49,613 nucleotides of DNA from Pseudomonadales bacterium (GTDB lineage Bacteria > Pseudomonadota > Gammaproteobacteria > Pseudomonadales > Azotimanducaceae). Location: the NCBI GenBank assembly GCA_028281005.1, contig JANQKS010000019.1, positions 1 to 49,613 on the forward strand, in the 5' to 3' direction. Position 1 is the first letter of the stretch. Each line of letters starts with the position of its first letter. Below, one piece after another: positions 1 to 49,613 of this stretch. A program made the translations under genes and the position numbers. Below the pieces are notes generated by a model. It saw nothing but the letters and a program-made list of their open reading frames with translations, made no database searches and was not told where the DNA came from.

Positions 1-6
1 CACAGG

Positions 7-103
7 GCGGGTCTGTGGGGTCCTTGGGCGTTGTTGGCGCACCTTGATGGGGCCCAACCCCAGCGGCGGTACGCCGTCTAGCCCAAAAACCCCACAAACC
101 CGC
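7..103. repeat. long imperfect inverted repeat with inner hairpins
   Basis: Two 23-base arms at 7-29 and 81-103 pair at 20 of 23 positions; the left arm begins GCGGGTCTGTGGGG and the right arm ends CCCCACAAACCCGC. The enclosed loop contains a perfect 5-bp hairpin (CGGCG, loop GTA, CGCCG, 64-76). It lies downstream of the sulfotransferase gene, so it may end that transcript or be a dispersed palindromic element. It may extend past the window edge. Confidence 0.6.
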
Positions 104-159
104 TGATCCTAAGTTTTCAAGTGGTTTGAGCACTATCGCAAATACGCGTATTTATACCG

Positions 160-1035
160 CTAAAGAGGCACCAGCCCTTTCTCTCCACAGCGTAAAGAAA
201 GCTGCGACAGAAATGCCTGCACGTCGCGGTTGGCCGTAATGGTGGCTGCAGCGCTCGGGTGTAGCTGGGTATGCCACTTTAAATCCGGGCGGATTTCTGA
301 CTGTTGCACGGCTTCCGCATGGGCGGTTTTGGTCGTGCCCAAAGTGTTGCCTTGCCCAAATTGCAATTGCCCCGGTTCGTATTCAAGCCCCAGCTTTGGC
401 ATCAACGCGGTCAACATCTTCGAGGTGTCAAACACCATGTCGTGGTAGGTCACCACGGCGTGGGGGTATGCTTGCTTGGCAATAAATTGCTGAATCTGAC
501 GATTTTCCCGCAGCCACTTGTAGACAAATACCGTCGGCCAATCGCCGGAGAGAATTTGCGGGGCTCTGGCCGGCACTCGTTTGGCGACCCGCATGCGCTG
601 GCGCCGCCGGCGCTTATCGCTGTCGTAGGTGTTTAGCCAGCGCAATACCAAAGCACGAGGATCGCGAATGAGGTGTAGCAGCCGAATCTCCATGCCTTCA
701 GCATCCGCCAAACGTTTCACCCAGCGGACCTTCTTGGAATTATCGATAATCACCGGCTGCGCGACCTCGGCAGAGGCCGCGTAGCGCGTCGCGATGGTGC
801 GGTGCCACGCCTGTACTGGCAATGCAGCCAGCCCATCAAACAACGGCGAAGAATTGTATTCCGAGACCACCGGTGCGGTGGTGCCGTCATCAAGCAACTG
901 CTGATAGCGGTGGATTTCACCCACACCCAAACACTGGGAATGTGCACTCAGCAAGTGCGACAAGAGATGAGAGCCGCAATAGTTGGTGCCCAGGAGGACC
1001 ACCACCCGTTGCGGTGAAGAAGGCTGGAGTTGCAT
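160..1035 (-). CDS. sulfotransferase family protein
   Basis: A 291-residue protein resembling PAPS-dependent sulfotransferases, which move a sulfuryl group from PAPS to an alcohol or amine acceptor. The N-terminal P-loop-like strand (LLGTNYCGSHLLSHLL, about residues 10-25) corresponds to the 5'-phosphosulfate binding loop, and LLHLIRDPRALVLRW in the middle corresponds to the 3'-phosphate binding motif with its conserved Arg-Asp-Pro. The open frame reaches up to 1236, but that extension would run into the divergent YceI gene and has no family similarity, so the start is placed at the ATG at 1035. The acceptor cannot be told from sequence; sugars of surface polysaccharides or small metabolites are possible. 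Confidence 0.75.
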   Translation of the reverse strand: MQLQPSSPQRVVVLLGTNYCGSHLLSHLLSAHSQCLGVGEIHRYQQLLDDGTTAPVVSEYNSSPLFDGLAALPVQAWHRTIATRYAASAEVAQPVIIDNSKKVRWVKRLADAEGMEIRLLHLIRDPRALVLRWLNTYDSDKRRRRQRMRVAKRVPARAPQILSGDWPTVFVYKWLRENRQIQQFIAKQAYPHAVVTYHDMVFDTSKMLTALMPKLGLEYEPGQLQFGQGNTLGTTKTAHAEAVQQSEIRPDLKWHTQLHPSAAATITANRDVQAFLSQLSLRCGEKGLVPL

Positions 1036-1142
1036 GCCGCCTATTGTCGCTCGAAGCCGCCTGCTAAACCAGCAAACCCGCACATCGATTCTCTCGATAC
1101 CGCGCCCAGCTTTCGCCGCAGCGCAAATCGTCGCGCTGCCGG

Positions 1143-1195
1143 TATAATCTGCTCCCTCTAAACACAGAAACATATATTCGTAGCAAGGAATGTTT
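1143..1195 (+). promoter_or_regulatory. -10 box and Shine-Dalgarno of the YceI gene
   Basis: A perfect TATAAT lies at 1143-1148; no good -35 hexamer is seen at the expected distance. The ribosome site AAGGA at 1185-1189 touches the ATG at 1190 but is six bases from the ATG at 1196, which is the evidence for preferring the downstream start. Confidence 0.55.
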
Positions 1196-1810
1196 ATGAC
1201 GCTTAGATCTTTCACCGCTGTACTGCTCGTGATCATTCAATTAGCCGCGGGCGGGTTGTTGACGACCGGCGCCGCACACGCCGGTACCCACGCCGGCTGG
1301 CAACTCAACAACGATCTGTCGCGTTTGAGTTTTGTCTCCATCAAAGCCACGGATATTGGGGAGGTGCACTCGTTCAAGCGCCTGGAGGGTACCTTAAGCG
1401 ATGAAGGCGAGGTCAAGGTGAGCATCGATTTAGCCAGTGTCGAAACCCTCATCCCGATTCGCAACGAGCGCATGCAGGAGCTGCTGTTTGAAACCGGCGT
1501 GTTCCCTTCCGCCGCCATCACCGCCAAGGTGGATGCCCGAGCACTGTCCCAGCTAGCCGTGGGTAACGCGCAAGTGTTAGCAGTGGAGGCGTCTTTGAAC
1601 CTAAAAGGCGCGAGCCTACCGGTCACTTTGCAAATGATCGCTGCCCGAGTCAGCAATCAGCGGCTGATGGTCTCCAGTTTGCAGCCGGTACTGGTCAGCG
1701 CCCGCTCCGTGGGTTTGAGTGAAGGGGTGGAGAAGCTGCGTGAAATTGCCGGCCTGCCGAACATCAGCCAAGCCGTGCCCGTGAGCGTGGTGCTCACTTT
1801 CGATAAGTAA
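1196..1810 (+). CDS. YceI family periplasmic protein
   Basis: A 204-residue exported protein with a signal peptide (hydrophobic stretch over residues 6-25, cleavage near AHA). The mature part has the YceI pattern: WQLNNDLSRLSF near the start, a FKRLEGTL strand, then SVETLIPIRNERMQELLFE. YceI proteins are lipocalin-like beta barrels that bind polyisoprenoid or other long lipids in the periplasm; the ligand here is unknown. An ATG two codons upstream (1190) is possible but sits too close to the AAGGA site. The gene diverges from the sulfotransferase and is followed at 60 bases by a membrane protein on the same strand, which could share the transcript. Confidence 0.8.
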   Translation: MTLRSFTAVLLVIIQLAAGGLLTTGAAHAGTHAGWQLNNDLSRLSFVSIKATDIGEVHSFKRLEGTLSDEGEVKVSIDLASVETLIPIRNERMQELLFETGVFPSAAITAKVDARALSQLAVGNAQVLAVEASLNLKGASLPVTLQMIAARVSNQRLMVSSLQPVLVSARSVGLSEGVEKLREIAGLPNISQAVPVSVVLTFDK

Positions 1811-1870
1811 CCCCAGCGTCTTTTTACACGCTCTACGTCGACCAACGCTTAACTCCCAGCGGCCACCACC

Positions 1871-3157
1871 TTGCGCACCTACTGGCGCTTCTATTGGCCG
1901 CTGGCGCTCACCGGCGTTGGCATGGTGCTGTCGGTGCAGTTCCAGAACGCCACTCTGGCCCGCTACCCGGAAGCAGTCACCGAGCTCGCTGTCATTGCTT
2001 TGGCCCATGGCGTATTTGGTTTTTTTAACGCCTGCCTGCAGTTCATCTCCCAGCTAACCAACGTTTACGCGCGCACCGCGCAAGCCACACGCAGCACTTG
2101 GCGTTACGTGGTCTTAGTGAGTTTTGTGATCATGACACCGCTGTTTCTGATTGCGACCACCGAGTCCGGGATGGGTCTTGTGCAGCTGGTGTTTGGTATT
2201 GATGCCGAGTTAAGCGAACGGGTCGGCGTGTATTTACTGTTGATGTGCCCCTTAGTGCCGTTGAATGCCCAACGCCACTATCTCAGCGGTTTGATGATCC
2301 AAGCGCACCGCACTGGCTGGGTGACCACCTGTAACTTTGTCTATCTGGGCACCGTGATTGTCATGCTGGTGATCGGTTTTAACATGGGTTGGGCGGCACC
2401 GTATGTTGTCGTCGGCGCAGAGCTCTTCGGCGTTGGGGTACTGATTGCAATCTTGTGGCTCGCCAAACGTTACGCCTATCAAGCGCCCCAAACAGAGCAG
2501 CACGCCGACGACGAAGATGTGACGTTTGCTGAACTCACCAAATTTTTTATACCCGTGTCTACCACCGGGGTGATGTTTGCCTTAAGCAGGCCGGTTTTGT
2601 TTGCGTTTGTTTCACGCTCCCCCAACGGTCTGCTGGCCATCGCCGCGCTGCGCGTGGCGTTTGATTTCAGCATGTTGTTTCAACAAGCGGCCAATCAGTT
2701 TCGCCACTTCTTTATCAGCTTCGGTTTTGAAGATATACACCGTAAACGTCGTTTTATGGCCGCTGTGGCTGTCGGTATCACAGCCATTATGTTGGTGTTT
2801 GCGTTTACCCCCTTGTCGAACTGGATATGGGGGACGCTCATGGGTGTGCCTAGCGAACTGATGGCGCTGTCGGTAGAGGTGCTGATCGTTATGTGCCTGA
2901 TGCCCACGGTGATCATCTATCGTAATTATTTCCATAGCCGCCTAATGCACTTGCGCCGCACGGCGGGCATGGCGTACGGCGCCATGTTAAGAGTGCTGGG
3001 CATCTTTGTGGTCGCAGCGCTCACCTTCCAGCTGGGTGCGCTCAATCACTTGAGTGCGGCGGCTATTCTTATATTGGGTTTTGTGATCGAGGCGTTGGTT
3101 GCACGTTCTGCCCATCAACGCATGTCGGCGCCTAAAACGGCCATGCCTGGCGGCTAA
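1871..3157 (+). CDS. polytopic membrane protein, MATE/ANKH-like
   Basis: A 428-residue protein with about 12 hydrophobic segments and the layout of MATE-superfamily carriers; the ALTGVGMVLSVQFQN helix near the start and the two-halves arrangement suggest the progressive-ankylosis (ANKH)-like branch rather than a drug exporter. The substrate is unknown. The start is a TTG at 1871, chosen because it keeps the first helix (YWRFYWPLALTG) intact; no strong ribosome site is visible, and the ATG at 1922 would cut into that helix. The last 26 bases overlap the convergent SirB2 gene. Family assignment is by fold-level resemblance only. Confidence 0.6.
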   Translation: MRTYWRFYWPLALTGVGMVLSVQFQNATLARYPEAVTELAVIALAHGVFGFFNACLQFISQLTNVYARTAQATRSTWRYVVLVSFVIMTPLFLIATTESGMGLVQLVFGIDAELSERVGVYLLLMCPLVPLNAQRHYLSGLMIQAHRTGWVTTCNFVYLGTVIVMLVIGFNMGWAAPYVVVGAELFGVGVLIAILWLAKRYAYQAPQTEQHADDEDVTFAELTKFFIPVSTTGVMFALSRPVLFAFVSRSPNGLLAIAALRVAFDFSMLFQQAANQFRHFFISFGFEDIHRKRRFMAAVAVGITAIMLVFAFTPLSNWIWGTLMGVPSELMALSVEVLIVMCLMPTVIIYRNYFHSRLMHLRRTAGMAYGAMLRVLGIFVVAALTFQLGALNHLSAAAILILGFVIEALVARSAHQRMSAPKTAMPGG

Positions 3158-3488
3158 AGGCGACCAAAAAGATGTAGCCGACGCTGAGCAACGCACCGAC
3201 TAAGCCAATGTGTTTGGCCATACCGGTACCGCGCAGGGTTAGCACCCCGAAGCCAATATAGGCCAGCAGCGCGATGAGTTTGGCGGCCAGCCACCCCTGC
3301 CAAGGTCCCTGGGCTAAGTTAAACGCCAAAATCACCCCCAATATGAGTAACAAGCTGTCGATCACATGGGGGGCGATGCGCACCCACTTTTGTTGCAACA
3401 TGTCGGCGGCGGTATAAGACCAGCCCGCGCGTATAACAAAGCCGGCCACCGTAACGAAAGCCAGCGTGAAATGTAGTGTTTTGATCAT
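3132..3488 (-). CDS. SirB2 family membrane protein
   Basis: A 118-residue protein with four predicted transmembrane helices and the SirB2 pattern (KTLHFTLAFVTVAGFVIR at the start, WVRIAPHVIDSLLLILG in the middle, SVGYIFLVAFSRQ at the end). SirB2 was named from Salmonella invasion-gene work but is a widespread small membrane protein of gammaproteobacteria without a settled biochemical role. The conserved His residues in helices 1 and 2 are present. The gene overlaps the end of the preceding gene by 26 bases in convergent orientation and diverges from the symporter gene across only 39 bases. Confidence 0.85.
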   Translation of the reverse strand: MIKTLHFTLAFVTVAGFVIRAGWSYTAADMLQQKWVRIAPHVIDSLLLILGVILAFNLAQGPWQGWLAAKLIALLAYIGFGVLTLRGTGMAKHIGLVGALLSVGYIFLVAFSRQAWPF

Positions 3489-3495
3489 GGGTGCA

Positions 3496-3510
3496 TTTTA
3501 GCGGCTAAAA
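3496..3510. promoter_or_regulatory. 15-bp perfect palindrome in a divergent intergenic region
   Basis: TTTTAGC, one central G, then GCTAAAA sits in the 39-base gap between the SirB2 gene and the divergent symporter gene. It could be an operator serving both, or chance in an A/T-rich leader; no regulator gene is adjacent. Confidence 0.3.
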
Positions 3511-3527
3511 CCGCACTATACCCCGCC

Positions 3528-4988
3528 ATGGCCTCACACGCTCAAGACCCTTCCGCCTCCCCCTCGTTAGATGCCGTCATAGACGGATTCATGCGGCCCA
3601 TCGCGGATGCCGCTGCCGGCTTCATTTTCTACTCCATCGAACTGTTCGGCGCACAAGTCCCGCTGATTGTCTTGTGGCTGATTGCCGGCGGCGTGTTTTT
3701 TACGGTTTACCTGCGCTTCATCAATCTCCGCGGTTTCAAACACGCGATTGATATTGTGCGGGGTAAATATTTAAACGACGACGACCCGGGACAAATTACG
3801 CAGTTTCAGGCGCTGTCCACCGCCGTATCCGGCACCGTGGGGATTGGCAACATCGCCGGTGTGGCGGTGGCCATCTCCATCGGTGGACCGGGTGCCACCT
3901 TTTGGTTGATCGTGGCCGGCCTGCTAGGCATGTCCACTAAGCTGGCGGAATGTACCTTGGGCGTCATGTACCGCCGTTACGAAGACGGCGTGGTCTCCGG
4001 CGGGCCTATGTACTATCTGGAAAAAGGGTTGGCCTTGCGCAACTGGCCCAAGCTGGGACGCGGCTTAGGTGTGTTTTACGCCGCCAGCATGGTGATTGGC
4101 TGCCTCGGGATCGGCAACATGTTCCAGTCCAACCAGGCTGCGGCCATTTTGATCGACGTCACCGGCGGTACCGGCAGCGTGTTTGCGGATCAGAGTTGGT
4201 TGATTGGGTTGTTCCTGGCGGTGGCCGTGGGTGTGGTCATCATCGGCGGCATCCGGAGTATTGCGGCCACCACCTCAAAGCTGGTGCCGGGCATGGCCCT
4301 GCTCTATACCGTCACCGCCTTGGTGGTCATTGGCATGAATTACGACAAAATTCCAGGCGCCTTTGTCGCCATCTGGGAAGGTGCGTTTAATCCACAAGGC
4401 ATCAGCGGCGGCATCATTGGCGTCATGATCATCGGCTTTCGGCGCGCGGTGTTTTCTAACGAAGCGGGTTTGGGTTCAGCCGCCATTGCGCACTCCACAG
4501 CACGCACCAAGGAGCCGATCAGCGAAGGTTTTGTAGCGCTGCTGGAGCCGTTCATCGACACGGTGGTGATCTGTACCATCACCGCGCTGGTGATCATCAC
4601 TACCGTGTACGACCCAGCCCTGGCTGGCCAATCCGTGGCCGGCATCGAATTGACGACAAAAGCATTCGCTAGCACTTTGTCCTGGTCACCGGTACCGCTG
4701 TCACTGGCCGCTATCCTGTTCGCTTACTCCACCATGATCGCGTGGTCTTACTACGGATTAAAAGCATTCACCTACCTGGTGGGCGAAAACCGCTTCACCG
4801 ACCTCGGCTTTAAGTTGTTTTTCTTATTTTTTGTGGTGCTCGGCAGCAGCATCGAGCTGTCTTCTTTGATCGATCTGTCCGACGCTATCGTGTTTATCGT
4901 CGCCATCCCTAATTTACTGGGTTTGTATTTGTTGGCGCCTATCATTAAGTCGGAACTGGTAGCTTATGAATCAAAATACCTGCGCTAG
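3528..4988 (+). CDS. sodium:alanine symporter family protein (AGCS)
   Basis: A 486-residue inner-membrane carrier of the alanine-or-glycine:cation symporter family. Recognisable blocks are FQALSTAVSGTVGIGNIAGV (residues ~96-115), the GGPGATFW and KLAECTLGVMYR stretch that follows, the SGGPMYYLEKG loop, and the late FSNEAGLGSAAIAHSTAR block. About ten hydrophobic helices are visible and the length fits the family. It likely imports Ala, Gly or a related small amino acid with sodium. The downstream amidohydrolase starts 23 bases inside this gene, so the two are translated from one message. Confidence 0.9.
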   Translation: MASHAQDPSASPSLDAVIDGFMRPIADAAAGFIFYSIELFGAQVPLIVLWLIAGGVFFTVYLRFINLRGFKHAIDIVRGKYLNDDDPGQITQFQALSTAVSGTVGIGNIAGVAVAISIGGPGATFWLIVAGLLGMSTKLAECTLGVMYRRYEDGVVSGGPMYYLEKGLALRNWPKLGRGLGVFYAASMVIGCLGIGNMFQSNQAAAILIDVTGGTGSVFADQSWLIGLFLAVAVGVVIIGGIRSIAATTSKLVPGMALLYTVTALVVIGMNYDKIPGAFVAIWEGAFNPQGISGGIIGVMIIGFRRAVFSNEAGLGSAAIAHSTARTKEPISEGFVALLEPFIDTVVICTITALVIITTVYDPALAGQSVAGIELTTKAFASTLSWSPVPLSLAAILFAYSTMIAWSYYGLKAFTYLVGENRFTDLGFKLFFLFFVVLGSSIELSSLIDLSDAIVFIVAIPNLLGLYLLAPIIKSELVAYESKYLR

Positions 4989-6696
4989 TTTTCGCTGGCT
5001 GCTCTGTTCTGCACTGGGTTTGTCTGTTGGTCTGTTGCTCGGCTTACCATCATGGGCGACAGAGCGCGCAAGCAGCGCAACCTTATTGTTGACCAACAAA
5101 CTCATCACCATGACCGGCACCGTCACAGAAAAAGCAACGCCGGGAGCGGTGCTCGTTCGTGACGGCAAAATTGCGTGGGTAGGATCACCTGACCAAGCTG
5201 AAGGACTGCCGAACCACGACACCACCCGAGTGGTGGACTATGGCGATCAAGCGATCTTGCCGGGCTTTATCGACGCCCACGGCCATCTGTCTTTTTCAGC
5301 CGTGTCCACCACCGTCGCCAACGTTGCTTCACCGCCAGTAGGGCCCGTAGGTACCATGGCGGACCTTCAGGCAACGTTACGCGCCTATATTGCAGAGCAG
5401 GATATTCCCGCCGGCGAGTGGGTGGTGGGTATGGGTTACGACGATTCCCTCATCGCCGAAAACCGCCACCCCAACCGCGACGATTTAGACGCGGTCTCGC
5501 ATGAACACCCCATCCTATTGGTGCATGTTTCCGGCCACCTGGTGGCCACCAACAGCCGCGGGCTGGCGCGCGGTGGTATCAATGCGGAAAGCGCAAATCC
5601 AGCCGGCGGTGTGATACGCCGTCGAGCGGGTTCAAACGAACCCAACGGCGTGTTGGAAGAAACCGCTACGTATCCCCTGCGGCGCTTTATGACAGCAGCC
5701 AACAAAAACCCCTTGCAGAGCGTAACGACGGCGCTTGAACAATATGCCAGCTATGGCATTACCACCGCTCAAGATGGCGCTGCGGGTGCGGATGTCATGG
5801 CCTTGCTACGCGCTGCGGCGGCGCAGGGCATGCTTGTTATGGATGTCATTGCCTACCCCGTCGGTATGTTGAGCCCTCGGGCGGTGATCAGCGCCAACAC
5901 CTTTGGACGCTATGACAAACGGCTCAAAACCGGCGGCGTAAAACTTATGTTGGATGGCTCCCCGCAAGGTAAAACCGCCTATCTTAGCCAGCCTTATCAC
6001 GTGCCGCCTAACGGTCAAACTAAAGACTACGCCGGCTACCCCATTGTTAATCAGCTGCAAGCAGATGCGCTGGTAAAAGCCTATGTGGACGCGGAGGTCC
6101 CTATCCTTGCCCACGCCAACGGGGATGCCGCGGCAGAGATGTTGATAGACGCGGTGGACGCTGCCCGACCCAAACATGATCACCGCACGGTGATGATCCA
6201 CGCCCAAACCGTGCGCGAAGACCAGCTCACTCGCATGAAATCGCTGCGCATGATCCCTTCCTACTTCTCCGCCCATACGTTTTATTGGGGTGATTGGCAT
6301 CGGGATTCGGTGCTCGGCGAAGAACGCGGGCGCCGCATCAGCCCCACGGCATCCACACAACAGCGCGGCATGGTGTTTACCGTTCACAACGACGCCCCCA
6401 TCGTACCGCCGGATATGGTTCGTTTGTTGTGGGCCACCACCAACCGCATAACACGCAGCGCGCAAGTGTTAGGACCCGAGCAACGAATTTCCATACGTGA
6501 CGCCTTACGCGCCATGACGCTGTACGCCGCTTATCAGCAATTTGAAGAAGACATCAAAGGCACCATTGAAGTTGGCAAACAGGCTGATTTGGTAGTGCTG
6601 TCCCAGGATCCACTGGCCATGGATCCGGCGGATCTGCTCGACCTGGAGGTGGTCGCTACTTATGCTCACGGCCAACAGATTTTCGGAAACAATTGA
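4966..6696 (+). CDS. exported amidohydrolase family protein (YtcJ-like)
   Basis: A 576-residue metal-dependent amidohydrolase. A signal peptide (WLLCSALGLSVGLLLG, residues 11-26, cleavage near SWA) points to the periplasm. The composite beta domain (TNKLITMTG, VLVRDGKIAWVG) leads into the metal pair His105/His107 in GFIDAHGHLSF; later metal or catalytic positions are in LAHANGDAA, MIHAQTVRED and VHNDAPIVPPD. The closing stretch GTIEVGKQADLVVLSQDP is typical of the superfamily. YtcJ-like enzymes hydrolyse N-acylated or amide compounds; the natural substrate is unknown. It overlaps the symporter gene by 23 bases and is coupled to the next gene by a TGATG stop/start. Confidence 0.88.
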   Translation: MNQNTCASFRWLLCSALGLSVGLLLGLPSWATERASSATLLLTNKLITMTGTVTEKATPGAVLVRDGKIAWVGSPDQAEGLPNHDTTRVVDYGDQAILPGFIDAHGHLSFSAVSTTVANVASPPVGPVGTMADLQATLRAYIAEQDIPAGEWVVGMGYDDSLIAENRHPNRDDLDAVSHEHPILLVHVSGHLVATNSRGLARGGINAESANPAGGVIRRRAGSNEPNGVLEETATYPLRRFMTAANKNPLQSVTTALEQYASYGITTAQDGAAGADVMALLRAAAAQGMLVMDVIAYPVGMLSPRAVISANTFGRYDKRLKTGGVKLMLDGSPQGKTAYLSQPYHVPPNGQTKDYAGYPIVNQLQADALVKAYVDAEVPILAHANGDAAAEMLIDAVDAARPKHDHRTVMIHAQTVREDQLTRMKSLRMIPSYFSAHTFYWGDWHRDSVLGEERGRRISPTASTQQRGMVFTVHNDAPIVPPDMVRLLWATTNRITRSAQVLGPEQRISIRDALRAMTLYAAYQQFEEDIKGTIEVGKQADLVVLSQDPLAMDPADLLDLEVVATYAHGQQIFGNN

Positions 6697-7568
6697 TGCT
6701 TGGACCCACTTCACATACCTACTTTTCACAACGCTTGCGCCTGCACTACGTTGACTGGGGTAACCCGGAAGCGCCGCCGATGATTCTCATTCATGGCGGG
6801 CGCGACCATTGCCGCAATTGGGATTGGGTCGCCGAAGCCTTTCGCGACGACTACCACATCATTGCACCGGACCTGCGCGGGCACGGCGACAGCGAGTGGA
6901 TGCGCGGCGGCTCCTACAACCAAATCGACTATGTGTATGACATTGCTCAGTTGCTGGACCAAAAAGGCATGGCGCCGGTTACTGTCATTGGGCATTCCCT
7001 CGGCGGCAGCATCTCTTTGCTGTACACCGCGCTGTTCCCCAACAACGTGAAAAAGCTGGTCTCCATCGAGGGTATGGGGCCGCCGCCGGAGATCATCACC
7101 GAACGCATCAACCAGCCCACCGCGAAGCGCTTGCACGAGTGGATGGCGGATTTGCGTAAACTGTCCGGCCGCATCGTACGTCGCTACCCCACCTTAGAAG
7201 ACGCCTTTCAGCGTATGCAGGCGGAGAACCCGCACCTATCTGAAGACCAGGCCCGCCATCTGACCATCCATGGCAGCAACCAGAATGAAGACGGCACCTA
7301 TTCCTGGAAGTTTGATAACTACGTACGCGCGTTTCCGCCGATCGGGATCCCGTTTGAAGAGACTTGGTCGATGTTTGCCGACATCACCTGTCCCACCTTA
7401 CTGGTACGCGGGTTGGAATCTTGGGCCACCGACCCTGTGGCAGACGGCCGCGCTGAAAATTTTAATTGCCCCTTGGAAGTAGAGGCGTTTGCTGACGCAG
7501 GTCATTGGGTACACCACGACCAACTGGACGCTTTTATTGAACGGGTCCGCAAGTTTTTGGCGGATTAA
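6696..7568 (+). CDS. alpha/beta-fold hydrolase
   Basis: A 290-residue serine hydrolase. The oxyanion region is LIHGGRDHCRNW (31-42), the conserved PDLRGHGDSEW follows at 58-68, the nucleophile elbow GHSLGG places the catalytic Ser at 101, and the terminal AGHWVHHDQL gives His270; the acid is probably Asp246 or a nearby residue. No signal peptide, so cytoplasmic. Its ATG overlaps the previous stop codon by one base (TGATG), indicating translational coupling with the amidohydrolase. Possible roles are ester, epoxide or haloalkane hydrolysis; the sequence does not decide. Confidence 0.85.
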   Translation: MLGPTSHTYFSQRLRLHYVDWGNPEAPPMILIHGGRDHCRNWDWVAEAFRDDYHIIAPDLRGHGDSEWMRGGSYNQIDYVYDIAQLLDQKGMAPVTVIGHSLGGSISLLYTALFPNNVKKLVSIEGMGPPPEIITERINQPTAKRLHEWMADLRKLSGRIVRRYPTLEDAFQRMQAENPHLSEDQARHLTIHGSNQNEDGTYSWKFDNYVRAFPPIGIPFEETWSMFADITCPTLLVRGLESWATDPVADGRAENFNCPLEVEAFADAGHWVHHDQLDAFIERVRKFLAD

Positions 7569-7594
7569 CGCCCCGGGTAAGACCAACTGAGCCA

Positions 7595-8662
7595 ATGACA
7601 AATCGCGCTGCAGAGCTACATGCCACAGATTGGTTAGGTGTTTTCTACCTCACCGGCGGCGGCGCCAGTCTGCTGGCAGAATTGCTCAACACCCCTGGCG
7701 CATCCGGCACAGTACTAGAAGCTTCTGTTCCGTACGCCAACGATGCTTTGTCCGGCTTGTTAGGCCGGGCGCCCGAGCAAGCTTGCTCCGCTGTCACCGC
7801 CAGGCAAATGGCCATGGCTGCGTTCCAGCGAGCACAAACACTGGGTGAGGGTCGTCTGTTTGGTTTCGGCTGTACCGCAAGCCTCGCCACCAATCGTGTT
7901 AAGAAAGGTGTACACCGCGCCCACTGGGCCATTCAGACGGCTGCCGACACCTTCACCTTTTCCGCCACCTACGATGCGGACCGCGACAGCGAAGAGCAGC
8001 TGTTGCTGGAACAGATATGGCATACGTTGCGGCATTGCCTGATTACACAAAATGAACCCGTGGACGATGCGCTGCTGGAAATCCACGCGCGTGCCAACCC
8101 GGAATGGCGGCCATTACTGCAACCTGAGCCTTATCGCTATTGCATGGGCATCAGCGATGGCCGGCTGTTGTTGCCGGGTTCGTTTAACCCGGTGCACGAT
8201 GGCCACCGCGAAATGCTGCACATCGCAGAACAACGCACGGGGTTAAGTGGCGCGTTCGAACTGGCGGTGAGCAATGCGGACAAACCCAGCTTGGATTTCC
8301 TCACCATCGAAGAACGTCTACAGCATATTGAAGACGAACCGGTGTGGCTGACCAACACCCCAACGTTTGAAGAAAAAGCCATGCTATTTCCCGGTGCAAC
8401 GTTTGTAGTGGGGGTGGATACCTTAGCGCGCATTGGCGAGTTGCGCTTTTACCGCAACCACGTCGATCTGTTGGACAAAGCCATGCACACCTTCGAACAG
8501 CAAGACAGTCATTTTCTAGTGTTTGGCCGCAAGGTGGGTGACCACTTCACCACGTTGCAGGATCTGGACATCCCTCAGGCGCTGTTGCGGCGCAGCTCCG
8601 GAGTGCCTGAGGCGGTCTACCGCAATGACACTTCATCAACCGCGATCAGGAATCAACCTTAA
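7595..8662 (+). CDS. CinA-C-like / nucleotidylyltransferase fusion protein
   Basis: A 355-residue two-domain protein. Residues ~15-150 resemble the CinA C-terminal (NMN deamidase, PncC) fold: LTGGGASLLAELLNTPGAS, then VPYANDAL and KKGVHRAHWAI. The usual AES(C)TGG signature reads VFYLTGG, so the catalytic Ser is missing and this half may only bind ligand. Residues ~188-355 form a nucleotidylyltransferase: LLLPGSFNPVHDGH with the HxGH motif at 201-204, VGVDTLARIG at 272-281, and the terminal SSTAIR (347-352) equivalent to the ISSTxIR motif of NMN/NaMN adenylyltransferases. A role in NAD or related cofactor salvage is inferred; cytidylyltransfer is also possible. It starts 26 bases after the hydrolase. 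Confidence 0.75.
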   Translation: MTNRAAELHATDWLGVFYLTGGGASLLAELLNTPGASGTVLEASVPYANDALSGLLGRAPEQACSAVTARQMAMAAFQRAQTLGEGRLFGFGCTASLATNRVKKGVHRAHWAIQTAADTFTFSATYDADRDSEEQLLLEQIWHTLRHCLITQNEPVDDALLEIHARANPEWRPLLQPEPYRYCMGISDGRLLLPGSFNPVHDGHREMLHIAEQRTGLSGAFELAVSNADKPSLDFLTIEERLQHIEDEPVWLTNTPTFEEKAMLFPGATFVVGVDTLARIGELRFYRNHVDLLDKAMHTFEQQDSHFLVFGRKVGDHFTTLQDLDIPQALLRRSSGVPEAVYRNDTSSTAIRNQP

Positions 8663-8712
8663 CCCCGGTGCGCAACTGACCCACCTGGCGCAGCGTAAAT
8701 GTGTTCACGTCG

Positions 8713-8757
8713 GTTTCGCCTGTTCCGCCTGTGCCGCCTATTTCGCCTGTGGCGCTC
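8713..8757 (+). repeat. five imperfect 9-bp tandem repeats
   Basis: Units GTTTCGCCT, GTTCCGCCT, GTGCCGCCT, ATTTCGCCT and GTGGCGCTC follow one another exactly in phase in the 148-base gap between two convergent genes. No coding frame through it looks real. Confidence 0.55.
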
Positions 8758-8810
8758 GTTCCCGCCAGCGCGCTATCCCGTTCATCTGCCTCGCGCATCT
8801 CACTGAGATT

Positions 8811-10694
8811 TTATGTCTGAGCCGCAGCTTGTCGCGCGATTTGTAGATTCTTTTTGTATTCCTCGTTGGGGTAATCACGATTCAGGTTCTCAAGAATCGG
8901 GACCAGATCCGCCCAGCGCTCCTGTTCGAAGTATAGAAAACTGAGCAGTTTCCACCAGTTTTCCCGCACCTCTACATTGCGGGCTTCCGCTTTGGCAAGC
9001 CCTTCCTCTAAACGCTCGGTGGCTGCAGGGTAGTCTTGCATACGATAGTGCACTTGAGCCATAAAGATCAGCGGTATAGGGCCTTCGTTAGTGGCAAAAT
9101 CGCGCCAACGCTGAATGTAGTGCAGCGACTGGTCAAAATTTTCAACCACAAAGTTGAGCTGGGCAAGGGTGTACAAGGTAGTGGCCGTTAACCCTTGGGG
9201 TATCGCCGCGGATTGTTCCAGCACCCCTTCGTAAGCGCTGATGGCGGATGGGAAATCACCCAGCTTAAAAGCCAGGTAACCCGCCAGATTCTGCAGCTGA
9301 CCCACTTCATTGCCATTCATGGCTGCGGCTCGTTGGCGGAGCTGTTCAAGCAGCGCTTGCGCATCGTCATATCGCGCCTCGTCAATCGCGCTGTGCAAAA
9401 TAGCCATGTCGCGATAAAACGGTTCAGACATGGCCGGCACCGTGGCACCGGGATCGCTGCTCAGCGCACCATCGCGATCCAGAGCAAACGTTAGACGGTT
9501 GCGGATGCCGCTGACGGCCACGGGCACGCCCGCTTCCACCCGCGGCTTGTACTTGTAACGACCCACGGCGCGCAGCGCTGCCGCTTCAAACACCCCTGGC
9601 GGCTGCGCTTCCACCACTTGCGCATCGCGCGTTGCGCCGTCTGCATCAACCCTGAACTCAACCACCACATATCCCTCAATGCCTTGGTCTCTGGCTTGTG
9701 CCGGATAAACTGCTCCCACCTTAACAATGGGCATCAAATCACCGTCACTGGCAAACTTGCGTAATCCATTGTCTTGCGCGCCTACCAGGGAGATAGGTGC
9801 TAACAACATGACGCTACATCCCAACGCAGCCGCCGCGCTGCCCCGGGTCAACGGCACGCGACGCTGCTTGGCATCGAGCAAGGCACGAATACGCCCGCGT
9901 AGCGCGTGGGGTGAGGCCATGGACAAGGCGGCACCCATCCGCTGTGCGCGCGCCAGTTCAACCAGATGTCCGGCATATTCATCCGCGGGTGTGCCTGTTT
10001 CCAACACCTTGTCGTCACAAGCACGCTCGGCATGTTCTCCCAACAAACGTATGGCTATCCAATACAGTGGTTGCCACCAGAACAAACATCCCACCAGACC
10101 GGCCGCCAGCATGGTCAGGGTATCTTTACGTTGCACATGGGCCAGTTCATGGGTCAGCGCCGCCCGTTGTTGTGCTGCACTCCACTCGCGCCAGTTGTGC
10201 GGCACGATGATGACCGGACGCCAGACACCCCAAGTCATTGGCGCGGTGACCTGCGTGGAGACCTGCAGCGGTACCGCACGTTTGCCGTCCCATGCAGGCA
10301 GCATTTGAACGGTTCGCCTTTCGCCTAACCACTTCTGCGTCAACACGACGCGCAACGTCCACAACACCAACAACACAGCGGAGACGGTGATGTACCCCAC
10401 CAGCGCGAGACCCGCCCAGGACAACGTTTGCTCATACGACCCAGGGTGGCTTAGCTCTTGCACCACCAACTCAGGCAACAACAGGGGCAGATCTAGGGTT
10501 GGCAACAACACGGGTTGCACAAACGGCACTTCAGCAGCCGGCCACCAAATTCCGGCGGCCACCAGCGGCAAACTGAACACCCCCACACCAACCAGAATGT
10601 GACGTTGCGCTGCGGTGAACCAGCCCAAACGTTGTAACAACAAAACCGCGCCCAACACCAGTGTGGTCTTCACCACCAGTAGCACTATGCTCAT
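8811..10694 (-). CDS. BlaR1-like M56 peptidase with TonB C-terminal and TPR regions
   Basis: A 627-residue inner-membrane protein. Four hydrophobic segments in the first 310 residues frame a cytoplasmic zinc protease with HELAH at 182-186 and a third-ligand region EHAERACD near 220-227, as in BlaR1/MecR1. Instead of the penicillin-binding sensor of classical BlaR1, residues ~320-405 form a TonB C-terminal-like domain (VYPAQARDQGIEGYVVVEF, RYKYKPRVE), and ~425-627 look like TPR repeats. The known family mechanism is signal-dependent cleavage of the partner repressor. It overlaps the BlaI-like gene by 4 bases (ATGA), so the two form an operon. The signal sensed is unknown. Confidence 0.88.
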   Translation of the reverse strand: MSIVLLVVKTTLVLGAVLLLQRLGWFTAAQRHILVGVGVFSLPLVAAGIWWPAAEVPFVQPVLLPTLDLPLLLPELVVQELSHPGSYEQTLSWAGLALVGYITVSAVLLVLWTLRVVLTQKWLGERRTVQMLPAWDGKRAVPLQVSTQVTAPMTWGVWRPVIIVPHNWREWSAAQQRAALTHELAHVQRKDTLTMLAAGLVGCLFWWQPLYWIAIRLLGEHAERACDDKVLETGTPADEYAGHLVELARAQRMGAALSMASPHALRGRIRALLDAKQRRVPLTRGSAAAALGCSVMLLAPISLVGAQDNGLRKFASDGDLMPIVKVGAVYPAQARDQGIEGYVVVEFRVDADGATRDAQVVEAQPPGVFEAAALRAVGRYKYKPRVEAGVPVAVSGIRNRLTFALDRDGALSSDPGATVPAMSEPFYRDMAILHSAIDEARYDDAQALLEQLRQRAAAMNGNEVGQLQNLAGYLAFKLGDFPSAISAYEGVLEQSAAIPQGLTATTLYTLAQLNFVVENFDQSLHYIQRWRDFATNEGPIPLIFMAQVHYRMQDYPAATERLEEGLAKAEARNVEVRENWWKLLSFLYFEQERWADLVPILENLNRDYPNEEYKKNLQIARQAAAQT

Positions 10695-11095
10695 GACTTT
10701 CTCCTGTGTTTTGCTGCCGCCACCAAACGTTCAAGCTCGTCCAGCTCCGCGTCGCTGAGGGAATCCGCCGCTGAGCCCAGCAGATCACTAAAGGCACGCA
10801 CCGGCGAGCCACTAAAAAACGTATCTACCAGTCTCTGCCAGGCAGATTTGCCGGCGCTGCTGTGTGATTCCGCGGGGGCATAAATGTACTTGGCCCCCTG
10901 CGTGTGGAAATGCGCCAAACCCTTTTTGCTTAGACGTTGCAGCAACATACGGGTGGCGGAATAGGTGGGCTGATCCGGCAGATCGGCTTGGACTTCCGCC
11001 ACACTGGCTTCACCACGGGCGTAAAGAATGTCCATAACCTGGCGTTCACGCTTCGACAACGCGGTTGTACCTTTACCTTTTATTCGCTTCGCCAT
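10691..11095 (-). CDS. BlaI/MecI/CopY family transcriptional repressor
   Basis: A 134-residue repressor with a winged helix in residues ~12-85 (LSKRERQVMDILYARGEASV, then SATRMLLQRLSKKGLAHF) and a helical dimerisation tail. Family members bind dyad operators and are inactivated by proteolysis through the membrane partner encoded next. The start codon is the ATG at 1095 relative to 10 kb (11095), just inside a 37-base near-perfect palindrome that probably is its own operator. No clear ribosome site is present because the palindrome occupies the leader. The 4-base overlap with the peptidase gene means joint expression. Confidence 0.92.
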   Translation of the reverse strand: MAKRIKGKGTTALSKRERQVMDILYARGEASVAEVQADLPDQPTYSATRMLLQRLSKKGLAHFHTQGAKYIYAPAESHSSAGKSAWQRLVDTFFSGSPVRAFSDLLGSAADSLSDAELDELERLVAAAKHRRKS

Positions 11096-11099
11096 GAAA

Positions 11100-11136
11100 G
11101 TGCACTTTTTTGTTCATAATGAACATAAAAGTGCAC
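11100..11136. promoter_or_regulatory. 37-bp palindrome, probable BlaI-type operator
   Basis: Centred on 11118, 17 of 18 base pairs match (only 11110/11126 fail). Outer arms GTGCACTTTT and AAAAGTGCAC enclose the perfect 15-mer TGTTCATAATGAACA. It ends 5 bases before the repressor start codon. A TTGACT hexamer on the minus strand at 11151-11156 may be the -35 box; no convincing -10 was found. The half site differs from the TACA/TGTA pattern of staphylococcal bla/mec operators. Confidence 0.75.
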
Positions 11137-11205
11137 CTACGTCGGATAGAAGTCAACCCATTTTTACACCAGCAGCTTTAAGTCGGTGTGTCGCGTTAGG
11201 AAACG

Positions 11206-12096
11206 TTAAAGGTTCTCGAGGTCTTCGAGCCGCTTAGGCCAGTTGTCCTTTAGCAGTTTGGACAGCGACCGGTCTGCTAACAAGCGCCCTTCGGTTTGGC
11301 ACTTTGCACAGTAGTTGGCTTCGTTTTCTGCGTAGACGATCCTTTGAATGGGTGCGCCACAGACAAGGCAAGGCTGCTTGTATTTGCCGTGCGCAACCAT
11401 CTCATCGTGGAAGGCTGTGACCTTGGTGGGAAATTTGCCAGCGGCTTTGCCGCGTAACAAGGTAACCCACTCCAGCAGCACATCCTGACAGGCCGTAAAC
11501 AGGCGTGCCGCTTCGGCATCGGTGATTTTGGCGGATTGTTTAAACGGCGACAGCTGCGCGCGCAGCAGGATTTCATCGGAATAAGCATTACCGATGCCGG
11601 CAAAGATACGTTGATCGGTCAGGGCACGCTTCAACGTGTGGTTCACGCTACGCAAGCGCTCGACGAACGCCGCTTCGTCCGCATCCAGCACTTCCAAACC
11701 ACCCGGATTAAGTGCCGCCAAACTTTCACGCCCGTGTACCAGCCGCAGAGACGCACGTTTCTTTTTACTGGCTTCGGTAAACAACACGGTGCCGGTGCTA
11801 AAGTGGAACGCCGCCAAACCATTTCTCTTAGGGGGTGACTTAGCGGTCTGCGACCATTGCAAACGTCCGGAGATCATCAGGTGAATGACCATGAAGTATT
11901 CACCTTCCAATTCAAACACCAATTGTTTGGCGAGCCTTGAACAGCCGAGGTATATGCGGCCAACCAAATCATCAACCGCTGGGGTAACGGTGCGCAATAA
12001 AAACGGCGATGCAATGGTCATGCCCTGCAACTCACTGCCCTGCAGACGCTCATCTAAAGCCTCCACATAGACAGTGAGATCGGGTAACTCAGGCAC
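11206..12096 (-). CDS. Fpg/Nei family DNA glycosylase
   Basis: A 296-residue base-excision repair enzyme. After Met removal it begins Pro-Glu (PELPDLTVYVEAL), the catalytic pair of this family; GTG at 12096 is therefore the start. The helix-two-turn-helix motif is FAGIGNAYSDEILLRAQLSP and the C-terminal zinc finger has Cys-x2-Cys, 16 residues, Cys-x2-Cys (CLVC ... CAKC). The family excises oxidised purines or pyrimidines and nicks the abasic site. The finger is followed by ~30 extra residues (LSKLLKDNWPKRLEDLENL), longer than classical Fpg, so assignment to Fpg versus Nei is left open. Its first 8 bases overlap the MATE gene. Confidence 0.9.
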   Translation of the reverse strand: MPELPDLTVYVEALDERLQGSELQGMTIASPFLLRTVTPAVDDLVGRIYLGCSRLAKQLVFELEGEYFMVIHLMISGRLQWSQTAKSPPKRNGLAAFHFSTGTVLFTEASKKKRASLRLVHGRESLAALNPGGLEVLDADEAAFVERLRSVNHTLKRALTDQRIFAGIGNAYSDEILLRAQLSPFKQSAKITDAEAARLFTACQDVLLEWVTLLRGKAAGKFPTKVTAFHDEMVAHGKYKQPCLVCGAPIQRIVYAENEANYCAKCQTEGRLLADRSLSKLLKDNWPKRLEDLENL

Positions 12097-13495
12097 GTGC
12101 CTCGCCGGGGCTTTGGTAGTTAACTACGGTTTTCCAGCGTCCGCGTTTGAAGCGCCAAAGCAGCATGGCGCCTTTCACCAGATAGTCACCCACCAGGGCG
12201 GCATAGACAAAAAATACCGGTAGCTTTAAGTAGGTGGCGAGGGCGGCCAGACCACAACGCATCACTAGCAGCCCAATAATGGTGGCAATTAAAGGAAAGC
12301 GGGTGTCGCCAGCACCGCGCAACGCGCCGCCAATGGCAAACTCTATGGCCATGAGCGGCATCGCCGCGCCGAGTAGGTAGATAAACTGCACGGTGTAGAC
12401 AATGGTCTGCTCGGCATCGCCTAAAAAGAAGCGCGCCATTTCATCGGCAAAAAAGATGATCAACACGCCCAACCCACCCATGGACAAGATGGCAAAATAC
12501 ATGGCGCGCCAGCCGCTACGGCTGGCGCCGTCATGATCATTAGCGCCCAGGTTTTGGCCCACTAGCGTAGAGCCAGCGATGGAAAATCCGAACCCTACGG
12601 TCATACACACTGCTAGCAGGTTGACGCCAATGTTGTAGGCGGCAAATGCCTCGGTTCCGTAGAAGTTACCGATGAGCATGAGGAAAATGAAAAAACCCAG
12701 CTGGAACACACCTTGTTCCATGGCCGCGGGGTAACCGATGTCGAGCAGTTGTTTCAAACGCTGGCGACGCCACCATCCGCCTTTCACGTGCTTAACGCGA
12801 AACTTCTGTTTGATCCACATCATCATCAACACGCCAACACCGATGGTGAATGAAATCCCGGCGGCCACCGCAGCCCCCGCGACCCCCATCTCCGGCATAC
12901 CCCAGTTGCCAAATACAAAGGCGTACAGCAGCGGGATATTCATGATGTTAACCCCCACGCTCATCCAAAGCGGCGTCCAGGCATCGCCCGAAGCCCGCAG
13001 GGCGGCGCTGAGGATAAACATGGCGGCAAACACCATATTAAATGCCGACAACCAGCGAATATTGCGGCTGGCCATATCCAGTGTGGTCTCATCCAAGCCA
13101 AACACCGACGCCACCGGCGAAGCAAACAAAATCCCCAACACGGCAATAAACAGCGCCATCACTCCGCCCAGGACCAGCGACGCCATGGTCACCCGGCTGG
13201 CTTCGCGGTAATCTCCGGCACCCCATGCGCGCGCTACCAACGCGGTAGTGCCCGCGCTGACCGCCATTAGAATCGCCTGCATGGCAAAAAAGATGCGCTG
13301 CCCGGCACCCACCGCCGCTAACCCTTCTGCACCCAGTTCGGCGATGAACTTGGTTTGCACCATGCCGACGATGGTGTACGACAGGTTCCCCAAGATCGAC
13401 GGCAGCGCTAGTTCCCAGATTCCGGGGCGCTCACCGTGCTCTACGGGCACCTCATCCGCATCCAGTTCTTCAGCTACTTGATGGCTGTCGTTCAC
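12089..13495 (-). CDS. MATE family efflux transporter
   Basis: A 468-residue inner-membrane antiporter with about 12 helices in two homologous halves (WELALPSILGNLSYTIVGMV opens the first, QLLDIGYPAAMEQGVFQLG the second), the usual MATE arrangement. Such proteins export cationic drugs, dyes or metabolites using a sodium or proton gradient. Start is the GTG at 13495; the leader shows no strong ribosome site. The glycosylase gene starts 8 bases before this gene ends, so they are cotranscribed. It diverges from the enoyl-CoA hydratase gene over 131 bases. Confidence 0.9.
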   Translation of the reverse strand: MNDSHQVAEELDADEVPVEHGERPGIWELALPSILGNLSYTIVGMVQTKFIAELGAEGLAAVGAGQRIFFAMQAILMAVSAGTTALVARAWGAGDYREASRVTMASLVLGGVMALFIAVLGILFASPVASVFGLDETTLDMASRNIRWLSAFNMVFAAMFILSAALRASGDAWTPLWMSVGVNIMNIPLLYAFVFGNWGMPEMGVAGAAVAAGISFTIGVGVLMMMWIKQKFRVKHVKGGWWRRQRLKQLLDIGYPAAMEQGVFQLGFFIFLMLIGNFYGTEAFAAYNIGVNLLAVCMTVGFGFSIAGSTLVGQNLGANDHDGASRSGWRAMYFAILSMGGLGVLIIFFADEMARFFLGDAEQTIVYTVQFIYLLGAAMPLMAIEFAIGGALRGAGDTRFPLIATIIGLLVMRCGLAALATYLKLPVFFVYAALVGDYLVKGAMLLWRFKRGRWKTVVNYQSPGEARA

Positions 13496-13626
13496 TTACC
13501 AGGTCTCATGTGTGTATTTATGCTCAGCTTGTTTTTATCTCTGCTCAGCCTTCAGCCCCCACTTTATTTCGCCTAAGCGGCGCTGCTAACATCTCCGCTT
13601 CGATTTAGATCCTGTAGAGCAGCCCT

Positions 13627-14481
13627 GTGACCGAGCCATCTTCAACCACAACTTCTGCGGCCGCCTCTTCTGCGGCCGAGAACGCCAGCTACACCGACAT
13701 CAGCGTATCACTGCAAGGCCACGTCGCCACGGTGGAAATACAGCGTCCGCCGCACAATTTCTTTGATCTCAGTCTAATCCGCCAAATAGCAGACGCGTTT
13801 GATGCGCTCGATACCCAGGTCGAATGCCGTGCCATTGTCTTAGCCTCTCAGGGCAAAGCATTTTGTGCCGGCGCCAATTTTGGTAGCGGGCAGGAAGATG
13901 GATCCGGGAGTAGTGATTTTACCGAGGAAGGCTTCCAAAACACCACCGGAAAACTCTATCAGGAAGCCACGCGCCTGTTTCGCAACAAAAAACCGGTGAT
14001 CGGTGCCATCCAGGGTGCCGCCATCGGCGGTGGCTTAGGTTTGGCACTGGTGCCGGATTTTCGCGTGGCCTCACCCGCCGCTCGTTTTGGCGCCAACTTT
14101 GTCAAATTGGGACTGCACCAAGGGTTTGGCATCTCCGTGACGCTGCCGCGTCTCATCGGCGCACAAACTGCCAGCAACATGCTGCTTACCGGTCGCCGCG
14201 TCAGCGGCGAAGAAGCCCTAGAACTGGGTTTGGTGGACCAGCTGGTGGACGCCGATGAATTACGCAGCAGCGCCCACCGGCTGGCTGAAGAGATTGCTGA
14301 AAATGCACCGCTGGCGGTGATGTCCGTGCGTGCCACGCTGCGCGCCGGACTGGCTGAAGCGGTCAGCGAAGCCACTGAGCGTGAGCTTGCCGAGCAACAA
14401 TGGCTACGCGCTACTGACGATGCCTACGAAGGCATTAAGGCGGTCGCGGAGCGTCGCCCCGGCAACTTCACCGCCACATAA
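13627..14481 (+). CDS. enoyl-CoA hydratase/isomerase family protein
   Basis: A 284-residue crotonase-fold protein. The oxyanion-hole segments are SQGKAFCAGANFGSG (near residue 80) and GAIQGAAIGGGLGLALVPDF (near 125-145), both typical. The first ~20 residues are Ser/Thr/Ala-rich and probably disordered, which makes the GTG at 13627 uncertain; no better start was seen. The enzyme likely hydrates or isomerises an enoyl-CoA in fatty-acid or side-chain oxidation, consistent with the LLM oxidoreductase 52 bases downstream and an acyl-CoA dehydrogenase beyond. The exact acyl substrate cannot be told. Confidence 0.88.
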   Translation: MTEPSSTTTSAAASSAAENASYTDISVSLQGHVATVEIQRPPHNFFDLSLIRQIADAFDALDTQVECRAIVLASQGKAFCAGANFGSGQEDGSGSSDFTEEGFQNTTGKLYQEATRLFRNKKPVIGAIQGAAIGGGLGLALVPDFRVASPAARFGANFVKLGLHQGFGISVTLPRLIGAQTASNMLLTGRRVSGEEALELGLVDQLVDADELRSSAHRLAEEIAENAPLAVMSVRATLRAGLAEAVSEATERELAEQQWLRATDDAYEGIKAVAERRPGNFTAT

Positions 14482-14533
14482 ATTTCCCGCTTACCCCACA
14501 CAACCCACAACACAACTTGTTAAGAGAGAAAAA

Positions 14534-15403
14534 ATGGATACAGGCAAACTAGGCGTCTGGTACTTCTTCGACGGTTTAAGCTCCGCGGACGCGGCAGCCC
14601 AGGCCAAGCGTATCGAAAGCCTCGGCTACGGTACCTTGTGGATACCTGAAACCGTGGGCCGCAGCCCAGTGGCGCTGGCCTCCTGGCTGTTGGCCAACAC
14701 CGACAAGCTCAACATCGCCACCGGCATCATGAACATCTATCACCGCGAACCCGGTGTGACCATGGCGGCGCAAAAGACGCTGGCGGAACAATCCGGCGGG
14801 CGTTTTTTGCTCGGCATCGGCGTGTCTCACAAACCCATGGTGGAAGGTGTGCGCGGATTGGAATACGGACCGCCGGTGAAAACCATGCGCGCCTATCTGG
14901 AAGCGATGCAAGCTTCACCCTACATGGGGGTAGAACCCGCAGAAGCACCGCCGACTGTGATTGCCGCCTTAGGCCCAAAAATGCTGGAGCTGGCTGCCAG
15001 CCATTGCGCGGGTGCACACCCCTACTTTTCCAGCCCCGATCACACCCGTATGGCGCGGGAGATCATGGGACCCGACGCCATGCTGTGTGTGGAGCAGAAG
15101 GTCATCCTCGAAGCCGACCCGGCCAAGGCCAGAGAGTTGGCCAAACCGGTAGCGTCGATTTACAAAGATCTACCCAACTACCGCAACAATTGGCTGCGGA
15201 TGGGCCTCACCGATGACGATATCGACAGTCTAAACGACAAGTTCATCGACTCGACTTTTGCGTGGGGTAATGCTGACGCGATACAGGCACGCCTCAAGGA
15301 ACACTTCGATGCCGGCGCCACCCACGTCTGCATCCAACCGGTGAATCCAAACGGTCAGTTCGGCGATTTACACTGGGAGTGTCTGGAAGCGCTGGCCGGT
15401 TAA
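14534..15403 (+). CDS. LLM class (probably F420-dependent) oxidoreductase
   Basis: A 289-residue luciferase-like TIM-barrel protein. It opens GKLGVWYFFDGLSSADAA, continues ESLGYGTLWIPETVGR, and has GRFLLGIGVSHKPMVEG in the middle, the pattern of the MSMEG_4141-type F420-dependent subfamily common in mycobacteria. The ATG at 14534 follows AAGAGAG; a longer open frame upstream overlaps the hydratase gene and is not used. Cofactor choice (F420 or FMN) is not proven by sequence. A flavin reductase gene lies immediately downstream in convergent orientation, overlapping the last 4 bases, which also allows an FMN-based two-component reading. Confidence 0.85.
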   Translation: MDTGKLGVWYFFDGLSSADAAAQAKRIESLGYGTLWIPETVGRSPVALASWLLANTDKLNIATGIMNIYHREPGVTMAAQKTLAEQSGGRFLLGIGVSHKPMVEGVRGLEYGPPVKTMRAYLEAMQASPYMGVEPAEAPPTVIAALGPKMLELAASHCAGAHPYFSSPDHTRMAREIMGPDAMLCVEQKVILEADPAKARELAKPVASIYKDLPNYRNNWLRMGLTDDDIDSLNDKFIDSTFAWGNADAIQARLKEHFDAGATHVCIQPVNPNGQFGDLHWECLEALAG

Positions 15404-15885
15404 ACACCGCTAAACGCCCCATAACTGCCGCGGAAAAACAGCAGCGGCAGTTTTTCTGCATCAACAAGGGCAAAGTCTTTGACGCGGCCAATGGCGATGG
15501 TGTGGTCACCGGCGTCGTGCTCCGCCTCCAACTCACAGTCTACATAGCCGAGCACCCCGTCCAACACCGGTGAACCGGTCACACCCGGTCGCCATGACAG
15601 GCCAGCAAACTTATCGCCACCGGAAACCGCCATGGCGTCACACACCGGTTTCTGATCCGCGCCAAGGATGTTGATGCAGAAGCTGCCCGCATCCCTGAGC
15701 TTGGGCCAGCTGGAAGAGTGTTTGCCCGGGCACAAAGCCACCAGGGGTGGATCCAATGACAACGACACAAAAGATTGGGCGGCAAAACCGGCAGGTTCGC
15801 CTTCTGCCATGCCGGTGGCAATCACCACACCGGTACAGAAGTTACCCATGGCATTGCGAAACGCCCGATCATCAAAGTCTGTCAT
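15400..15885 (-). CDS. flavin reductase family protein (FMN-binding)
   Basis: A 161-residue protein of the flavin reductase-like, FMN-binding split-barrel group (FRNAMGNFCTGVVIATG, then GFAAQSFVSLSLDPPLVALC near residues 30-50, and a GDHTIAIGRVKDF strand late). Members pass electrons from NAD(P)H to free FMN for a partner monooxygenase. The start ATG at 15885 follows a strong GGGGAGA ribosome site; the longer frame starting at 15930 is less likely. It converges with the LLM gene with a 4-base overlap and diverges from the acyl-CoA dehydrogenase gene. Confidence 0.88.
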   Translation of the reverse strand: MTDFDDRAFRNAMGNFCTGVVIATGMAEGEPAGFAAQSFVSLSLDPPLVALCPGKHSSSWPKLRDAGSFCINILGADQKPVCDAMAVSGGDKFAGLSWRPGVTGSPVLDGVLGYVDCELEAEHDAGDHTIAIGRVKDFALVDAEKLPLLFFRGSYGAFSGV

Positions 15886-16004
15886 TACTCTCCCCTTCCA
15901 ACTGTCTGACAGCCGATCACTATACCCCATGCAGCTTGGTTTGCTCAGGCTGGTTTGCTTAAAATGCGCCCCAACTTTTTAAGCCAGAACAGAGCCAAAA
16001 AACC

Positions 16005-17198
16005 ATGACGGACTTAGCGACTTTTAGAGAAGAAACACGCGCCTGGTTGGAAGACAACTGCCCCGCCTCCATGCGCACGCCAACGCCTGAAGACGAAGTG
16101 GTCTGGGGTGGGCGCAAGCAAGCTTGGGTAAACCCGGACTCCAAGGTATGGATGGAACGCATGGCCGAGCGCGGCTGGACCGTACCGCGTTGGCCCACGG
16201 AATACGGCGGCGGCGGCCTGTCTGCCGACGAAGACAAAATCCTCCAGGAAGAACTGCGCCGCATCAACGCACGCTCACCGCTACAAAGCTTCGGCATCTG
16301 GATGTTGGGCCCGGCGTTGTTGGAATTTGCCAACGAAGAACAAAAGAAAAAGTACCTCACCGAAATTGCCCGCGGTGAAATCCGCTGGTGCCAAGGCTAC
16401 TCCGAACCCGGCCATGGTTCCGATTTAGCTGGCCTGCAAACCAAGGCAGAAGACCAAGGAGATCATTACCTGGTCAACGGCGCAAAAATCTGGACGTCCT
16501 ACGCAGACGAGGCCGACTGGATCTTTTGCCTGGTGCGCACAAATACCGACGTGCCGAAACACGAAGGCATCAGTTTTCTGCTGTTCGACATGGAAAGTGA
16601 AGGGGTGACCACTTCGCCAATCCAGCTGATTAGCGGCGCCTCGCCGTTCTGCCAAACCTTCTTCGACAACGTCAAAGTGCCGAAGGATCAGCTGGTGGGT
16701 GAACTCAACAAAGGCTGGACCATCGCCAAACGCCTGCTGCAACACGAACGCCAGATGGTGTCCGGCATCGGCGGCAACTCCGCGCTGGGCGGCTCCGGCA
16801 CCAAACTCGAAGACATGGCCAAACAATACGTCGGCGAGTTCTCCGGCCGTATCGCCGACGCCGCCGTGCGCGACGACGTCGCCGAACACCGCATGAACGA
16901 CCTGGCTTTCCAACTCACATTGGCACGCGGCGGCGAAGAAGCCAAAGCCGGCAGCACCGACGGTAACCTTGCCTCCATGTTCAAGTACTACGGCACCGAG
17001 CAAAACAAACGCAAGTACGAACGCCTGTTGGAGATCATGGGTACCCAAGCCGTCGGCTGGAGCGGCGATGCATTCGCTGACAAAGAGATCAACACCACCC
17101 GGCAGTGGCTACGCTCCAAGGCCAACTCCATTGAAGGCGGCACTAGCGAAGTACAGCTGAATGTCATCGCTAAACGAGTGCTTGGGTTGCCGGACTAA
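16005..17198 (+). CDS. acyl-CoA dehydrogenase family protein
   Basis: A 397-residue flavoenzyme of normal family length. The N-terminal helical domain includes GWTVPRWPTEYGGGGLSADE, the middle beta domain has GYSEPGHGSDLAGLQTKAE, and the C-terminal domain ends IEGGTSEVQLNVIAKRVLGL, the segment that contacts FAD. It oxidises an acyl-CoA to the enoyl-CoA, one step before the hydratase encoded nearby. The sequence resembles the group of ACADs used for sterol, terpene or other bulky acyl chains, but that is inference. Its stop codon is followed directly by the palindromic element at 17199. Confidence 0.92.
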   Translation: MTDLATFREETRAWLEDNCPASMRTPTPEDEVVWGGRKQAWVNPDSKVWMERMAERGWTVPRWPTEYGGGGLSADEDKILQEELRRINARSPLQSFGIWMLGPALLEFANEEQKKKYLTEIARGEIRWCQGYSEPGHGSDLAGLQTKAEDQGDHYLVNGAKIWTSYADEADWIFCLVRTNTDVPKHEGISFLLFDMESEGVTTSPIQLISGASPFCQTFFDNVKVPKDQLVGELNKGWTIAKRLLQHERQMVSGIGGNSALGGSGTKLEDMAKQYVGEFSGRIADAAVRDDVAEHRMNDLAFQLTLARGGEEAKAGSTDGNLASMFKYYGTEQNKRKYERLLEIMGTQAVGWSGDAFADKEINTTRQWLRSKANSIEGGTSEVQLNVIAKRVLGLPD

Positions 17199-17339
17199 CG
17201 CAGAGTCTTGGGTCGGAGCCTCCGCCCGCCGTCGGTTTTCAGGAGGCTCTGTGCCAGGGATGGCACAGCGCCAGCGTCCAGGGACGGACTCGCAGCGGTC
17301 CTGAAAACCGACGGCGGGTGGGGGCTCCAAGCGTCTGCG
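17199..17339. repeat. ~141-bp palindromic element with nested hairpins
   Basis: A 30-base arm at 17215-17244 pairs with 17299-17328 at 28 of 30 positions; with a 5-base gap the pairing extends to 17199 and 17339. Inside sit a perfect 8-bp hairpin (CTGTGCCA, loop GGGA, TGGCACAG, 17249-17268) and a smaller GTCC/GGAC hairpin. The element starts one base after the acyl-CoA dehydrogenase stop and ends before the lemA promoter. It resembles the REP/MITE-like palindromic units dispersed in gammaproteobacterial genomes and may act as a terminator or RNA-stabilising end. Confidence 0.7.
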
Positions 17340-17363
17340 GCTGTGGTTCTGCGACGTAAATCA

Positions 17364-17394
17364 TTGAAATTTAAAGTAATTGCCCCAATATATT
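17364..17394 (+). promoter_or_regulatory. candidate promoter of the lemA-M48 operon
   Basis: TTGAAA at 17364-17369 and TATATT at 17389-17394 with a 19-base spacer, in an A/T-rich patch just after the palindromic element. The spacer is longer than ideal, so this is a weak call. Confidence 0.3.
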
Positions 17395-17424
17395 GATAGC
17401 CCCCGCAATTACAACAAGGTCCCC

Positions 17425-18018
17425 ATGGAAACCATCATAGTACTTGTCATTATCGCCGCACTCGGCTTCTGGGTTGTCACGATCTACAACAAGCTGGTGG
17501 CGCTAAAGAACCGCTTTCAAAACGCCTTCGCCCAAATTGAAGTGCAACTGAAGCGGCGTTACGACCTCATTCCCAACCTGGTGGAAACCGCCAAAGGTTA
17601 CATGAGCCACGAGCGGGACACCTTGGAAGCGGTGATTGCCGCACGTAACCAAGCCATGGCGGGTTTACAAGCAGCCGCGGCCGACCCCACCAACGCCGCC
17701 GCCATCAAAGAACTGGCCAGCGCCGAAGGTATGTTGGGCGGCGCGTTAGGCCGCTTAAATGTGGTGATGGAAGCCTATCCGGATCTGAAAGCCAACCAGA
17801 ACATGATGCAGCTCACCGAAGAGCTCACCACCACCGAAAACAAGGTGGCATTTGCGCGCCAGGCGTACAACGATCAAGTGACCGAATACAATGTCTACCG
17901 CCAGTCTTTCCCGCCGGTGTTGTTTGCCGGCATGTTCGGACATACCCACGACGCCGAGCTGCTAGAGTTCGAGGACTCTGCGGAAATACAGGCCGCACCT
18001 CAGGTGTCGTTCAACTAG
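17425..18018 (+). CDS. lemA: LemA family protein
   Basis: A 197-residue protein with a single N-terminal membrane helix (IIVLVIIAALGFWVVTIYN) followed by the LemA helical bundle; the hallmark QIEVQLKRRYDLIPNLVETA lies at ~40-60. The ATG at 17425 has AAGGT four bases upstream and is preferred over the TTG extension at 17380. LemA proteins are widely encoded beside HtpX-type M48 proteases or TPM-domain proteins and are thought to act in envelope stress, without a proven reaction. Here the M48 gene follows after 33 bases on the same strand. Confidence 0.93.
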   Translation: METIIVLVIIAALGFWVVTIYNKLVALKNRFQNAFAQIEVQLKRRYDLIPNLVETAKGYMSHERDTLEAVIAARNQAMAGLQAAAADPTNAAAIKELASAEGMLGGALGRLNVVMEAYPDLKANQNMMQLTEELTTTENKVAFARQAYNDQVTEYNVYRQSFPPVLFAGMFGHTHDAELLEFEDSAEIQAAPQVSFN

Positions 18019-18051
18019 CGCAGCATCCCCAGCTTGGACTAGCAGCGATAC

Positions 18052-19983
18052 GTGAACTTCTTTCAAGCCCAAGACACGGCGCGCCGTAAAACCTGGCAGC
18101 TGGCGGGGATGTTTGGCGCCGCCATCATCACGCTGATCATTCTCACCAATTTATTGGTGGCGTTTGCCTTCGGTTTCACCGGCACCCAAGCCGGAATGAC
18201 GTTTGAGCAATCGCTCGCCGCGATGCCGGCGGACAGCTGGCTGTTCATCAGCCTCGGTGTGATCGGTGTGGTGGGTGCGGCCAGCGCCTTCAAATACCTT
18301 ACCCTCCAAGCCGGCGGCCGCACCATTGCCGAAGCCTTAGGTGGTTCGCTCATCCACCAAAACACCCAGGACCCAAAACAACGCCGCCTGCTGAATGTGG
18401 TGGAAGAGATGGCCATTGCCTCGGGTGTTTCCGTCCCGCCGGTGTATCTGATTCCGGAACCCAGCATCAACGCCTTTGCCGCCGGTTTTGGCACTGACGA
18501 TGCGGTGATCGGCATCAATCAAGGCACCCTGGATCTGCTCGACCGCGCGGAACTCCAAGGGGTGGTTGCCCACGAGTTTAGCCATATCTTAAACGGCGAC
18601 ACCAACATCAACCTGCGCCTGATTGCCATCCTGCACGGTATTTTATTTATCGGCATGATCGGCTACGGCTTGGCGCGTGCCGGAGGTTACAGCCGCAAAA
18701 ACGGTATGCCGTTGGTGGCCTTAGGAGTGGGATTGCTGATTGTGGGTTATGGCGGCACCTTCTTTGGCAACATGATCAAGGCGGCGGTCAGCCGCCAACG
18801 TGAATATCTGGCGGATGCATCCGCAGTGCAGTTCACCCGCGATCCCGGCGGCATTGCGGACGCGTTAAAAAAGATCGGCGGACACACCATGGGCTCAACC
18901 ATGACCAGTCCCGCGGCCGAAGAAGCCAACCACATGTTTTTCGGTGCCGCGGCGAAGAAGTTTGCCGGTAACATCATGGCCACACACCCGCCGCTGGACA
19001 AACGCATCCTGGCAATCGAACCCAATTGGAACGGCACGTTCACCACCCCCAAGGGCGTCAGCGTAGAGACGCTCGGTGTGCGCGGCAGGTCTTCCGCCGC
19101 CCATGCCGCTGGCGTGGCCCAGCTTGCGGGTGGCGCACGCGGCGCTATGCAAGTGCAGGTCACAGCGGATGACATCGTCAACCATGTCGGCACCATCAGC
19201 GACAACAGCATTGCGGTGGCTCAGCAGCTGATCGAGGAACAGACCGAAGACCTCAGCGCAGCCGCCCACGACCCCTACGAAGCGCGGGCGCTAATCTACG
19301 CTATGCTAATTGACCGCGAGCAGCGCATCGCCCAACAACAGCTCGACTTCATTGCGCGTGAGGCAGAACCCGGGGTGCCGCCGTATGTCACCCGCCTGCT
19401 ACCCGAAGTGCGCGCCACGGATAAAGCCCATCTGCTGACACTGCTGGAAATGGCCATCCCCGCACTCAAAGAGCTCAGCCACGCGCAATATAAACGCTTC
19501 AGCGGCAACGCCGCCAAACTCATTACCGCAGATGCAGAAGTTGACGTTTTTGAATGGGTCCTACATCGCGTGCTGACCAAGGAGCTGTACCCGCACTTTG
19601 AAGGGCCGCAGAGTTACCACGGCCGCGTCGGCAACATCCACAAAGTGGCGGACGACGCGGCCAAATTGTTGTCAATCTTAGCCAGCCACAGTCACAGCGA
19701 CGTGCAACAGCAAATGCAGGCGTACGGCGCGGGCGCCCAAGAACTCGGCATCTCACAGCCCTATGCCAAACAAGAGCGCTTCGACTACCAACGCATGAAT
19801 ACAACACTCGGTAATCTGCGCAAACTCAAACCCTTGGTAAAACCTACACTGCTGAAAGCCTGCGCGGCCACCGTGCTCGCCGACGGCAAAGTCAGTGCCG
19901 ACGAAGGCGCCTTGCTGCAGGGGATCGCCGCCACTTTGGATTGCCCGCTGCCGCCGAGCATTTACCGACAAACTGCTGCATGA
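18052..19983 (+). CDS. M48 family membrane metallopeptidase with TerB-like tail
   Basis: A 643-residue protein, more than twice the length of HtpX. Two membrane segments (~18-40 and ~62-80) precede the protease: zinc motif HEFSH at 174-178, a further hydrophobic pair after it, and the third-ligand region REYLADASAVQF near 245. The second half is soluble; its last ~50 residues (KPTLLKACAATVLADGKVS, then LLQGIAATLDCP) match the TerB-like helical domain. The start is the GTG at 18052. Pairing with lemA suggests membrane-protein quality control; the long tail may sense or dock a partner. The middle ~200 residues are not recognised. Confidence 0.9.
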   Translation: MNFFQAQDTARRKTWQLAGMFGAAIITLIILTNLLVAFAFGFTGTQAGMTFEQSLAAMPADSWLFISLGVIGVVGAASAFKYLTLQAGGRTIAEALGGSLIHQNTQDPKQRRLLNVVEEMAIASGVSVPPVYLIPEPSINAFAAGFGTDDAVIGINQGTLDLLDRAELQGVVAHEFSHILNGDTNINLRLIAILHGILFIGMIGYGLARAGGYSRKNGMPLVALGVGLLIVGYGGTFFGNMIKAAVSRQREYLADASAVQFTRDPGGIADALKKIGGHTMGSTMTSPAAEEANHMFFGAAAKKFAGNIMATHPPLDKRILAIEPNWNGTFTTPKGVSVETLGVRGRSSAAHAAGVAQLAGGARGAMQVQVTADDIVNHVGTISDNSIAVAQQLIEEQTEDLSAAAHDPYEARALIYAMLIDREQRIAQQQLDFIAREAEPGVPPYVTRLLPEVRATDKAHLLTLLEMAIPALKELSHAQYKRFSGNAAKLITADAEVDVFEWVLHRVLTKELYPHFEGPQSYHGRVGNIHKVADDAAKLLSILASHSHSDVQQQMQAYGAGAQELGISQPYAKQERFDYQRMNTTLGNLRKLKPLVKPTLLKACAATVLADGKVSADEGALLQGIAATLDCPLPPSIYRQTAA

Positions 19984-20031
19984 CACCGCCCGCCATACTA
20001 AAATTCGACCTTCACAAACGGCGCATCCCTT

Positions 20032-21552
20032 TTGACTCAATCTGAATCGAGCAACCAGGTACTGGCGTTCAACGCCCGCAACAAACAATTTGGCGCGTTA
20101 GACCTCGGCTCCAATAGTTTCCACCTGCTCATCGCCCAAGAATCCCACGGCCGTCTCCAGGTGCTGGACAAACACAAAGAAATGGTGCGCCTGGCCGACG
20201 GCTTGCAGGAAGACAACACGCTCACCCCGGAAGCGATGGAGCGGGCGTTGGCTTGTCTTGAACGTTTCTCCGAACGTTTGCGCGCGCTCGATCAAGACAA
20301 CGTACGTATCGTCGGCACCAACACCCTGCGCAAAGCCAGTGAATCTGATTTTCTGCAGCGCGCCGAACAGGTACTTGGCCACAAGATTGAGATCATCTCC
20401 GGGCGTGAAGAAGCCAGGCTCATTTATATGGGCGTGTGCCACGACCTGGGCGTGGACAATCAGCACCGCCTGGTGGTGGACATCGGCGGCGGCAGCACCG
20501 AACTCATTCTTGGCCGCAAAACCACGCCGGAACAGCTGGAAAGTCTATATATGGGTTGCGTCTCCATGTCGCGCCAACACTTCGGCAAAGGCAAAGTGAC
20601 CAAACAAAACATGCGCGCGGCCATGAACCAGGCGCTGTTGGAGCTTGAGCCTGTGGCCCATGAATTTACCGCCGCCGGCTGGGAATCCTGTGTGGGCGCG
20701 TCCGGCACCATCAATGCCGTGCGCGAGGTAGTCAGCGCCAGCGAAGGGGCTGACCACATCAGCGCTGAACATCTCGCATCAATACGGGAAAAACTCATCA
20801 GCGCCGGTGAACTCGAAAACCTGAGCCTGCCCGGGCTAGCCGAAGAACGTAAAGCCGTGTTTGCCGGCGGGGTTGCCATTCTCTCCGCCATCTTCGAAGC
20901 CCTCAAGGTTGATGTCATGAGCGTTTCGCAAAGTGCGCTGCGGGAAGGCCTTATTTACGACTTGCTGGGGCGCAAACACGAAGACGACACCCGCGATCAT
21001 ACCGTGCGCAATCTGGTGCAACACTATCGCATCGACAACATCCATGCGCGCCAGGTGCGCGAGACCACCATCAGCCTGCTCTCCCAAGTGGCGATGGATT
21101 GGCAGCTCACTGAATCCTGGCATAAGTTGTGCCTGGCTTGGGCCGCCAGCCTGCATGAGTTAGGTATGGACATCTCCCACTCCGGTTACCACAAACACGG
21201 CGGGTATCTGCTGGAAAACATGGACATGCCCGGTTTTTCCCGTTTGGAACAGCAACAGCTTGCCACCTTGGTACGCGCCCACCGGCGCAAACTCAGTATG
21301 GATATGTTTCCCGGCGACAGTGAAGAGTTGGTGCGTCTAACCGCCCTGTTACGTTTGGCAGTGGTATTGCACCGTGGGCGCAGCCACGACTCTTTGCCGC
21401 ACATCGGCATACGCGCGGAACAAGATAAGCTGACAGTGATGTTGCCCAAAGCTTGGTTGCGGCAGCACCCACTCACCAAGGAAGACTTGAAAACCGAAGC
21501 CGCTTTTTTAAGTGCCCTGTCGATAACGCTCGAGGTTAAATCTCTCAGCTAG
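20032..21552 (+). CDS. ppx: exopolyphosphatase (Ppx/GppA family)
   Basis: A 506-residue ASKHA-fold phosphatase that removes phosphate from the end of polyphosphate. Motifs: GALDLGSNSFHLLIAQ (21-36), GREEARLIYMGV, the phosphate loop VDIGGGSTEL, and the C-terminal HD-like helical domain (LHELGMDISHSGYHKHGGYL). The start is a TTG at 20032; no ATG lies close to the conserved beginning. Its stop codon directly abuts the stop codon of the convergent polyphosphate kinase gene, so the synthesis and breakdown enzymes are encoded tail to tail. GppA-type pppGpp hydrolysis cannot be excluded, but the ppk neighbour favours Ppx. Confidence 0.92.
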   Translation: MTQSESSNQVLAFNARNKQFGALDLGSNSFHLLIAQESHGRLQVLDKHKEMVRLADGLQEDNTLTPEAMERALACLERFSERLRALDQDNVRIVGTNTLRKASESDFLQRAEQVLGHKIEIISGREEARLIYMGVCHDLGVDNQHRLVVDIGGGSTELILGRKTTPEQLESLYMGCVSMSRQHFGKGKVTKQNMRAAMNQALLELEPVAHEFTAAGWESCVGASGTINAVREVVSASEGADHISAEHLASIREKLISAGELENLSLPGLAEERKAVFAGGVAILSAIFEALKVDVMSVSQSALREGLIYDLLGRKHEDDTRDHTVRNLVQHYRIDNIHARQVRETTISLLSQVAMDWQLTESWHKLCLAWAASLHELGMDISHSGYHKHGGYLLENMDMPGFSRLEQQQLATLVRAHRRKLSMDMFPGDSEELVRLTALLRLAVVLHRGRSHDSLPHIGIRAEQDKLTVMLPKAWLRQHPLTKEDLKTEAAFLSALSITLEVKSLS

Positions 21553-23637
21553 TCACTCGGCGAGGGTAAGCAGTAACATCTCCTGCGCCGCCTTGCGCTC
21601 ACGTTTCGATCGCACGTGAGTGTAGGAACCGTCCGCATGGAGTTCCCACGCTTGGGCGTTGTCTGCCAAATAGGTTTCAAAGGCTTCGTGAAACACCCGC
21701 TCCTTAAGTTTCTTTGATTGCACCGGGAAACACGTCTCTACCCGGTTGAAGAAGTTGCGCCCCATCCAGTCTGCGCTGGAGAGGAACACCTGCCGATCAC
21801 CGCCGTTTTCGAAACAAAATACCCGGGTGTGCTCAAGAAAACGACCAATAATGGAACGCACGCGAATGTTGTCAGAGATACCTTTTACGCCGGGCCGCAG
21901 CGCGCAGATACCGCGGACGATCAACTCTACTTTGACACCCGCCTGAGAAGCCGCGTACAGCGCCTGAATGATCTGCGGCTCTACCAGCGAATTCATCTTG
22001 GCGTAGATGGCGGCGGTTTTTTTCTTGCGCGCGTTTTCTGCTTCGGCGTGCACAAAGTCGACCATGGTGGAGTGCAGGGTAAAGGGCGCCTGTAAAATTT
22101 TCTTCAACTTGCCCGCCTTACCCATGGCGGTCAGCTGCTGAAACACTTTTTGCACATCTTCCCCCAGCTCCGGGTCACAGGAGAAGAGACCATAATCGGT
22201 GTATAGACGGGTGGTGCGGATGTGGTAGTTACCGGTGCCCAAATGAACGTAACGAGCCAACGACTTACCTTCGCGGCGTATCACCATACACATCTTGGCG
22301 TGAGTTTTGTGGCCAACCACGCCATACACCACCTGCGCACCCACGGATTGTAATTTGTTGGCCAATTCGATGTTCGCTTCTTCATCAAAACGTGCGCGCA
22401 GTTCTATCACCACCAACACTTCTTTGCCGCGGGTGGCAGCATCCACCAGCGCTTCCACCACCGCAGATCCGGTGCCGGTGCGGTAGAGGGTTTGGCGTAT
22501 GGACAATACGTTGGGGTCACGCGCGGCCTGGCGCAAAAAGTCCACAAAGGGTGCAAACGATTCAAACGGATGGTGGAGCAATATGTCTCCGGCGCGTATG
22601 GCGTCGAACATGGCTTCATGGTTGCGCACCCGGTCCGGGATAGACGGGGTAAAACCGGGATATTTGAGGTCCGGCCGTTCCACCAGGTCGGGCAGCGCGG
22701 CTAGGCGCATCAGGTTGACCGGCCCGTCGCAGCGATAGACCAAATCGCGTTCCAAACCAAATTGTGAAGCCAGAAAGGCGCTCAACTCCTCCGGACAATC
22801 GCTGGCCACTTCCAATCGCACGGCATCGCCGTAGCGACGAGACGACAGCTCGCCTTCCAAGGCGCGTAGCAGATCGTCTATCTCTTCTTCGTCAACAAAC
22901 AGATCGCTGTTGCGGGTCAGGCGAAATTGATAACAGCCGGTCGCCCGCATACCGGGAAACAACTCCGAGATGTGAGCTTCGACAATGGAAGACAGCAATA
23001 CAAACTCGTTGCCCGAGGTAGAAGTAGACTCATCCAAGCGCACGATGCGCGGCAACGACCGCGGCGCCTGCACCACGGCCTTGCCGCTGTTACGGCCAAA
23101 CGCATCTTTACCTTCCAGGGTGACAATAAAGGCCAAACTTTTGTTCAACGGTTCCGGAAAGGGGTGCGATGGGTCCAAACCCACCGGGGAAATGATCGGC
23201 GCCAGTTCACGGCTAAAAAAGCGCCGTAGCCAAGATTGCTGTTTGGAATTCCAATCTTCCGCCCGCAGAATGCGGATGCCTTGTTTATCGAGTTTCGGCA
23301 GCAGCGTTTTGTTCAGCACATGGTACTGATGCTCAACCAACTCCTGGGCGGTCAGGCCGATCTGACGCAATTGATCCACCGGCGACATGTTGTCCGGGCC
23401 ACGCTGCATGCTGCCGTATGCTTCCTGTTGCTTAAGGCCGGCTACGCGGATCTCAAAAAACTCATCCAGCACGGAGCTGGCGATACACAAAAATCGCAAA
23501 CGCTCCAACAGCGGTACACTTTCGTCTTCCGCCTGAGCCACCACGCGGCGCATAAACTCCAGCTGCGAAAGCTCTCGATTGATATACAAGTCGGGATTGG
23601 CGAGGTCGGTTGGGTCCACTGCTGTCACAACATCCAT
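21553..23637 (-). CDS. ppk1: polyphosphate kinase 1
   Basis: A 694-residue enzyme making polyphosphate from ATP. The N-terminal domain begins YINRELSQLEFMRRV and has SVLDEFFEIRVAGLK; the two catalytic HKD-like domains carry the phosphorylated His in VVGHKTHAKMCMV (His446) and the second His in FLEHTRVFCFE (His603). Length and motif order are those of full Ppk1. The ATG at 23637 has a 36-base distance to a Pho-box-like sequence upstream. It ends exactly where ppx ends in the opposite direction, leaving no room for a terminator. Confidence 0.96.
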   Translation of the reverse strand: MDVVTAVDPTDLANPDLYINRELSQLEFMRRVVAQAEDESVPLLERLRFLCIASSVLDEFFEIRVAGLKQQEAYGSMQRGPDNMSPVDQLRQIGLTAQELVEHQYHVLNKTLLPKLDKQGIRILRAEDWNSKQQSWLRRFFSRELAPIISPVGLDPSHPFPEPLNKSLAFIVTLEGKDAFGRNSGKAVVQAPRSLPRIVRLDESTSTSGNEFVLLSSIVEAHISELFPGMRATGCYQFRLTRNSDLFVDEEEIDDLLRALEGELSSRRYGDAVRLEVASDCPEELSAFLASQFGLERDLVYRCDGPVNLMRLAALPDLVERPDLKYPGFTPSIPDRVRNHEAMFDAIRAGDILLHHPFESFAPFVDFLRQAARDPNVLSIRQTLYRTGTGSAVVEALVDAATRGKEVLVVIELRARFDEEANIELANKLQSVGAQVVYGVVGHKTHAKMCMVIRREGKSLARYVHLGTGNYHIRTTRLYTDYGLFSCDPELGEDVQKVFQQLTAMGKAGKLKKILQAPFTLHSTMVDFVHAEAENARKKKTAAIYAKMNSLVEPQIIQALYAASQAGVKVELIVRGICALRPGVKGISDNIRVRSIIGRFLEHTRVFCFENGGDRQVFLSSADWMGRNFFNRVETCFPVQSKKLKERVFHEAFETYLADNAQAWELHADGSYTHVRSKRERKAAQEMLLLTLAE

Positions 23638-23645
23638 AATCTAGA

Positions 23646-23690
23646 ATGTTAGCATGCGCCACTTTTACAATTGTGAAACTAATGTGACAA
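23646..23690 (-). promoter_or_regulatory. Pho-box-like direct repeats and -10 box of ppk1
   Basis: On the minus strand TTGTCAC, four bases, GTTTCAC occupies 23690-23673, the 7+4+7 layout of a PhoB site (consensus CTGTCAT repeats). A possible third unit GTAAAAG follows in the same 11-base phase, then 10 bases, then TAACAT (23651-23646) as -10 with a TG extension. Matches to consensus are partial, so it is a candidate only. Confidence 0.4.
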
Positions 23691-23720
23691 CCTGCAACAA
23701 AGGCCGTTGAAGAGCTGAAG

Positions 23721-24431
23721 ATGCGCGACCAAGTATATCGAGACGCCCACAACCAAATAGTCGACTTTGCGTTTAACGCAGAGGTGGCGGCGGTGTTCCC
23801 AGACATGATTCGCCGCTCGGTCCCCGGCTACGAAACCATGGTGCCGGTCACCGGGCTAATAGCGGCACGGCATCTAGGGGATGATGGTGTGGCCTTTGAC
23901 CTGGGCTGTTCCTTGGGCGCAACGACGTTGGCAATCCTGCAGCAAAACTCAACCCCCAACATTCGCGTGGTGGGCATAGACAACGCCGAGGCCATGATCG
24001 CCGGGGCGCAGCAAGCCATCAGCGACCCACGCGCGACTTTCGTTAGGCAGGATCTGCGCGATACCGACGTCAGCGGCGCGCGGGTGGTGGTGCTGAACCT
24101 GGTGCTGCAGTTTGTTGACCCGGCGCATCGTCTGGGCCTACTGCAACAAATACACGAGCAAATGGCGCCGGGGGGATTGCTGATCGTATCCGAAAAAGTG
24201 CGCCACGATGATGCATGGCTGCATGAGCTCTACGACAGTTCTCACCTGGCTTGGAAACAAGCCAACGGCTATTCCGAGCTTGAGGTCAGCCAGAAGCGCA
24301 CCGCGCTGGAAAACGTCATGCGTATCGACACCGAAGCAGAACATGTAGAGCGTTTTCGCACAGCGGGCTTTCAACGCACCGAGCAATGGTATCGCTGTAT
24401 GAACTGGGCATCTTTTCTGGTGTATCGCTGA
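23721..24431 (+). CDS. cmoA: carboxy-S-adenosyl-L-methionine synthase CmoA
   Basis: A 236-residue SAM-fold enzyme that converts SAM and prephenate to carboxy-SAM for wobble-uridine modification of tRNA. Hallmarks are FNAEVAAVFPDMIRRSVPGY (18-37), the SAM loop FDLGCSLGATTLAIL (59-73), and the downstream GIDNAEAMI. Length matches CmoA. It diverges from ppk1 across 83 bases and its stop overlaps the cmoB start by one base (TGATG), the usual cmoAB arrangement. Confidence 0.96.
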   Translation: MRDQVYRDAHNQIVDFAFNAEVAAVFPDMIRRSVPGYETMVPVTGLIAARHLGDDGVAFDLGCSLGATTLAILQQNSTPNIRVVGIDNAEAMIAGAQQAISDPRATFVRQDLRDTDVSGARVVVLNLVLQFVDPAHRLGLLQQIHEQMAPGGLLIVSEKVRHDDAWLHELYDSSHLAWKQANGYSELEVSQKRTALENVMRIDTEAEHVERFRTAGFQRTEQWYRCMNWASFLVYR

Positions 24432-25378
24432 TGCGCCTACCCCCATGGCCGGACGACCTGGTCGGCTGGCCGCTTGATACGGCAAAGGCACGTTTCAGCA
24501 GTGAGCATCACGGCGATTTCAACAAGTGGGCGAACGCACTTGCAACACTGCCGCCACTCACCCAGCTACAAGTGTCTTATGCGGATACGGTCACTGCCGC
24601 CGGCACTGTAGACGACGTTGCCCTCACTGCCGCCCTTCAACAATTGCACCCTTGGCGCAAAGGTCCGTTGCAGATCGGCAACACCACCATAGACACGGAG
24701 TGGCGCTCGGACTGGAAGTGGGCGCGGGTCGCCCCTGCCTTGGGTGATTTAAGCGGAGAACGCATCTTGGACATCGGCTGCGGCAACGGTTACTTCGGCT
24801 GGCGCATGTTGGCCGCCGGTGCCAAAGAGGTCATCGGCGTCGACCCCACCTTGCTGTTCTGTATGCAACATCTCGCCATCCAGTACTACACCCAGGATTT
24901 TCGTAACTGGGTGCTGCCGTTGAAGGCGGAGGAACTGCCGAGCACTGCGCAGTTTGATACCGTGTTCAGCATGGGTGTGGTCTACCATCGACGCGACCCG
25001 CTGGATCACGTCCGGCAGCTGGCGGCGTTGACCCACCCCGGTGGGCGGGTGGTATTGGAGTCGCTGATTGTCGAGGGAGACGCCGACCTCATTCCCGCCG
25101 ACCGGTATGCGCGCATGCGTAATGTGTGGTGCGTGCCAACCGTTACCCGCATGCAGGCTTGGATGGCCGAAGCCGGATTGATCAACATCGAAGTGGTGGA
25201 TGTTTCACCGACGCGTGTGGAAGAGCAACGCAGCACGGCATGGATGCGGTTTGAGTCCCTGGCCGACTCACTAGACCCTAACAACGCAGATAGAACTATC
25301 GAGGGTCATCCGGCACCGATCCGTGCGATGTTGGTCGCCAATCGGCCAAATACTGCTATCCAGGGAGCCTCTGAATAA
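24431..25378 (+). CDS. cmoB: tRNA U34 carboxymethyltransferase CmoB
   Basis: A 315-residue enzyme transferring the carboxymethyl group of carboxy-SAM to 5-hydroxyuridine at tRNA position 34, giving cmo5U. Recognised by WRKGPLQIGNTTIDTEWRSD (~75-94), the SAM loop ILDIGCGNGYFGWRM (112-126), VIGVDPTLLFCMQ, and VFSMGVVYHRRDPLDHV. The ATG at 24431 is inside the cmoA stop (TGATG); the frame is open further upstream but lies within cmoA. The stop codon falls in the loop of a strong hairpin (25364-25400). Confidence 0.96.
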   Translation: MRLPPWPDDLVGWPLDTAKARFSSEHHGDFNKWANALATLPPLTQLQVSYADTVTAAGTVDDVALTAALQQLHPWRKGPLQIGNTTIDTEWRSDWKWARVAPALGDLSGERILDIGCGNGYFGWRMLAAGAKEVIGVDPTLLFCMQHLAIQYYTQDFRNWVLPLKAEELPSTAQFDTVFSMGVVYHRRDPLDHVRQLAALTHPGGRVVLESLIVEGDADLIPADRYARMRNVWCVPTVTRMQAWMAEAGLINIEVVDVSPTRVEEQRSTAWMRFESLADSLDPNNADRTIEGHPAPIRAMLVANRPNTAIQGASE

Positions 25379-25400
25379 GTCTCAAACGCTCAGAGGCTCC
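25364..25400 (+). terminator. hairpin at the end of cmoAB with the stop codon in its loop
   Basis: Perfect 11-bp arms GGAGCCTCTGA (25364-25374) and TCAGAGGCTCC (25390-25400) enclose the cmoB TAA at 25376-25378. Only a weak T-tract (TTAGTAAAGTTGTTG) follows, so termination may be partial. Between here and 25586 I see no gene or other signal. Confidence 0.6.
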
Positions 25401-25586
25401 TTAGTAAAGTTGTTGAGTCGTCAAAGCCGCACCTTCGCCAGCACTTGCCGCTTGGCCCAAAGCACGTCTTCCGCCACATCGCGAAAACCCAGGCCACCAC
25501 CTCACCACGAAACTGCTGCACCTGCCGGCATGGGTTGCCAGTATCCGTGCGCTCGAACCTTGCATGCTCCCCCCAGATGTATGTGG

Positions 25587-27521
25587 TTAGATGAGGTGAT
25601 AATCCTCCGCCGCGGGCGCACGGGTCTGTTGCCAGAACTCCAACAGCGTAAACGGCCAGTTTTGTGTGATGTGACCGGAGGCATTCTTGTACCAGGTATT
25701 CACCCCAGACTGCCCCCAAGCCATTCCCGCGTTACCTTTGTCGATCCATTCGTTGTAGCGCTGGTGCACGTCTTGTTTTACATCCAGCGCTTTGCCGTTG
25801 CCCTGCATGAGCATGGCCAAACAACCCATGATGTAGCGCACTTCACATTCTGAAAAAAAGATGATGCTGCCGTTCACCACAATGTTGGTGTTTGGCCCGT
25901 AACAACAAAATAGATTGGGGAAACCCGGCATGCTGATGCCTTTAAACGCGCGCGGCTCATCTGCCCACACCTCGTGCAGCTCTTTGCCTTCGAGCCCGTA
26001 TATTTTCATCGGGTGTAAAAAGCTGCTGGCCTTAAAACCAGTGCCATAGACCAACACGTCAAATTCGTGCTCCACGCCATTGGCGTCGCGCAGCCCTTTC
26101 TCGGTGATGGCGGCAATCCCGTCATCCAGCAGAGATACGTTGTCACGCAGCAGCGTGCGCAGGTATTTGCCGTCGTCGATCAATGCCCGTTTGGCGCCGG
26201 GTGGGTAATCTGGCGTGCACTTTTCAATCAGGTCCGGGCGACCGGCTAAGGTCTCTTCAAGGTTGGCGATGAGGGTGTCACGGAATTGTTGGTTTAACTC
26301 ACTCACCGACTCTTCCGGGCGCTCCCAACCCTCCTCGCCGGTCACCGCCTGTAACAAACCTTCCGCGGCGCTCCAGAACATATTGAACCGAAACCACTTG
26401 GCGTAAAACGGCACGTGTTTCAGCAGCCAATGTTTCCCCTCGGGCACATCCTGAAAATAGGTTTCGTTTGGCACGATCCAGGGTGCGGTGCGCTGAAATA
26501 CCGTAACCGATTCAGCCTGGTCCGCGACGATCGGCACAAATTGGAAGGCGCTGCCGCCGGTGCCGATGACCCCGACCCGTTTACCGGTGAGATCAACATC
26601 GTGTTGCCATTCCGCCGAGTGCCAGGCCGGGCCTTTAAAGCTGCCGAGGCCTTCGATGTCTGGCATTTTCGGACGGTTTAACTGCCCCACGGCGCTGATC
26701 ACGGCATTCACCACCAAGGTGTCTGCGCCGTTGGGACCGTTCACTTGGACATGCCACATACCGCTGGCTTCATCGAAGTTGGCACGCTCAACTTCGGTGT
26801 CGAAGCGGATGTGATCGCGCAGACCGTATTCGTCTGCAGTCGTGGAAAAGTAATCGTGCAACACCGGCTGCGGCGAGAAGTGTTGCGGCCAATCCTGGGG
26901 CCTGAAGGAGTAGGAATAGACGTGATTGGCGCTGTCCACGCGGCAACCCGGATAAGTGTTTTCCAGCCAGGTCCCGCCGACGTCGTGGTTTTTCTCTACC
27001 ACCATAAAATCAATGCCGGCTTGCTGCAGGCGGATGGCGGACAGCAACCCCGACATCCCAGCACCGATGACCAGCACTTTGAAATCTGCGCGCGTATGCT
27101 CCGGTACTTTGTACACTTCCGGTTGCTCGTACGCGTCTTCCCCATGCATGGAGAGTTCAGCCGAGAGAAACTCCACATATTCTTCCGCCAAACTCTGCCC
27201 GGTGATGAAGTCCATCATTTCCCGCAGTTCGGCATCCTTAGGAACATAGAACTCTGCCGGGGCGTCGCGATGCTGCGCAATCACCTGCAAGGCGCGTTGA
27301 CGCACCGAATCGCGTTGCGCCTCGGTTAAACCATCATCGGGATTCAGAAATTCCACCATGGGTTTGATGTCGCCGCGCACCAGCGACATATCCCCGGTCA
27401 TATGCACCAGAGCCAACACCAGCGACGGGATGTGGGCTTCCTGCAACGCCGCGGCAATGGCGGCGTCATCCGCCTCGATGGCCGCAGCGTGTTCTGTATC
27501 AACACTGTTTAGTTCCGACAT
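25587..27521 (-). CDS. flavin-containing (Baeyer-Villiger type) monooxygenase
   Basis: A 644-residue NADPH/FAD monooxygenase. After a ~145-residue N-terminal extension comes the FAD loop VLVIGAGMSGLLSA (149-162) with EKNHDVGGTW, then the fingerprint FKGPAWHSAEW (295-305), which fits FxGxxxHxxxW but has Gln instead of Pro or Asp next, and the NADPH loop VGVIGTGGSAFQFVP (316-330). The extension is typical of long BVMO relatives acting on cyclic or steroid ketones. The substrate is unknown. The leader carries a GA-rich run, (GA) six times, in front of the ATG at 27521, part of which is the ribosome site. It diverges from the small gene at 27611. Confidence 0.9.
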   Translation of the reverse strand: MSELNSVDTEHAAAIEADDAAIAAALQEAHIPSLVLALVHMTGDMSLVRGDIKPMVEFLNPDDGLTEAQRDSVRQRALQVIAQHRDAPAEFYVPKDAELREMMDFITGQSLAEEYVEFLSAELSMHGEDAYEQPEVYKVPEHTRADFKVLVIGAGMSGLLSAIRLQQAGIDFMVVEKNHDVGGTWLENTYPGCRVDSANHVYSYSFRPQDWPQHFSPQPVLHDYFSTTADEYGLRDHIRFDTEVERANFDEASGMWHVQVNGPNGADTLVVNAVISAVGQLNRPKMPDIEGLGSFKGPAWHSAEWQHDVDLTGKRVGVIGTGGSAFQFVPIVADQAESVTVFQRTAPWIVPNETYFQDVPEGKHWLLKHVPFYAKWFRFNMFWSAAEGLLQAVTGEEGWERPEESVSELNQQFRDTLIANLEETLAGRPDLIEKCTPDYPPGAKRALIDDGKYLRTLLRDNVSLLDDGIAAITEKGLRDANGVEHEFDVLVYGTGFKASSFLHPMKIYGLEGKELHEVWADEPRAFKGISMPGFPNLFCCYGPNTNIVVNGSIIFFSECEVRYIMGCLAMLMQGNGKALDVKQDVHQRYNEWIDKGNAGMAWGQSGVNTWYKNASGHITQNWPFTLLEFWQQTRAPAAEDYHLI

Positions 27522-27610
27522 GTTCGCCTCTCTCTCTCTTTCTCTGGCTCCTCTAGAGCCCTAGGTTACCGTGCTTTGCTTCTTTTACCCAGAACGGCTA
27601 GTTTTATCCA

Positions 27611-27982
27611 ATGTTCGGCATCATCCCATTCCAGTTTCGGTTCCGCGGCAAAGTGCGGCGCGTACTGGACATCTACTACTGCTTTTTAGATGAAGGCAAC
27701 GTGGCCTTGCACCCAACACAGATCGCCCGCAAGACCGGCATCAGCTTTGCCGAAGTCGCGCGTCGCCTGGACGCCACACCAGAATTGTTTGTCAAACTGC
27801 CCAAGCGGGACGGCATTACCCGCTATCGGATAACCACTACCGCATCCACGCGTACGCCAGAAGAGACCGAAGCGTTGCTCACAAAATACGCGCAGCGTGA
27901 ATCCATGCTGCTGTATGCGTTCGGCACCATGGTGCTGGCCATGTTGGTGATCGTAGTGCTGACGATTGCACCAAATATGTAA
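27611..27982 (+). CDS. small HTH-like protein with C-terminal membrane helix
   Basis: A 123-residue protein I do not recognise. Residues ~15-75 look like a winged-helix or MarR-like fold (VRRVLDIYYCFLDEGNVAL, HPTQIARKTGISFAEVARRL), ending in a basic stretch KLPKRDGITRYRI; residues ~98-120 form one hydrophobic helix (LLYAFGTMVLAMLVIVVLTI). That would make it a membrane-tethered nucleic-acid-binding or adaptor protein, topology N-terminus inside. It sits between the monooxygenase (divergent) and an acyl-CoA dehydrogenase 75 bases downstream on the same strand. The function is inference from pattern only. Confidence 0.65.
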   Translation: MFGIIPFQFRFRGKVRRVLDIYYCFLDEGNVALHPTQIARKTGISFAEVARRLDATPELFVKLPKRDGITRYRITTTASTRTPEETEALLTKYAQRESMLLYAFGTMVLAMLVIVVLTIAPNM

Positions 27983-28057
27983 GCGACGGGTGCCAAGCGC
28001 GGCCCGCCAAGGCCAGCCACAAAAACTGCCACCAAAGAATAAAATAGGGAATAAATT

Positions 28058-29167
28058 GTGCCGGAATTGTTGTCCGCAGAACTGCAAAACCTCGCCCAGA
28101 CTTGCCACACTTTTGCCACACAAGTACTGCTGGAACAGGGGGATAAACCAGCAGCCGAAGCTCGCGCCAGCGTGCGCGCAGCCGCCAAACGGGCCGGTCT
28201 ATTTGCCATGACGCAGCCGCAAGAGTTTGGCGGCAGCGCTGCGAGCCAACTGGCACTGTGCGTCGCGCGCGAATCCCTGGCGGCCCACAACCCCCCCTAC
28301 ATGGACGCCGTATTTGGTCCCAGCCCCGGGGTGTTGGGGAGTGTCACAGACCCGCTCAAAACGAGCCATCTGGAACCGTTGCTGGCGGGGGAGAAACGCG
28401 GCGGCTTCGGTTTCACCGAACCAGATGACGCGCCCAAGCCGACCAGCGGCGTGATCGACGGTGACAGCTTGATTGTCACCGGCCAGAAATCTTACGTCAC
28501 CGGCGGCGCGGATGCGGACTTCATCAACACTCTGGTACAGGTGGAAGAGCGCGGCGCGTCCATGGTGGTGATCGATACCCATCTAGACGGCGTCCACCTG
28601 GAAAAAAAGTTCACTTCACTAGATGGCTCCCACCACGCAGCTTTTCAATTTAATGGCGTGCGCGTGCCGCTCCACCAGGTGATCGGTGAACCGGGTAAAG
28701 GTTTACCCAAGGCGATGCGGCAAATTGGCGACACACGTTTGCTGATTGCCGCGCAAGCCAGCGGCTACATGCTGTGGGTGGTGGATCTGCTCACCACCCA
28801 TCTCGCCGCCAAAGACAAATCCGGTGAACCACGCGGCAACAAAGATGTGGTGCGGCTGCGTTATGCAGACCTGCGTATCAAGGCTTATGCGGCGCGCAGT
28901 ATGTTGTATCGCACGGCGCGGCTGGCGGATGCCGATGAGAACATCGTCAACGAAGCCATGGCTTGTAAGGTGTTTGCCACGGAGGCCGTGGGTGAATTGG
29001 TCGACACTGGCATACAACTGGTGGGGGGAACCGCCCTGATGGAAGGCCACCCATTGGAGCGGCTCTATCGACAAGTGCGCGCCTGGCGCTTAGCTGAAGG
29101 CGCCAGCGACGTGCTGCGTTTAAACATAGGGCGCGGTATCCTCGAACTCGGCAAGGGCCGCATCTAA
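28058..29167 (+). CDS. acyl-CoA dehydrogenase family protein
   Basis: A 369-residue flavoenzyme. It has the ACAD layout: helical N-terminal domain with AAKRAGLFAMTQPQEFGG, middle domain with GFGFTEPDDAPKPTSG and a GQKSYVTGGADAD loop, and C-terminal domain ending RLAEGASDVLRLNIGRG, where the family FAD-binding segment lies. Start is a GTG at 28058 with TAGGGA eight bases upstream. Glu in the EGAS motif is in the position where many ACADs read EGTS. It probably works on a side chain or fatty acid different from that of the ACAD at 16 kb; the substrate is unknown. Confidence 0.9.
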   Translation: MPELLSAELQNLAQTCHTFATQVLLEQGDKPAAEARASVRAAAKRAGLFAMTQPQEFGGSAASQLALCVARESLAAHNPPYMDAVFGPSPGVLGSVTDPLKTSHLEPLLAGEKRGGFGFTEPDDAPKPTSGVIDGDSLIVTGQKSYVTGGADADFINTLVQVEERGASMVVIDTHLDGVHLEKKFTSLDGSHHAAFQFNGVRVPLHQVIGEPGKGLPKAMRQIGDTRLLIAAQASGYMLWVVDLLTTHLAAKDKSGEPRGNKDVVRLRYADLRIKAYAARSMLYRTARLADADENIVNEAMACKVFATEAVGELVDTGIQLVGGTALMEGHPLERLYRQVRAWRLAEGASDVLRLNIGRGILELGKGRI

Positions 29168-29197
29168 AAACAGCCGCGTCTAAATGGAGTACCCGAC

Positions 29198-29509
29198 ATG
29201 AACATCAAACCCCTTCTGCTGCTAGCACCGGCATTGCTGTTGAGCGCCTGCACCTTTGTGCAACTCTCCGACGCCGGGGCCGGAGTGGCGCAATTTGGCG
29301 CCGGGGACGTGGCCAATTGTGAAGAAAAAGGCGTGGTGTCTTCCCAAACCAGGGACAAAGTCCTGATCAATCGCAGCGCGGACGCGGTGCAAGAAGAGTT
29401 AACGGTGTTGGCCCGTAATGAAGCGGCACGCCTGGGTGCCAACGCCATTGTGCCGATCGGAGATCCTGAAGATGGTGCGCAACGCTTCCGCGCCTATCTG
29501 TGTCAATGA
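29198..29509 (+). CDS. DUF4156-type lipoprotein
   Basis: A 103-residue outer-membrane-type lipoprotein: hydrophobic leader LLLLAPALLLSAC with lipidated Cys at 18 and Thr at +2, which does not direct inner-membrane retention. The mature part (VANCEEKGVVSSQTRDKV, ELTVLARNEAARLGANAIVP, final YLC) fits the DUF4156 family of small gammaproteobacterial lipoproteins, which has no known function; the two Cys residues may form a disulfide. GGAGT precedes the ATG. The gene end overlaps the convergent Smr gene by 7 bases. Confidence 0.85.
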   Translation: MNIKPLLLLAPALLLSACTFVQLSDAGAGVAQFGAGDVANCEEKGVVSSQTRDKVLINRSADAVQEELTVLARNEAARLGANAIVPIGDPEDGAQRFRAYLCQ

Positions 29510-30138
29510 TGTAGACCCTCATCGTCACTTTTCAGGCCGTGCTGCTCACGATTGAGCTCTTTGCTCTCCGGGGATTTACGCACCAGCACATACACCGCAC
29601 CCACCCCGCCGTGGTGTCGCTGGGCGGAGCAAAACGCGATCACTTCCGGGTGTTCCTCCAGCCAAAAAGCCAGATAACTTTTTAAACGCCCAGGCGTTTT
29701 ACTGATCTCTCCCTTGCCGGGCGACATCAGTAGGCTCCGCTGGCCTTTGGCACTGGCCACTTTGAGGAAGTTGAACACGAGCTGGCGCGCTTCTTTAACC
29801 GTCTTGCGGTGCAAGTCCAAGCTGGCCTCGATGTCGTAGCCGCCACGGCGAAGACGATCAAACACCGCGTTTTGCACACCGTCTTTTTTCCACTCCAAGT
29901 ATTCCAACGGCTGCCGCGGCGGCACATCGGATAAGGTCAGGAAATTTGGATCAACGCGGTTGTCATTCACGCCAAGAGCGGCGTCGCGGCGCGCGAGATG
30001 GGCTTCGGTGATCTCACGAGCGCTCTTACGCTCCTGTTGGCGGCCTTTAGACAGCGGCGCCACATCCTGCATGGCTTGCGCAAACAAATCTTCTTCGTCA
30101 GGCGCCTGGTCACGCGGATCCTGATCATCCGGCTGCAT
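29503..30138 (-). CDS. Smr domain protein (SmrA/YdaL-like)
   Basis: A 211-residue protein with a charged N-terminal half (DEEDLFAQAMQDVAPL is typical of SmrA-like proteins) and a C-terminal Smr domain from ~100: ASLDLHRKTVKEARQLVFNF, LKSYLAFWLEEHPEVIAFCS, GGVGAVYVLVRK. Smr domains nick DNA or RNA. Two signature positions differ: the LDLHG Gly is Arg (LDLHRK), and the HGKG-type loop reads MSPGKGE, so the catalytic His is absent there. Activity may be altered. It lies 8 bases after the dioxygenase gene and is probably cotranscribed with it. Confidence 0.85.
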   Translation of the reverse strand: MQPDDQDPRDQAPDEEDLFAQAMQDVAPLSKGRQQERKSAREITEAHLARRDAALGVNDNRVDPNFLTLSDVPPRQPLEYLEWKKDGVQNAVFDRLRRGGYDIEASLDLHRKTVKEARQLVFNFLKVASAKGQRSLLMSPGKGEISKTPGRLKSYLAFWLEEHPEVIAFCSAQRHHGGVGAVYVLVRKSPESKELNREQHGLKSDDEGLHH

Positions 30139-30146
30139 GGTGGTAT

Positions 30147-30941
30147 CTATGCTCCGGGTAATGGAATACTGGGATAAGCGGCGGAGCGTGTTCCGGGAAT
30201 GGGGTGGTTGTCTTCACTATGGTAGGTAAATACCGGTGATAGCTTGACCACATCGGTGTTGTTGCGGCCAGCCGCATGAAACAGCCGGCAGTGGAACAAC
30301 AAAATATCCCCCGCATTGAGGTCCACCGTGCACGCTTGATCAATCAGCCGGGCGTTTTCAGGCCACTCCGGACGCAGGAACAGCTCCGCGTCTAAGCGGC
30401 CGCGCTCAAACTCCATTTGATGGGTGCCGGGGATAACCTGCAGGGCGCCGTTGGCGAAGCGTTCTTCTCCCAAGGCAAACCACGCCGAGATGAGCTCCGG
30501 GCGGTCAAACGACCAGTAACGTATGTCCTGATGCCACAGCGTCGCGCTGCTGAAACCGGGATGTTTGGTCATCACACAATTATGATGGCACTGGCTCAAC
30601 ATCGCGCGGCTACGTACACCGTCTTGTTCCCCAAACAAGGCGTTCAACACAGATGCCACTTGGGGATGCAGGCTGATGTCGCGCAACACCTGGGCGCGCG
30701 CATAAGCATGCAACAAACGGCGCGGCGTGTTGCCCCCTTGGGCAGCTCGGTCCGTAGGAGAGCCCGGATAGCCGACATCCGCCTCGTACTCTACGGGGCC
30801 AACAATGGGGTCTAACGAGCTCATCACAAAGTGCTGTACTTGCGCGATCTGCTCGGCATCCAGCACCCCGGGCAGGACAACGTAGCCGTCCCGCCGGAAC
30901 GATGCCATTTCAAGTTCGCTGAGGGCAGCGCCGCTGTTCAT
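30147..30941 (-). CDS. phytanoyl-CoA dioxygenase family protein
   Basis: A 264-residue Fe(II)/2-oxoglutarate oxygenase with a double-stranded beta-helix. The iron ligands are visible as His137 and Asp139 in LWHQDIRYW and His222 in LFHAAGRN, with Arg226 for 2-oxoglutarate. The QVIPGTHQ strand is typical of the PhyH family. These enzymes hydroxylate acyl-CoAs or many small molecules; the substrate is unknown. The gene leads a two-gene minus-strand unit with the Smr gene and is followed upstream by the aldehyde dehydrogenase gene on the same strand after 44 bases. Confidence 0.88.
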   Translation of the reverse strand: MNSGAALSELEMASFRRDGYVVLPGVLDAEQIAQVQHFVMSSLDPIVGPVEYEADVGYPGSPTDRAAQGGNTPRRLLHAYARAQVLRDISLHPQVASVLNALFGEQDGVRSRAMLSQCHHNCVMTKHPGFSSATLWHQDIRYWSFDRPELISAWFALGEERFANGALQVIPGTHQMEFERGRLDAELFLRPEWPENARLIDQACTVDLNAGDILLFHCRLFHAAGRNNTDVVKLSPVFTYHSEDNHPIPGTRSAAYPSIPLPGA

Positions 30942-30985
30942 GGGTGGTTGCCTCTTTTCTCTTATCCGTCTGGCTGCTTAGTGGC

Positions 30986-32419
30986 TTAACGGATCTGCTG
31001 GCGCACAGCCTTCATCAGCTTTTCACCAAACGGCGGGCGTAACCCCGCCAATTCCGCAACGTTGACTTTGGACTGAGTAAAAATGGCCTTGGCGTGGCTA
31101 AAGGTTTTGAAGCCGTCGTGGCCGTGATAAGAACCCATGCCGGAAGGACCCACCCCACCGAAGGGTAAATCTTCCTGGGCCACATGCATAACCACATCGT
31201 TGACCGTCACACCACCCGAAGTGGTATGGGTGAGCACACGCTCTTGTTCAGCACCATCACTGCCAAAATAATAGAGACCCAAGGGGCGGTCTCGGTCATT
31301 GATGAAGTTGATCGTCTCATCCAACTGGTCGTAGGTTTTGACCGGCATCACCGGGCCAAAAATTTCTTCCTGCATGATGGCCATGTCGTCGGTTGGGTTG
31401 AGGACCAAGGTCGGCGGGATCTTGTGGTTCGGCTGTTGGCGGAAGTCTTCTCCTGCCGGATTAATTTCAACCACTTCAGCACCCTTATCGCGGGCTTCTT
31501 CTACATAACTGTTGATGCGGTCGAAATGGCGCTGATTGACAACGGACGTGTAATCCGGGTTGTCTAACAGCGTGGGGAACATTTTTGCCACCGCGCGTTC
31601 GCTGGAGGCTACAAAATCGCGCATACGTTCGGTAGGCACAAATACATAATCCGGCGCCAGACAGATCTGCCCTGCATTCATCATCTTGCCTGCCATGATG
31701 GCGTCAGTGGTTTTGTCGATGTCTGCACTGCGGCCCACCACCACCGGGGACTTACCCCCCAGCTCTAAGGTCACCGGCACCAGATTTTCAGACGCGGCGC
31801 GCATGACGTGTTTGGCGATACCCGTAGCACCCGTGAACAACAAGTGATCGAAGGCCAAACCGGAGAAATCCCCGCCGGTCTGCGGCCCGCCGGTAATGAC
31901 GGCGATTTCCGTTTCATCAAACTCTTCTGCAATACCTGCACGCATGGCCTCTGAGGTGGCTGGCGTGTACTCACTGGGTTTGATCATGCAGCGGTTACCC
32001 GCGGCCAAGATACCTGCCAAGGGGCTAAAGGTGAGATTCACCGGGAAGTTCCATGGGCTAATCACTCCCACCACACCCAGTGGCTGATACTCTACCCGGG
32101 CTTTGGCGCCCAGTAGATTAAGCGGAAACGGGCCTACCTTGCGTTTTTCCGCCTTACGCCATTTGGCGACATTGGCCTGGGCGTGGCGCAGCGGCCCTAC
32201 GGAGGCAGCAATATCAGTAAACAACGACTGATGTTCACTGCGATGGCCAAAATCTTCTGACATGGCTTCTACCAGGCGTGTTTCGTGCTTCTTCAGCACG
32301 TTGATGGCGCGTTCGATACGTTCTATGCGGGCCTCTGTGGACACCACACCGTCTGCCAAATAAGCGGCGCGCTGGCGATCCAGGACGTCTTGCATTTGCT
32401 CTTTTGGGGTCTCTTGCAT
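30986..32419 (-). CDS. aldehyde dehydrogenase, coniferyl-aldehyde type
   Basis: A 477-residue NAD(P)-dependent aldehyde dehydrogenase. Catalytic features: Asn124 in SPWNFPVNLT, Glu219 in TLELGGKSPVV, Cys253 in NAGQICLAPDYV. The short form with the LAPDYV continuation is typical of coniferyl aldehyde or fatty-aldehyde dehydrogenases (class 3-like). The ATG at 32419 is preferred to the longer frame starting at 32464, which runs through the tandem repeats of the promoter region. It diverges from a zinc alcohol dehydrogenase, so an alcohol-aldehyde-acid route is suggested. Confidence 0.92.
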   Translation of the reverse strand: MQETPKEQMQDVLDRQRAAYLADGVVSTEARIERIERAINVLKKHETRLVEAMSEDFGHRSEHQSLFTDIAASVGPLRHAQANVAKWRKAEKRKVGPFPLNLLGAKARVEYQPLGVVGVISPWNFPVNLTFSPLAGILAAGNRCMIKPSEYTPATSEAMRAGIAEEFDETEIAVITGGPQTGGDFSGLAFDHLLFTGATGIAKHVMRAASENLVPVTLELGGKSPVVVGRSADIDKTTDAIMAGKMMNAGQICLAPDYVFVPTERMRDFVASSERAVAKMFPTLLDNPDYTSVVNQRHFDRINSYVEEARDKGAEVVEINPAGEDFRQQPNHKIPPTLVLNPTDDMAIMQEEIFGPVMPVKTYDQLDETINFINDRDRPLGLYYFGSDGAEQERVLTHTTSGGVTVNDVVMHVAQEDLPFGGVGPSGMGSYHGHDGFKTFSHAKAIFTQSKVNVAELAGLRPPFGEKLMKAVRQQIR

Positions 32420-32434
32420 GGTTGCGCCTCCTAT

Positions 32435-32474
32435 TGGCGATGAATGGCGATTACTGGTGATCAATGGCGATCTT
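32435..32474. repeat. four 10-bp tandem repeats between divergent ALDH and ADH genes
   Basis: TGGCGATGAA, TGGCGATTAC, TGGTGATCAA and TGGCGATCTT follow each other without spacer. The 10-base period places the TGGCGAT cores on one face of the helix, as for cooperative regulator binding. The array begins 16 bases before the ALDH start and 83 bases before the ADH start. Confidence 0.55.
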
Positions 32475-32556
32475 GCTCGGTCGAACCATATATTTTCGGT
32501 AATGTTGGGGGATAATGTCCATAATCCTATGTAAAACAGCTTGAAGCGAGGTCAGC

Positions 32557-33579
32557 ATGCGCGCAGTACTCATGGAACGCGGCCGTCTATGGGTGGAGGA
32601 AGTGGACGCACCCGAGCCCGGTCCAGGTGAGGTATTGGTGAAATCCCGGGCATGCGGCATCTGTGGCTCTGATTTGCACGCCGCTCAGCACACCGACAGC
32701 TTCGTGGAAACCAGCCGGGAGTCCGGCGGTGCCTTTAAGCTCACCACCTACAATCCAGTCGTCTTGGGTCACGAATTTTGCGCCGAAGTGGTCGAGAACG
32801 GCCCAGGTACGGATGCTAAGTTCAGTCCCGGACAACTGGTCTGCTCCGCACCCATGCTGGCACGCCAGCCGATGCAAGCGGTGGGTTACAGCGACGAAAT
32901 TCCAGGCGGCTTTGCGGAATACATGGTGTTGTCGGAAGCGTTGATGATACCGGTACCGGAAGGCACCCCGGCACAAGCCGCCGCTCTGACCGAACCGTTG
33001 GCAGTTGGATACCACGCGGTCAACAAAGCCAATCTGAACGGCGATGAAGCCGTCTTGGTGATCGGCGCCGGACCCGTGGGATTGGCGGTGATCACCGCGT
33101 TAAAGGCGCGGGGCGTCGGACCGATCGTGGCCGCGGATTATTCTGCCGGGCGCCGCCAGTTCGCGCTGGTACAAGGCGCCGACGCGGTAGTCGACCCTGC
33201 GTTAGACAACCCTTTTCGCAGCGAGAACATCCATCGGCGCAACTTAGTGGTGTTTGAGTGCGTCGGTGTCCCGGGCATTTTGGATAACATCTTCGTCAAC
33301 GTACCCGCCCACACCCGCATCGTGGTGGTCGGCGTTTGCCTGCAAACCGACCACATCCGTCCTTTGATTGCGGTCAACAAAGAACTGGCGCTGCAATTTG
33401 TGCTCGGTTACACGCTGGATGAATTTACCGAAAGCCTCCGCAACATCGCCGAGGGCAAATTTGATGTCAGCCAGATGGTGTCCCACACCGTGGGGTTAGA
33501 CGGCGTGGCTGGCATGTTTGAAGCGCTCAAAGACCCGGAGCAGTACGCCAAAGTATTAGTAGAACCCTGGCAAAGTTGA
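32557..33579 (+). CDS. zinc-dependent alcohol dehydrogenase (MDR superfamily)
   Basis: A 340-residue medium-chain dehydrogenase. The catalytic zinc site is Cys36 in ACGICGSDLH with GHE at 71-73 and Glu146; the nucleotide loop VLVIGAGPVGLAVI lies at 166-179. The four-Cys structural zinc lobe is replaced by LVCSAPMLARQP, so only the catalytic metal is expected. GAGG precedes the ATG at 32557. Divergence from an aldehyde dehydrogenase suggests shared regulation and consecutive oxidation of an alcohol. The substrate is not evident; some relatives act on polyols or threonine. Confidence 0.9.
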   Translation: MRAVLMERGRLWVEEVDAPEPGPGEVLVKSRACGICGSDLHAAQHTDSFVETSRESGGAFKLTTYNPVVLGHEFCAEVVENGPGTDAKFSPGQLVCSAPMLARQPMQAVGYSDEIPGGFAEYMVLSEALMIPVPEGTPAQAAALTEPLAVGYHAVNKANLNGDEAVLVIGAGPVGLAVITALKARGVGPIVAADYSAGRRQFALVQGADAVVDPALDNPFRSENIHRRNLVVFECVGVPGILDNIFVNVPAHTRIVVVGVCLQTDHIRPLIAVNKELALQFVLGYTLDEFTESLRNIAEGKFDVSQMVSHTVGLDGVAGMFEALKDPEQYAKVLVEPWQS

Positions 33580-33587
33580 GACGCTGC

Positions 33588-34220
33588 CTACCCAGCGGCG
33601 CTGGCTTTTTTCGCAATCAAAAATATCGACGGGCTGGTTGGCGAACGCCACTCATCTTCAATCGAAAACCCTGCAGCTGTGACATCGCCAACCCATTGAT
33701 CCGCGCTAAAAAAGCGTAGCAGCGGCAACACGCGCAAGGCACTGCCTGCCCTCAGCAGCGGCTGCGCCGCCTTCGAGATATCACCGAGACACACCGTGCT
33801 CGACACAAACAAGCCACCGGGGCGGAGCAGACGGTGGATCTTCGCCAACGTATCGTGGTGATCGTCCACCAAGTGCAAAATATTGAGGGCCAGCACCGCA
33901 TCATAAGTGTCGGCTTCTGCCGCCATCGCATCGATGCCTTGCACCTCAAAATCGATGTTCGTCACCCCAGCTTCGGCAGCACGCTGCCTGGCAATGGCAA
34001 TCATGTTTTTGGAGTAATCCACCGCCCGGATGTGTTGCACGTGGGGTGCGTGGACAATGGCTGTGCTGCCCGTGCCACAGCCAATCTCCAGCACCTGCAT
34101 GTCCGGTTTGAAGCGGGTCTGGGTCTTTGCCAACTTCATCTGATAAGCGGTTTCATCGGCGATGGGTTGCCGCGAATATCGCTTCGCCAGCAAATTCCAG
34201 AACCCGGGTGATCGATCCAT
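33588..34220 (-). CDS. class I SAM-dependent methyltransferase
   Basis: A 210-residue methyltransferase with the SAM loop VLEIGCGTGSTAIVHAP (43-59), acidic strand IRAVDYSKNMIAIARQ, motif NIDFEVQGIDAM and YDAVLALNILHLVDD. A strong AGGAGG lies four bases before the ATG at 34220. It looks like a small-molecule (ubiquinone/menaquinone-type UbiE-like or Methyltransf_11/25) enzyme; the acceptor is unknown. It converges with the alcohol dehydrogenase gene with an 8-base gap and follows the small gene at 34253 on the same strand. Confidence 0.85.
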   Translation of the reverse strand: MDRSPGFWNLLAKRYSRQPIADETAYQMKLAKTQTRFKPDMQVLEIGCGTGSTAIVHAPHVQHIRAVDYSKNMIAIARQRAAEAGVTNIDFEVQGIDAMAAEADTYDAVLALNILHLVDDHHDTLAKIHRLLRPGGLFVSSTVCLGDISKAAQPLLRAGSALRVLPLLRFFSADQWVGDVTAAGFSIEDEWRSPTSPSIFLIAKKASAAG

Positions 34221-34252
34221 GTGGCCTCCTTGAGTGCCAGGCTGCCTTAGCC

Positions 34253-34522
34253 TTAGGTAGACACAGGCAATACCTCTTGCAACAGCGCCTCACCGTTGAC
34301 GGTAATGGCCAATTTGCCGGAACTCGCCCAGAAACGCACTTCTATGTAGTGATGCTCCTCCCACTCGAGCTCCACGTTGGTCCACACATATTGCGGTTCT
34401 TTAGTGCCGCGCGCGCGACGTTTGCGCATAACGCCGTCCAGATAAAGCTCAATGGCGCCATCGTCGGTGACCAGTAGCTCAAAAGATTTGTGACGGTGTT
34501 GAAATGCAACGCGCTGGCTCAA
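34253..34522 (-). CDS. small protein of unknown function
   Basis: An 89-residue protein that I do not recognise. It is rich in alternating hydrophobic strands (SFELLVTDDGAIELYLDG, YVWTNVELEWEEHHYIEV, KLAITVNGE) and appears to be a small beta-sandwich without signal peptide or membrane segment. The start is a TTG at 34522 with only a weak AGAGAA upstream; its frame has consistent third-position G/C use like the neighbours, which supports coding. It would be read with the methyltransferase 32 bases downstream. Confidence 0.6.
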   Translation of the reverse strand: MSQRVAFQHRHKSFELLVTDDGAIELYLDGVMRKRRARGTKEPQYVWTNVELEWEEHHYIEVRFWASSGKLAITVNGEALLQEVLPVST

Positions 34523-34606
34523 GGTGGTTCTCTATAAGCTATTTAAGTTGTGTGCTCAGTAGTCAGGTTTTGTGCTTCGGCTTTGTGGGCCGCATACTGC
34601 CACATC

Positions 34607-35986
34607 ATGGACCCACCAAACACACAACGTTTTGCCAAAGTATTAAAGACGCCTGAAGTCATTACCCTCTCCTTCGGCGCCATGATCGGTTGGAGTTGGG
34701 TGCTGCTGACCGGCGTCTGGCTGAGCGAAGCCGGCACCCTGGGGACTCTAATTGCATTCGCGGTGGGCGGCTTTGCCATCACTTTAATCGGCCTGACCTA
34801 CAGCGAATTGGCCGCGGCGATGCCCCGGACAGGCGGTGAACACATCTATACCCACCGCGCATTGGGTTCAAAGTGGAGCTTCGTGTGCACCTGGGCGCTG
34901 TTGTTTTCTTATCTGAACGTTTGCTTGTATGAATCTGTCGCGTTACCCACCGCGGTGGAATACCTGCTGCCGCAGATTCGGATGGGGACTTTATGGAATG
35001 TACTCGGAGCGGATGTGGACATCGGCTTCGTACTGGTCGGCGCCATCGGCACCATTGCCATTACCTGGGTGAACTACGTCGGCATCCGCACCGCCGCGAT
35101 TGTGCAAACCATCGTTACCGGGCTCATTATTTTCGCCGGGATTGTGCTCATTACCGGCGCTGCGTTTAACGGCGAAGCCGCCCGCGCTGAACCCTGGCTC
35201 GCCACCCCGGCCACCGGCATTCTGGTGGTGTTAATCATGGTGCCGGCGATGCTGGTAGGGTTTGATGTGATTCCCCAATCCGCCGAAGAGATTGATCTGG
35301 AGCCAAACAAAATTGGCAAATTGCTGGTCATCTCTGTGTGCTGCGCGGTGTTGTGGTACATCCTGATCACCGCCGCGGTTGGCTTTGCCATACCGGCCAG
35401 CAACTTGGGTGTGGTGGAGATGGCCACCGCGGATGCCGCCACTGCTCTATGGGGTGGCAACTGGGCCGGTACACTGTTGGTGATCGGCGGCATCGGCGGC
35501 ATCATGACCAGTTGGAATGCTTTTATTGTCGGCGCCTCCCGGGTCATGTTTGCCTTGGCGGAGTCAGGCTATCTGCCCGCCGCCTATATGCGTCTGCACC
35601 CTAAATACAAAACCCCTTACGTGGGCATTTTGACCATAGGCATCATATCCGTGTTTGCGCCCTTGTTTGGGCGCACCATCCTGGTATGGCTGGTCAACAG
35701 CGGCAGTTTTGCGGTAACCATCGCTTTCCTGTTTGTGGCCGTTTCATTCCTTGCCCTGCGACGCAATGAGCCGGATATGCCGCGCCCGTTTAAGATCAGC
35801 CACCCCAACCTGGTCGGCTATGGGGCAGTGATCTTATCGTTAGGGCTCTTATCCGCATTTCTACCCTGGAGCGACAGCGCGTTGGCCTGGCCGGATGAGT
35901 GGCTCACCATTGTGGTATGGACCATTCTCGGCGCCTTTGTGTTGTGGCGCGGACAGCGAGCTTCAGCAGAGGACTCTAGGGGCTAG
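34607..35986 (+). CDS. APC family amino acid permease
   Basis: A 459-residue inner-membrane transporter with about 12 helices. The first helix holds SFGAMIGWSWVLLTG, the unwound substrate-binding region of APC carriers, and TYSELAAAMPRTGGEHIYTH follows helix two, as is usual; later GASRVMFALAESGYLP is another family mark. It likely imports an amino acid, amine or related solute. The ATG at 34607 is used; the frame is open for 19 codons upstream without similarity. It converges with the sodium:solute symporter gene with a 39-base gap. Confidence 0.9.
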   Translation: MDPPNTQRFAKVLKTPEVITLSFGAMIGWSWVLLTGVWLSEAGTLGTLIAFAVGGFAITLIGLTYSELAAAMPRTGGEHIYTHRALGSKWSFVCTWALLFSYLNVCLYESVALPTAVEYLLPQIRMGTLWNVLGADVDIGFVLVGAIGTIAITWVNYVGIRTAAIVQTIVTGLIIFAGIVLITGAAFNGEAARAEPWLATPATGILVVLIMVPAMLVGFDVIPQSAEEIDLEPNKIGKLLVISVCCAVLWYILITAAVGFAIPASNLGVVEMATADAATALWGGNWAGTLLVIGGIGGIMTSWNAFIVGASRVMFALAESGYLPAAYMRLHPKYKTPYVGILTIGIISVFAPLFGRTILVWLVNSGSFAVTIAFLFVAVSFLALRRNEPDMPRPFKISHPNLVGYGAVILSLGLLSAFLPWSDSALAWPDEWLTIVVWTILGAFVLWRGQRASAEDSRG

Positions 35987-36025
35987 AGGACGGACGGATA
36001 GAAGACGGTAAGTTCTGGCTGACCT

Positions 36026-37576
36026 TCAAGCCGACTGCGCCGGAAACAGCTTGCGCGTATGGGCTTCCGGCAGCGGCTGCGTCAACTTCGACACAATCAC
36101 CGTCACAGCCAGCGACACTACTTCGCCCATGGCTGCGCAAGACCAGGGGTTTGGCGCCTCGATGCGCAGCCAAATGGCGATGTTCTGCAGGGTGCCTGGG
36201 GCAAACCACTCCGGTTTGATCATGCCGTTGAAGGTCACAATAAACACCACACCCCCGGTTAACAGACCAGCAAACGCACCTGCCTTGGTCACTCCTTTCC
36301 AGATGGAGCCGAGAATCAACGGCCCGGCAAATGCCGCCATCATACAGCCGGTGCCTATCCAAACGATGATGGTGACGTTCATATCCAGCATCGACCACGC
36401 CAGAGCGGTACACAGCACCATGATGACCACCGTGCTGACGCGGGAAATACTCAGCACCCGGCGTTCAATCTCCGCTTCACTTAAATGCGGCTGAAAGCGC
36501 GGCACAATCGACAGCCGATATATGTCGTTGGCGACAATTTGCGAAGACGACACCACCAGACCATCTGCGGTGGACATCACCGCCGCGAGGATACCAACGC
36601 CTAACAGGGCTGCTAACCAGGTAGGAAAGAGCTCAATAAACAACAGTGCCAACGCCTGGTTGCCATTGATGTCATCCCCCAAAATGACCCGCGCCATGAT
36701 GCCACCGAGGCCCAACATGCCGAGAATCATGCCAAACGCAAATGCCAGGCGAATAAACGTGGCGCGCTGCCGCGGTTCTTTCAAGGCCCACAGCTTATTG
36801 CCGATGTGCGGCAACATACCCAGCGGGATGTGCGCTAACAGAATGGCAAAAATCGACCACCAGGAGTGGTACAAGACGTCGGTCTTGTTCAACCACCCCA
36901 CCAGGTTTTCATCTTTGGCGCGCAGCTGATCAAGCATACCGGAGAAACCGCCTTCGATGCCGTAACCCATCAGAAACAGCACCGCGACCAACAAGCCAAC
37001 ACCCACCATAATGAAACCTTGCACGCCGTCGGTGAGGATGTCTGCGTGGGCACCGCCGAGCACCACATACAACATCAACACCGCCGCGGTCACACCTAGC
37101 GCCACGGCGGGCGGTACACCCAACATAATTTCAAACATGACGATGCCGGAGACCAGTTGACCGGCCAGATAGAAGAACAAAGACAGCGAAAACAACGACA
37201 CCAAGATGCGAATCAGATCAGATTGATAGCGGATGCCGAGGTATTCGGGGATAGAGCGGCTGCCAAATTCATTGCCGCTGCTGCTGACCAGGCGCAAACA
37301 CAGCAGTACGCCGAGATAGACACCGATGGGGTATAAAAACACAGACCAGATCGCGGCCATGCCGGCGTTATAGCCAATGCCCGGAAAACCGACAAAGGTT
37401 GCACCGCTGGCTGTGGTCGCAGCAAACGCAAACGCCAAAAACAACGGGCCGTAGGCGGCACGCGCGGTGGCAAAATCATCAGCGTTGGCCACCTTGCGCT
37501 GACCCAACACACCAAAGGCCACCATCATCAGAATATAGGCCGCCAAAAACAGCCACGACCAGAAAGTCAGATCCAC
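36026..37576 (-). CDS. sodium:solute symporter family protein
   Basis: A 516-residue SSS-family carrier with about 13 helices. Family marks are FLAFAFAATTASGATFVGFPG near residue 50-70, the AVMSTADGLVVSSSQIVANDIYR block in the second half, and the YVVLGGAHADILTDGVQGFIM stretch (each read in parts). Relatives import proline, pantothenate, acetate or other solutes with sodium. The start is the GTG at 37576 with GGAG five bases upstream. The substrate is not clear; it sits back to back with an APC permease, so two importers converge here. Confidence 0.9.
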   Translation of the reverse strand: MDLTFWSWLFLAAYILMMVAFGVLGQRKVANADDFATARAAYGPLFLAFAFAATTASGATFVGFPGIGYNAGMAAIWSVFLYPIGVYLGVLLCLRLVSSSGNEFGSRSIPEYLGIRYQSDLIRILVSLFSLSLFFYLAGQLVSGIVMFEIMLGVPPAVALGVTAAVLMLYVVLGGAHADILTDGVQGFIMVGVGLLVAVLFLMGYGIEGGFSGMLDQLRAKDENLVGWLNKTDVLYHSWWSIFAILLAHIPLGMLPHIGNKLWALKEPRQRATFIRLAFAFGMILGMLGLGGIMARVILGDDINGNQALALLFIELFPTWLAALLGVGILAAVMSTADGLVVSSSQIVANDIYRLSIVPRFQPHLSEAEIERRVLSISRVSTVVIMVLCTALAWSMLDMNVTIIVWIGTGCMMAAFAGPLILGSIWKGVTKAGAFAGLLTGGVVFIVTFNGMIKPEWFAPGTLQNIAIWLRIEAPNPWSCAAMGEVVSLAVTVIVSKLTQPLPEAHTRKLFPAQSA

Positions 37577-37633
37577 GCGTTCTCCCCAATACTGCGTTTG
37601 CGCTTGCCGCCAAGAGTATAGGGATTGCGCGGG

Positions 37634-38761
37634 CTAGAACAGTTTTAGTTGCGCATCCTGGGGGTGGCTCGGCCGCTGAAACAAATCGGTACGCAGCTCG
37701 GCAAACTCAGCTTGCGGCAAACCCGCCCGGGTAACGGCTTTGTTAAAACGCTGCTGAATCAGCTGCGCAATTTGCCCCTCACCCACCATGCGCTTATGCC
37801 ACTCGGCGCGATACGCGCGGCCGCCACGAGTGTCGCGTATGGCCGCCATCACTCGTTCGGCCTTGAGGGGATAATGATTGGCCAGCCACTCTTCAAATAG
37901 CGGCTGCACTTCCAAAGGCAGACGAATGAGGATATATCCCAACGCTTGAGCACCCGCCTCGGCGCAAGCGCTTACCAACGCTTCTATTTCGCGGTCATTC
38001 ACAAACGGAATGATGGGAGCGAGCATCGCGCCGGTTGGTATACCCGCTGCACGCAGCTCCGTAATGGTGCGCAAACGCGCTTGTGGAGATGCCGTGCGCG
38101 GCTCGAGCTTGGTTTTGAGCGTATTGTCCAGCGTGGTCACACTCACATGTACGTAGGTCAGCCCTTGGGCCGCTAGCTCCGCCAATAAGTCAATGTCGCG
38201 CGTGACCAGCGCACTTTTTGTGACGATGCTCACCGGGTGCTGGCATTCGAGCAGGGTTTCCAGCACCTCGCGCATGATGCGCCGCCGCTTCTCCGCTGGT
38301 TGATACGGGTCGGTATTGGTGCCAATGGCCAACGGGCTGCATTGGTATTTGGCGTGGGACAGTTCCGCCAGCAAGTGTTCGCGCACGTCGGTTTTGTAAA
38401 AGATCTTGGTCTCAAAATCCAAACCCGGTGACAGGTCTAGATACGCATGTGTGGGCCGTGCAAAACAATAAATACAGCCATGCTCACAACCTTTGTAGGG
38501 ATTGATTGACTGGCTAAAACCGATGTCCGGCGATTGGTTTTTGGTGATGATCGAGCGCGTGCGGTCTCTGAAAAACTGCGTCGCGATCTGCCAGGACTCA
38601 TCTTCTGTTTCTATTCCTGCCCCTGCCCCTGTCCCTGTACTCGACCACCCGTCGTCAACCGCTTCGCTACGTGCCGCGATGTAGCGGCTTTGGTCGTTAC
38701 TGCCGCTGCCGCGCCCTTTGCGCACAACTCTGTGGGAATGAGGTAAGTCGGGTGGCGCCAC
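37634..38761 (-). CDS. PA0069 family radical SAM protein (SplB-like)
   Basis: A 375-residue radical SAM protein. The cluster motif is Cys92-x3-Cys96-x2-Cys99 in YKGCEHGCIYCFARPTH; the region TNTDPYQPAEKRRRIMREVL and the later AIRDTRGGRAYRAEWHKRM are typical of the PA0069/Rv2578c group, distant relatives of spore photoproduct lyase. A Gly/Thr/Ala-rich insert at ~40-50 comes from a short hexanucleotide repeat. The function is unproven; a DNA-damage role is suggested because a promoter with a LexA box lies directly upstream. The GTG at 38761 follows GGAG. It is the last gene before the base composition changes. Confidence 0.92.
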   Translation of the reverse strand: MAPPDLPHSHRVVRKGRGSGSNDQSRYIAARSEAVDDGWSSTGTGAGAGIETEDESWQIATQFFRDRTRSIITKNQSPDIGFSQSINPYKGCEHGCIYCFARPTHAYLDLSPGLDFETKIFYKTDVREHLLAELSHAKYQCSPLAIGTNTDPYQPAEKRRRIMREVLETLLECQHPVSIVTKSALVTRDIDLLAELAAQGLTYVHVSVTTLDNTLKTKLEPRTASPQARLRTITELRAAGIPTGAMLAPIIPFVNDREIEALVSACAEAGAQALGYILIRLPLEVQPLFEEWLANHYPLKAERVMAAIRDTRGGRAYRAEWHKRMVGEGQIAQLIQQRFNKAVTRAGLPQAEFAELRTDLFQRPSHPQDAQLKLF

Positions 38762-38793
38762 GTCCGGCTCCGGATGTTCGAAACGGACGCATA

Positions 38794-38822
38794 TTTATAA
38801 CTGTATATGTATACAGTATCAA
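38794..38822 (-). promoter_or_regulatory. sigma-70 promoter with a LexA box in its spacer
   Basis: On the minus strand TTGATA (38822-38817), a 17-base spacer and TATAAA (38799-38794) precede the radical SAM gene. The spacer is CTGTATACATATACAG plus one base; read on the plus strand, 38800-38817 is a perfect dyad ACTGTATA-TG-TATACAGT, matching the CTGT-N8-ACAG SOS box. LexA bound there would block polymerase directly. Confidence 0.88.
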
Positions 38823-39434
38823 GAGCGAATTCCAGGAGTATAGATATATCCGGCGGAAATTAACACTACATGCCCCCAAACTGATGGCCGTGGAATTGAG
38901 TTTATTGGCTGGAGCTAGGCGTGAACTAAGTTGTTCCATGTGCACTTCTCCGACCAACACTGAAATCGAAAGCATTACCTTTCCTATGCGACTGCATATA
39001 GGTGAGCGATTAGAACAACTTTCTTCGAATTTCAGACCAGTCTGCTCAACCGCTGAAGCGGACGTTCAGTTAGGTCGAAAACACCTACTCGCTACTCACA
39101 CTTTCGACCAGGAAGAGACATTCGCTAGTTTCCTAAACCGACCCAAATTAGCGGTTAGAGCAGTGCGGACGTTTATCCTACGCAACAAGTTCAGAATAGG
39201 ACGTTTCCTTAGCAATAAAAGAGATTCGCAGTTTTGCATGACCTTCATTGTTAGTGAGAGACTAGCCACCATTCCTACCTGTAAACGGGCTCTCTACTTT
39301 GTGTCCAGCTAATTGCCTGACATCTTCTCTAATACGAATAGCACCATCGATAGCGACGCAAACACGCTTTAGGTAAGGTGCTTCATGATAAGTGGAATCT
39401 GCACGACCAAAAGTGCCTCAAAGAGGCAATACAA
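38823..39434. other. long gap without a convincing gene; change to A/T-richer DNA
   Basis: About 610 bases between the SOS promoter and the kinase start. A frame is open on the plus strand to 39312, but it would begin inside the radical SAM gene, has an unnatural composition and no recognisable domain, so I do not call it. The base composition falls from the G/C-rich style of the left side to the A/T-richer style that continues to the window end. The stretch may be a decayed junction of inserted DNA. The only signal seen is the hairpin at 39414-39428. Confidence 0.5.
39414..39428 (+). promoter_or_regulatory. hairpin covering the kinase ribosome-binding site
   Basis: TGCCTC, loop AAA, GAGGCA forms a perfect 6-bp hairpin. 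GAGG in its right arm is the probable Shine-Dalgarno, eight bases from the ATG at 39435, so folding could limit kinase translation. Confidence 0.4.
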
Positions 39435-41912
39435 ATGAGCGATGCGCTACATTCGGCATTAACCATCTTCAGTCGGGTAATTGCTAAGAACGAGTTAGCT
39501 TCCTGGGAAGCATTCGAATCAGAATGCTTTGGTGATGCAGACCTCGAGGCATCTGTTAGAAGGTTGTACGATGTTGATATCGCACTACAAGGCGGTTCCG
39601 TTGAAGATCGCACCGCCCATCTTGCAAGACATTTCAGTATTGGAATCGCAGCAGCGAGTCATTCGATTGCGACGGAGGAATTGGATCTATCAGGTTCCCT
39701 CGTAGACGGATATCAATTGATTGAGCGCATTGGGACCGGAGGAATGGGAGAAGTGTATCGCGCACGTAATGAAGCTGCGGGTTTCAAACACGAAGTTGCA
39801 CTCAAGCTCATGCGACCCATGGCGGAGTTTTCAGGCGGACTAGAACGATTCGAAAACGAGCGACGACTTCTCGCTCAGTTGAAGCATCCAAACATCGCTG
39901 CGTTATATGACGGTGGGTACACTGATAGTAATCACCCATATTTCATTCTTGAACTTATCGAAGGGCGTTCTATCGACCGTTACATAGAAGATGAATCTGT
40001 TTCTCTAGAAGGTGTTCTCGAGATCTTCACAACCATCTGCGACGCCGTCCAGTTTGCCCACTCGCAACTCATCGTTCACCGCGATCTAAAACCAAGCAAC
40101 GTACTAATCGATTCAACCGGGAGAGCCAAACTTTTAGATTTCGGGATCGCCAAAGAAATTGCTATGGATTCTGCAGACTCAACTGTCGCGATGGACATTG
40201 CCTTAACACCTAACTTCGCCAGTCCGGAACAGTTGTTAGGACAACCTATCGGTACTTCTAGCGACGTTTATTCGCTAGGTGCCTTGTTGTTTAGTTTGTT
40301 AACAGGGAGGCCGCCCCATGACATGAGTGGCGTAAACCCGCCAGAAGTCTTGCACATAGCGAGTGATGTATCGGCACCCAAAGCGAGCGATTCAGTCTCA
40401 ACCGCGAAGGCTAGTTGGAAGAAAGCTCTGACAGGAGACCTAGACACCATTCTCGCTAAAGCACTGGAAAAAGATGTTGGCCAGCGTTACGGATCAGTAG
40501 ATCAGCTGGTAGATGACGTTCGGAGATTTCTGAACGGCGAACCGATACATGCTCGACCGAGATCCGTGAGTTACAGAACCCTCAAATTTGTGAAACGTAA
40601 CTCCGTCATAGTGGCAGCAGGAGCTATAGTCCTGGCATCGCTGATTGGAGCGTTATATTACACGACAGAGCAGAACAGACTTACCAACCAAGCATTAACT
40701 CGCTCCCAAGCTACGAGTAGATTTTTAGCTGAAATCCTGTCCGCGCCAAATACCAACTGGAACAGCACGTTGAAGGCCGGGCAAAGCGCGTCGATGCCCG
40801 AAATACTCGCGCTTGCAGCCGAAAAGCTGGTTGCTGATGAACACTTAGCACCCGCAACGAAAGTAGAATTGTACATGGCATTGGGTTTAGCACTTCAAAC
40901 ATGGGACGACCTTGATAAGTCGCTGGATGCGACACTCCTTGCGGTGGAGATTGCCAGAACAGACTTGCCTCCTGAGCATCCACTACAAGAACGAGCGCGA
41001 TTCGACGCAGCCATCGCGTTAGATCTCACCCGCGATCAGGCAAACGCAGAACTATCGACACAACTTTTGACTGAAGCTCTAGAGTGGATAGAAACATACG
41101 CTCCCAATGACTTGGTTCGACGAGCAGGCGTTATCTCAGAGTTTGGCTACAACGCTCATATAAAGGGGGAAAATCGGGAAGCAATCAGAATTTATCATGA
41201 GGCACTAAATCTAGCCCTGGATAACGGCTATCCGCCAGTCTCACCCCGCGTTGCACTAGCTTATGGACTCATTGCCAGAAGCCACGAGATGCTTGGTGAG
41301 TTTGAACATTCTATGACCTACCTAGAGAAGTCTATTAATACTTACGAGGAAGTTGGCGGATCCATCTCAAGTAACGAACGGGCGTTCATGGGACATATGC
41401 TTCGGCATAACATATTGCGAACGGATCTCCCATCAGCTTTCAAAAGCGCTGAAGCGCGGTTAGTCAGAACGCAAAGTGACCCTCAGGACGTATGGAGCAA
41501 CCGCGACCTCTACTCCATGGCTGCCTATATCTTTGTTCGGGCGGGAGAACTGACAAAGGCAAATGAAGTACTCAATCTGTTGGATAAAGCCAAACCCAGT
41601 GAGGTCAACCTACGCACCCTTGATCTATCAGAGATTGCGCGTGGTGCATGGTGGGTAGCCAACAACAATCCAAATGAGGGTCTCGTCGCTTTGGAACTTG
41701 GAGGGCAACGGCGTGCCCCAGAGAACGCCCTCTTTAGTTATTACGTCAACCTTGGTGCCGCAAACGTTGCTAATGGAGATTTCGAAGCGGCAGAGCTTGC
41801 GCTTAAGAATGCAGCCGACAACCACCCGCCCATGCTGCTAGATAACAGTGTACTTGGCCAGCACTATCAAAACGTACGTGCCTCGATAGAAGAGGCTGTT
41901 CAAAGCGATTAA
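39435..41912 (+). CDS. transmembrane serine/threonine protein kinase with TPR-like exported region
   Basis: An 825-residue Hanks-type kinase. After ~90 unassigned residues comes the kinase: Gly loop RIGTGGMGEVYRA (98-110), Lys124 in VALKL, catalytic HRDLKPSN (215-222, Asp217), DFG at 235-237, SPEQ at 263-266 and the SSDVYSLGALLFSLLTG helix. All catalytic residues are present, so it should be active. One membrane helix lies at ~390-409 (SVIVAAGAIVLASLIGALYY). The remaining ~415 residues are helical TPR-like repeats on the far side of the membrane, probably a protein-binding sensor. The ATG at 39435 is used; an in-frame upstream start at 39378 is possible. The sigma-factor gene follows after 56 bases. 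Confidence 0.93.
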   Translation: MSDALHSALTIFSRVIAKNELASWEAFESECFGDADLEASVRRLYDVDIALQGGSVEDRTAHLARHFSIGIAAASHSIATEELDLSGSLVDGYQLIERIGTGGMGEVYRARNEAAGFKHEVALKLMRPMAEFSGGLERFENERRLLAQLKHPNIAALYDGGYTDSNHPYFILELIEGRSIDRYIEDESVSLEGVLEIFTTICDAVQFAHSQLIVHRDLKPSNVLIDSTGRAKLLDFGIAKEIAMDSADSTVAMDIALTPNFASPEQLLGQPIGTSSDVYSLGALLFSLLTGRPPHDMSGVNPPEVLHIASDVSAPKASDSVSTAKASWKKALTGDLDTILAKALEKDVGQRYGSVDQLVDDVRRFLNGEPIHARPRSVSYRTLKFVKRNSVIVAAGAIVLASLIGALYYTTEQNRLTNQALTRSQATSRFLAEILSAPNTNWNSTLKAGQSASMPEILALAAEKLVADEHLAPATKVELYMALGLALQTWDDLDKSLDATLLAVEIARTDLPPEHPLQERARFDAAIALDLTRDQANAELSTQLLTEALEWIETYAPNDLVRRAGVISEFGYNAHIKGENREAIRIYHEALNLALDNGYPPVSPRVALAYGLIARSHEMLGEFEHSMTYLEKSINTYEEVGGSISSNERAFMGHMLRHNILRTDLPSAFKSAEARLVRTQSDPQDVWSNRDLYSMAAYIFVRAGELTKANEVLNLLDKAKPSEVNLRTLDLSEIARGAWWVANNNPNEGLVALELGGQRRAPENALFSYYVNLGAANVANGDFEAAELALKNAADNHPPMLLDNSVLGQHYQNVRASIEEAVQSD

Positions 41913-41968
41913 ACGTGAGTTTTTTGATGATGTAATATTCGTCGTTTACTCAGACAGCTGGGGACATT

Positions 41969-42520
41969 GTGGGAAAGCCTACAGAACTATTGCACCGATG
42001 GAAGGATGGCGATGAAGCCGCAATCCACGAAATCATCGAGCTCCTCTACGGCGAATTGCGCATAGCTGCTGTCAGCCAAATTCGTAAACATCGGGATGCC
42101 CGCTTACAACCAACAGAGCTAGTCAACGAAGCATACCTCAAACTGCGCAACCTAAACGAAGTTGATTGGCAAGATAGAGTTCATTTTATCGCAATGGCCT
42201 CCAAGGCAATGCAACAGGTATTACTCGACATTTATCGAAAAGAAAACGCAAACAAACGAGCCCACGACAAGGTCACACTTGTTACGAGTGTTATTGCAGA
42301 AGAAGCGGAATCTGAAGAATTTGAGTTCGAACAACTCGTTCTAGCGATGGAGGAACTTGCTTCCACAGCACCTGATTTACACGAGCTGGTGAGCCTCAAG
42401 TTCTTTGGCGGACTGACGCACAGCGAAATAGCAGAAATCAATAGTGTTTCCACGATCACCATTAAGCGGCGTTGGCGAGCTGCACGCGCGTGGCTATTTG
42501 ACCGTTTGGTTCAAGGTTAA
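41969..42520 (+). CDS. ECF-type RNA polymerase sigma factor (ECF43/TIGR02999-like)
   Basis: A 183-residue sigma factor. Region 2 spans ~10-95 (ELLHRWKDGDEAAIHEII, LQPTELVNEAYLKLRNLN, VHFIAMASKAMQQVLLDIYR) and region 4 ~125-178 (LVSLKFFGGLTHSEIAEINS, then TIKRRWRAARAWL as the DNA-recognition helix). Where most ECF factors have an acidic DAED-like stretch in region 2.2, this one has QPTEL with Thr49, the pattern of factors activated by Ser/Thr kinases, such as EcfP with PknT in Vibrio parahaemolyticus. No anti-sigma gene is adjacent. Start is a GTG at 41969 with GGGG five bases before. The last 27 bases overlap the convergent protease gene. Confidence 0.92.
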   Translation: MGKPTELLHRWKDGDEAAIHEIIELLYGELRIAAVSQIRKHRDARLQPTELVNEAYLKLRNLNEVDWQDRVHFIAMASKAMQQVLLDIYRKENANKRAHDKVTLVTSVIAEEAESEEFEFEQLVLAMEELASTAPDLHELVSLKFFGGLTHSEIAEINSVSTITIKRRWRAARAWLFDRLVQG

Positions 42521-43165
42521 GTTGTTCAACCATTCTTCAACTTCTTGACCCGGAATCGCAAAACCCACGCCACTACCCACTGGACCACGCCCGGTCACAA
42601 TCCCTAATACCTTACCCCGTTGATCAACCAACGGCCCACCAGAGTTACCAGGATTTATAGCGGCATCGGTTTGTAACAAATTTTGCTGACCGATCGCAGG
42701 CGCTAAGGCGCTGATTATTCCCCGAGTAACTGAAATACCTGACCCGAACGGATTACCAATCACATAGACGGGCTCAGCCACCTGAGGTGTGCGTGCGCGA
42801 AATGCCATCGGCGAACCCAATTGAAAACTATGCGATTCGAACAGCGCCACATCAAGAGCCTCATGGCTCGCTATCAAGGTGAGTTTATGACGGCGGCCAT
42901 CATGGACAAGATATAGCGGTTGTTTAGAAAGCACATGAAAATTGGTTAGCACCTTCTGTTCTTCGATGAAAAACCCACTTGCAATCCCTGTTGATTGATT
43001 CGCAATTGAAACAACCCCAAACACCGCATCATTGATTGGATTATTAGCCGAGCACCCGATCAGTGCAAGAAACGCGCAAAGCAGATGTATGAACAAAACC
43101 CGCCGCCCATGAGAGGCAGCGGTTGCACGCCTATGGTTCACTTGGCAACAAAGGGAAGAACGCAT
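42494..43165 (-). CDS. trypsin-like serine protease, probable lipoprotein
   Basis: A ~223-residue S1C-like protease with the full triad: His77 in VLTNFHVLS, Asp105 in HEALDVALFES, Ser175 in NPGNSGGPLV. No PDZ domain follows, unlike DegP/DegS. The N-terminal part has a hydrophobic segment ending LIGC (Cys38) then Ser, a lipobox directing to the outer membrane. The start is unsure: ATG at 43165 overlaps the end of the large gene by 35 bases, a longer frame begins at 43210, and a TTG further in would give a better-length signal peptide. It is encoded directly downstream of the giant secreted protein on the same strand and ends inside the sigma gene in the opposite direction. Confidence 0.85.
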   Translation of the reverse strand: MRSSLCCQVNHRRATAASHGRRVLFIHLLCAFLALIGCSANNPINDAVFGVVSIANQSTGIASGFFIEEQKVLTNFHVLSKQPLYLVHDGRRHKLTLIASHEALDVALFESHSFQLGSPMAFRARTPQVAEPVYVIGNPFGSGISVTRGIISALAPAIGQQNLLQTDAAINPGNSGGPLVDQRGKVLGIVTGRGPVGSGVGFAIPGQEVEEWLNNLTLNQTVK

Positions 43166-46100
43166 AGACACCGGAATACGTTTGCCCTGTTGCAAGGTCT
43201 TCAACCACAATCAAAACTGGCGCTGGAAATGGCAACGCCGAGTGGGCGATCGGGATGCCACCGCTAAGCACAAGCTGGGCGCACTCTGGATTTACATCGA
43301 AAAAACACCCGCTGTACACCGCACTCACCTTGCTATCTTTATTGCCATTTTGCGATCCCTGCGAAGCCGCGTTTGCGATGTTTTCGCTCAGCTCAAGCGT
43401 ATCCATCATTGTTGATGGTGGCTCCAATGCTGCACCGACGATCTGTTCTACAACGCCTTGATAAAGATCTGGGCCAACAACTCTGACCTTGTACGCGCGG
43501 CCCACTTGGGTGAAGCCAACGCCTTCTATAATCGAACTGGGTACTGTAAAAACATGGAAGCTCTGCGTCGTACCAGCCGTAATAAGCGCGGTTAGCTCAA
43601 GCGGCGATTTCTCTGCTTGTAAAATGCCCGCATCTCGCATCACCAGAGCAGAAGACACAACTCGCGCAACATAGTTGGCGTAAAAGTTTTTAATTATGTT
43701 CATGCGGATCGATGTCGCAGAAAGCATTCCGCCTAGAGTAAAGAAGGTTGGTCTGATGTCTTCGTAAAACTTACCTGGCCCTTCGTATGCATACATTTCG
43801 TTCACTCTGGTATTGTTATATGCGATGCCGTTGTCCGCCAGTATCCCAAGAATAAAATCAATGTCTTGAGCCACACGCTCTGGAATGGTTTGTGCTAACA
43901 GTGCGTAGGTTTGGCCATTAACCGCAAGCTGATTACCCACTCCGAGATTCAAAGCGAGTAGCTGGTCGACCGCTAATTGCAAGTTTTCGTTGATCGCGGT
44001 TGCTCGCACATCGTCGTTGCGCGCTCGAGCCGGATCCAACAGATTGACATAGTTGTTAACCTCACTAAGCGCATCCTCCAACTGATCGATAAGTCCCAGA
44101 GCTGCGCCCAAATTGGACCCACCAGACGGAAAACCAGCACTACTTGCGTCGGCATTCGTGGGTAAGAATCCCTGCTCTGGCGCAAACGGATTCCGCGTAG
44201 CAAGCTCCTCCACATCAATCCCAGCACGTAGTACCACGAGTTGTTGCGCCAGTGCCTGCGCGGTCACTAGATCACCCATGTCCAAAGCCTCCGCTAAATC
44301 ACTAAGAGTGTCAGTGGCTTGATCAATCGTGCTTGCAAGCTGAGCAATCGGCGCATGGTAGTCATCCGCCGCAAACGATTCACGCACAATAACCGTAACC
44401 GTTCGCTCGCCAAATCCGGGCACTTCCACCCTCAGATCAAACGGGCCGCGGGTGTCAGAACTCGTGCTTACGACTTCGCCAGTCGTGCTAGGTGGCGTCC
44501 CACCTGCCCCCGTTTGACCAGAGACAATAACATTTAGAGGTGGAAGCGGCAGAACCGGAAATCCATCGGTATCAAACACGTCAATGGCCAACGCTGTAGA
44601 AGTACTCGCCTCAACAAAATGATCGACAATACGCACTTTGAGTGCGGGTCCGGATGAAACCACAACATCTACAAGATCACCTAAGGCTAATTGCGTGCCA
44701 GGTGCTTCCGATTGCGAGATGATCAGTCCCTTAGGTACTGTATCGCTATTGATAGCCCCAATCGCACCAAGAGCCAAGCCAATATCGTCTAACTCGGCGA
44801 TGGCTGTAGACGTATTTAGGTTAGCCAAGGTGGGGACAAAGATTGGTGGCGGTCCTAGGGAAATCACAAAATCGATAAATGCGCCGGATCCCGCTTGCTG
44901 TCCTCCCGCGATGCTTTGCGAGATGACCTGCCCCGCTGGTACGGTAAGACTATAGTTTTGCGTGACGCTACCCACAGCCAGCCCTTCATCTTCTAGTGCT
45001 TCGTTGGCATCAGATTCTTCAGAACCTAGGATGTCCGGCACCGTAGCAGGTGGCTGAACGTTGATCAGGTAATCTTGGGTATCGGAGTTACCTTGGGCAT
45101 CCGTTACAACTAAATTCACTCGTGCAGAACCGAGATCCCCTGGTGTGGGGGTCCAAGACACGATACCAAGTCCGCTCACAACCATGCCAGATGGCGCATC
45201 CACCAAAGTCCAGGTAAGGCTATCACCGAAGTCCGCATCTGTCGCAAAAGCTGGATATATGTATTCAAAGCCAGGCGACGCCCCTAGTTGCGGGTTTGAT
45301 ACGATAGTAGGCGCGTTGACTGTCGCGATGGCGATACTGACTGTCGCATCCTTGGAATCAGCATTCCCGTCATTCGCCACGTAGCTGAATGCGTCACTCG
45401 CGGACGCGTCTTCTCCAGGCACAACGGTTGCAACGTTAAATTTGTTGAGGCCAGGAATAAGCCATTGTGGCTGTATGTAGGTGGGGATTGAGCCATCTTC
45501 CGCCACATGCGTTGGATGCGAAAGCCATTGATTGCGCAGTGGACGAGCGGGTGGCAGTGGATTACCAGCCAGACCTTCCAGCACTCGTACCGTCTCATCA
45601 AAGGCAATACGAAGTTTTTGTACAACTTCTGCGGCACCGTCCTGGTCAATATCAGCTATCGTCAGATAACCGTTCTCGCGCGTATCTCCCTGACTTACCA
45701 AATCATCGCGGGCTCGCTCAGTACCGTCACCATTCAAGATGTATATACGACGCGCATCGGGCTCGTTAGCGTTACCCATGTTAAGTACTAGCTCATCTAT
45801 GCCATCACGATCTATATCGAAAGCCATTGGAACCGTCGAGGTTTCTGCGGAAGCTAGAAACGTATACACGAAATCAGTGTTTTCATGTGTCCACAAAACA
45901 CTTCCGTCTTCAATATTAAAGGCTGCCAGGTTATAGGTTGTGGAGGTACCAGCATCCCCAAAGAGATAACCTTCGTGAATGACATATTCAGCATCAGGAT
46001 CCCCGTCTAACTCGCCAATCGTAACCCCTCCAAATAGCGGACCGGAAGAAAGACGAGCATTTCGCCACTTAACAGTGCCGTTGTGCTCATAGACAGTATG

Positions 46101-48605
46101 GCCGTCAACATCGATGGCAACAATCTCAGCGAACGGATCGTTATCCGCGTTAACAACTGCCATGTTCAAGTAACTCACATCGCCAGTTTGCGGAAGTCGA
46201 AACTCCAACTGGCCATTGTGATCCAACACCGAATCTCCAAAAAGGATTTCTGGTGTGCCATCCAAATCGATGTCAGCGATCACCCAATGAGCGGCCTGAG
46301 AACTGATCGGGTTAGCGAGATTCGGGGAAATGTATTCCCACAATACCGAGCCGTCACTCGCATTGTAAGCGAAGACGCCTGGATTGAACGTACCTCCCGC
46401 ACGATTTAGACCCACGACCAATTCGATCTGACCATCTCCGTCAAGATCTACTGCGCTAGGTAAAAGATCAGAGAACGCACCCGCCGCTAGAGAAACTGAC
46501 GACAATTCTTCAGAAGCGCCGTTACTACCCCAGACTGGCGAGCCATCCAAATTGAACGCCATTAAACGCGCACGTGGACCTAATGGTTCGGCCAAGAAAT
46601 CACTGCCACCGCCATACGTGGTGACAATTTCCAATTCTGCGTCCGCGTCTAAATTCACAAGCAGCGCTTGACCACCGCTGAAAGTTTCGCCGTAGTTGTT
46701 GCCGCCAAGATCTGTCCATTCTCCACCTATTGGTTTGGGTTGGCAGGTTGCACCGTCATAGACCAGCGTCACGCTGCGACTATTTGCAGAGGTACCAATA
46801 ACAAGTATTTCTACGTTCCCGTCTCGATCGACGTCGGCCACATTGACGTTCTGCGACCTGGACGAACCGGCAAGGCCTTCGGTTTGACACTGTTCGACCA
46901 AACCGACCTCTATCGGTGGAATAGGCGGAGGGGAATACTGAAAAGACCCATCGCCATCAAATGCATCAAGCGTGCCTAACGTCGGAACGCTAGTTTCCGT
47001 CGCCACAAGCAGATCGTTATTTGCATCGGTATCGTTTTCCAGCACGCCAGGTGCGGGAATAGTCAGTAAATCTCGATGCCGAACCGTATACGCATCATCT
47101 ACGGCTACCGGGGGCGCCGGGGGCTCAAGCACGGTAACCATGAAGTTCGCATTGTCCGTTGCGCCGTAAGAGTCGGTGACTGTGGCGGTTAAGTTTACGG
47201 TGCCTGCATCATCTGTCCCTGGCGTCCATGTCAGACTAGCCGATTGTGTATCAAACTGCAGACCCGCCGGGGCACCCGACAAACCAAAGGTAAGGATGTC
47301 ATTTGCATCCGGATCCACAGCACTCAGTGTTAGGTTAAGCGTAGATAGAGCATTAACCATCTGATCCGGAACTGGCTCGATTGTTGGTGCCATATTGGCG
47401 CTCTCCGCCAACACCGTCACGCTGAACATAGTGGAGCTCGACAGACCACCCGGATCGCTAGCACTTAAAGTGAGCTCCGAGCTACCGAGTTGATCCACGT
47501 TTGGCATCCACTCAAGCAACCCAGTAGTCCCATTCAGCGCGACTCCATCAGGCGCGCTCACCACGTTGAAATATAGATTTTCACCTTCCGGATCTGAACC
47601 AGAGACAGACAAGGTTAACTTCTGTCCAACTACCACGGTTTGATTGGCGATGGCATCAATGGATGGAGGTTGATCATCCGATCCGTCATTAACAGCAACT
47701 TGAAAAATCTGACGGTCCGTTAGGCCGGTAAGATCCGTCACAAGCAGGTCAACATCAAAGATTCCTGTGTCAGAGGGTGTCCAGCTGATCAACCCTGAGG
47801 CGGCATCCATCACCATGCCGAGAGGTGCAACTTGTAGTGCATAAGCAAGCACATCCCCTGGATCAGCATCGGTGGCATTCACGTCATATGCATAGCTTTC
47901 GCCCACACCGATATTAGTAACTGGACTAGTGCCAATGACCGGCGAGTTTTCCGCGCTTACCGTCGCTTCAACTTGGACCACGTCAGGGGGTGAATCAAGA
48001 TCGCCATCGTTCACAACAAGGGTTGCGTTGTAGAGCCCAGGGATATCCGGGGTGAAACTCGTTACGGGTGTACTTGCGTTGCTAAGAATTGCATTGCTAC
48101 CCACGGGGGCGTTAAGTGTCCAATTGTAGCTAAGGCTCTCACCCTCTGGGTCAGATGATCCTGTACCATCTAGCGAGACGAGAGTACCTACATTCACGTT
48201 TTGATCCGGCCCCGCATCAGCAACCGGCGCTTGATTTAGAGGCTCTTCGTTGCCGGTAAAGCTTAAGGCGATATTGCTTTCTCTAAAGCGAAAGCGCCGA
48301 TTGTGGCGAATGGTAATCGTGTCATCGGGAACTAAATTACCGTTTGGAAAATTACCAACATCCAAGGTGCTTTCAACGATGGTGGTTGCGTTTGCTGTAG
48401 ATGATGCAGTGCCACTCACCTCTGTCAGCGCTGCACCAGGATTCACCAAATTTACTCGAATGACATATTCAAACACCGTTCTATTGATACGTTGACTTGA
48501 AACGAATTCGACGCCTGAGACTTCAATGTCTTCTACCCCGCTATATGCAGCTGGACCCCATAACATCACCGACAAGTAAAGTGTCGCGGTTGCGATCATT
48601 CGCAT
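43131..48605 (-). CDS. giant secreted protein with Ig-like, FG-GAP and PASTA domains
   Basis: An 1824-residue protein with signal peptide (1-21). Order: unassigned ~25-120; PKD/Ig-like ~125-215; three putative Ig-like domains at ~219-305, 313-400 and 406-493; the first half of a cadherin-like domain ~497-560 (AVDDAYTVRH, GVLENDTDAN, GDGSFQYSPP); eight FG-GAP/VCBS-type calcium motifs between 591 and 994 (for example DVDRDGNVEI, DLDGDGQIEL, DIDQDGAAEV); the second half of the cadherin-like domain ~1065-1096 (SDAFSYVANDGNAD); another Ig-like ~1098-1184; two PASTA repeats ~1188-1252 and ~1254-1320; an unassigned helical and beta C-terminal ~1400-1824 without an anchor. A surface or secreted binding protein. 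GGGGGTG precedes the ATG at 48605. PASTA domains normally sit on Ser/Thr kinases, and a kinase gene is nearby. Confidence 0.9.
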   Translation of the reverse strand: MRMIATATLYLSVMLWGPAAYSGVEDIEVSGVEFVSSQRINRTVFEYVIRVNLVNPGAALTEVSGTASSTANATTIVESTLDVGNFPNGNLVPDDTITIRHNRRFRFRESNIALSFTGNEEPLNQAPVADAGPDQNVNVGTLVSLDGTGSSDPEGESLSYNWTLNAPVGSNAILSNASTPVTSFTPDIPGLYNATLVVNDGDLDSPPDVVQVEATVSAENSPVIGTSPVTNIGVGESYAYDVNATDADPGDVLAYALQVAPLGMVMDAASGLISWTPSDTGIFDVDLLVTDLTGLTDRQIFQVAVNDGSDDQPPSIDAIANQTVVVGQKLTLSVSGSDPEGENLYFNVVSAPDGVALNGTTGLLEWMPNVDQLGSSELTLSASDPGGLSSSTMFSVTVLAESANMAPTIEPVPDQMVNALSTLNLTLSAVDPDANDILTFGLSGAPAGLQFDTQSASLTWTPGTDDAGTVNLTATVTDSYGATDNANFMVTVLEPPAPPVAVDDAYTVRHRDLLTIPAPGVLENDTDANNDLLVATETSVPTLGTLDAFDGDGSFQYSPPPIPPIEVGLVEQCQTEGLAGSSRSQNVNVADVDRDGNVEILVIGTSANSRSVTLVYDGATCQPKPIGGEWTDLGGNNYGETFSGGQALLVNLDADAELEIVTTYGGGSDFLAEPLGPRARLMAFNLDGSPVWGSNGASEELSSVSLAAGAFSDLLPSAVDLDGDGQIELVVGLNRAGGTFNPGVFAYNASDGSVLWEYISPNLANPISSQAAHWVIADIDLDGTPEILFGDSVLDHNGQLEFRLPQTGDVSYLNMAVVNADNDPFAEIVAIDVDGHTVYEHNGTVKWRNARLSSGPLFGGVTIGELDGDPDAEYVIHEGYLFGDAGTSTTYNLAAFNIEDGSVLWTHENTDFVYTFLASAETSTVPMAFDIDRDGIDELVLNMGNANEPDARRIYILNGDGTERARDDLVSQGDTRENGYLTIADIDQDGAAEVVQKLRIAFDETVRVLEGLAGNPLPPARPLRNQWLSHPTHVAEDGSIPTYIQPQWLIPGLNKFNVATVVPGEDASASDAFSYVANDGNADSKDATVSIAIATVNAPTIVSNPQLGASPGFEYIYPAFATDADFGDSLTWTLVDAPSGMVVSGLGIVSWTPTPGDLGSARVNLVVTDAQGNSDTQDYLINVQPPATVPDILGSEESDANEALEDEGLAVGSVTQNYSLTVPAGQVISQSIAGGQQAGSGAFIDFVISLGPPPIFVPTLANLNTSTAIAELDDIGLALGAIGAINSDTVPKGLIISQSEAPGTQLALGDLVDVVVSSGPALKVRIVDHFVEASTSTALAIDVFDTDGFPVLPLPPLNVIVSGQTGAGGTPPSTTGEVVSTSSDTRGPFDLRVEVPGFGERTVTVIVRESFAADDYHAPIAQLASTIDQATDTLSDLAEALDMGDLVTAQALAQQLVVLRAGIDVEELATRNPFAPEQGFLPTNADASSAGFPSGGSNLGAALGLIDQLEDALSEVNNYVNLLDPARARNDDVRATAINENLQLAVDQLLALNLGVGNQLAVNGQTYALLAQTIPERVAQDIDFILGILADNGIAYNNTRVNEMYAYEGPGKFYEDIRPTFFTLGGMLSATSIRMNIIKNFYANYVARVVSSALVMRDAGILQAEKSPLELTALITAGTTQSFHVFTVPSSIIEGVGFTQVGRAYKVRVVGPDLYQGVVEQIVGAALEPPSTMMDTLELSENIANAASQGSQNGNKDSKVSAVYSGCFFDVNPECAQLVLSGGIPIAHSALPFPAPVLIVVEDLATGQTYSGVYAFFPLLPSEP

Positions 48606-48660
48606 ACCTCACCCCCAGATCTCTATGTTCCTACAGCATCAAGACGCAGTTTTTTTATTA

Positions 48661-48725
48661 AAGGGATCAAATTCGTTTTCAAACTTACATCTTTGTTACA
48701 TTTTCTAGGCTACGCGTGATCCCTT
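48661..48725. promoter_or_regulatory. 9-bp inverted repeat in the divergent promoter region
   Basis: AAGGGATCA (48661-48669) and TGATCCCTT (48717-48725) are perfect complements 47 bases apart, between the giant gene and the divergent PEP-CTERM gene. They could be paired operator half-sites for shared control. The 189-base region is A/T-rich with no assignable -35/-10 pair. Confidence 0.35.
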
Positions 48726-48794
48726 AGCCGGAGGTTTCCCGTCTATCAATAACAACGACAACAAGGCGGTACGCTATCGCTTTTGAGGGGAATT

Positions 48795-49403
48795 ATGAGA
48801 CGAACAAGCCTACGCACCCTTTTACTGCTGCTTGGGTTGGGGTTTGGCCAAGCTACGCTGGCCCAACCGATTTTTTATACGGCGACAGATCTCGTTGACA
48901 CTGGTAGTGGTGATCTATGGCGCTATGACTATGAAATCGCTAACACGACAACGGAAGTCGTAATTGGCCTTTTTGAGATTTTCTTTGACGCAAACGACTA
49001 CGAGTTCATCTTGGACGGTCAGGCACCTAATGAATTCGTTGATGAGTCTACATTCAATGTCGCCGACGGTTGGCTTGGATTTGTTCTCGACGAAGGACCT
49101 TCCCCAGACGAACCGGGGGCGTTCAGTGTCAGCTTTGGTGAATTTTTCGAGGAACCTATGCCTCTCATCTCGCCAGATCCTGGCTTAGCGATTACCAATT
49201 TTTGGATCGAGTTTATTTGGACGGGTGACGGAACTCCAGGCAGCCAATTGGTGAACGCGTACAGCTATGATGACTTATTCGGGCCACCGGTCTTAATGTT
49301 TGGTACTGAAACCCGTGCTCCGGTTCCTGTACCAGAGCCATCTACGTTTGGTTTGCTCTTTCTAGGTATCGCCGCTCTCTTCATGAAACGGCGCCATTTC
49401 TGA
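48795..49403 (+). CDS. PEP-CTERM sorting domain protein
   Basis: A 202-residue exported protein: signal peptide (TLLLLLGLGFGQATLAQP) and a C-terminal sorting signal VPEPSTFGLLFLGIAALF followed by the basic tail MKRRHF, which is the classic PEP motif, membrane helix and positive end cut by an exosortase (XrtA/EpsH), encoded elsewhere. The middle is acidic, beta-rich and rich in aromatic residues (WRYDYEIANTT, FEIFFDANDYEF), like other secreted PEP-CTERM matrix proteins. GAGGGG lies four bases before the ATG at 48795. It diverges from the giant protein and may share its promoter region. Confidence 0.9.
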   Translation: MRRTSLRTLLLLLGLGFGQATLAQPIFYTATDLVDTGSGDLWRYDYEIANTTTEVVIGLFEIFFDANDYEFILDGQAPNEFVDESTFNVADGWLGFVLDEGPSPDEPGAFSVSFGEFFEEPMPLISPDPGLAITNFWIEFIWTGDGTPGSQLVNAYSYDDLFGPPVLMFGTETRAPVPVPEPSTFGLLFLGIAALFMKRRHF

Positions 49404-49418
49404 TCGCAGGGAGGCGTT

Positions 49419-49462
49419 GGGCCACTGAGTAGTCTGCATAGGGACTTGCACTACAGTGGCCC
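49419..49462 (+). terminator. candidate terminator hairpin after the PEP-CTERM gene
   Basis: GGGCCACTG (49419-49427) pairs with CAGTGGCCC (49454-49462); pairing continues with TAGT/ACTA. No T-run follows. It may end the PEP-CTERM transcript or belong to the end of the adjacent IS. Confidence 0.4.
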
Positions 49463-49527
49463 TGTCGTCGGGTGTCTACTACAGAATCAATCAGAGTGGG
49501 CACCGCCTGATGTGACTAGAAGCGGTC

Positions 49528-49613
49528 TCAAAAGTAGTTTCTAAGCAAAATCATGATGCATCCGAGGTGAATGAAGCCGAGAAAGTTCTCGGCGTATCTC
49601 TCGTAGCGAGTCA
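49528..49613 (-). CDS. IS5-type transposase, C-terminal end (cut by window edge)
   Basis: The minus strand from the window edge reads RYERYAENFLGFIHLGCIMI then LLRNYF and a stop (TGA at 49530-49528). This is the characteristic end of IS5-family (IS427/IS1031-like) DDE transposases, in which ENFLGFIHLGC is a conserved tail. Only 27 codons are inside the window, so intactness cannot be judged. It borders the A/T-rich segment holding the kinase and sigma genes. Confidence 0.8.
   Translation of the reverse strand, partial: TRYERYAENFLGFIHLGCIMILLRNYF

Follow-up and report, generated by a model that had tools for sequence, protein, structure and literature searches.

The stretch of DNA analysed here (the window; 49,613 nucleotides, contig JANQKS010000019.1 of a Pseudomonadales bacterium) carries a gene for a transmembrane Hanks-type Ser/Thr kinase (825 aa; 39435..41912, + strand), identified from Pfam, NCBIfam, catalytic motifs and hydropathy, and one for an ECF sigma factor of the TIGR02999/PF07638 (ECF43) type (183 aa; 41969..42520, + strand), identified from profile matches. 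The best kinase start is ATG 39435, in a frame open from GTG 39378, and the sigma gene begins at GTG 41969, 56 bases 3′ of the kinase stop. Motifs and profiles agree with a sequence-only reading that had described an intact Hanks kinase gene followed, after that gap, by an ECF sigma gene. The flanking genes encode a PA0069-type radical SAM protein, a Na+/solute symporter, a protease and a giant protein; Pfam and NCBIfam identification of these neighbours revealed no anti-sigma gene, in agreement with that reading, and the 213-aa frame (38671-39312) has no Pfam match at E 1e-5.

The Pkinase domain spans residues 93–356 (Pfam search, E 1.2e-47) and retains all catalytic motifs (GTGGMG at 100, VALK at 121, HRDLKPSN at 215, DFG at 235 and SPE at 263). 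It is preceded by an extension of about 90 aa and followed by a single hydropathy-predicted TM segment at approximately 390–408; the second half (409–825), which is taken to be periplasmic, contains TPR_12 at 574–639 (35.9 bits against a cut-off of 30.1). A predicted model has low confidence (mean pLDDT 48.6) with a poorly built kinase domain, and is usable solely for part of the helical second half, where residues 451–640 form paired helices (block pLDDT 57–89). In the PDB, the kinase domain is closest in sequence to chains of PknB, which together with PrkC and StkP belongs to the PASTA kinases, but PASTA is absent from the window kinase: NF033483 (Stk1/PknB_PASTA) scores 230.6 bits, through the kinase part only, where more than 450 is required. 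PknS of Xanthomonas citri (PDB 9EED) matches residues 87–366 with E 1.3e-42. At 833 aa against 825 here, it has the same order of parts, with an 83-aa N-terminal segment, kinase, TM segment and periplasmic TPRs, and is likewise adjacent to an ECF43 sigma gene, EcfK (PMC13147305). The TPR architecture does differ from that of PASTA kinases, as had been noted, but since PknS shares it, it is not new.

The sigma factor scores 173 bits against TIGR02999 (cut-off 126.15) and E 9.4e-35 against PF07638, profiles which we take to stand for ECF43. Its region 2.2 reads L-Q-P-T49-E50-L. Among 26 sigma factors collected through a TIGR02999 match (25 over the cut-off and one truncated, under it), the Thr49 column holds Thr in all 26. 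By eye, none of eight other ECF-like factors from the same genome, taken from below-cut-off matches, has Thr there; six have D or E at that column and all eight at the next. This difference argues that the region 2.2 Thr is a family trait and not chance, in line with its conservation in 88% of ECF43 factors (PMC13147305). The accompanying claim that the negative charge of region 2.2 is missing holds in part: the position of the acidic DAED/DxxD motif is occupied by Q-P-T-E, in which Glu50 keeps one acid, as in EcfK (QATE, again Thr then Glu; the two are likened by motif and layout) and as in 15.8% of ECF43 members (PMC13147305).

Because Glu50 is retained, and because EcfK with the same trait remains functional as T51A, Thr49 need not be the sole switch. 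The decisive phosphosite could instead be Thr103 or Thr106 in the sigma2–sigma4 linker, with Thr49 secondary or redundant and Glu50 supplying the charge, a possibility raised for EcfK in PMC13147305. The window linker, KVTLVTS, offers these two Thr and one Ser, Ser or Thr occupies the Thr103 column in 16 of the 26 sigmas, and in EcfK, whose region 2.2 QATE resembles QPTE, linker Thr106 matters too, T51A and T106A together losing function (PMC13147305). However, the linker positions vary while Thr49 is invariant, the linker register relative to EcfK is a guess, and in EcfP of Vibrio parahaemolyticus the region 2.2 Thr is the switch, according to two reviews (PMC8999054, PMC8103513). We regard a linker switch as a real possibility, though on balance an unlikely one. 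EcfP, as described there, is an ECF43 sigma with an STK neighbour, PknT, and Thr in place of a DAED acid, as here, but its STTA motif has no acidic residue where the window sigma keeps Glu50; its regulon is given as the polymyxin response (PMC8999054, PMC8103513). Phosphorylation-activated ECF factors are therefore already known, from EcfP/PknT and above all from EcfK/PknS; these two systems are detailed in the literature and a third, in Hyphomonas, is mentioned. The proposal that the window sigma is an ECF43 factor activated by its adjacent kinase fits in family, motif, neighbour and architecture; the earlier reading is partly supported, its single switch at Thr49 and its TPR layout being points that need qualifying.

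Of the 26 sigma genes, 19 have a kinase homologue no more than about 2.2 kb away, and three of the other seven are cut short by a nearby contig end. The N-terminal extension, which in the window kinase can be aligned over its ~90 residues with that of the kinase in genome G048, is common to 15 of the 19 sigma-adjacent kinases as against 2 of 26 others, adjacency meaning a kinase within ~2.2 kb of an ECF43 gene and frames with too short an N-terminal part for scoring being counted as lacking it. These counts omit from the 19 another kinase close to ECF43 in L066 (without the extension) and one in L046, and from the 26 a short kinase piece in L097. The window kinase is itself one of the four sigma-adjacent kinases that fail the extension profile (E 2.2 when left out of the profile). 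This pairing bears on whether the sigma is governed mainly by its expression or by another kinase, its neighbour acting elsewhere. The genome has 13 kinase matches; several of these kinases resemble the window's in length, have one TM segment and show no sigma match in the surrounding stretch examined, and a second module of the genome has a sigma gene with no kinase on its contig, which ends inside a giant gene. Set against the frequent adjacency and the extension bias, even with the window's own extension scoring too weakly to contribute, this arrangement appears decidedly unlikely.

Convergent to the kinase-sigma pair is an operon on the opposite strand. Its giant protein (1824 aa; 43131..48605, − strand) has Pfam domains of the PKD/He_PIG/Big_9 Ig-like kinds, FG-GAP repeats and two PASTA domains, so that PASTA, carried by the kinase itself in PknB-type systems, is found here in a neighbouring protein. 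Its start resembles a signal peptide by eye, and its C-terminus is a conserved region of ~500 aa without Pfam match, for which a structure predicted from two sequences was unusable (mean pLDDT 37.8). The overlapping gene at its 3′ end encodes a Trypsin/DegS-like serine protease (42494..43210, − strand; possible start ATG 43165; Trypsin_2 E 1.8e-27) with intact His-Asp-Ser motifs and, by eye, a lipobox-like LALIGC. Divergent from the operon is a gene for a PEP-CTERM protein (202 aa; 48795..49403, + strand; Pfam, NCBIfam), which among 97 genomes matches only itself and one protein of its own genome's second module. All three products are probably exported.

Giant genes lie less than 3 kb from an ECF43 gene in four of six giant loci, in four gene orders. 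The protease gene is beside the giant gene in the window, G843 and G870, beside the kinase gene in G489 (4-base overlap), and ahead of sigma and giant in the second module. DegS controls sigma-E, acting via RseA, and here too an ECF sigma gene has a DegS-like protease nearby. On this model the protease might be an input as well as an output, trimming the periplasmic half of the kinase or the giant protein and thereby setting the signal; the placing of its gene beside giant, kinase or sigma genes would fit. But co-occurrence gives no direction, G843 and G870 have giant and protease with no TIGR02999 match at E 1e-20, the protease gene was not seen in the G048 stretch examined, and Pfam and NCBIfam found no PDZ domain. 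In contrast to DegS/sigma-E, moreover, no anti-sigma gene is adjacent. We consider an input role rather doubtful and the protease probably an output.

The strongest new evidence, and a link absent from the earlier reading, is that matching predicted promoters would connect the pair to the next genes. Between 48605 and 48795 lie two predicted sigma-ECF43 promoters, obtained by de novo motif finding and genome search, that point away from each other: TGATCCCTT-N16-TCTT (48641..48669, − strand), 35 bases 5′ of the giant ATG, and TGATCCCTT-N16-TCTA (48717..48745, + strand), 49 bases 5′ of the PEP-CTERM ATG at 48795. They are the only two exact copies of TGATCCCTT-N16-TCTW in the 5.1-Mb genome. Built de novo from four upstream regions, the motif reached 25.2 bits versus 21.1 ± 0.5 for shuffles, none of 40 scoring as high (the PEP-CTERM region, with start 48795, was offset by one base). 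No motif was found upstream of the window kinase or sigma gene. A site at 28613 scores 20.9, but its spacing is one longer and it lies inside an acyl-CoA dehydrogenase gene; we take it as chance.

Variants of the promoter occur in three other genomes and in the second module, where the sequence reads TGAACC...CGCCTW. Five own-genome sites served to train a matrix, which was applied to 20 held-out loci, 19 of them from other genomes. At scores of at least 17 it found 6 sites at the trained spacing versus 2 in all over eight wrong spacings; the preference for the trained spacing weakens at lower scores, the corresponding counts being 6 and 8 at 16 or above, and 10 and 25 at 14 or above, where shuffles gave 2.8 ± 1.6 (largest 7). 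A fixed variant pattern has 14 matches in five sigma-clade genomes (10 of which had helped shape it) versus 8 in 92 others; it is absent from one of the five. Four previously unseen clade-genome sites lie 6–58 bases 5′ of open frames, while six of the eight background sites fall within frames of at least 298 aa. Neither site in the window, with CGTCTW and a shorter T run, fits the pattern; both are tied to it only via the de novo motif and the matrix. G489 has three ECF43 loci, one of them with a giant gene, and none showed the motif, the search at two of them covering just 13.4 and 5.2 kb; nor was it seen in G048, where the giant upstream region lies past the contig end. L071, a giant locus whose genome lacks such a sigma, has a site scoring 15.7 at the trained spacing. 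In the sigma tree a single clade, with support of only 85/84, holds all giant-linked and motif-bearing sigmas, and the motif and its variants co-occur with this clade. Within it, neither trait forms a single group; each needs 2 changes, a figure as low in 59 and 74 of 500 shuffles, respectively.

Together, these results make the giant-protease operon and the PEP-CTERM gene the most likely targets of the kinase-sigma pair. Gene identities, catalytic residues, Thr49 conservation and the promoter motif come from the computation; for phosphorylation, the switch residue, promoter use and the signal at the TPR half, we propose, as the probable reading, that the pair signals in the manner of PknS/EcfK and has a local output. 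On this view the periplasmic TPR half would control the membrane kinase, which would phosphorylate the sigma at Thr49 in region 2.2 and perhaps at Thr103/Thr106 in the linker as well. With this extra charge the sigma would bind core RNA polymerase, and the holoenzyme would fire the two divergent promoters, of which one serves the giant Ig/FG-GAP/PASTA protein together with the lipoprotein-like protease and the other the PEP-CTERM protein. What is new is this probable output, with its target operon, PEP-CTERM gene and predicted promoters; EcfK, by comparison, drives a type VI secretion cluster (PMC13147305). A broader scheme, which we think unlikely to hold as a whole, is that the clade uses its own promoter, TGANCC-N17-CGYCTW, for small local regulons of exported proteins, with the ligand-binding PASTA domains transferred in this module from kinase to giant protein, a secreted output which, with its protease, could feed a signal back to the TPR half, and with the extension docking the sigma.

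Sigma factors activated by phosphorylation have only recently been added to the known modes of bacterial signalling. Given a predicted clade promoter and a compact target operon, the chain from kinase through phosphosite and promoter to output can be tested with one small set of parts, and the N-terminal extension is a specific candidate for the region that selects the sigma.

The giant family looks rare, since it was found in 1/390, 3/206, 3/369 and 1/398 genomes sampled at the order, family, class and phylum levels (overlapping samples, each including the genome itself). A search of genome contigs with the giant C-terminal region gave at least 200 candidate stretches, one of which, in G048, was confirmed; among viral contigs none was confirmed. 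A TIGR02999 factor above cut-off is present in only 9 of the 97 genomes, this one included, and a search of a plasmid collection with the sigma factor returned seven records at 29–39% identity.

The window kinase gene (39435-41912, + strand) is intact and is followed on the same strand, after a 56-base gap, by the ECF43-type sigma gene (41969-42520), as the sequence-only reading had described. The kinase retains its catalytic motifs; a single hydrophobic stretch spans roughly residues 390-408, with TPR matches C-terminal of it. The sigma factor exceeds the TIGR02999 cut-off by 47 bits. Profile scans of the neighbouring genes revealed no anti-sigma gene beside the pair, and Thr49 in region 2.2 was confirmed. 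This column holds Thr in 26/26 sigma factors gathered with the TIGR02999 profile (25 above the cut-off, one truncated and below it). None of the 8 other ECF-like factors encoded in this genome has Thr here; in 6 of them the residue is Asp or Glu. Five QxTE factors (the window, a second module on another contig of this genome, genome G048, and one each from G007 and G025) form one group in the sigma tree with support of 95/91; a sixth row with an acid at the QxTE Glu column, from locus L059, is distant from it.

According to PMC13147305, PknS of Xanthomonas citri phosphorylates EcfK directly, and carries an 83-residue segment ahead of its kinase domain together with periplasmic TPRs. The window kinase shares this layout, with an N-terminal segment and presumably periplasmic TPRs, so the architecture, first read as different from that of PASTA-bearing kinases, is not new. 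Region 2.2 reads QATE in EcfK and QPTE in the window sigma. Activation by phosphorylation, as first proposed for the pair, is a mechanism already known for this sigma family, and it fits the window pair; the accompanying picture of a single missing charge does not extend to the window sigma, because EcfK T51A alone is functional whereas T51A combined with linker T106A loses function. The window sigma linker contains Thr103 and Thr106, candidate counterparts of EcfK T106. The window pair is a further example of the known kinase-ECF43 kind.

An N-terminal kinase extension, scored at E 0.01 with a profile built from the other kinases of the set, was found in 15 of 19 kinases lying within ~2.2 kb of ECF43 genes and in 2 of 26 comparison kinase frames (25 places, no sigma match in the fetched stretch; Fisher 1.2e-6). 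Two further kinases near ECF43 genes, one of them without the extension, were left out of the 19. About 90 N-terminal residues of the window kinase can be aligned with those of the G048 kinase, and it falls below the extension-profile threshold. This segment is a candidate for the part of the kinase that docks the sigma factor. Hanks kinases are numerous in the genome, with 13 matches. Among those on contigs C67, C31, C12, C27 and C97 (loci L092 and L094-L097), three that are 775-919 aa long and have a single TM segment lack a sigma match nearby, and those on C27 and C97 appear broken or short.

The targets of the window pair are probably the adjoining genes. Downstream and convergent lies an operon for an 1824-aa giant protein (43131-48605, - strand) and a trypsin/DegS-like protease (42494-43210, - strand), from which a PEP-CTERM gene (48795-49403, + strand) diverges. 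The giant contains PKD, Ig-like, FG-GAP and two PASTA domains, with no Pfam match in its C-terminal ~500 aa, and may begin with a signal peptide, judging by eye from its first residues; the protease start resembles a lipobox. Apart from itself, the only match to the PEP-CTERM protein in the 97 genomes is the second-module copy.

An ECF43 gene lies within 3 kb of the giant at 4/6 giant loci, in four gene orders. The second module comprises protease, sigma (QATE), a giant that runs off the contig and a divergent PEP-CTERM gene; G048 has sigma, kinase and convergent giant; and in G489 the sigma diverges from kinase-protease, with the giant convergent. Sigmas above the TIGR02999 cut-off are scarce in the three genomes with sigma-linked giants (3, 3 and 1). 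A protease accompanies 5/6 giants, G048 being the exception with none in its stretch. Giant and protease are also present in G843 and G870, which lack any TIGR02999 match with an E value of 1e-20 or below. For comparison, Xanthomonadales T6SS clusters without EcfK/PknS can carry alternative regulators, according to PMC6653060; two frames neighbouring the G843 giant may, from their opening residues, be a sensor kinase and a response regulator. The G870 giant gene is in two frames (locus L072, 1739-6303), reflecting a frameshift or a sequencing error.

The second module shows a repeated TTTGAACCyTTTT, and similar sequence lies ahead of the window genes. When four upstream regions (two giant, two PEP-CTERM genes) were searched de novo, with position free and spacing free from 13 to 18, the noticed sites were recovered at 25.2 bits versus 21.1 +/- 0.5 (maximum 22.4) in 40 dinucleotide shuffles. 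Two of the four regions, those of the window, share one intergenic stretch and are read from opposite strands. The pattern TGATCCCTT-N16-TCTW, composed after the two sites were known, has exactly two copies in the 5.1-Mb genome, both exact matches and predicted promoters in the window (48641-48669, - strand; 48717-48745, + strand). In the second-module region (L012, 8314-9013) an extra motif-like site of 16.8 bits is followed, 79 bases on, by a 206-aa frame that has no Pfam match and opens, by eye, like a signal peptide.

A matrix trained on five own-genome sites only was tested on 20 loci outside the training set, namely L013 of the own genome and 19 loci of other genomes. At scores of at least 17, 6 sites occurred at the trained spacing (L044, L045 and L054) versus 2 for eight wrong spacings together; with the threshold at 16 the counts were 6 versus 8 (12 shuffles: mean 0.75, maximum 2), and at 14 or above 10 versus 25 (shuffles: 2.8 +/- 1.6, maximum 7). 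The sigmas of these three loci belong to the 11-row clade of the window sigma (support 85/84). None of the remaining held-out loci reached 14 at the trained spacing, but a matrix site of 15.7 at this spacing is present at L071, which carries a giant gene although its genome lacks a sigma of this type. At the G048 and G489 loci of the clade the matrix scan found no motif site.

The variant pattern TGANCCNNTTT-N12-CGCCTW gave 22 matches in the 97 genomes, 14 in the five genomes with a clade member (2, 3, 3, 6, and 0 in G048) and 8 in the other 92; its reversed control gave 6 altogether. It misses the window's own two sites, both own-genome matches being in the second module, and 10 of the 14 clade-genome matches had contributed to shaping it. 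The 4 newly found sites all sit 6-58 bases ahead of an open frame, two of these frames having signal-peptide-like beginnings; two of the sites are also overlapped by frames (132 and 211 aa). Most background sites (6 of 8) fall within frames of at least 298 aa (one also directly preceding 83- and 148-aa frames); of the other two, one precedes a 664-aa frame and the other precedes none. Because the variant used to count specificity misses the window's own sites, our confidence in the proposed kinase-sigma-promoter scheme was lowered slightly and remains fairly good. No ECF43 promoter consensus was found in the available literature passages treating ECF43 and promoters, nor any literature combining at least three of PASTA domain, FG-GAP, ECF sigma, serine threonine protein kinase and PEP-CTERM; the motif may nonetheless have been described elsewhere.

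The third ECF43-type sigma of this genome (L013, contig C57, 8237-14783) is preceded by a phosphoribosyltransferase-domain protein gene and lies beside ~450- and ~1060-aa frames, which from their size may be an RND efflux operon; no kinase was found in L013. Homologues of these frames recur by ECF43 sigmas at 4 loci (including L056, L057 and L059), 3 of which have a third frame of ~200 aa. In G025 (L045, 8565-16933), genes for a clostripain-type peptidase, an autotransporter and a caspase/Sel1 protein lie between two ECF43-kinase pairs. At the window's contig end, a short frame (49528-49611, - strand; TRYERYAENFLGFIHLGCIMILLRNYF) adjoins the PEP-CTERM gene and resembles the end of an IS5-type transposase.
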